Shown here one piece after another: positions 1 through 32,194 of a stretch of 32,194 bases of DNA. Within the stretch, counting starts at the first letter, position 1; every line of letters begins with the position of its first letter. A program made the translations under genes and the position numbers. The notes beneath the pieces were generated by a model that saw only the letters and a list, made by a program, of their open reading frames with translations, had not been told where the DNA came from and made no database searches. The DNA is taken from assembly GCA_027451985.1 (NCBI GenBank), contig DAIDHS010000005.1, positions 64,267 through 96,460 of the forward strand, given 5' to 3'. This stretch comes from Elusimicrobiota bacterium (GTDB lineage Bacteria > Elusimicrobiota > Elusimicrobia > UBA1565 > UBA9628).

Positions 1-1119
1 TTCTCGGCGGCCGCGGATCTGATTAACTCGAGCGAGACCCCAGAGAAGTTTCGAGCGCACGCTGCGCGCGGCTCCGATTTTCTCCGCCGTCTCGAACATC
101 GTGCAGTACAAGTCCTCGGCCTCGTCATGGCGGCCGGTGCTGATCAAAATGTCGGCGAACTGGGATGTTTGGCAGGCCCAGGCGTAGTCGTATCGTCCGC
201 GGCTTTTCATGTCCTCAAGAGCGATTCGGGCGACATTCTCGCCTTCGCTCCATTTTTTTTGGCCCATGAAAACGCAGGTCAAACGGGCCGCTTCAAAATC
301 GCTTTTGGGAGTGTCGGCGGCGCCGATGGACTCGCGCCATAATTTTTGATGCAGAGGCTCCGCTTGAGAGGAGCGCCCGGCATCACGGTGCCGGCTGGCA
401 AAGGTCCTGTATCCGTAGTCATAGGCGCCCGCATCCGATGCCGACGCGACCAAAGCCTGGCCTTCCGGTATTTCCCCAGAGCTGATCAGGGCGAAACCCC
501 GTTGCATGTCCAGTTCGGGTGAGGATGCGCCGCAGGCCGACGCGGCCGGGCCGAGAGCGAGGACGTCCGCGAAACGGCCTGCATGGAACAGGCTTCGAGC
601 GAGCGTGCTCCATACGTGTTTTTTTTCAGGAGAGAGGGTGCGCGCACGGGACAAGCTGCGGATGGCATCTTCGAAATATCCGCTTCGATCTTGGACCAAG
701 CCTAATTCGTATGAAAAATCGGAGTCACCCGGGAAGGCGCTCGCGCCTTGGGCCAGAACTTCGGCCGCACGCTCGTTATTTTCCTGGTAGCGAAGAATGC
801 GTCCCGCCGTCAGGCGGGCTTGGGCCGTGGGAGGGAGGGAGAGGAGGCGTTCGGGAATGGATTCGGATTCCGCGTATTCGCCCAACTCCCAGAGGCATTC
901 CGCCAGGGCCCGCGCGCTTTCCAAGGAGCGGAAATCCGCCTCCCCGAAGTTTTGGCGCGCCTGCTGGAGCAGCGTGCGAAAACGCGAGGCCGCGTCCCCC
1001 AGCCGCCCAAGCTTGGCCATTTGGAGCGCATCGGATAATTCGGCATCCCATCTTATCTGGGTGGGGTCGCTCTGCGGGTCGGGCATGGGGGCTGTTCCGG
1101 GAGTGTCAGTGCGAAACAT
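1..1119 (-). CDS. TPR-repeat protein, C-terminus cut by window edge
   Basis: An open minus-strand frame runs from an ATG at 1119 to base 1 with no stop (373 codons visible), so the 3' end lies outside the window. The ATG lies inside the last codons of the upstream SGNH gene (overlap about 14 bases); a second in-frame ATG is at 1086. The product is alanine- and leucine-rich with helix-turn-helix periodicity typical of tetratricopeptide repeats, for example around residues 90-130 (YELGLVQDRSGYFEDAIRSL). No signal peptide or membrane segment is visible in the part present. TPR proteins are protein-protein scaffolds, so no enzymatic role can be assigned. It is the last visible gene of the minus-strand operon starting at 7337. 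The reading is supported by continuous frame, codon use and overlap; the exact function is unknown. Confidence 0.75.
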   Translation of the reverse strand, partial: MFRTDTPGTAPMPDPQSDPTQIRWDAELSDALQMAKLGRLGDAASRFRTLLQQARQNFGEADFRSLESARALAECLWELGEYAESESIPERLLSLPPTAQARLTAGRILRYQENNERAAEVLAQGASAFPGDSDFSYELGLVQDRSGYFEDAIRSLSRARTLSPEKKHVWSTLARSLFHAGRFADVLALGPAASACGASSPELDMQRGFALISSGEIPEGQALVASASDAGAYDYGYRTFASRHRDAGRSSQAEPLHQKLWRESIGAADTPKSDFEAARLTCVFMGQKKWSEGENVARIALEDMKSRGRYDYAWACQTSQFADILISTGRHDEAEDLYCTMFETAEKIGAARSVRSKLLWGLARVNQIRGRRE

Positions 1120-2782
1120 GGGATAGTTTATCCCCTGCTGTGCCGCCGCGCAAGGAGGCATAGGGAACACCTTCAATTCTGTGGATAAAGAAGATACCGC
1201 GCGGGTCGTGGGGGTTTTTCTTCAAGGCTTTGCGAAAATCAGCCAGTGCGGCTTGGCGGTGCCGTTCTTGGATGTCGAAGAGGCCTAATTGAATGAAAGG
1301 ATCCGCCCACTGCGGGAAGATTTCTCCGGCTTTTTGGTTCGCAGCGCGGGCCTCCGCGTCATAGCCTGCGCGCCAGAGCGCTTGTGCCAGGCCGAGGTAA
1401 GCGGCAGACCTGTCTTTAGGATTTTGGAAGGCGCGGGCGAAAATGGACCCTGATTTTTTTTGTAATTCTGGCAAGCAGTGGCCGTAAAGATAGGACATCC
1501 CCCACCACCCCTTTGGGAGCGGCCATGGCGATACGCGGGAGGCGTTGGCAATAATGAGCGAAGTCGGAGGCGGGCCGTAGGAATCTCGCAATGGGCCGTA
1601 GGATTTCGGCACCAGACCACGCCATCCTTTCTCCATGAACTGTCGCGCAGAGAGATAGGCGAGTTCATGGAAGTTTGTGTTCGTCACATGCTGACTGTCA
1701 AAGAAATTTCCCCAGCCAGGAATACCGTGAGGAGATTGGTCTTCGATTATTTGCTCCGCGTCCAGAAGCATCGTGCCGTCCCGGACTGCGGCGCGGCGGA
1801 TAAGGTTGTTGACTGCGGTGGAGGCCCTCATGCGCGCCGGATCCAGGTCTCGCGCTAAAATTAATTGGGAATACGCCTTCCGCCAAGCGGCCTCGCGGTA
1901 AAGCCATGCGCCAAGAGTAAAATGCCACAGGGCGGAGGGCTTATTTTCAACGGCGTGGCCGAGCAGGGCAATGGCCTGCCGGTGCAGCCCGGAGGCATAT
2001 TCGTAACGGGCCTCCAGGTAGGCTGGAGCGGTATCATCACCGAAACCTGGTTTGGGTTCCACCCATAAATTGGATGGCACCGTTGCCAGCATCAAAGGCA
2101 GGCCGCGCGCCCGCGCCTCTGACGACATCCGGTCAATAAAGTTTTCAAGATCGAGCCACCGTTTGGCGTCCGCGTAGTCTTGTCCCGGCCGGAAGATGTT
2201 TAGGTATGAAACCAAGGCGCTCTTGCGCGCCCATAGAATCAGGCGCAGGAGCAGTGGCGAGGCGTCGGGATACGAGTAATAGAGATTGTGACCGAAAAGA
2301 AAAATGATGGCATCCGGAGCGTAGCCCATGCATTCATCGAAACGCCGTTCTGCAAGCTCTAGATCGGCTCCGCCGATCGCACAATTGAGAACTTGATAAT
2401 TATGTGGAGAGGGGCCTCGTTTTATTTCCTGTTGAAGAGCCGCGCCCAGCATATCCGCGCTGGATTCCCCGGCGATGAGGATGCGTCGCACCCCAGGCGG
2501 CTTGTTGAACGGGAGAACTTGCCGTTTCTCCTGCTTCCAGATGGCATCGTTCTGGATGAGGTACGGGCGTCCTCCGATGGTTCTGATGGTAAAGAGCGGA
2601 CGCGTGCTTTCATCGAGGAATTCCATGTAATCGGGAGAAAGTTCGGGTTGATTGCGCAGTCTGCTCGGTCCGTAGCAGCGCACCAGCCATTCCGTGATGG
2701 AGAGAAGGCCGGCGGCTAGGATGGCCCCGGACAGTGAAAGAGAGAGTAAAAGCGCACGTCGGCGCAAGCGACCCGGCTTCAC
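1106..2782 (-). CDS. Membrane-anchored SGNH/GDSL-type hydrolase with C-terminal TPRs
   Basis: About 558 residues from a GTG at 2782, one base after the stop of the preceding gene; a TTG at 2824 would add 14 residues and overlap that gene. One hydrophobic anchor lies at about residues 12-32 after a very basic start. The SGNH blocks are readable: GESS near residue 105 (nucleophile Ser), NCAIGG near 134, GHN near 164, and DSQH near 362 holding the Asp-His pair. The last ~100 residues look like TPRs (AYLGLAQALWRAGYDAEARA). SGNH proteins of this kind are esterases or acyl-transfer enzymes acting on lipids, glycans or peptidoglycan; the substrate here is unknown. The anchor implies that the catalytic part is outside the inner membrane. 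It is cotranscribed with the radical SAM fusion upstream and a TPR protein downstream. Confidence 0.8.
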   Translation of the reverse strand: MKPGRLRRRALLLSLSLSGAILAAGLLSITEWLVRCYGPSRLRNQPELSPDYMEFLDESTRPLFTIRTIGGRPYLIQNDAIWKQEKRQVLPFNKPPGVRRILIAGESSADMLGAALQQEIKRGPSPHNYQVLNCAIGGADLELAERRFDECMGYAPDAIIFLFGHNLYYSYPDASPLLLRLILWARKSALVSYLNIFRPGQDYADAKRWLDLENFIDRMSSEARARGLPLMLATVPSNLWVEPKPGFGDDTAPAYLEARYEYASGLHRQAIALLGHAVENKPSALWHFTLGAWLYREAAWRKAYSQLILARDLDPARMRASTAVNNLIRRAAVRDGTMLLDAEQIIEDQSPHGIPGWGNFFDSQHVTNTNFHELAYLSARQFMEKGWRGLVPKSYGPLRDSYGPPPTSLIIANASRVSPWPLPKGWWGMSYLYGHCLPELQKKSGSIFARAFQNPKDRSAAYLGLAQALWRAGYDAEARAANQKAGEIFPQWADPFIQLGLFDIQERHRQAALADFRKALKKNPHDPRGIFFIHRIEGVPYASLRGGTAGDKLSHVSH

Positions 2783-2783
2783 G

Positions 2784-4724
2784 CTAGCCCGCCAATTCGC
2801 GGAGTTCGGGGAAGACGTCGGCAAAGCTCTCGCCGCGCAGGACGTCTAGCTTCGCCGTGATTTCCTGGAATTTGCGGCGCTCCTCCGGGAGATCACGGGC
2901 CGTCATGAATTCCACGGCTCCCTTGAGATAATCGACGGATCCGCGCGCTTCGTGGCCGAGCGGCTCGAGGACCTCCCGGATATGCCGGTCATAGCGCTCC
3001 CGCACGCGCTCCTTGAGGCTTCGCGGCAGAATCTGCAGCTGATAGTGCTCGGGCGTCATAACCAGATTGACGACGATGTTTTTCGCGAGGACGTAGCCCT
3101 TCTCGATCCATTCTTTCTGGAGGTCGGGCAGGCACAGCGAGTTGAGCGCGCTCAGGGTCGAGATAAGGTTGAACTGGGCGCGAGGACAGACGCGGGCCAT
3201 GTGCTTACGGTTGGCCAGGATGTCGTCCCACTTTTGCCCCTTCCGGATGTACTCTCCGCGCCGTCCCATCGCGTCGATGGAGGCTCCCACGTGCACGGTC
3301 TCGAACTTGTCCCAAAGGGCGAAAATGTCGTTGTCTTGGAAATGGGTCAGCGAGAAATTGGTGCTATAGAGAAGGCGCACGTGGAAGAGCTTGCGTTTGG
3401 CCAGGAAGTCCAAAATGCGGAAGTGCTCTTCCATCAGCAGCGGCTCGCCGCCGGCGAAATAAATTTCCTCCAGATTGGGAAGGATGCCTTCAATCTGGCT
3501 CCAAAGCGCGTCCGATTCGCCCGGCCTCAGGAGGGCCATGGCTTCGCTCTGCTTCCCAGTCAGCGCGGCGTAGTCCGCGTGCCAGGAGCTGCTGAAAGTC
3601 GGGCCGCACATGCGGCACCTGAAATTGCAGACGTTGGAGAACCGGAAATCCAGGTAAAAAAGCCGGAAGGGCTCGACCGAGCCGTCCGGCTTCGTGCTTT
3701 CGGTCAATTCGTAGCGGTGGGGAAAGTTCCTGTTCATCCGCTGCCGCTGGCTGGGCGAGCCGTGCGATTCGGCTTCGTAGCACCGGGAGCAGGCCGAGCT
3801 CTTCTCGCCGCGAAGCATGTTGAGCCGCAGCTGCTTTTCGCTTTGGGAGTTCCATAGATCCGGCAAGGCGTCCTTGTGCAGATTGCCCAGGGGCGGCGCT
3901 TTCCAGGTGGCGCAGCACGGATAGACATTGCCGTCGGGCCAGGCGCTGAGGTGAATCCAGGGCAGAATGCAGAAGACTTTCGAATCCCTGAGGTGCTCGA
4001 CGGCCCGCAGGGTCCACTCGGGGGGCTTTTTGCCCATTTCCTCGAGGCGCGCTGGCGTCCCGGATCCGGCCTTGAGCAGCGTGTACTGATACCAGAGGCG
4101 GGCTTCGTTCGGCGATTGAGCGGGATCGGATGGCAGATTTTTGAACTGGTCGCTGTTTTCGGAGAAGAGGCGGTCCATGGCCGGAACGTTCATCGCTTCC
4201 GCCGCCCTCAGGTACCAGGAGCGCGCCTTGTTGAGGTCTTTCTCGACGCCGTTGCCGTTGAGATACAGGTCACCGAGAACGCTTTGAGACTTGGCGTGGC
4301 CCAGGCGGGCCGCGCGGAGATACCATCTGATAGCCTGGGCGCAATCGACCTTGACCGCCATGCCGTAGAGGCATTGGTTGCCGAACAAGTGAAAGGTCTC
4401 GGCGTAATAGTCCAGACGTTCCTTGCGGTTCGGGGGGGCGCAACGGCGATAGAATTGGAACGCCTTGGAAAAGCTCTGCGGAACGCCCTGTCCGTTGCGG
4501 TAGAGATCGCCCAGAGCTTTGTGCGCGCCCAGACAGTCTTGCTGCGAGGCTTGCTCGAAGAGCCTGCGCGCTTCCGACGGATCAGACGGGAAAAACTCTC
4601 CCGAAAGATGGAGAAGACCGAAAGTGACAAGGGCCCGGGGATCGCCTGCCTTGGCGGCGCGGCTGATTTCCTCTACGGCCGCCAGCTTGAAGGCGGCGGC
4701 GCTTCCCGCGGCTCGCGGCATCAT
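2784..4724 (-). CDS. Sel1-repeat + twitch-domain + radical SAM fusion protein
   Basis: 646 residues. Residues about 28-182 carry about four Sel1-type repeats (e.g. LGDLYRNGQGV at 71, LGDLYLNGNGV at 150). Residues about 250-316 match the cysteine-rich N-terminal twitch domain seen in some radical SAM proteins: FCILPWIH at 251, Cys270-Cys271, GNLHKD at 280, LPDLWNS at 287, and Cys312/Cys315 at RCYEAE. This would bind an auxiliary iron-sulphur cluster. Residues 366-373 hold the CX3CX2C radical SAM motif (CNFRCRMC), followed by the GGEP SAM-binding motif at 425. Family knowledge gives a SAM-dependent radical enzyme with a second cluster, but the substrate is not predictable. No signal peptide is seen, so it is probably cytoplasmic. 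The ATG starts one base after the stop of the TPR gene upstream. The Sel1-radical SAM combination is unusual. Domain calls are confident; the role is unknown. Confidence 0.88.
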   Translation of the reverse strand: MMPRAAGSAAAFKLAAVEEISRAAKAGDPRALVTFGLLHLSGEFFPSDPSEARRLFEQASQQDCLGAHKALGDLYRNGQGVPQSFSKAFQFYRRCAPPNRKERLDYYAETFHLFGNQCLYGMAVKVDCAQAIRWYLRAARLGHAKSQSVLGDLYLNGNGVEKDLNKARSWYLRAAEAMNVPAMDRLFSENSDQFKNLPSDPAQSPNEARLWYQYTLLKAGSGTPARLEEMGKKPPEWTLRAVEHLRDSKVFCILPWIHLSAWPDGNVYPCCATWKAPPLGNLHKDALPDLWNSQSEKQLRLNMLRGEKSSACSRCYEAESHGSPSQRQRMNRNFPHRYELTESTKPDGSVEPFRLFYLDFRFSNVCNFRCRMCGPTFSSSWHADYAALTGKQSEAMALLRPGESDALWSQIEGILPNLEEIYFAGGEPLLMEEHFRILDFLAKRKLFHVRLLYSTNFSLTHFQDNDIFALWDKFETVHVGASIDAMGRRGEYIRKGQKWDDILANRKHMARVCPRAQFNLISTLSALNSLCLPDLQKEWIEKGYVLAKNIVVNLVMTPEHYQLQILPRSLKERVRERYDRHIREVLEPLGHEARGSVDYLKGAVEFMTARDLPEERRKFQEITAKLDVLRGESFADVFPELRELAG

Positions 4725-4725
4725 C

Positions 4726-5667
4726 TTATTCGGGTGCGCACGAGGTCCAGGGCGAAGCGTACTTGCCGATGTTGTTGAGCAGGTAGCGGGCGTTCTTGGC
4801 TCCGCCGTCGTCCCCGATTTTCCCGTAGATGGAAAGAGCCATGCGCCAATAAGCTTTCGCCTTGGCCGTGTCGCCGCAGACCGCTTCCGCCGTGCCCATT
4901 TTGAGCAAAATTTCCAGCGCGTGGGGCGACTGCGGATCGCAGGCGCTCAGCACCAGAGCCTCCTTCCCGGCCTTACGCGCCGTGGACCAATCCGCGAGGC
5001 TTTCCCGAAGGTCGAGCGCCATCGAGAAGGCGGTGACGGCGTCTGAGCATTCCGCAACCTGCGAGAATTTCGAGCGCTTTGCCGCTAGGGTCGCCTCGAT
5101 GGCGGTGAGCTCGACGCGAGCCTGTCGGGGATTTCCCGCGGCGATCAGGTGCTCCGCCAGGCCTACGCGTAAAATCGTTTTCTCAAGATCGCCGCAATTG
5201 GGGGAGGAGAGGCACTGCTGGCGGGCTTCATTCAAGACCCGCGCGGCCGCGTCTTTTCGTCCCAAGCCGTCTAAGATTTCGGCCCGATGGACGACAATCC
5301 AGGACCACATCGGCAGGGACATGTCGCACTCTCTGGCCGCCTGCGCCAGCAGATCCGCCGCCTTTTTTTGCCCGCCGGAGGCGGCGTAGACTTGGGCTAG
5401 GCGCTGAAGAGAATCCGCATAGTTGTTGCCCTTTTGCCCCTCCTCGCGGTAGAGGCTAAGCGCCGCCTCGAATTCTCGCCGCGCGTCGTCCATGCGTCCC
5501 GCGCCCAGGTCGATTTCCCCGGCGCGCTGATGGCGCAGCGCTTCTTCCGTGAGGTCTTTTCGGAATTTGCGGAAATGAAAAAAATAGGCCAGGAGCGCGA
5601 TGGTGAGAACGCCGACCGTCAAAAGAATCCGATTGGAAGCGCGCCGCATGATTGATGATTTTTCCAT
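4726..5667 (-). CDS. Membrane-anchored TPR protein
   Basis: 313 residues. A basic N-terminus (MRRASNR at residue 7) is followed by one hydrophobic segment at about residues 13-30 (ILLTVGVLTIALLAYFF), then only soluble helical repeats. TPR-like units include about 40-75 (QRAGEIDLGAGRMDDARREF), 82-112 and 118-150, continuing to the C-terminus. It is probably an inner-membrane protein with a periplasmic TPR solenoid. An alternative ATG at 5649 would trim six residues and has a slightly better purine tract upstream; neither start has a strong ribosome site. It lies between a nucleotidyltransferase-fold gene (53-base gap) and the Sel1/radical SAM gene (one-base gap), so an operon partner role is likely. 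No enzyme motif is visible. Confidence 0.82.
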   Translation of the reverse strand: MEKSSIMRRASNRILLTVGVLTIALLAYFFHFRKFRKDLTEEALRHQRAGEIDLGAGRMDDARREFEAALSLYREEGQKGNNYADSLQRLAQVYAASGGQKKAADLLAQAARECDMSLPMWSWIVVHRAEILDGLGRKDAAARVLNEARQQCLSSPNCGDLEKTILRVGLAEHLIAAGNPRQARVELTAIEATLAAKRSKFSQVAECSDAVTAFSMALDLRESLADWSTARKAGKEALVLSACDPQSPHALEILLKMGTAEAVCGDTAKAKAYWRMALSIYGKIGDDGGAKNARYLLNNIGKYASPWTSCAPE

Positions 5668-5691
5668 ATTAAATGCGGGTTTTCAATCGGA

Positions 5692-5705
5692 GCGCCTTCG
5701 GGCGC
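5692..5705. repeat. Small inverted repeat (GCGCC-TTCG-GGCGC)
   Basis: Five-base-pair G/C arms around a TTCG loop on the plus strand, CGAA on the transcribed minus strand. It lies in the 53-base gap between the nucleotidyltransferase stop and the TPR gene start. No T-run follows on the transcribed strand, so it is not a standard terminator. It could be a weak processing or pausing hairpin, or chance in GC-rich DNA. Confidence 0.3.
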
Positions 5706-5720
5706 GGACGGAGGCTTCGC

Positions 5721-7337
5721 TCAACAGTTGGGGGAGCGTTGGGACTCGAAGAAAGGCCCGTAAGAGCGAAAAAACGCTTCGGCGGGCGCGGAGTTGGCAT
5801 TCGTTTCCGATTGCGAGAGCCATTCCGATTCCAGCCGCGTGAGCCATCGCTCGGACTCGGGGAATTGTTCTCGATACCGGCTCAGCAGGGCATCCGCGTC
5901 CTGCGCGTCCATAGGTAAACCGTCGTTAAGGTAAAGACGGGGGGCCAGGATGCGGCTAAGGAGAAAGAAAATCCTGTAGGCGTTGTGCCCAGCCTTGGAG
6001 TCGAGGGCCAGGACCCGGATGGATAGATTGAGCGCTGCGGCCGTTTGGCGGGCTAAGGTACGCATTTCCTTCGGATTAGGAGCGAAGAGCCTGCTCGTGT
6101 CGATGTTCCATTGCAGGCGGTAATATTGATCCCATATTTGATGTTTCCGGCTATGCTTGAGAAGCCATATCTTTCGTGGGTCGCCCGCGGGGCCGAGGCC
6201 ATGCGCCAGGAACGGCGAATCAAGGAACGGGCTGTGGAGTAGGCCTTGCAGAATGTTGTAGGTGAGCGCCCATCCTGGAGCGGAAAAGGCGTTTTCGCGC
6301 AGGTGCCAGCGGTCCATCCTGGCGGCCAGGACCTCGAAATGCTCGGGCGTTGGCGGATGATCTAGGACGATGAACCATCGGAATAGGTTGTCCATGAAGA
6401 AGCCGCAGCCGCCGGGAATGTGAAGAGCCGCCAACGTACGCATGCGGCGGCTCCAGAGCGCGAAGTGCGGGTCCGGAGATCCGGCTAGGTCGTACCATTG
6501 GGCGGCATTGGGAGATTCGACGGCGAACTGGGTTCGGCTCTGGCCGGAAAAGTGCCTGCCGCAGGCTTCCTCCGCGAAGTTCATGGCTTCAAGCAGGAGG
6601 CGGCGCGCCCAATCCCTGTCGATCTCCTCGGGTCGCCGCAGAATTTTGGCTGATTCTGGCGCGGCGCCGGAGCGCGTCTCGCCCAAGAACTCCTGGCGGC
6701 TGGGAACTTCCAACGCTCCGTGCGCGGCTGCGCATCCATGGCGGAGGACGTCGATGAAGAACTTGGAGGTCTTGAATCCGAATTCTGGCGGTTCCTTTTT
6801 TCCGGCGGTCTCAAAATAAGTTTGCGCCAGAGACAAATAAGCGGCCAAGGCCTCCTGCAGGTGGAAAAGCTTCAGCGCCGAGGCGTCGCCGTCGGGAACG
6901 CGGTCCAAGGCGGGCCTGCCGCCGAGCGGGAGCCAGTCCGGCATTTCGCGCGCGCGCCATCCTCCGTGGCGGGCGTAGTCGCGGATCTCGTTCGGAGTCG
7001 TAATCTGGAGCTCTCCGAAAAAAGGGAAAAAGCGCTTGAAGCCGCGGTAAAGCCACCATAGCTTCTGAGCGGCTTCGGTTTCGACGCATGCTTGGCCATC
7101 TAAGATTGCGATGAGGTCGACGTCGCTTATTCCGGGAGTCCAGTCTCGGCGAGTCATTCCGCGGCGGAGATAGAGGCTGGCGCGGTTTCTAAAGCGCACG
7201 AAGACGGCAGCCGAAAAAAGAGCGATGGCGCCCCGGTAAATAGAGCGGTAGAGGCTCAGCCACGCCGGACGGTCCCGGGTCCGGATGACCCAGGCGCGGA
7301 GCGCGGCCATGAGACAGGAACGGCGTTTTTTAGCCAT
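5721..7337 (-). CDS. Nucleotidyltransferase-fold protein
   Basis: 538 residues from the ATG at 7337. The frame stays open further upstream, but a longer start would run into the divergent GT2 gene. The N-terminus is strongly basic. Residues about 55-80 contain a pattern resembling the pol-beta/MNT nucleotidyltransferase core: RRGMTRRDWTPG, then SDVDLIAIL at 71, whose two aspartates would bind metal. The remaining ~450 residues are tryptophan- and histidine-rich, probably helical, and not recognised. The classic GS dipeptide before the DxD is not clear (GMTRR instead), so catalytic activity is uncertain. Members of this fold transfer nucleotides to sugars, antibiotics, proteins or RNA. It is the first gene of the minus-strand operon ending with TPR, radical SAM and SGNH genes, and it shares a promoter region with the glycosyltransferase operon on the other strand. 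Confidence 0.7.
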   Translation of the reverse strand: MAKKRRSCLMAALRAWVIRTRDRPAWLSLYRSIYRGAIALFSAAVFVRFRNRASLYLRRGMTRRDWTPGISDVDLIAILDGQACVETEAAQKLWWLYRGFKRFFPFFGELQITTPNEIRDYARHGGWRAREMPDWLPLGGRPALDRVPDGDASALKLFHLQEALAAYLSLAQTYFETAGKKEPPEFGFKTSKFFIDVLRHGCAAAHGALEVPSRQEFLGETRSGAAPESAKILRRPEEIDRDWARRLLLEAMNFAEEACGRHFSGQSRTQFAVESPNAAQWYDLAGSPDPHFALWSRRMRTLAALHIPGGCGFFMDNLFRWFIVLDHPPTPEHFEVLAARMDRWHLRENAFSAPGWALTYNILQGLLHSPFLDSPFLAHGLGPAGDPRKIWLLKHSRKHQIWDQYYRLQWNIDTSRLFAPNPKEMRTLARQTAAALNLSIRVLALDSKAGHNAYRIFFLLSRILAPRLYLNDGLPMDAQDADALLSRYREQFPESERWLTRLESEWLSQSETNANSAPAEAFFRSYGPFFESQRSPNC

Positions 7338-7406
7338 GGGGCGTTCGAGACGGCATAAAATAGTATACTTATCTCTCTTGTAGATAAAACGGAACCTGAC
7401 TCCCAA
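7338..7406. promoter_or_regulatory. Divergent promoter region with palindromic -10 (AGTATACT)
   Basis: This 69-base gap separates the divergent starts at 7337 (minus) and 7407 (plus). It is much richer in A/T than its surroundings from about 7355 to 7390. The perfect palindrome AGTATACT at 7362-7369 contains TATACT on both strands (plus 7364-7369, minus 7367-7362), five of six bases matching a sigma-70 -10 box in each direction. No convincing -35 box is seen for either direction. The two operons may therefore be fired from one shared core element and co-regulated; this is inference from position and composition. Confidence 0.5.
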
Positions 7407-8219
7407 ATGAAGCGCGCGCCCCTCGTCAGTCTGGTCATTCTCTGCCACAACGATGGGGACTACCTGAAGGAGTGCTTGCAGAGCGTCTCCCGTCATACCA
7501 AAACTTCATACGAAGTCATCATCGTGGACAATGCCAGCGTCGGCGCGTCCGCCAAGTATGTGAAGAGCCTCGCGCGGCGTCCGGGCTTCAGCGTCATCCG
7601 CAACAAGGAGAACCTTTATTTCGCGGGAGGCAACAACCAGGGAATCGAGGCCGCGCGCGGCAAATACGTCGTCCTCTTGAACGCCGACGCCGTGGTCGGT
7701 CCGGGTTGGCTCGAGCTCATGATTGGGTGCGCCGAGCGCGACAAAAAGGCAGGACTGGTCGCGCCCCGCACCAACGGCGCCACGAGCGTCCAGTTGGTCG
7801 ATAAACCCGGCTACGCGTCCGTCGCGAAGTTTCCCGCTTTCGCCAGGCAATGGGCGCGGCGCTATCGCGGCAAGAGCTTCGAGGCTCACCGCCTCATCGC
7901 GTTTTGCCTCTTGATCAAGCGCGAGGTTATCGAACGGATCGGCCTTCTGGACGAACGCTTCGGTCCCGGCGGCTACGAGGACTACGATTATTGCCTGCGG
8001 GCCCAGCAGGCCGGTTATAAGACGGTCGTGGCCCAGGACGTGTTCGTCCACCATTACGGCGGAAAGGGCTACTCCAACATGGATTACGATCACCACCGCC
8101 GCATCAACCGCGAACTGCTGGCTCGCAAGTGGGCGCGCCAGGCGTTTCACGTTCTAGACGACATGGACAGTGTGCGAATGTCTTCGGAACGCCAGACGGC
8201 CGGCGTTGCGCGGGGGTAG
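7407..8219 (+). CDS. Family 2 glycosyltransferase
   Basis: 270 residues, GT-A fold. The start is PLVSLVILCHN, followed by the nucleotide-binding VIIVDNAS at about 37-44, FAGGNNQG at about 72, and LLNADAVV at about 90, where the aspartate takes the metal-binding DXD position. Near residue 190 it has LDERFGPGGYEDYDYC, which supplies the acidic catalytic-base region, and then FVHHYGG. These are the hallmarks of rhamnosyl-/glycosyltransferases of the WcaE/COG1216 type. There is no membrane segment, so it acts at the cytoplasmic face with a nucleotide sugar donor. The donor and acceptor cannot be read from sequence. It is the first gene of the plus-strand operon; the radical SAM gene follows after 8 bases. 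It is paralogous to the GT2 two genes downstream. Confidence 0.92.
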   Translation: MKRAPLVSLVILCHNDGDYLKECLQSVSRHTKTSYEVIIVDNASVGASAKYVKSLARRPGFSVIRNKENLYFAGGNNQGIEAARGKYVVLLNADAVVGPGWLELMIGCAERDKKAGLVAPRTNGATSVQLVDKPGYASVAKFPAFARQWARRYRGKSFEAHRLIAFCLLIKREVIERIGLLDERFGPGGYEDYDYCLRAQQAGYKTVVAQDVFVHHYGGKGYSNMDYDHHRRINRELLARKWARQAFHVLDDMDSVRMSSERQTAGVARG

Positions 8220-8227
8220 CGCCGCTC

Positions 8228-9337
8228 ATGCCTTTGCGCCAGGATACGCAAAACTCGTCGGCGACGGTGTTTGCCAAAGACAAGATCTACGGGCACATGG
8301 ATCGCGTCCGCGAGTGGGCCAAGAGCGGCCTTTCCCGGCCGGTCACCATCGAGATGGACTTGACCAACCTGTGCAATCAGAAATGTCCGCACTGCTTCGG
8401 ATACGCTCCGGAGCGGGACGCGGCGCGCATGCACCTGGAGGAAGCCAAGCGCATCATTTCCGAAATTAAGGATGTGGGCGCACGGGGTCTGACGTTTACC
8501 GGGGGAGGAGATCCTTTGGTAAGCCCGATTTGCCTGCCCTGCGTGGAGCACGCGCGGGCGCTGGGCCTGGACGTGGGCTTCATCACCAACGCGCAGGCCC
8601 TGACCGAGACGCATGCGCGGACCTTGCTGGCGAACTGCCAGTGGCTGCGCGTGAGCATCGACGCTGCCACTCCGGAAGTCTTCATGAAGACGCACGGGAT
8701 GGACGCGAAGATGTTCCGGAAAGTCCTGGACAATGTGCGGCTCTTGGCGCGCTTGAAGCGCGAGACGGGCTCTTTCTGTACTTTGGGCATCGGCTTCTTG
8801 ACCAGCCCGGAAACCAAGAAGGACATCTACGCTTTCGCCGAGCTGGGCCGGAGCCTGGGCGTGGATTACGCGCAGTACCGGCCTCTTTTGCGCCGCCACG
8901 GGTTCGCGGACGTCGATTATTCCGATGCGGAAATCCTCTCCGAGATGCGCCGCGCCGCGGCTCTGTCGACCCCTGATTATCGCGTGGTGTCCTCGGAGCA
9001 CAAGTACGAGCTTATCGCCAGCGGGCAGCTCGAGAGGGACTATAAGAAGTGCTACGGCCAGCATTTCGCGGCGGTGGTCTCCGCGGACAAGAAGATGTAC
9101 GTCTGCTGCCACATGCGCGGCGTGGAGAAGTACTGCCTGGGCGACCTGTCCAAGCAGAGTCTGCCGGAAATATGGTCCTCAGAGCACAGGCGCAAAGTCG
9201 CGGACAGCGTCGACTTCAAGGATTGCCCGCCGTTGTGCCGCTGCGATTCTTTCAACACCATCCTTTGGAAAATAAAGGAAGAAGGCGCGCCCGCGGAGAC
9301 GGATCCGAAGCCGCGGGCTCATCCGAACTTCATTTGA
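8228..9337 (+). CDS. Radical SAM/SPASM-domain protein
   Basis: 369 residues from the ATG at 8228, 8 bases after the GT2 stop and preceded by a G-rich stretch; the frame is open further upstream inside the GT2 gene, but that region is not conserved-looking. Cys49, Cys53 and Cys56 form the CX3CX2C motif (CNQKCPHC) and FTGGGDP at 90-96 is the SAM-contact motif. The C-terminal ~95 residues are SPASM-like: Cys275, Cys293/294, Cys303 before LGDL, then LPEIW and CX3CXC at 333-339, enough for one or two auxiliary iron-sulphur clusters. Related enzymes modify peptides or oxidise/epimerise sugars and cyclitols. The sandwich position between two glycosyltransferases suggests, but does not prove, a sugar or glycoconjugate substrate. 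Overlap with the next gene hints at translational coupling. Confidence 0.9.
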   Translation: MPLRQDTQNSSATVFAKDKIYGHMDRVREWAKSGLSRPVTIEMDLTNLCNQKCPHCFGYAPERDAARMHLEEAKRIISEIKDVGARGLTFTGGGDPLVSPICLPCVEHARALGLDVGFITNAQALTETHARTLLANCQWLRVSIDAATPEVFMKTHGMDAKMFRKVLDNVRLLARLKRETGSFCTLGIGFLTSPETKKDIYAFAELGRSLGVDYAQYRPLLRRHGFADVDYSDAEILSEMRRAAALSTPDYRVVSSEHKYELIASGQLERDYKKCYGQHFAAVVSADKKMYVCCHMRGVEKYCLGDLSKQSLPEIWSSEHRRKVADSVDFKDCPPLCRCDSFNTILWKIKEEGAPAETDPKPRAHPNFI

Positions 9338-10662
9338 AGCTCCCGCCGGACGCTGACGCCGTGGGACGCGGGCTTGCGCAAGGCTATGCCCTTGTCCCGG
9401 CGCCGCCAAGCTGCCAAGACGCTTTTGCCCGCCGTCTTAAGCAATTCCTGCGCGCTCTGCCGCCGGGGATCAAAATCGTCACCGTCAACGGAAACATTCG
9501 AGATAGCCGCCTCCCGCTGGCAGACGACCTGCACGGCCTGCCCCTGCTGGTCGTCGAGCATCCCGCGACCCAGCCGATTTTATTCCATTGGGCGTATCAC
9601 TCCTCGTTTTTGTCCTTGGTGGCCGTCCGGCTGCCCGGAGCGCCGGAGAGTGATTCGTTTTCCGGCCATTGGATGCCCAGCTGGCACAGTAGTCCGCCGG
9701 TTTGGGCCGAGGAAGTGTGGGATTTCTCCCGTGATTTGGAAGTCGGGGACAGGTTCAGGCTGTTGCCGCGGCGGGTTTTTTCGCAGGCGAAGATTGATGG
9801 GAAATGGATTGCAAAGAGGTGGAGCGGGCTGAGAAGGCCACCTCGCAAGACGCGGCGCGGCTTGGCCAGCATCATCATTCCCTGCTGGAACGGCCTCTCC
9901 TACACCAAGCAGTGCCTGGCTTCGGTTTTAAAGCGTACCGACGGACCGCATGAAATCATCGTCGTCGACAACGGATCGGTGGACGGCACGGCGCGGTATG
10001 TCCGGTCCTTGAAAAACCCCAAAATCAGGCTGATCCGGAACTCGGATAACCGCGGATTCCCCCGGGCCGTCAACCAAGGCATGCGGGCGGCCAAGGGCGA
10101 CTATTTCGTTTGGCTCAACAGCGACGCGATTGTGACAGACGGGTGGCTGGGACGCATGGTCGGCTGGGCCGAGCGTTCCTCGCGGGTCGGCGCGGTCGGA
10201 CCGAGTTCAAACATGCCGGGAATTTCCTTCCAAGCTTACGAAGGCGCGCCCAAGACCGGAAAAATTCAGAGCTTCGCCAAGGCCATTTCTGACATTAATG
10301 ACGGACGCAGCATGTGGGTGCCGCTTATCACGGGCTTTTGTTTTCTGGTCAAGCGAGAGGCCGTCGACCGCATCGGATTTTTGGACGAGCGCTTCGGCCT
10401 GGGAATTTACGAAGACTACGATTATTGCTTAAGGCTGCGCCAGGCCGGCTACGCACTTTTAACGGCGCAGGACGTCTTCGTCCACCATGCGTGGCACAAG
10501 ACTTTCGAGCACAACGGGCTCGGCGGTCCCGCGATCGCGGCCAATAATCGCGATTTATTCATCCATAAGTGGTGCCGATTGGCGATGGATTTCCTGGACG
10601 GCTTCGGCAATTCCAGGGCTTTTATGCTGAAAACGCCCGGTAAACTTCGCCGATCCCGTTAG
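9334..10662 (+). CDS. Family 2 glycosyltransferase with unknown N-terminal module
   Basis: About 442 residues if started at the TTG at 9334, which overlaps the preceding stop as TTGA; a GTG at 9361 would give 433. Neither has a strong ribosome site, so the start is uncertain. Residues 1 to about 175 (containing VTVNGNIRDSRLPLADD and the Trp-rich GHWMPSWHSSPPVW) match nothing I recognise. The rest is a complete GT2 domain: ASIIIPCWNG at about 178, IIVVDNGSVDGT, GFPRAVNQG, WLNSDAIV for the DXD site, and FGLGIYEDYDYC, with FVHHAWHK near the end. Its C-terminal half closely parallels the GT2 at 7407. It is cytoplasmic by prediction, with donor and acceptor unknown. Its last 41 bases overlap tail-to-tail with the convergent GT4 gene. 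Confidence 0.85.
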   Translation: MKLPPDADAVGRGLAQGYALVPAPPSCQDAFARRLKQFLRALPPGIKIVTVNGNIRDSRLPLADDLHGLPLLVVEHPATQPILFHWAYHSSFLSLVAVRLPGAPESDSFSGHWMPSWHSSPPVWAEEVWDFSRDLEVGDRFRLLPRRVFSQAKIDGKWIAKRWSGLRRPPRKTRRGLASIIIPCWNGLSYTKQCLASVLKRTDGPHEIIVVDNGSVDGTARYVRSLKNPKIRLIRNSDNRGFPRAVNQGMRAAKGDYFVWLNSDAIVTDGWLGRMVGWAERSSRVGAVGPSSNMPGISFQAYEGAPKTGKIQSFAKAISDINDGRSMWVPLITGFCFLVKREAVDRIGFLDERFGLGIYEDYDYCLRLRQAGYALLTAQDVFVHHAWHKTFEHNGLGGPAIAANNRDLFIHKWCRLAMDFLDGFGNSRAFMLKTPGKLRRSR

Positions 10663-11860
10663 CGCGGACCGCCCAATCGTGGTTGCGCTCAACGAAACTC
10701 CTTCCCTCCGCCGAGATGCGCCGCCAGAGGTCCTCGTCCGTAAGGAGCTTGACGGTGTCTCGGGCGAATTTCCCGGGAGAGTCGGCGATAAGGATGTGCC
10801 GCCCGCCCGCGGCGCCCACGGCCTCGTTGGCGCAGGCTGACGAAACCACGGGCGTGCCCATGGCCATGGCTTCCAGGATTTTTCCCTTGATGCCGTAGCC
10901 GAGCCTGAGCGGCGCCACAATGACCATTGCCCGGGCTTCGTAGGGCTTGACGTCGGCAACGGTGCCGGTGACGATGATGGAAGGGTCCTGCTCCGAGAGT
11001 CCTAAAATTCTATTCGTCGGCCCCGATCCGACGACGTAAAACTTGGCCTTGGGCCGAGCGGCCTTGATCCGAGGCCAGGCCTGCGCCGCAAACCGCAAAA
11101 CCGCTTCCTCGTTCGGATAGTGGGGGTAATGGCCGACATAGGCGAGGCTGTCCGGTTCGCGTTCGGCGCGCAGCGGGCCTCCCGAGAAATGTTCGAGATC
11201 CACGCCGGTCGGGACGCTATAAACGCGCTTGGCGGAAACCCAGCGGCCCATCCGGCGCCTATCGGCTTCGCTGACCGTGATGACGGCGTCAAAGCGCCGG
11301 CAGAGATCCCGGGTCGCCGTCAGCCGCTTGCGCCAATCGCCCAGCCGGCGCCATTTGTTCCAGCCCGACATTTCCCGGAAATAGGAGGAAAACAGGGATA
11401 GGGCGGAGAGATCGTGGTGCGTGAGGATGCACGGCAGGGCCGGAACCTCCGATTTCACCGCGCGTACGTAAGGCGCCATGAGATCGAATTCGATGTGGAC
11501 GAGATCTGGCTTTAACTCCCGGATTGCTTTTTTCACGGCGAAGCTCATGTCCGGCGAATAGAATCCGGCGATTTCACGGGGAAGCTCCAGTCCCTCCTCG
11601 GTTCGCGGGAAGTAGTTCGAGGGCAAGGCGACGTTTCGGATGCTTTGAAACAGGTCGGGAAAATAAAGCTTTTCCTGGCCGAGCATAACGGCGGCGCTTT
11701 GCTTTGGGTCGTCCCCGCCCGGACGCAGGAAGGTCAGAAGATGAAAGTCGTAGCGATCCTTGAGCAGGCGGCAGGCGGTCCAAACGCGGCGGGACCCGGC
11801 GTCCGTGGGGATGGGGGCCCATGGTGTCAGCAGCAAAATTCGAGGCCTGCGTTCGCTCAT
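10622..11860 (-). CDS. Family 4 glycosyltransferase
   Basis: 412 residues, GT-B fold. The N-terminal Rossmann half starts RILLLTPWAPIPTDAGSRR, which carries the acceptor-side loop of this family, and is followed by VHIEFDLMAPY and LTHHD. VITVSEADRR and the PTGVD segment near 220 lead into the donor-binding half (SLAYVGHYPHYPNEEAV, KFYVVGSGP). The conserved GT4 donor signature is GYGIKGKILEAMAMGTPVV, with the Glu that contacts the nucleotide sugar. The overall layout resembles exopolysaccharide-type sugar transferases. It probably acts at the inner face of the cytoplasmic membrane in glycan assembly. It starts 12 bases after the membrane GT2 gene as the last gene of the five-gene minus operon from 16632. 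Donor unknown. Confidence 0.92.
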   Translation of the reverse strand: MSERRPRILLLTPWAPIPTDAGSRRVWTACRLLKDRYDFHLLTFLRPGGDDPKQSAAVMLGQEKLYFPDLFQSIRNVALPSNYFPRTEEGLELPREIAGFYSPDMSFAVKKAIRELKPDLVHIEFDLMAPYVRAVKSEVPALPCILTHHDLSALSLFSSYFREMSGWNKWRRLGDWRKRLTATRDLCRRFDAVITVSEADRRRMGRWVSAKRVYSVPTGVDLEHFSGGPLRAEREPDSLAYVGHYPHYPNEEAVLRFAAQAWPRIKAARPKAKFYVVGSGPTNRILGLSEQDPSIIVTGTVADVKPYEARAMVIVAPLRLGYGIKGKILEAMAMGTPVVSSACANEAVGAAGGRHILIADSPGKFARDTVKLLTDEDLWRRISAEGRSFVERNHDWAVRANGIGEVYRAFSA

Positions 11861-11872
11861 GCCGTGACCATT

Positions 11873-12898
11873 TTATATTAAAGATCGCGGCAGGGGCTTT
11901 CCGGTCAGGAATCCGGCGCCGTAGGCGACGTGAGACAGGGGTACGAGCAGAGCGAAGAGCAGGCCGGCCGCCGCGCTCTTTTTGCGCAGAGCGCTTTGTA
12001 CGGCTTCGCCCGCGACGGCCAGGACATAGAGGGCCGGAAGCGCCCAGTAAGGGGCAATAGGGCGGAGGATGGCGAGGGAAAACGCGTAAAGCACCAGAAT
12101 GGCGGGGAAGAAGAACACGGCCTGGGCTGTTTTTGAGAGCTTGCGCATAATCTGCCGCCGTCCGACTCCGGACTCATAGACTTGGGAGAGGAACGTCCCC
12201 AGCGAAGCGCGGCGGCGGTGGTAGACGGCTAGGGCCGGGGCATAAAGCGCGGGGCGGCCCAGGGATCGGAGTTGTGCGACGAAAAGATTTTCTTCGGCGG
12301 AGGCGAGCGCCGGATCGAAGTTCAGCCCCAACTCGCGGAAGGCTGCCGCCCGGATGCACAGGTTGCACAGGGCGAACGATTTCTCGTCGGCCCAGCGGGG
12401 GCCGGGGCCGGGGGCGTAGCGCCTGCGCATCGGTCCGGCGCCGATTCGGGATTCCAGCACGAGCCCGGAGGCGCGCTCGAAGAGGCCGCTGTCGGGCGGC
12501 GTCAGATTGGGGCCGCCCAAGATCCAGGCTTCATCGTGCGCCGCGAGGAGGGAACCCGCGTCCGAGAAAAGTTCCGGCGGCACTTCGACATCGTCATCGA
12601 GAAAGTAGAGCCACTCCCCTTGCGCCATTGCCGCGGCGGCATTGCGCGCCGCGCCGCGCGACTGCCGCTCGAGGGGGAGGATTTTCATGCCGGGAATGCG
12701 GGAGGAAAATGAGCGCGCCGCCGCGGCGTCTTCCGGATCGTTGCCGTTGACGATTAGGAGCACCTCCCTGACGAGACTCCGATCCGCGGTCGACAGGCTC
12801 GAGAGGCAGGAGCGCAGGAGTTCCGGCCGCTTGTGCGTGAGGACGATTGCGGAAAAAAGCGGCGCCTGTCCGGGCCGATTTTCAGGGGCCGGCGTCAT
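11873..12898 (-). CDS. Membrane-associated family 2 glycosyltransferase
   Basis: 341 residues from the ATG at 12898, which overlaps the preceding stop as ATGA, so translation is probably coupled. The GT-A domain is clear: FSAIVLTHKRPELL at about 15, VLLIVNGND near 47, RGAARNAAAA near 81 and YFLDDDVEVP near 98, with DDD as the metal site. The C-terminal ~85 residues form about three hydrophobic helices (FFFPAILVLYAFSLAIL, WALPALYVLAVAGEAV, AAGLLFALLVPLSHVAYGAG), placing it on the inner membrane. This layout is common in GT2 enzymes that use polyprenyl-linked sugars or extend lipid-linked glycans. Next to a TMTC-like transferase, it may build the lipid-linked donor; that is inference. Confidence 0.88.
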   Translation of the reverse strand: MTPAPENRPGQAPLFSAIVLTHKRPELLRSCLSSLSTADRSLVREVLLIVNGNDPEDAAAARSFSSRIPGMKILPLERQSRGAARNAAAAMAQGEWLYFLDDDVEVPPELFSDAGSLLAAHDEAWILGGPNLTPPDSGLFERASGLVLESRIGAGPMRRRYAPGPGPRWADEKSFALCNLCIRAAAFRELGLNFDPALASAEENLFVAQLRSLGRPALYAPALAVYHRRRASLGTFLSQVYESGVGRRQIMRKLSKTAQAVFFFPAILVLYAFSLAILRPIAPYWALPALYVLAVAGEAVQSALRKKSAAAGLLFALLVPLSHVAYGAGFLTGKPLPRSLI

Positions 12899-15507
12899 GG
12901 CCTTGCGCGGGGGGCGGGAGCTTGCGAATTCAGTCGGCGCATTAACGCGGCGGCTTCCGCGCTGCGGCCGGACTGCCGATAAGCGCGGGAAAGCCACTCA
13001 TAAGCGGCGCGGTAGCCCGGGAAGTCGGCGATGGCTTCCCGCCACGCTTTTTCAGCCTCGGCCAAGCGACCTTGCCGGTAATAGCAGATGCCCAAATTGG
13101 TCCATGTCGGCGCAAGATTTTGGTTGAGGCGCGGCGCGGGGGAGTTGGCGATGGCTTTTTGATAGCTTCCGATGGCTTCATTCAAGTTTCCTTCCTGCAG
13201 GTAAACATTGCCCATGTTGTTGAGAAGGCTGGGGTTTAGAGGGAAGAGGGCGAGCCCGCGCGAGAGATAGTCCTGGGCTTGGGGCAAGTCGCCGCGCTGC
13301 AGATAAAGCCCGCCGAGATTGTTGAGCGCGGCGATTTTGCGCGGATCGTTGGACAGGGTCTGCCGGTAAAGCGCGATGGCCTTGCCGGCGCGCCCAGCTT
13401 GCTGCTCAATGACGGCCAAATTGTATGCCGCATCAGAGTAGCTTTGATCAAGACTTAAGGCCTTCTCCAGGGATTTTTCGGCCTCGCGGGGATGGCCGCA
13501 GCGCATCTGCGCCATGCCTAGGTTGTAGCGGGCTGCGGCATCGCTAGGATTGCGGGAGACGGAGCGACGGAGCCAGAAAAGGGCCTTCGGGCAATCCGCG
13601 GCGTGATCGTACTCCACGCCGAGGTTCATCATGGCGCGGGCGTCCTGGGGAGACGCCGCTAGGAACGAGAGCCAAACCTTAGCCGCCTCCAGGGCTTCTC
13701 CTTGCTTGTCGAGAAGCGCCGTGAGGGCAAAGCTGGCCGCGAAGTCGCGCGGTTTTTTTCGTACCGCTTCCTGCAACTGGTAGGCGGCCAGATCCGGGCG
13801 CCCGGTTTTTTCAAGGAGCTTGGCCATGCTGATTTGAGCCGCGGTGTCGGTGGGATTTTCCTGCAGCGCCTTGTGGTAAATCGCCAGCGCGGCGGCGACC
13901 TGTCCTTTCTTCGCCAGTGCCGCTCCCAGACTGTCGTAGGGGATGGAATTGCCGGGATTGAGGCGGGCCGCCTCGGAGTAGAGTTTAAGGGCGCGACGGG
14001 ACTCCCCTTTTATTTCCTGCAGGCCGGCCAGGTTGTTCATGGCTTCTATGTAGCGTGGATTCAAGGCGATCGCGGTTTTGTAGTCTTGTTCCGCTTTGCC
14101 CAGGTTTCCTTGCGCTTGCGCCATGAATCCCAGGTTGTAGTAGATGCGGGCGTTCTTTGATCCCAGAGCGGCCTCTCGGCCGAAAAGAACGGCGTCATTT
14201 TTCCATTCGTTGTTGCGGGCGCGCGTCATCGAGGAGAGCAGAGCCAGGACGGAGCCCGCGGCGAGCAAAACGAAGAGCTTGAGCTTCGGCCCCGAGCGGC
14301 CGGCGCGGGCGATGGCAAGGGAAGCGGCCCAGCCCGCAATCCATGCGAAACCAACGGCGGCGGGATAAAGATAGCGCTCCGCCATGGGGTTGTAGAGCCT
14401 GACGATGTTCGATGCGGGCAGCAAGACGATGAGCCACCAGCCCAGGCCCCAGGGCAGCGGCCGCGCTCCCAGCGCGTAGGCGCGCGCTCCGGCCGCGAGA
14501 AGAAGGAGGAAGAGCGCCAGAGCCGCCAAAAAGCGCCAGTCCGCCCATGAAGAAATAAGCGGCGGGGCCCGATCCGCGCGAAGAGGATAAGGAATAATCA
14601 TCAGCCGCGCGTAATCGGCGAAAACTACGCACATGGTCCTAAAATTTAGCTCCGGCCAGTGGTAAAGGGCGTCCCACTGCGGAGTGGAGGGATTAAGGAC
14701 AACTTCCCGAGGGCTCGGAGACTGCGCAAGCGCGGCGTCATCCCTGATCGCCATGACTGCGGGAGTCGCCTGAGAGGAGATGCTTTGATAACCCGAGCGG
14801 CCGGATCTGAAATGCCAGTAATAGAGGGCCAAGTAGCCGAAAAGGATCATGGCCGCGAGCCGGCGCCAGAATTTGGCGCGCCAAGGCCTTTCCAGGAAGC
14901 AGAAGTCGAACCAGAGGGCTGCGGCCGGCAGCACCAACGCGGTCTCCTTGGAAAACGCGCCCAAAGCGTAGGCCATGCCGGCCGCGGCCATGGCCGCGCC
15001 GGCGCTGCCCGGTTCCGGCGCGCTTTCCATTCTGCGGTAAGCCATGAGCGCCAGCAGCATGAACAGGACGGCCAGAAGGTCGGGGCGGAAGCTGGGCATG
15101 TTCACCGCTTCCGTGTTGATGGGATGGACGGCGAAAACCAGGCCGGAAATGAGAGCTGCGTCTGGATTCAGGAAAAGCAGTCCCGCGCGCCAAACCAAGA
15201 CGGCGTTGAGGCCGTGAAGGATGACGCTGGTGAGGTGGTAGCCGAATGGCCCGTCGCCCCAAATTCGATGGTCAATGACGAGCGAAGCCAAGAAAATCGG
15301 CCGGGCCGCGCTGAGGATGGGAACTACGGGCGCCAAATCGATTTGCTCCACCAACGTTTTTAAAGCGTGGGGCTCGGCTAGGAACGCATTGCTCTCGATA
15401 AGGATATGGTCATCCCAGCAGAAGCCATTTTTGAGGGTGTTGGAGTAGGCGAAAAACGCGGCTGTGAAAACTGCGGCGCCCAGGACGAGCGTTTTTATTT
15501 TTGGCAC
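12895..15507 (-). CDS. TMTC-like polytopic membrane protein with TPR array (putative O-glycosyltransferase)
   Basis: 870 residues. The N-terminal half is polytopic (first helix about 7-25), with NGFCWDDH at about 27-34. The WDD acidic pair sits in the first periplasmic loop, as in GT-C enzymes of the PMT/TMTC class. Further family-like features are VFAVHPINTEAV, FSKETALVLP and NIVRLYNPMAERYLYP. From about residue 440 to the end there are about a dozen TPRs (e.g. YYNLGFMAQAQGNLGKAEQDY, ALNNLGGLYLQRGDLPQAQDY). Eukaryotic TMTC proteins O-mannosylate cadherins from dolichyl-phosphate-mannose; bacterial relatives are mostly uncharacterised. The start is a GTG 13 bases inside mutM, with no other usable start before the first helix. 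Probably an inner-membrane enzyme with a periplasmic TPR domain that selects protein acceptors; the substrate is inferred. Confidence 0.82.
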   Translation of the reverse strand: MPKIKTLVLGAAVFTAAFFAYSNTLKNGFCWDDHILIESNAFLAEPHALKTLVEQIDLAPVVPILSAARPIFLASLVIDHRIWGDGPFGYHLTSVILHGLNAVLVWRAGLLFLNPDAALISGLVFAVHPINTEAVNMPSFRPDLLAVLFMLLALMAYRRMESAPEPGSAGAAMAAAGMAYALGAFSKETALVLPAAALWFDFCFLERPWRAKFWRRLAAMILFGYLALYYWHFRSGRSGYQSISSQATPAVMAIRDDAALAQSPSPREVVLNPSTPQWDALYHWPELNFRTMCVVFADYARLMIIPYPLRADRAPPLISSWADWRFLAALALFLLLLAAGARAYALGARPLPWGLGWWLIVLLPASNIVRLYNPMAERYLYPAAVGFAWIAGWAASLAIARAGRSGPKLKLFVLLAAGSVLALLSSMTRARNNEWKNDAVLFGREAALGSKNARIYYNLGFMAQAQGNLGKAEQDYKTAIALNPRYIEAMNNLAGLQEIKGESRRALKLYSEAARLNPGNSIPYDSLGAALAKKGQVAAALAIYHKALQENPTDTAAQISMAKLLEKTGRPDLAAYQLQEAVRKKPRDFAASFALTALLDKQGEALEAAKVWLSFLAASPQDARAMMNLGVEYDHAADCPKALFWLRRSVSRNPSDAAARYNLGMAQMRCGHPREAEKSLEKALSLDQSYSDAAYNLAVIEQQAGRAGKAIALYRQTLSNDPRKIAALNNLGGLYLQRGDLPQAQDYLSRGLALFPLNPSLLNNMGNVYLQEGNLNEAIGSYQKAIANSPAPRLNQNLAPTWTNLGICYYRQGRLAEAEKAWREAIADFPGYRAAYEWLSRAYRQSGRSAEAAALMRRLNSQAPAPRARP

Positions 15508-16277
15508 AAGGGGCAGTAGAGGCTGGTACGCCCGGCCAGCGGCTTGGGGGTCGCCCTTAAATCGTGGCCGCAGGCGCGCCCGATTTTACGGCCGTAGACA
15601 TTGACGAATTTCTGGAATCCGCCGGGCCGTCCCCGCGGGTCTAGGAAGCTCTCATCTTCGAGGGTGCTGCCTCCGGACTTGACGGCCAGGGTCAGAGTGC
15701 GCCGAATGGCGGCGTGGAGCCGGGCGCATTCCTCGCGTGAGACTCTGCGACCGGGTCGATTCGGTCTGATTTTTGCGAGATAAAGCGCCTCCGTCGCGTA
15801 GATGTTTCCAATTCCGGCCACCACGCTTTGGTCCATGAGGATCGACTTGACGCTGGCGCGGCTCCGGCTAAGCGTCCGCCGCAGATGCTCAACGGTGAAC
15901 TCTCCGCTCAAGGGCTCGGGTCCCAGGGGCGGCAGGGCGCAGCCCACGCGGCCGAAACGCCGTGGATCCTGAAAGACGACGCTGGCGGGGCCGGCGCGCA
16001 GGATAAAGCGCGCGTGAGCCCCGTCCTCGCCGAGGCTCAGCCGTCCGGACATGCCTAGGTGCATGATTAAGTTTTTCTCATCAGAGAGATCGAGAATGAG
16101 ATATTTGCCGCGCCGCCGCACTGCGAGGATTTTTTTGCCCAGCGCCGCGCGCAGAAGTTCTGGGGGCGCCTTGTGGTTAAATCCAGGCGGGCGGATTTCG
16201 CAGGCGGAAATCACATGCCCCCGCAAATGCGGCTCGAGCGAGCGGCGCACCGTCTCGACTTCGGGCAGTTCCGGCAA
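15495..16277 (-). CDS. mutM: Formamidopyrimidine-DNA glycosylase (Fpg/MutM)
   Basis: 260 residues, normal length. The start codon is TTG, fixed because the enzyme must begin Met-Pro: MPELPEVETV, in which Pro2 (Pro1 after Met removal) is the catalytic nucleophile and Glu3 assists. Lys58 lies in the conserved RRRGKYL loop, and MHLGMSG, QDPRRFG, GIGNIYA and TLEDESF are family motifs. It removes oxidised purines such as 8-oxoguanine from DNA and nicks by beta/delta elimination. The C-terminal zinc finger is odd: the second pair is normal (Cys255, Cys258) but the first pair reads A235-C236-G237-H238, with His at the usual second-Cys position and no Cys at the first. Arg250, the finger-tip Arg, is kept. 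It starts 4 bases after the rhodanese gene and its end overlaps the TMTC-like gene. Confidence 0.96.
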   Translation of the reverse strand: MPELPEVETVRRSLEPHLRGHVISACEIRPPGFNHKAPPELLRAALGKKILAVRRRGKYLILDLSDEKNLIMHLGMSGRLSLGEDGAHARFILRAGPASVVFQDPRRFGRVGCALPPLGPEPLSGEFTVEHLRRTLSRSRASVKSILMDQSVVAGIGNIYATEALYLAKIRPNRPGRRVSREECARLHAAIRRTLTLAVKSGGSTLEDESFLDPRGRPGGFQKFVNVYGRKIGRACGHDLRATPKPLAGRTSLYCPLCQK

Positions 16278-16281
16278 GGGC

Positions 16282-16632
16282 TTAAGGAGATCGCCGACGG
16301 GAGTTGTCGGGTCCCAAAGTCAAGGTCGGATCGACCCGCTGGGCCCAGGCCAGGATGCCGCCCGCGACATTGACCGCCCTGTAGCCTCTGGAACAGAGAA
16401 ATTCCGTCGCCCGCGCCGAGCGTCCGCCGCTGCGGCAGTGGACGACTACCTCGACGGTCGCGTCTATTTCTTCAACGCGCTGGGGCAGCTCTCCCAGGGG
16501 AATTAGAAGAGAGCCCGGAATACGGGCTTCCTGATGCTCCTCCATCTCGCGGACGTCAAGCAGGATGAAGGAATCTTTCCGCTCAATTTTAATTTTCAAT
16601 TCTTCAACGGAAATTTCCGGGATTTTAGACAT
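16282..16632 (-). CDS. Rhodanese-domain protein
   Basis: 116 residues, a single rhodanese domain. LLDVREMEEHQEARIPG (about 24-40) carries the conserved Asp and Arg. The active loop is CRSGGRS at 66-72, with Cys66 the persulfide-forming residue, followed by VNVAGGILAW. Single-domain rhodaneses carry sulfane sulphur in the cytoplasm for thiol chemistry, cofactor thiolation or detoxification; the acceptor here is not known. There is no signal peptide. It is the first gene of the operon leading into mutM and the glycosyltransferases, with a very strong Shine-Dalgarno sequence and a perfect -10 box just upstream. The C-terminal tail after residue 100 (DPTLTLGPDNSRRRSP) is not part of the domain. 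Confidence 0.94.
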   Translation of the reverse strand: MSKIPEISVEELKIKIERKDSFILLDVREMEEHQEARIPGSLLIPLGELPQRVEEIDATVEVVVHCRSGGRSARATEFLCSRGYRAVNVAGGILAWAQRVDPTLTLGPDNSRRRSP

Positions 16633-16635
16633 AGC

Positions 16636-16643
16636 TCACCTCC
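16636..16643 (-). promoter_or_regulatory. Strong ribosome binding site of the rhodanese gene
   Basis: GGAGGTGA on the minus strand, three bases before the ATG at 16632. It is nearly the full anti-16S complement and one of the best sites in the window. Confidence 0.8.
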
Positions 16644-16658
16644 GGTTTGAGTGAAGCC

Positions 16659-16664
16659 ATTATA
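16659..16664 (-). promoter_or_regulatory. Consensus -10 box for the rhodanese-mutM-glycosyltransferase operon
   Basis: TATAAT reads perfectly on the minus strand 27 bases before the rhodanese ATG. No good -35 is visible at 16-18 bases upstream (that position falls at the end of the PLD-like gene), so the promoter is supported by the -10, position and A/T content only. Confidence 0.55.
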
Positions 16665-16680
16665 GGATTTTTGGCCGAAG

Positions 16681-16693
16681 GCCGCTTAGCGGC
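16681..16693. repeat. Inverted repeat enclosing the PLD-like gene stop codon
   Basis: GCCGCT-T-AGCGGC, six-base arms; the TAA stop of the PLD-like gene sits at its centre. A second short repeat, GGCC-GAA-GGCC, overlaps at 16673-16683. On the transcribed minus strand it is followed by A-rich sequence, not a T-run, so it is not a standard intrinsic terminator. It may protect the 3' end of the message or be chance. Confidence 0.3.
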
Positions 16694-17843
16694 GGTGGCC
16701 GCCGTCCTGCCCAAGGGACGCTTCGAACCGCTTGGCGCGGGAGAGAAGCTGTTCGAATGCTTCGGTAAAGGAATCTGCCACTTGGGATTGGGCCACGGCC
16801 GCCGGGATCTCTAGGCGGAGCATGATTTCGTGATTGTGGGGCAGGCCGCCCAGGGCGGCGTTGGATGCATTGGCGGAACCCGCGTATACGATGCGTGTGC
16901 CGTCGGCACGGCGGACGATCCAGAGCTTGACGTGCATGAGCCCTTGCCGGTCCGGCGCGGGAACGGAGCCCGGCTCCGAGCGTAGCCCGCTCAGCAGATG
17001 CGCATCGTCGGCCATGCCCTTGATCTGCGGCCAAAGGGAGTTTTCGTTGTGCATCGCCTGATCGTAGCCCGCGACCACGCGCAACCGCGATCCGGAGCGG
17101 GCTTTAAGCTGCTGGAGAACGTCGGCGATGCGCTTATCGCCGACTCGGAAATTCGTGAAGTCAAAGACGGCCGCGTCGACCTGCCGAGTATCGGGATGCT
17201 CGATGTCCTTGAAGAGGCTGGGGCCGATGGCTTCCTTGGACCAAGTGGTCAGGAGGGACCACTTGACGCGCGGATCGAAGGTGCCGCTGGGAATGCCGTC
17301 GAAAGAGGCGCCGGCCTGCGCGTCCGCGCTTTCTGCGGAGGTTTCCCCACTGCCGGCGGCTGCCGCGTCTTGCTTCGCCTCTTGGGAAAGCTGTTGCAGG
17401 GGATTGTCCTGGGTATTTCCCGGGCGGGCGGCTTTTGCGCCGACTAGACCGGGCGCTCGGGAGGGTCGCTTTGCCGCGGGTCGGCCGTGCGCGGGCCGGA
17501 TGTTCTTCGCGCCTTTGCCGACGGCAGGATTCTCCGGCGCTTCGATGGTCAGGGCATGGGCCAAACTGGCCTTGGTGATTGTGTGAAGCGCGCGCCCCGG
17601 AGCATTTATGCCCGCGTTTTGGAGAGGGTCGGCAAGCGCGGCGCTGTCTCCCATATTCCCAGGGATAATGGCCTCGCCGTCCAACTGCAGGTCCATTGAG
17701 GAGAGATTGGGGACGGCCGCAATTTGGAGGGGTGCCTCAAGAGAGGGTTCAGGCGCCTCCTCAATGGCGGCGCGGGCGGCGGGGCCCTGCAAAAACAGCA
17801 CGGCTGCGGCAAGAAAAGCGGCGAATCGATAGCGGCGTTTCAT
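16686..17843 (-). CDS. Secreted phospholipase D-like domain protein
   Basis: 385 residues from the ATG at 17843; longer in-frame starts cross the promoter of the divergent hutI gene and lack a signal. The N-terminus is a classic signal peptide: basic KRRYR, hydrophobic FAAFLAAAVLFLQG, and cleavage after ARA near residue 26. Residues about 30-180 are low-complexity, rich in Ala, Pro, Gln and Ser. The PLD-like domain follows from about 185: VDAAVFDFTNFRVGDKRIADVL, RLRVVAGYDQ, His304-x-Lys306, then G322-S323-x-N325, and HNHEIMLRLE at the end. Only one HxK(x)nGSxN motif is present, so a dimer would be needed for a two-histidine active site, as in Nuc-type nucleases. The Asp of the HKD motif is displaced by insertion. 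Periplasmic or extracellular phosphodiesterase/nuclease is plausible; the substrate is unknown. Confidence 0.8.
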   Translation of the reverse strand: MKRRYRFAAFLAAAVLFLQGPAARAAIEEAPEPSLEAPLQIAAVPNLSSMDLQLDGEAIIPGNMGDSAALADPLQNAGINAPGRALHTITKASLAHALTIEAPENPAVGKGAKNIRPAHGRPAAKRPSRAPGLVGAKAARPGNTQDNPLQQLSQEAKQDAAAAGSGETSAESADAQAGASFDGIPSGTFDPRVKWSLLTTWSKEAIGPSLFKDIEHPDTRQVDAAVFDFTNFRVGDKRIADVLQQLKARSGSRLRVVAGYDQAMHNENSLWPQIKGMADDAHLLSGLRSEPGSVPAPDRQGLMHVKLWIVRRADGTRIVYAGSANASNAALGGLPHNHEIMLRLEIPAAVAQSQVADSFTEAFEQLLSRAKRFEASLGQDGGHRR

Positions 17844-17973
17844 GCTTAGACGATACTTAATGCCTGCGGGCCGCGCGTGGGCTAAAAGTCCCAGGGCTCG
17901 GAAGTCATTAGGCCCATTTTGAAACGCTCGTTCAGGACCACCGGGTGCGGAAAAGCCGAGGCTCCGCGTTTTG

Positions 17974-17979
17974 TAGAAT
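17974..17979 (+). promoter_or_regulatory. -10-like box six bases from the hutI GTG start
   Basis: TAGAAT (five of six matches to TATAAT) ends at 17979 and the hutI start codon is at 17986. Transcription would begin on or next to the start codon, giving a leaderless message, and indeed no Shine-Dalgarno sequence precedes the GTG. No clear -35 box is seen. The 142-base divergent gap (17844-17985) holds nothing else I can name. Confidence 0.4.
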
Positions 17980-17985
17980 ACCATC

Positions 17986-19281
17986 GTGAAAACCCTAATC
18001 TGCGGCATCGGCCAGCTTTTGACCATGGCCGGGCCAGACGAGCCGCGGCGCGGCAAATGGATGGGATCCTTGGCGCTCATCCGCGGCGGAGCGCTTCTCA
18101 TCGGAGACGGGGTCATTCTAGCCGCGGGCCGTGAGGAATCGGTCTTGCGCGCGGAAGGAGCCTCCCAAGCTCGGAGCGTGGATGTCGGCGGGCGCGTGGT
18201 GTCTCCGGGCTTCGTGGACAGCCATTCTCACGCGCTCTTCGCGGGTCCCCGCCTGGCGGATTTCGAGGCCCGCTCCTCGGGCCGGAGCTATGAGGAGATT
18301 GCGGCTTCAGGCGGGGGGATTTTATCCTCGGTCGACGGCGTGCGGGGTTGCCCTGAGGCGAAGTTGGTCGAACTGCTCGCGGTGCGCACTGAAAAAATCC
18401 TGGCTTGCGGAACTACGACTCTCGAGGTCAAGTCCGGCTACGGGCTTGAGCTTTCCTCGGAGCTCAAGATGCTGCGCGCTCTCAAAGAGGCGGCCGGACG
18501 CACGCCGCTCGATCTCGTTCCCACCTTCCTGGGCGCGCACGCTCTGCCGGCCGAGATGGCTGGGCGGAAGGGCGAGTATGTGGACCGCATTGTGGAAGAG
18601 ATGATTCCGGCCGTCGCCCGGGAGAATCTCGCGCGTTTCGCTGACGTGTTCTGCGACGAGGGTTATTTTACCCTGGAGCAAGCCCAGCGGGTATTGGCAT
18701 CTGCGGCTCGGGCGGGTTTCGGGCTTAAAATTCACGCGGAGCAGCTTGCGCGCACCGGAGCTTCGGCTCTGGCCGCGCGCCTTGGAGCCTCTTCCGCCGA
18801 TCATCTGGATCACGCTTCGGACGCGGACATTGAGGCGCTTTTATCCGGCCCGACGGTCGCGGCCCTGGTCCCGGGATCGAACTATTTTCTGGGCGCGGCC
18901 TACCCGCCCGCCCGAAAGCTCATCGACCGCGGCGCGGCCGTGGCCCTGGCGACGGACTTCAACCCCGGCACCTGCCCATGCTGGGACATGCGCCAGATTA
19001 TGTCTATTGCCTGCACGCAGATGAAGATGACTCCTGCCGAGACCTGGGTCGCGGCCACTATTAACGGGGCGTGCGCCTTGGGCCTGCAGAAAACACGCGG
19101 CTCGCTTGAGCCGGGCAAAACGGCCGATGCGGTGTGCTGGGACGCAGAGGATTACCGCGAGATTCCCTATTACTTCGGCGGTTTGAGCGTCGCATGGACG
19201 ATGAAGGCCGGAACGTTCGTTTCCGGGAAAATTCCGGCCGAGGCCGGGCCTGCGCATGAAAATACTGCTCTTCGATCTTGA
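17986..19281 (+). CDS. hutI: Imidazolonepropionase
   Basis: 431 residues, amidohydrolase superfamily. It hydrolyses 4-imidazolone-5-propanoate to N-formimino-L-glutamate, the third step of histidine degradation, in the cytoplasm. Metal and catalytic residues are visible: GFVDSHSHALFAGPR (His80-x-His82), TTLEVKSGYGLE near 144, FLGAHALP with His185, KIHAEQL with His250, DHLDH near 272, and TDFNPGTCPCWDMRQIMSIAC with Asp324. These are specific to HutI and separate it from other amidohydrolases. The start is GTG at 17986 with no ribosome site (see the -10 entry). Its last codons overlap the HAD gene by 26 bases. ftcD, the next enzyme of the folate-dependent branch, is three genes downstream; hutH and hutU are not in view. 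Confidence 0.96.
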   Translation: MKTLICGIGQLLTMAGPDEPRRGKWMGSLALIRGGALLIGDGVILAAGREESVLRAEGASQARSVDVGGRVVSPGFVDSHSHALFAGPRLADFEARSSGRSYEEIAASGGGILSSVDGVRGCPEAKLVELLAVRTEKILACGTTTLEVKSGYGLELSSELKMLRALKEAAGRTPLDLVPTFLGAHALPAEMAGRKGEYVDRIVEEMIPAVARENLARFADVFCDEGYFTLEQAQRVLASAARAGFGLKIHAEQLARTGASALAARLGASSADHLDHASDADIEALLSGPTVAALVPGSNYFLGAAYPPARKLIDRGAAVALATDFNPGTCPCWDMRQIMSIACTQMKMTPAETWVAATINGACALGLQKTRGSLEPGKTADAVCWDAEDYREIPYYFGGLSVAWTMKAGTFVSGKIPAEAGPAHENTALRS

Positions 19282-19951
19282 CGGCACGCTGGTGCGCGCG
19301 GGCGGCGCCGGGCGCGTGGCGCTCAACTGCGCCGCGCATCGCCTCTACGGCAAAAAACGCGTGTGCGACGAGTTGAGCTTGGCGGGGCGCACGGATTTGT
19401 ACAACTTTTCGCGGGTCTGCCGGCTGGCGACGGGCCGCAGGCCCACGCGGGCCGAGGTTGAGCGCCTGCACGCCGAATATCTGCGGATACTCCCTTATTA
19501 CGTGCGCCGCGCCGTGACCCGCGGAACCTATCTGTTGGCGCCCGGCATCAAGGACTTGCTTAAAAGGCTTTCGCGTGAAAAAGACGTCATGCTGGGTTTG
19601 GGCACGGGCAACATGGAGAAGGGCGCGCACATCAAGCTGGCGCCCTCCGGGCTGCGCCGTTATTTTCTTTTCGGCGGCTACGGATCGGATTCCTACCATC
19701 GCCCGGTTATCCTCAAGAAGGCCGTGGCCCGGGCCGAGAAAGCGGCCGGGAAAAAAGCCCGGCGCGGGGAGGTCTACGTCATCGGCGACACGCCGCTCGA
19801 CGTCGCCGCCGGCAGAAAGGCGGGATTTAAGACCGTCGCGGTCGGCACGGGGTTCGCCGCGTGGAGGGATTTGGTCCGGGCCAAGCCGGATTTTCTGGCC
19901 CGAGATTTCAGGGGGACGACACGATGGCTCAAGTGGCTCGATATAAAATGA
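19256..19951 (+). CDS. HAD-superfamily hydrolase (phosphatase-like)
   Basis: 231 residues. The N-terminal motif LLFDLDGTLVRAGG gives the Asp nucleophile and acid/base (residues 7 and 9). A helical cap follows (about 15-95). LGLGTGN is motif II, Lys in HRPVILKKAV is motif III, and VYVIGDTPLDVAAGRKAG is motif IV, with the acidic metal ligands. The arrangement fits the phosphoglycolate phosphatase-like (Gph) subgroup. The substrate is unknown; in this operon it might clear a phosphorylated or damaged metabolite, but that is speculation. It overlaps hutI by 26 bases and the aldehyde dehydrogenase start by 28, so it is clearly in the same operon. Confidence 0.88.
   Translation: MKILLFDLDGTLVRAGGAGRVALNCAAHRLYGKKRVCDELSLAGRTDLYNFSRVCRLATGRRPTRAEVERLHAEYLRILPYYVRRAVTRGTYLLAPGIKDLLKRLSREKDVMLGLGTGNMEKGAHIKLAPSGLRRYFLFGGYGSDSYHRPVILKKAVARAEKAAGKKARRGEVYVIGDTPLDVAAGRKAGFKTVAVGTGFAAWRDLVRAKPDFLARDFRGTTRWLKWLDIK
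19910..19916 (+). promoter_or_regulatory. Ribosome binding site deciding the aldehyde dehydrogenase start
   Basis: AGGGGGA lies seven bases before the ATG at 19924, inside the end of the HAD gene. It favours this start over the later ATG at 19948, which overlaps the HAD stop as ATGA. Confidence 0.55.
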
Positions 19952-21270
19952 CGCAGGATAAAACTGGGCAAACGGAGATTCTGGCCCAGTCTGCAGCGGA
20001 CGCGTTCGCGCAAACTTCCGCCATGCCGTCCTATTCACGTGCCCAGATTTTAGCCAAGATTGCCGCGGCCATCGAGTCCGAATCAGAGGCTTTCGCCCGG
20101 CTTATTACCGGGGAAGTCAGGAAACCCATTAAGGAATCCCGCCGGGAGGTCGCCCGCGCGGTGTTCACCTTCAAGTGGGCCAGCGAGGAGGCCAGGCGTT
20201 TCGGCGGAGAGCTTCTGCCTTTGGATTTAGACGAGGCTAGCCGCGGCCGGCAAGCGCTGACCCGGCGTGCGCCATCGGGCCCCGCGCTGTTTATCACGCC
20301 GTTTAACTTTCCTCTCAACTTGGTCGCGCATAAAGTGGCGCCGGCCGTGGCCGTGGGCGTGCCGTTTGTCTTGAAGCCCGCTCCGCACGCGCCCAAGACG
20401 GCTGCCAAGCTTGTCGACATCATCATCGGAGCCGGGTGGCCGAAAGACGCCGCGGGCTTGGCCGTCCTGGACAATGAGGACGCCGAGGTTCTCGCCAGGG
20501 ACGAGCGCTTTTCCGTGCTGTCCTTCACCGGAAGCGCAAAGGTGGGCTGGCATCTGAAATCCTGCGCCGGGAAGAAGCGCGTGCTTCTGGAACTCGGGGG
20601 CAACGCCGCGGTCTACGTGGATGCGGGCGCCGACGTCGCTTGGGCGGCCGCGCGCTGCGCGTGGGGCGCGTTTTATTATTCCGGACAGGTGTGTATCTCG
20701 GTCCAGAGAATCTACGTCGAGGAGTCGATTTACGATAAATTCAAGGATCTGCTGCTTCAAAACGCGGCCGAACTCAAGCTCGGAGATCCGACCGATGAGA
20801 AGACCGACATCGGCCCGCTTATTTCCGAGGACGCGGCCAAAAGGGTGGAGGATTGGATCAGGGAAGCCGCCGCGGGAGGCGGGAAAATCCTGTGCGGAGG
20901 CAAGCGTCGGGGCGACGTCATCGAGCCGACCATCGTGGAGAACGCGCCGGCGTCCTGTCGCTTGTCCTGCGAGGAGGCTTTCGGGCCCGTGGCGGTGCTG
21001 GAAAAAGTGGAGACCAAAATCCACGCGCTCGACAAGCTCTGCGAAGGCCGCTACGGCCTGCAGGCCGGTATTTTCACCAATGACTTGTCCTTCGCCTTCG
21101 AGGCCTGGCAGCGCGTGCCGGTGGGAGGCTTGGTTGTCAACGACATCCCGGCTTTCCGCTCGGACGCCATGCCCTACGGCGGCATCCGCGACTCCGGGAC
21201 GGGCCGGGAAGGCGTGCGCTATGCCATGGAGGAAATGACGGAACTGCGGACGCTGGTTTTAAAGCCGTGA
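19924..21270 (+). CDS. NAD(P)-dependent aldehyde dehydrogenase family protein
   Basis: 448 residues, slightly shorter than the usual 470-500. Catalytic features are complete: PFNFPLN with Asn128 (oxyanion), FVLKPAP with Lys151 (cofactor), FTGSAKVG at 201, LELGGNAA with Glu223 as general base, and SGQVCIS with Cys257 as nucleophile. EEAFGPVAVL and the C-terminal PYGGIRDSG are also typical. It oxidises an aldehyde to an acid with NAD(P)+ in the cytoplasm; the substrate cannot be fixed from sequence. It is closest in feel to lactaldehyde/sulfolactaldehyde-type enzymes, a weak impression only. It sits between hutI-HAD and ftcD, and aldehyde oxidation is not part of the textbook histidine pathway. 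The start is chosen by the AGGGGGA site at 19910; ATG 19948 is the alternative. Confidence 0.92.
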   Translation: MAQVARYKMTQDKTGQTEILAQSAADAFAQTSAMPSYSRAQILAKIAAAIESESEAFARLITGEVRKPIKESRREVARAVFTFKWASEEARRFGGELLPLDLDEASRGRQALTRRAPSGPALFITPFNFPLNLVAHKVAPAVAVGVPFVLKPAPHAPKTAAKLVDIIIGAGWPKDAAGLAVLDNEDAEVLARDERFSVLSFTGSAKVGWHLKSCAGKKRVLLELGGNAAVYVDAGADVAWAAARCAWGAFYYSGQVCISVQRIYVEESIYDKFKDLLLQNAAELKLGDPTDEKTDIGPLISEDAAKRVEDWIREAAAGGGKILCGGKRRGDVIEPTIVENAPASCRLSCEEAFGPVAVLEKVETKIHALDKLCEGRYGLQAGIFTNDLSFAFEAWQRVPVGGLVVNDIPAFRSDAMPYGGIRDSGTGREGVRYAMEEMTELRTLVLKP

Positions 21271-21279
21271 CGGCAATTT

Positions 21280-21287
21280 AAGGAGGT
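21280..21287 (+). promoter_or_regulatory. Near-perfect ribosome binding site of ftcD
   Basis: AAGGAGGT four bases before the ATG at 21292. It is the strongest Shine-Dalgarno sequence in the operon and suggests ftcD is translated at a higher rate than its overlapping upstream genes. Confidence 0.8.
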
Positions 21288-21291
21288 TGAG

Positions 21292-22803
21292 ATGACCGCT
21301 TTAGTCGAGTGCGTGCCCAATTTCTCGGAAGGACGGGACAAGGCCAAGGTGGAGGCCGTCGTGGCCGCCGCCAAGTCCGTGCCAGGCGTGACGATCTTGG
21401 ACGTCGAGACCGACGCGGATCACAACCGCTGCGTGCTGTCCTTCGTCGCGCCGCCCCAGGCCGCGGCGGAGGCCTGCTTCGCGGTGGCCAGGAAATCCTG
21501 CGATCTTATCGACTTGAACGTCCACAAAGGCGAGCATCCGCGCATGGGCGCTGTCGACGTCATCCCCTTCATCCCCGTGCGCGGCGTTTCCGTTGAGGAC
21601 TGCGTCAAGCTTGCGGAAGCCTTGGCCCGGCGCATCGGGGAGGAACTGCGGATTCCTGCCTACCTCTACGACTTGGCCGCGCGCGTGCCCGAGAGGAAGG
21701 ATTTGGCCAGCGTGCGCAAAGGACAGTTCGAAGGACTGCGGGATTTGATCGGCAAAGATCCGTCCCGCGCGCCCGATTTCGGGCCCAATCGCATCCATCC
21801 GACCGCCGGAGCCGTGGCCGTGGGCGCGCGCCGGCAAATCGTCAATTTCAACTTGAACCTCGATACCGCGGACATGGCCGCGGGCAAGGATATCGCCAAG
21901 CGCCTGCGCGCCTCGGGCGGAGGCCTTCCCTGCGTGCGCGCCAAGGAAATCCTGCTTGAAAAGCGCGGCCAGGTCCAGATTTCGACCGTGCTGACCGATT
22001 ATAAGACCACGTCCATGCGCCGCGTCCTCGCCGAGGCCATGATGCTCTCTGGCGGGCACGGCGCTAAAATCGTCACGACCGAAATCGTCGGCCTGCTGCC
22101 GCGCGAGGCGCTGCTCGATTTTGCCGTCGAGACTTTGACGCTGGAAAACTTCAATCCCGCGGTCCAGATTCTGGAAAACCGGCTCGAGGCCCTGGGGATA
22201 GGAGCACAAGGAGGATCTGAAAACGGCTCCAGGCCGGAGTGGCTGCGGGCGTCCGAGACGCTTTCGCAGGCGCTGGCCAGCACCGCGCCCGTGCCAGGCG
22301 GAGGCTCGGCTGCGGCTGCGGCGGGCGCCATGGGCTGCGCCTTGGGCATGATGGCCATGGGCATCAGCCTCAAGTCCAAAAAGCTTGATCCAGCCAAGCG
22401 CCCTTTGCTGGAGCGAGGACTCGAAGGCATGGGGATGGCCCGCGACGAATTGCAGGCGCTCACCGGCGAGGACGCCGAATCCTTCGCGGGTTTCGGCAGC
22501 GCCATGGCTCTTACTAAAGACGATCCGTCACGCGCGGCGAGGATTCAGGAAGCGCTAGCGGCCGCCGCAGAGGTTCCTTTGCGCACGGCCGCCGCCGCGC
22601 AGAGGGCCCATGCCGCGGCCAAGGCACTGGCGCCGGCGGTTTCTTCCGCTGTAGCCTCGGATTTAAACTGCGCTCTGCATCTTTTGAAGGCCGCGGTCTT
22701 GTGCGCGGCGGAGAACGTGCGCATTAATATCTCCGGGCTGAATGACCGCGATAAGGCCGCGGCGTTGGAAGCGCGCCTTAACGACGTCCTGCAAGCCATT
22801 TAG
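21292..22803 (+). CDS. ftcD: Bifunctional glutamate formimidoyltransferase / formimidoyl-THF cyclodeaminase
   Basis: 503 residues, comparable with the fused animal enzyme (about 540). The N-terminal transferase (1 to about 300) starts LVECVPNFSEG. It has LNVHKGEHPRMGAVDVIPF with His82, the catalytic histidine at the same number as in the mammalian protein, and GPNRIHPTAGAVAVGAR. The C-terminal cyclodeaminase (about 315-503) has TAPVPGGGSAAAAAGAMG at 331 and EDAESF near 393 with the catalytic acid. It moves the formimino group from formiminoglutamate to tetrahydrofolate, then releases ammonia to give 5,10-methenyl-THF, linking histidine breakdown to one-carbon metabolism. It follows the aldehyde dehydrogenase by 21 bases and precedes an MFS transporter by 12. 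Both halves look intact. Confidence 0.96.
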   Translation: MTALVECVPNFSEGRDKAKVEAVVAAAKSVPGVTILDVETDADHNRCVLSFVAPPQAAAEACFAVARKSCDLIDLNVHKGEHPRMGAVDVIPFIPVRGVSVEDCVKLAEALARRIGEELRIPAYLYDLAARVPERKDLASVRKGQFEGLRDLIGKDPSRAPDFGPNRIHPTAGAVAVGARRQIVNFNLNLDTADMAAGKDIAKRLRASGGGLPCVRAKEILLEKRGQVQISTVLTDYKTTSMRRVLAEAMMLSGGHGAKIVTTEIVGLLPREALLDFAVETLTLENFNPAVQILENRLEALGIGAQGGSENGSRPEWLRASETLSQALASTAPVPGGGSAAAAAGAMGCALGMMAMGISLKSKKLDPAKRPLLERGLEGMGMARDELQALTGEDAESFAGFGSAMALTKDDPSRAARIQEALAAAAEVPLRTAAAAQRAHAAAKALAPAVSSAVASDLNCALHLLKAAVLCAAENVRINISGLNDRDKAAALEARLNDVLQAI

Positions 22804-22815
22804 AGCGCTGAAGCG

Positions 22816-24051
22816 ATGCGTTCCATCCTGAGCCGCTCCTGGCTCATTCTGTTTTGCCGCGTGCTCATGTCTGCCGGCTATTCTCTCGCGTTTCCTTATT
22901 TCGCGGTTTATTTGAGCCGGCAGCGCAGCTTTTCTCTTGAGATGATCGGCGCCGCCATGGCGGCCAGCCTACTCGTTTCCGCCCTGGCACAAATCTTAGG
23001 AGGCCGCGCCGCGGATCAAATGGGCCGCCGGCCGGTGATGCTTGGAGGGGTTGGGGCCCGGGCATTATTCATCCTGGGGCTGGCCTTTGCCGTGCGCGCC
23101 GAGGCAGGCTTCGCCGCGCTTGTGGCTCTGCATTTTGCCGGCAGTTTTGCGGGCGGCTTTTTCGACGCCTCCTCTGATGCCTGGGTATCGGATTGGTTCT
23201 CAGAGGACGAGCGCCTGCAGGCTTTTAGCTGGATCCGCACGGGCGGCAATTTGGGGTGGGCCTTGGGCCCGGTGCTGGGGGGATTTTTAATGAACGGCGC
23301 CGGCTACGCTGAACTTTTTTTCTGGGCCGCGGCCGTTTACGCGGCGTGCCTTCTTTTTCTCGCGGCGCTGCTTCCGGAGTCTCATCCGGTCAAAAGCGCG
23401 GCGGATAAATCCGGGGAAGAAAGCCTTGCCAGGGCCGCGGGAGATTCGCGGCTTTGGATGTTGGGCGCGGGAACAATCCTGATTGGGACTGTCATGTCGC
23501 AGCTGGTTACGCCCCTGTCCTTGTATGCTGTCGATTTCCTGCGCATGAGCGCAGGACAGGTGGGACTGCTCTTTTCGCTCAACGGCGCCATCGTGGTCCT
23601 GTTTCAAATTCCGGTTTCGCATTTCGGACGAGGGGTGAAGCTGAGCTTTTTTTTGTGCGGGGGCTGCCTTCTCTACGCTCTAGGCTATGCGTCCTTGGCC
23701 GCGATTGTCCACCCGGAAATGGTCGCTGCGGCCGTTGCGGTCGTTACTTGCGGCGAGATTTTGGTCAGCCCTGCCTTGAACGCAGTAGCCGCCAACCTGG
23801 CTGCGGAAGAAACCCGCGGCACCTATCTGGGCGCCCTACGCTTTTTTCGCCAGATCGGCTGGGCGGTCGGCCCCTGGATCGGCGGCTTCGGTTTGACGCG
23901 CTGGGGCGGAGCGTTTCCCTGCCCTTATTGGTTGATAATCGGCGCTTGCTCCGTCGCCGCCGCGGGAGTTTTCGCGCGGCTTAGGGCATATTTGAGCGAA
24001 CGTGAAGAGGGACTAACTCCGGAACTTAAAGGAGTTCCGGAAGCGGCATAG
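22816..24051 (+). CDS. Major facilitator superfamily transporter
   Basis: 411 residues with about 12 hydrophobic helices in two six-helix halves. The loop between helices 2 and 3 carries the MFS motif A as GGRAADQMGRRPVML (about residue 55). Motif-like GGNLGWALGPVLGGF is near 145 (antiporter-like helix 5) and a repeat-like FRQIGWAVGPWIGGF is in the second half. This resembles multidrug/sugar-type proton-coupled exporters. The substrate is not predictable; as the last gene of the hutI-ftcD operon it could carry histidine, a related amino acid or a product, but this is inference. The start ATG follows ftcD by 12 bases. It ends 24 bases from the convergent pckG stop. Confidence 0.9.
   Translation: MRSILSRSWLILFCRVLMSAGYSLAFPYFAVYLSRQRSFSLEMIGAAMAASLLVSALAQILGGRAADQMGRRPVMLGGVGARALFILGLAFAVRAEAGFAALVALHFAGSFAGGFFDASSDAWVSDWFSEDERLQAFSWIRTGGNLGWALGPVLGGFLMNGAGYAELFFWAAAVYAACLLFLAALLPESHPVKSAADKSGEESLARAAGDSRLWMLGAGTILIGTVMSQLVTPLSLYAVDFLRMSAGQVGLLFSLNGAIVVLFQIPVSHFGRGVKLSFFLCGGCLLYALGYASLAAIVHPEMVAAAVAVVTCGEILVSPALNAVAANLAAEETRGTYLGALRFFRQIGWAVGPWIGGFGLTRWGGAFPCPYWLIIGACSVAAAGVFARLRAYLSEREEGLTPELKGVPEAA
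24018..24041. repeat. Inverted repeat at the 3' end of the MFS gene
   Basis: TCCGGAACT-TAAAGG-AGTTCCGGA, nine-base perfect arms with a six-base loop, inside the last codons of the transporter. An overlapping alternative stem pairs AACTCC (24015-24020) with GGAGTT (24031-24036). No T-run follows in either direction. It may act as a 3' hairpin between the convergent operons, since no other terminator is seen in the 24-base gap. Confidence 0.45.
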
Positions 24052-24075
24052 AGCGGCGTTCGAAAAGCCGTGTGC

Positions 24076-25884
24076 TTAAGCGTGGACTGGCGGCTTTAAA
24101 CGGCTCTTGAGGTTCTGGAACTGGCTCCACATTTCCTGGGGCATGCGCTCATCGAAGCGGCGGAAGAAACCCTCGACGCCGTCAAGCTCCTGGTCCCAGT
24201 CCTCGGGGCGCACGTCCAGCAACTTTTCCATGGCTTTGGGAGAAATCTTCAAGCCAGTCAAGTCCAGGGCGTCCGCAGCCGGCACGTGGCCGATGGGGGT
24301 CTTCTGGGCTTTCCCTTGGCCTTTGCAACGGCCGAGGATCCACTCGAGTACCCGGAGATTCTCGCCGTAGCCTGGCCAAAGAAACTTGCCGTTCTCGTCC
24401 TTGCGGAACCAGTTGACGTGGAAAATCTTGGGCGGGTTGGGAACCGCGCGGCCCATCTCGAGCCAATGGCCGAAGTAGTCGGCCATGTTGTAGCCGCAGA
24501 ATGGCAGCATGGCCATGGGGTCCCGGCGCACTTCGCCGAGCTTGCCGACCTGGGCGGCCGTCCTCTCGGAGGCCATGCTGGCACCCACGAAAACGCCGTG
24601 TGCCCAATCGAAGGACTGGTAGACCAGCGGCGCCAGGTGCTGGCGGCGTCCGCCGAAAATGACGGCGGAGATAGGAACGCCCTGCGGGTCCTGCCAGTGG
24701 CTCGATATGGACGGGCATTGGCTCGCGGGTGCCGTAAAGCGGCTGTTGGGGTGCGCGCCCACGATTGGTTTGCCCTCGGCGTCCTTTTGGCCCGGCGTCC
24801 AGGGCCGGCCCATCCAGTCCCAGCCCTCGGCTGGGGGTTCGCCGTCGCCGTCTTCCCACCAGACCGAGCCATCCTTGCCCAGGAGCGTGTTGGTGAAAAT
24901 GGTGTTCTTCCGGACCGTATCCATAGCGTGCGGGTTGGTTCTGGAATTTGTACCCGGCGCTACGCCGAAGAAACCGAACTCGGGGTTCATGGCCCAGAGG
25001 CGGCCGTCCGGGCCGGGCTTGAGCCAGGCGATGTCGTCGCCCACGGTCCAGACCTTGTAGCCTTTGGCCTTTAGAGCTTCTGGCGCGACCAGCATGGCAA
25101 GATTGGTCTTGCCGCAGGCGCTGGGGAATGCGGCCGTGATGTACTCGGTGTGCCCGGTCTTGTCTTCGATACCCAGAATCAGCATATGTTCGGCCAGCCA
25201 GCCTTCCTTCCGGGCGAGGTTGGAGGCGATGCGCAGAGCCAGGCACTTCTTGCCCAAGAGCGCGTTGCCGCCGTAGCCGGAGCCCACGCTCCAGATGGCG
25301 TTGTCGTCTGGGAAATGCAGGATGAGGCGCTTGGAGATGTCCAAATCGGCCTTGCCGTGCAGGCATTTGGTGAATTCGCCATCGTTCCCCAGGGCGTCCA
25401 AGACCGGTTTGCCCACGCGCGTCATGATGCGCATATTGAGGACTACATAGAGGCTGTCGGTCAATTGAACGCCGATTTTAGAAAAGGGCGATCCCACCAC
25501 GCCCATGGAAAAAGGGATGACGTACATGGTGCGGCCCTTCATGGATCCGGCTAAGGTCGCTCCGGCGCGGCGATAACCCTCCTCGGGCGGCATCCAGTTG
25601 TTGGTGGGGCCGGCGTCCTCCTTGCGGCGGCTGCAGATGAAGGTCAGGTGCTCGGTGCGGGCGACGTCGTTGGATGAGCTGCGGTGATAGAAGCAGCCTG
25701 GAAATTTTTTGTCGTCGAGCTTGACGAACTCGCCGGTCTTTACAGCCTCTGCTTCGAGGCGGTTTTTCTCCTCTTCGGAGCCGTCAATCCAGACGATGCG
25801 GTCGGGCTTGCAGAGTTTGGCGCATTCGTCGATCCAGGACTTCAGTTTTGGGTGGTGGGAAAGAGCATGACTGTCTGTATCCAT
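24076..25884 (-). CDS. pckG: Phosphoenolpyruvate carboxykinase, GTP-dependent type
   Basis: 602 residues from the ATG at 25884, 8 bases after the PiT gene stop; this length is typical of the GTP class (about 600). Motifs include FPSACGKTNLAML near 253 (P-loop with the reactive Cys257 and Lys259), VGDDIAWLK near 281 (metal-binding kinase-2), GYGGNALLGKKC near 204, and NPEFGFFGVAPGTN, which are all of the GTP class and not the ATP class. It interconverts oxaloacetate + GTP and phosphoenolpyruvate + CO2 + GDP in the cytoplasm, at the start of gluconeogenesis or, in fermenters, in the carboxylating direction. No strong own promoter is visible; it probably shares the message of the DUF47-PiT genes, an unusual pairing. 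Confidence 0.97.
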   Translation of the reverse strand: MDTDSHALSHHPKLKSWIDECAKLCKPDRIVWIDGSEEEKNRLEAEAVKTGEFVKLDDKKFPGCFYHRSSSNDVARTEHLTFICSRRKEDAGPTNNWMPPEEGYRRAGATLAGSMKGRTMYVIPFSMGVVGSPFSKIGVQLTDSLYVVLNMRIMTRVGKPVLDALGNDGEFTKCLHGKADLDISKRLILHFPDDNAIWSVGSGYGGNALLGKKCLALRIASNLARKEGWLAEHMLILGIEDKTGHTEYITAAFPSACGKTNLAMLVAPEALKAKGYKVWTVGDDIAWLKPGPDGRLWAMNPEFGFFGVAPGTNSRTNPHAMDTVRKNTIFTNTLLGKDGSVWWEDGDGEPPAEGWDWMGRPWTPGQKDAEGKPIVGAHPNSRFTAPASQCPSISSHWQDPQGVPISAVIFGGRRQHLAPLVYQSFDWAHGVFVGASMASERTAAQVGKLGEVRRDPMAMLPFCGYNMADYFGHWLEMGRAVPNPPKIFHVNWFRKDENGKFLWPGYGENLRVLEWILGRCKGQGKAQKTPIGHVPAADALDLTGLKISPKAMEKLLDVRPEDWDQELDGVEGFFRRFDERMPQEMWSQFQNLKSRLKPPVHA

Positions 25885-25892
25885 GCCATATA

Positions 25893-26894
25893 TTATATCA
25901 GAAGCAGCCAATGGAGGGCAAAATAGGTCGTGGCGGAGACGACCGCGGCGCAGGGAATGGTCAAAATCCAGGCCCAGACGATGCGCTCGGCCACGCCCCA
26001 GCGCACGGCCGAGAGGCGTTGGGTCGAGCCTACGCCCAGCAAGGATCCGCTCACCACGTGGGTGGTCGAGACCGGAATGCCCACGAGGGAGCACAGAAAA
26101 ATACAGGCGCCGGATCCGAATTCAACGCAGAATCCGCTCACGGGCTTGAGTTTCGTAATTTTTTGTCCGACGGTGTGAACGACCCGCCAGCCGCCGGCGA
26201 GCGTGCCAAGAGAGATAACCGCGTAGCAGCTGATGATGACCCAATATGGGATGTGGAACGTGGGACCGATAAGGTGATTGGTGAACAAAAGCACCGCGAT
26301 GAGCCCCATGGTTTTCTGGGCGTCGTTTAAGCCGTGAGCCAAGCTTAAGAAGCCGGAGGAAAGCAGTTGGCCTACGCGGAAGAGGGAATCGACCTGCCGG
26401 CCCGTGCGTCTGCGGAACGCCCAATAGACCGCAATCATGAGCCCGAAGCCCAGGATCAGCCCAACGATGGGGGAGATGATCATGAATGCGACGGTGATGG
26501 AGAGTCCGTGGAAGAGCAGGCAGCCAAAGCCCGCCTTGGCCACGGCCGCGCCGATCAATCCGCCGATAAGAGAGTGGGTGGAGCTGACCGGGATGCCCAT
26601 GCGGATGGTTAGCCAGTTCCAAAAGGCGCCGCCAACCAAGGCGCCCAGAATGACCGTGTTGTCAAGGATGGAGGGATCAACTAAGCCCTTGCCGATGGTG
26701 TTGGCCACGTGCACGCCGAAACCGATGGCGGCGGCCATGTGGAAGCAGGCCGCCCACAGGACGGCCTGCTTGGGGGAGAGCACCCTGGTGGAAACGACGG
26801 TCGCGATTTCGTTGGCGGCGTCGTGCATGCCGTTTAGGAAGTCGAAGAAAAATGCCAGAGCGACGATACCGCAAACGGCGCCGAACGAGTTCAT
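25893..26894 (-). CDS. PiT-family inorganic phosphate transporter
   Basis: 333 residues with about 10 hydrophobic helices. Both inverted PiT signatures are present: FDFLNGMHDAANEIATVVSTRVL near residue 17 and GIPVSTTHVVSGSLLGVG near 280, each part of the repeated PD001131-like motif. A further GIPVSSTHSLIGG is near 104. It brings phosphate, usually as metal phosphate, into the cell with protons or sodium through the inner membrane. It is 9 bases downstream of a DUF47/PhoU-like gene, a pairing seen widely and thought to regulate PiT transport. Length is at the short end for the family, as in many archaeal and bacterial PiTs with a small central loop. Confidence 0.95.
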   Translation of the reverse strand: MNSFGAVCGIVALAFFFDFLNGMHDAANEIATVVSTRVLSPKQAVLWAACFHMAAAIGFGVHVANTIGKGLVDPSILDNTVILGALVGGAFWNWLTIRMGIPVSSTHSLIGGLIGAAVAKAGFGCLLFHGLSITVAFMIISPIVGLILGFGLMIAVYWAFRRRTGRQVDSLFRVGQLLSSGFLSLAHGLNDAQKTMGLIAVLLFTNHLIGPTFHIPYWVIISCYAVISLGTLAGGWRVVHTVGQKITKLKPVSGFCVEFGSGACIFLCSLVGIPVSTTHVVSGSLLGVGSTQRLSAVRWGVAERIVWAWILTIPCAAVVSATTYFALHWLLLI

Positions 26895-26903
26895 CCGGCC
26901 GCC

Positions 26904-27533
26904 TTAGGCCTGCTTAACAAGAATGGACTCAAGCACGTTGGCCACGTTCTCGCACTTGTCGATGGCGGCCTCGATGCCCTCGTAGATTTCTTTCCACTTA
27001 ATGACCTCAAGAGGATCGGGCTTGCCTTGGAAAAGCCGGCCCAGAGCCGCTTCCAGGGCTCGATCGCCCGCGTTCTCGAGGCGGTTAATCTCGATGCAGT
27101 AGTCCAGCACGCGGCGGGAGGACTTCTCCGCGTTGTGAAGCTCGCCTATGGCCTTTTTGACGTTCTCCACCGAGTGGAGCAGGGTGTCCGCGAGCTGCTT
27201 CATGTCCTCGGTCGAGTGGTCGACTCTGTAGAGTTGCATGCGGGACGCGATGGATTGAATGAGATCGACGATATCGTCCATTTCGCTGCCCAGTTCGTGG
27301 ATGTCCTCGCGGTCAAAGGGTGTCACGAAGGTGCGGTTCAAGCGGTCGTAAATTTCGTGCGTCGTGATGTCCGCTTCGTGCTCGATGTCCTGCAGCCGGG
27401 CGAAAACCCCGGAGTCCGAACTCCAATTCTGTGCCAACTCGGCGAAAATCTTGGCTGCATCTAGATTATGCCCGGCCAGGTTGTTGAACAAATCAAAAAA
27501 CTTTTCTTCCTTCGGGACTAATTGAAAAGGCAT
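26904..27533 (-). CDS. DUF47 / PhoU-like regulator of PiT transporter
   Basis: 209 residues from the ATG at 27533, chosen because AAGGAGAG lies just upstream; a longer in-frame start would extend into the promoter. The sequence MPFQLVPKEEKFFDLFNNLAGHN is the family hallmark, with IEHEADITTHEIYDRLNRTFVTPFDREDIHEL following, and then all-helical sequence to the end. DUF47 proteins resemble half-PhoU helical bundles that bind metal clusters and are nearly always encoded next to PiT transporters. It is likely a cytoplasmic or membrane-peripheral modulator of the PiT protein encoded 9 bases downstream. No enzyme activity is expected. Confidence 0.95.
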   Translation of the reverse strand: MPFQLVPKEEKFFDLFNNLAGHNLDAAKIFAELAQNWSSDSGVFARLQDIEHEADITTHEIYDRLNRTFVTPFDREDIHELGSEMDDIVDLIQSIASRMQLYRVDHSTEDMKQLADTLLHSVENVKKAIGELHNAEKSSRRVLDYCIEINRLENAGDRALEAALGRLFQGKPDPLEVIKWKEIYEGIEAAIDKCENVANVLESILVKQA

Positions 27534-27587
27534 GGGAACTCTCCTTGACGGGGCTGATTGGGGCTGTCTGTTTTCACTGAGGAGCTT

Positions 27588-27617
27588 ATCATAGCTGTGC
27601 GGGATGGCCGCGGGCAA
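27588..27617 (-). promoter_or_regulatory. Candidate promoter of the DUF47-PiT-pckG operon
   Basis: On the minus strand TTGCCC (27617-27612, four of six) is followed after 18 bases by TATGAT (27593-27588, five of six), about 55 bases before the DUF47 ATG. No clear Pho-box direct repeat was found around it. Confidence 0.45.
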
Positions 27618-27670
27618 TGAAGGCGGGGTCTAATCTGTATGACAACCGTGTGACGAGCGCGTGCGGCCCG

Positions 27671-27698
27671 GTGCCATCACGCGGATTTATCATACAAT
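27671..27698 (+). promoter_or_regulatory. Weak candidate promoter of the CYTH gene
   Basis: GTGCCA (27671-27676) and TACAAT (27693-27698) with a 16-base spacer precede the CYTH gene ATG at 27713. The -10 is good and the -35 weak. The message would have a very short leader. Confidence 0.3.
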
Positions 27699-27712
27699 GG
27701 GAATCATCTGAG

Positions 27713-28489
27713 ATGAACCGACTGACCGAATCCATCTGTCACCGCCTAGGCATCGACGATCCGCGCTACATCGAGATAGAGTCCAAGATGCGCGTTTTGC
27801 CCGAGGACGCGAAGGATGTCCGCGAGTACCTTCTGGAACGCAAGAAGATAAAGCACGTCAAGCGGGTGACGTTCTACGATCAGTTCCTCGACACGCCCGG
27901 GTTGGATTTGTTGCGGCGGGGCGTGAGCCTGCGCCTGCGCTATAAAGGAGACGGAACCAAAGTCTACCTGCAGTACAAGGGCCCCGGCTTCCATCGCCAG
28001 GGCCTTCTCTACCGCTCAGAATTCTCCTCCGGCAGGCTCAACCACCTGGTGCGGGAGGAAAGCCACCACGACATCATCCATTTCAAAGAAGCCTCCATCC
28101 GAAGCATCCTTCGCGACGTGGATCCGGCGATGTCCGTCGCGATGCGGCGCCACTTGGGAGCCGGCGTCATCGGGCGCATCAGTCGGGGACCCATTCTCTG
28201 CTCCTACCAAAAGGACAAGTTCCGGGTCGATTTGGGCGCCGCCTTTCTGGAACCTTCCCTGGATCGGCTCTTCGCCTTTCACATCAACGCGAAAGGGCCG
28301 CACTCGCTCTCGACCTTCTGGGAGTACGAGAACGAGATCAAGACCGAGAACGAGGATTTGGGCGCGAAACTGGAGTTCCTGCCTGAGTTGGTCCGCTTCA
28401 ACAAGGCCTTGTCCGAGGAATTCGCCCTCAAGATCGAGCGACTCGATAAGTACCACCGCTGCGCGAGCTGCTTTTTGTCCTGGGACTAG
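27713..28489 (+). CDS. CYTH / triphosphate tunnel metalloenzyme-family protein
   Basis: 258 residues from the ATG at 27713; upstream in-frame codons would cross the promoter. YIEIESKMRV at residue 19 is the ExExK metal-binding signature of triphosphate tunnel enzymes. It is followed by FYDQFLDTP, LLRRGVSLRLRYKG and VYLQYKGPG near 90, the Arg/Lys-rich strands that hold the triphosphate, then CSYQKDKFRVDLG and an acidic strand, FWEYENEIKTE near 205. Known members hydrolyse inorganic triphosphate or thiamine triphosphate, cyclise ATP, or (VTC branch) make polyphosphate. Next to ppk1 (convergent, 21-base gap) a polyphosphate- or triphosphate-related role is the best guess. There is no CHAD domain and no membrane segment. 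The C-terminal ~40 residues with two Cys are outside the core. Confidence 0.78.
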   Translation: MNRLTESICHRLGIDDPRYIEIESKMRVLPEDAKDVREYLLERKKIKHVKRVTFYDQFLDTPGLDLLRRGVSLRLRYKGDGTKVYLQYKGPGFHRQGLLYRSEFSSGRLNHLVREESHHDIIHFKEASIRSILRDVDPAMSVAMRRHLGAGVIGRISRGPILCSYQKDKFRVDLGAAFLEPSLDRLFAFHINAKGPHSLSTFWEYENEIKTENEDLGAKLEFLPELVRFNKALSEEFALKIERLDKYHRCASCFLSWD

Positions 28490-28510
28490 GGCCCGGGAGA
28501 TTTCAAGCTG

Positions 28511-30634
28511 TTAGGACGGACGGAAGCGCTTTTCCAGGACAGTGCCCCGATACTCGATGGCGGCCAGGGACTCGAAGACGCTCTGCGAGCGCACGGTTTT
28601 CCCGCCGCGCGGCGGGAAAACCTTATCGTAGGTGCCGTCGGCCTTGAGGTTCCAGGCCTTGACGTTGTCCGCGAGGCTCACGTTGAGGATGATGTCGCGC
28701 ACGCAGCGCTTGAGATCCGGGTCCTTAACGGGGAAGGCGATCTCGTAGCGCGCGTAGAAGTTGCGCGGCATCCAGTCGGCGCTGGAAAGATACATTTTCT
28801 CTGAGCCCGCAGCCCGGAAATAAAAGACCCGGCTGTGCTCGAGGAAGCGGTCGACGATGCTGGTCACCTGGATGTTCTCGCTCAAGCCCTTGATGCCTGG
28901 CCGCAGGCAGCAGATGCCGCGCACAATAAGATCAATTTTGACGCCAGCCGCGGAAGCCTGATAGAGGGCTTCGATGATTTTCGGATCGACCAGCGAGTTC
29001 ATCTTGCCGATGATGTGTCCTCTGCCGCCGGATTTCTGGATGCGGGCCTCCTCGGCGATGAGCTCGACGACGCGCTTTTGCAGGCCGTTGGGCGAGACCA
29101 AGATTTCCTGGAATGCGGCGGTCGGCGCGCGCCGGGTCAGGAGCTGGAAGTATTTGGCGATGTCCTCGCCCAGGGTCTTGTCCGCCGTCAGTAGGCCCAG
29201 GTCGGTGTACTGCCGCGCTGTTCCCGGATGGTAGTTGCCGGTGCCCAGGTGCAGATAGGAAATTTCCTCGTTTCCTTCCCTTCTGAAAATTTGCGTGACC
29301 TTGCTGTGGACCTTGAAGCGGCCCATGGGGCGGACCACGCGCACGCCGGCGCGGCGTAGCTCCTGCGCCCAGCGCAGGTTGTTGAGCTCATCAAAGCGGG
29401 CCTTGATTTCAACGTAGGCCGTCACCTTCTTGCCGCGGCGCGCGGCCGCCGTCAGGGCCTCCATGACCGGCGAGTGGCGGCTAGTCCGGTACATGACGTG
29501 GTAGATGCGGGTGACGTGCGGGTCGCGGGCCGCCTCCCCCAGGAATTCCACCACGGAATCGAAGGAGTCGTAGGGGTGGTGGAGCAGCGTGTCGTGCTTG
29601 CGGATGGAGGCGAAAAGCCCGCGCCGGCGCTTCAGGAAGACGGGCGTACGCGGCGCGACATGCGGGTATCGTAGATGGGCGGCGCCGTCGGCCGAGTACA
29701 CGCCGGCCAGGGTTCGCAGGTCCAGGGGCAAAGGGAAGCGGTAGAGGCCGTTGGATGGGGTTCCCAGGGAGGAGGCCAGGAAGAGGGTTCCTTCGGAATA
29801 CGACGGCGCGTCGACCTCCACGCGGACGACCTTGGCTTTGTCGCGCCGCTCGACTCCCATGGCGATTTGTTCCTCGATGGAGTCCTCGTCGTCCGGGCGG
29901 TAGCGGATGTCGGCCTCGCGGATGATCTTGAACGGGAACGTTTCGATGACTTCCCGACCCGGAAAGAATCTGCCTGCCCGGGCGCAGAGCCAGCGATCGG
30001 CCAGGGCATAGACGCGCTCGCCTTTGGCTGCTGACAGCCGCAGGATTCTATCCTCGCGCGCGGGGATGGTCAAAATCGCGTATTCGCGCGAGAAGCGCAC
30101 GAAAATGTGGATGCGCCCGCTGCTTAGAATCGGCGGTGGTTCGCTGGATCGTCTCAGGACGTACTTGATCGGGGGCAGTCTCGCTTGGATGAGGCGGTCG
30201 AACTTGGTAAAGCGCGTGAAATCGGCGTAGATGTGGATGCGGTGCTCGGCTAAATTCTGAAGGATGTCCTCCAGGGCTTTGGCCTGCCGCGCCTTTTGCT
30301 GCAGGACGCGCTCGCGGATTTGCGGCAGTAGCCGCGACATGGTGATGCCGTCGGGCAGCTTGCGGGAGGGGTAAAGACGCGCGAAGCGGCTGATCTCAGC
30401 CACGCGCACCATGAAAAATTCGTCCAGGTTGGAACTGACGATGGCGGCGAAGCGCAGGCGCTCAAGCGGCGGCACGGACGGGTCGGCCGCCTCGTTTAAC
30501 ACGCGCTCGTTGAAGTTGAGCCAACTCAAGTCCCGGTTGAAAAGGCGGCTCACCAATGGCGGCTTGGCCGACGCTGCGGCCGGGGCTCGGCCGGCCCGCA
30601 GATCGAGCCAGTGGACGCCTCCGGCGGTGGGCAT
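28511..30634 (-). CDS. ppk1: Polyphosphate kinase 1
   Basis: 707 residues, normal length. It transfers the gamma-phosphate of ATP to inorganic polyphosphate, reversibly, at the membrane or cytoplasm. The N-domain has LFNRDLSWLNFNERVL at about 31 and SSNLDEFFMVRV near 67. The catalytic PLD-like domains contain MGRFKVHSKVTQIFR, with the autophosphorylated His in the HxK, HLGTGNYHPGTA, GKMNSLVDP, and the second set LEHSRVFYF and MYLSSADWMPRN. All hallmarks are intact. The first ~25 residues (Ala/Pro-rich) are extra and not conserved. It begins 9 bases after the phoU stop, so the two are cotranscribed; the 3' end faces the CYTH gene. Confidence 0.97.
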   Translation of the reverse strand: MPTAGGVHWLDLRAGRAPAAASAKPPLVSRLFNRDLSWLNFNERVLNEAADPSVPPLERLRFAAIVSSNLDEFFMVRVAEISRFARLYPSRKLPDGITMSRLLPQIRERVLQQKARQAKALEDILQNLAEHRIHIYADFTRFTKFDRLIQARLPPIKYVLRRSSEPPPILSSGRIHIFVRFSREYAILTIPAREDRILRLSAAKGERVYALADRWLCARAGRFFPGREVIETFPFKIIREADIRYRPDDEDSIEEQIAMGVERRDKAKVVRVEVDAPSYSEGTLFLASSLGTPSNGLYRFPLPLDLRTLAGVYSADGAAHLRYPHVAPRTPVFLKRRRGLFASIRKHDTLLHHPYDSFDSVVEFLGEAARDPHVTRIYHVMYRTSRHSPVMEALTAAARRGKKVTAYVEIKARFDELNNLRWAQELRRAGVRVVRPMGRFKVHSKVTQIFRREGNEEISYLHLGTGNYHPGTARQYTDLGLLTADKTLGEDIAKYFQLLTRRAPTAAFQEILVSPNGLQKRVVELIAEEARIQKSGGRGHIIGKMNSLVDPKIIEALYQASAAGVKIDLIVRGICCLRPGIKGLSENIQVTSIVDRFLEHSRVFYFRAAGSEKMYLSSADWMPRNFYARYEIAFPVKDPDLKRCVRDIILNVSLADNVKAWNLKADGTYDKVFPPRGGKTVRSQSVFESLAAIEYRGTVLEKRFRPS

Positions 30635-30643
30635 GGACGCGGA

Positions 30644-31345
30644 CTAGGCGCCGGAAAGGGGCGCCGCGACTCTAGTCCCGGAGTAGGAAGCCAGGAAAGC
30701 CGCTTCCTTGGCGATGTTGGTCGCGTGATCGGCGATGCGCTCTAAATTGCGGGACACGAGGATGAGGCCCAGTGCGTTCTGGATGAGGGTCGAGTTGGTC
30801 CGCATGAGGCCCATGAGTTCTTCGAAGGCGGCGCGCTTCATGCGGTCCTCCTCGTCGTCCTGGCTGACCACGAAGCGGGCAAGCTCGCCGTCGCGCTCGG
30901 CGAAAGCCTCCAGGGCGCCTTTGAGCATGGTCTGCGCCAGCTCCGCCATGCGCACGATGTCCAAAAGCTTGATGTGAGGGTGGGGGTGCTTGGCGATGAT
31001 GGCGCCGCTTTCCGCGATGTTGACGGCATGGTCCGCCACGCGCTCGACGTCCGAGTTGACCTTCACGCAGGCCATGAACAGCCTCACGTCTTCGGCGTGG
31101 GGCTGGCTGCGCGCGAGAATTTTAAGGCAGAGTTCGTCGATGGAGAGGTGAAGCTCGTTGACCTCGGCCTCCTGGGCCACGATGTCCGCCAGCACGTCCT
31201 GGCGACGCTCGGTGAAGATGCGGATGGCGCCGTCGATCATGCGCTCGGCGAGAGTTCCCATGTGGAGGAGGCGGCTCTCCACTTCTGCGACGGCGTCCTC
31301 ATCGGCAACGGCGGGCACGGGCTTTTTCAGCGTGATGGTCTCCAT
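30644..31345 (-). CDS. phoU: PhoU phosphate-signalling regulator
   Basis: 233 residues, two three-helix bundles as expected. The paired ExxxD metal-binding motifs are seen in SDVERVADHAVNIAE (E101, D105) and RNLERIADHATNIAKE (E202, D206). The start ATG has AAGGA upstream. PhoU is a cytoplasmic negative regulator that links phosphate transport to the PhoR/PhoB two-component system and restrains polyphosphate build-up. Here it is 9 bases ahead of ppk1, giving a direct genetic link between phosphate sensing and polyphosphate synthesis. The pst ABC transporter genes and phoR/phoB usually found with phoU are not in the window. The first ~18 residues are an unconserved tail. Confidence 0.95.
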   Translation of the reverse strand: METITLKKPVPAVADEDAVAEVESRLLHMGTLAERMIDGAIRIFTERRQDVLADIVAQEAEVNELHLSIDELCLKILARSQPHAEDVRLFMACVKVNSDVERVADHAVNIAESGAIIAKHPHPHIKLLDIVRMAELAQTMLKGALEAFAERDGELARFVVSQDDEEDRMKRAAFEELMGLMRTNSTLIQNALGLILVSRNLERIADHATNIAKEAAFLASYSGTRVAAPLSGA

Positions 31346-31399
31346 GTCCTTCCCCTTTGTTCCGATTTAGCCCTCAAAACGGGTCCCGCCTTCCGGCTT

Positions 31400-32194
31400 C
31401 TAGTCGCCGACGTTGTCGATCAGGAAATTCCGATCGCATCCGGACGCTTTCCTGATTTTATAGCGCCCCACGGCGCGCTCGGCCAGGCTGTCATAGTAAT
31501 TGAACCAAACCGAGAGCGTCCCTTCCAGCCGGGTGGGCGCGCCGTCCAAAACGAGCCCGCTGCACGATGTGATGGAGCCGTTGATTTCGGCGCTGGCGCA
31601 TTCGTCAATGAATTCCGGCCTGACAAAGATGGACCCCATCTCTTGGAAAGGATAGATAGGGCGGTAGTCTGGAACTCCCGCCGGGACGCTCGCGGAGCTT
31701 TCATTATATGGATCGATCTTTTTTCGCGAGACGCCGAAACAGACTTTTCTGGTTTTGCCGCCGAAGGTCAGGGTGCCCGAATAGTAGTCGACGCCTCCGG
31801 CCGGCTTCCGGCCCAGCCAGACTTCCTCGCGATAGGAACTTCCCAGCGGCACCTGCATGTGGAGAAGGATGTAGCCGTTGGTCGGCACGGCGTAAAAGCT
31901 CTGCGTACCGGCGTCTTCGCGCAGGAGGGCGATCGTCCTTCCTTTATAAGTAACGAGCCTCCGGGCCATGTCGACCTTGAGTTGGGGAAAGCCGAAAACC
32001 ATGTTTGAGGACGTTTCGGTTTTTTCCGAATATGCGATGTCGGTGTAGACGGCTCTGAGAAAAGGGTGCCGGGAAGTGATGTAATCGAGGCCGAACTCGA
32101 TGTAGTGTTCCTCGGTCGGTTCCGAAGGGGCGAAGCCGGAGCCGGAGAGCAGGACGGGGTCGATTCGCGCGGGGGCCGAGAGCGCACGAGGGGG
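31400..32194 (-). CDS. Protein of unknown function, N-terminus cut by window edge
   Basis: The frame is open from base 32194 to a TAG at 31400 (264 codons, no stop), so the start lies outside the window; an internal ATG at 32002 is unlikely to be the true start because the 64 codons upstream also look coding (FGLDYITSRHPFLRAVYTD). The product is rich in Tyr, Phe, Gly and Ser and looks beta-stranded, with several single Cys (CFG, CAS, SCSG, CDRN). It ends in FLIDNVGD. I recognise no domain. The composition would suit a secreted or outer-envelope protein, but the signal region is missing. It is upstream of phoU on the same strand with a 54-base gap, and its relation to the phosphate genes is unclear. 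Confidence 0.72.
   Translation of the reverse strand, partial: PPRALSAPARIDPVLLSGSGFAPSEPTEEHYIEFGLDYITSRHPFLRAVYTDIAYSEKTETSSNMVFGFPQLKVDMARRLVTYKGRTIALLREDAGTQSFYAVPTNGYILLHMQVPLGSSYREEVWLGRKPAGGVDYYSGTLTFGGKTRKVCFGVSRKKIDPYNESSASVPAGVPDYRPIYPFQEMGSIFVRPEFIDECASAEINGSITSCSGLVLDGAPTRLEGTLSVWFNYYDSLAERAVGRYKIRKASGCDRNFLIDNVGD

Follow-up and report, generated by a model that had tools for sequence, protein, structure and literature searches.

The minus-strand operon at the start of this stretch encodes a radical SAM protein (gene C) carrying an N-terminal Sel1 solenoid, a new architectural variant of the known N_Twi_rSAM family (NF033640) that lies beside a notable radical SAM island. We tentatively read the stretch, with a probability of roughly 45%, as one branch of a surface-glycan island particular to this lineage, in which radical chemistry in the cytoplasm would tailor a glycan unit and SGNH enzymes would edit acyl esters in the periplasm. 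The operon sits at the edge of a large island of radical enzymes and sugar transferases, and probably decorates a cell-surface sugar polymer.

A six-gene operon and its glycan setting

The home genome (G000) is a 2.4-Mb draft from an uncultured member of the Elusimicrobiota, and the window, by which we mean the whole 32,194-nucleotide stretch analysed, covers positions 64267-96460 of its contig C5. Five tightly packed ORFs (A to E, all confirmed) occupy the minus strand of positions 1-7337. From A to E, the gaps between them are 53 (or 71), 1, -41, and 19 or -71 bases; the ORF coordinates thus agree with the preliminary description of a tight minus-strand operon with genes 1-53 bases apart or overlapping. 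A sixth co-directional gene, F (G000:C5:62360-63613), lies just beyond the window edge and overlaps E by 4 bases, making this a six-gene operon.

Gene A (5721-7337, minus strand, ATG at 7337 or 7310) encodes a protein of about 538 amino acids with the motif R-R-G...PGxSDxD, conserved family-wide, in which S-D-x-D, containing a DxD metal-binding pair, is invariant. The protein has no match in Pfam, NCBIfam or PHROG; its sole PDB-profile match is a very weak one to the nucleotidyltransferase 1ylq (E=0.8), and the AlphaFold model from the single sequence reaches a pLDDT of 36. The nucleotidyltransferase fold proposed earlier is plausible at the level of the motif: the DxD pair is conserved, but the nucleotidyltransferase-type G-[GS] ahead of it is absent, with R-R-G-[MLQ] in most homologues, and no family match backs the assignment.

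Domain scans identify B and E as TPR proteins. B (4726-5667, minus strand, alternative ATG at 5649) combines the repeats with an N-terminal transmembrane (TM) segment, and E (1-1086 in the window, minus strand, start at 1086 or 1176; whole gene at G000:C5:63610-65352) is a soluble protein of 580-610 amino acids at full length, cut by the window edge. With the Sel1 repeats of C and weak TPR matches in D, solenoids do occur in four of the five genes, as first described. TPR_16 is found in about 37 reading frames of the home genome, a count that misses other TPR types, so that four solenoid genes among five neighbours are unusual, not extreme.

D (1106-2824, minus strand) is a TM-anchored SGNH protein with inserted and C-terminal TPR, and F a TM-SGNH protein of 417 amino acids. 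In alignment, all the SGNH blocks (Ser, oxyanion Gly and Asn, Asp-x-x-His) are kept in D, F and their homologues, as in GDSL/SGNH hydrolases (PF13472). F scores 48.4 against the Pfam cut-off of 32.9, whereas D stays below it at 21.8, the model being interrupted by the TPR insertion, itself a weak match. D differs from these hydrolases further in its TPR insertions and TM anchor, and both proteins are predicted to be hydrolases or acyltransferases. Each of the three predicted membrane anchors of the operon (B, D and F) is a single N-terminal TM segment; the two anchored proteins first counted, B and D, stand, but F raises the total to three. Judging by the orientation that this segment implies, the SGNH domains of D and F probably lie in the periplasm. 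Two more F-like TM-SGNH paralogues (about 46-49% identity) are present in the home genome on contigs C13 and C3 (L074, L075), away from radical SAM genes. The sister assembly, G001, holds two F copies (L070 vs L069; contigs C190 and C233), 98% and 74% identical to F, perhaps a sign that the bin contains more than one strain.

The surroundings are rich in glycan genes. Divergent from A are a GT2 glycosyltransferase (7407-8219, plus strand), the conserved partner of A, and behind it gene H, a radical SAM/SPASM protein (8228-9337, plus strand). Positions 9862-15507 hold, by domain scan, a GT2 (plus), a GT4 (minus), a second GT2 (minus) and a PMT-type GT-C with TPR (minus). The last, at 12895-15507, is a membrane glycosyltransferase with a long TPR array at its C-terminus. 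On the other side, beyond F and convergent with it, lies X, a TM-anchored SGNH-TPR gene, preceded by Y, a B12-type radical SAM gene, and then by a series of further radical SAM genes. One alternative is a known O-acetylation machinery like that for alginate or cellulose, in which D and F would be the AlgJ/AlgX-like SGNH partners. The presence of TPR partners and membrane-anchored SGNH proteins among glycan genes would suit it, but no MBOAT acyltransferase was found among the proteins scanned around the operon (a scan that left out some small genes), and we regard this explanation as very improbable.

Gene C, a Sel1-fused member of the N_Twi family

Gene C (2784-4724, minus strand) matches NF033640 with 395.8 bits, well over the curated cut-off of 170, across positions 1-397 of the 398 in the profile. 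Four Sel1 stretches (4149-4682, minus strand; residues ~15-192) precede the N_Twi_rSAM domain (2793-3983, minus strand; residues 248-644), in which the SPASM/twitch region is followed by the radical SAM core. The CxxxCxxC cysteines (C366, C370 and C373; 3606-3629, minus strand) and those of the auxiliary cluster (252, 270, 312 and 315) are invariant in both alignments made, one of 18 sequences and one of 52. C therefore is, by its domains and cluster cysteines, an intact Sel1-fused NF033640 member with predicted radical SAM activity, and the radical SAM and SGNH content first described for the operon stands. C shares with the family its full length, domain order and all cluster cysteines, and differs in the added N-terminal Sel1 solenoid, where relatives have TPR instead. 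Among the frames of the loci scanned, Sel1 was found on no other N_Twi frame, while TPR is fused to N_Twi, in front or behind, in five proteins of four genomes. A match of C to AlgK is a generic repeat match, far under the cut-off. No TM segment is predicted in C. In its AlphaFold model, confidence is high over the catalytic part (pLDDT mostly >90) and low over the Sel1 repeats.

What might C act on? The twitch region matches BtrN by sequence (E=1e-5), with similar cysteine spacing. BtrN is 2-deoxy-scyllo-inosamine dehydrogenase, an aminocyclitol dehydrogenase. C cannot be classed as BtrN-type, however, since the twitch precedes the core in C and follows it in BtrN. The solved folds closest to the model of C are mixed, which counts against a glycan substrate: the sactisynthases SkfB and CteB come at the top, with viperin, anSME, also high, and BlsE, and the front part resembles Sel1 proteins. 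Alternatively, C could belong with the RiPP-type or protein maturases and use its solenoid to hold a peptide or protein, the SGNH proteins acting elsewhere. TPR and Sel1 usually bind proteins, and the fusion of N_Twi to solenoids at either end fits such a role. PqqD-like (RRE) genes, which would accord with it, adjoin A and the GT2 in two relatives (G011 and G031) and an N_Twi gene in a third (G007), but a small local HMM detected none in the window, the G000 island (L001, L082) or the islands of G015 and G021. Nor was a precursor peptide found, and the surroundings are mostly glycosyltransferases. Modification of a peptide or protein is on balance unlikely. The PqqD-like small proteins of the relatives (L033:8591-8860, L034, L042 and L063:11159-11431) are located near glycosyltransferase/A or N_Twi genes.

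Distribution of the operon, the island and the family

Do the genes of the operon travel together? C-like proteins occur in 9/117 genomes and A-like proteins in 25/117. Leaving G000 aside, strong A matches and N_Twi genes occur in one and the same set of eight genomes, though there on separate contigs. Across the phylum, NF033640 is exceeded at its cut-off in 8/341 genomes, all of one family. B matched itself alone in the 47 genomes searched (0/46 others), and E has, besides itself, a match at 92% in the sister genome and a single weak one at 26%. The sister genome keeps D-E-F-X-Y collinear, and its A faces the GT2 and H; its contigs end at the very point between A and D where B and C would lie. 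A faces the same GT2 in G001, G011, G031, G015, G020, G009 and G007. In five of these (G011, G031, G015, G020 and G009) it does so without C, B, D or E, while in G007 an SGNH-TPR gene lies between A and the GT2, overlapping A in the same operon, with H behind the GT2. The operon is real but lineage-specific. The five genes were first proposed to co-occur as a unit; they are instead largely scattered among relatives, with B an orphan, E essentially genus-only and A accompanying the GT2, mostly without the others, and a conserved five-gene pathway was rejected.

With B and E restricted to the lineage, a common history of all six genes is conjectural. Alternatively, genes of separate function may have been brought together in this operon, in a genome where TPR and radical SAM genes abound. 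The scattering just described is what such an origin would leave, as is the persistence of A and its GT2 without C to F in most relatives; 45 radical SAM places occur in the genome, and the GC3 of D and F (0.62) is under that of C (0.79), which may mean separate origins. The tight or overlapping spacing points the other way, together with the joining of an SGNH-TPR gene and A in one G007 operon, the order D-E-F-X-Y kept in the sister genome, and a proximity of SGNH and N_Twi genes beyond expectation. SGNH genes lie within 5 kb of 5/18 N_Twi loci against 0.59 expected (P ~2e-4, with rounded genome sizes and a 5-kb cut-off of the analyst's choice). The P value is 0.002 without the window locus, and the association weakens when G021 is added as 5 or 17 loci (P=0.001 or 0.02); no SGNH gene is nearby at 13/18 N_Twi loci, nor at any G021 locus. 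We consider the absence of any shared pathway unlikely.

The 31-73 kb part of C5 accounts for 16 of the 45 radical SAM places. Left of the window, about 13 radical SAM domains fall within 20 kb (G000:C5:40589-60725; L082, L001), and this part also holds B12-binding genes, a metal-dependent hydrolase-like gene and a 184-aa protein without family. In G015 (L046), the genes at 52.7-60.7 kb follow the order of the home genome, with identities of 38-81% and four N_Twi domains set among them, and in G021 (L047) most island genes are present with two N_Twi genes. The genes and order of this multi-radical-SAM island with the N_Twi family recur across three genera.

Elsewhere the family is expanded. 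G021 (MAG MJ-2014_bin-0981; L094-L113) carries 39 N_Twi frames in head-to-tail arrays on many contigs. Their catalytic domains are 65-94% identical, all keeping CxxxCxxC, and their N-terminal extensions span 138-788 residues, with TPR where scanned. The neighbours of N_Twi in other loci are PhyH, GT2, GDSL, carbamoyltransferase and ABC-2 genes, or a GT/ABC-transporter cluster. At least 583 relatives were detected in viral contigs, and the best 80 viral loci (L157-L236) together carry 412 N_Twi genes, some five at each locus, in arrays of 2-8, beside NodU/TobZ-type carbamoyltransferases, aminotransferases and GDSL/DUF6071 proteins. Several conserved families without Pfam or PHROG match are also found in these loci. 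The best phage structural match to C, A0A6J5LG68, aligns over 551 columns and has an extra N-terminal part. A Sel1-N_Twi fusion was sought in the phage loci scanned and none was found; the phage arrays differ from the operon in this respect and in the presence of carbamoyltransferases. Isolated phages and plasmids have distant copies only.

These arrays resemble the cassettes of marine T4-like phages, in which radical SAM genes are likewise multi-copy and placed in variable glycan-related islands. A T4-like environmental phage genome has 12 radical SAM genes (PMC5332604), and radical SAM cassettes lie in the host-recognition islands of pelagimyophages, where glycosyltransferases are thought to alter the host O-chain (PMC7029224). 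The passages of these two reports that describe the cassettes do not name the radical SAM family; the phage contigs of the present analysis carry N_Twi.

A candidate surface-glycan modification system

A carbohydrate substrate is favored by the glycosyltransferase setting, the pairing of A with the GT2, the BtrN-like twitch and the company that N_Twi keeps elsewhere, while the fold matches and the PqqD-like genes of some relatives keep a peptide or protein substrate in play. Under the glycan reading, for which we infer substrate and step order throughout, the Sel1 solenoid of C would bind, in the cytoplasm, either a sugar unit attached to a carrier or protein or the enzymes that make such a unit. 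C would then perform a radical oxidation, its second Fe-S cluster taking up the electron, a role established for the corresponding cluster in BtrN and anSME. The adjacent glycosyltransferases would build the chain, and after export D and F, acting in the periplasm, may transfer or cleave off acyl groups held in ester linkage. B and E could serve as TPR scaffolds, and A, if an active nucleotidyltransferase, might activate or transfer a nucleotide-linked unit.

The lack of a TM segment in C and the N-terminal TM segments of D and F make chemistry on both sides of the membrane likelier than one complex. The single membrane-bound complex first suggested is therefore unlikely, with C presumably cytoplasmic and the SGNH domains of D and F probably periplasmic. 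The accompanying idea of envelope-polymer modification fares better: the GT2, GT4 and PMT-TPR genes at 7407-15507 and the recurring link between the N_Twi radical SAM family and SGNH genes speak for it, while the substrate and the chemistry are our own extrapolation. As first noted, the gene set is not known to correspond to any named pathway, and the literature and databases searched hold no known polysaccharide locus of like composition. The literature searched likewise yielded no publication on the gene cluster A-F and no described function for the N_Twi family.

A bolder proposal, which we judge quite improbable, is that a single, so far undescribed system for modifying a surface polymer comprises both the operon and the island next to it. 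Solenoid-fused radical SAM copies would have been duplicated and re-specified by their repeats (Sel1 here, TPR elsewhere, with dozens of copies in one relative), so that each copy has a target of its own. Membrane SGNH-TPR enzymes would complete the product on the outside, and the catalytic module would be one shared with aquatic phages.

The N_Twi family spans hundreds of phage contigs and sporadic bacteria. Its recurrent neighbours (SGNH proteins, carbamoyltransferases and glycosyltransferases), together with the solenoid fusions, offer a testable guess at the target. If the surface-glycan reading is true, a radical tailoring step would be added to bacterial and phage-driven surface-glycan change.
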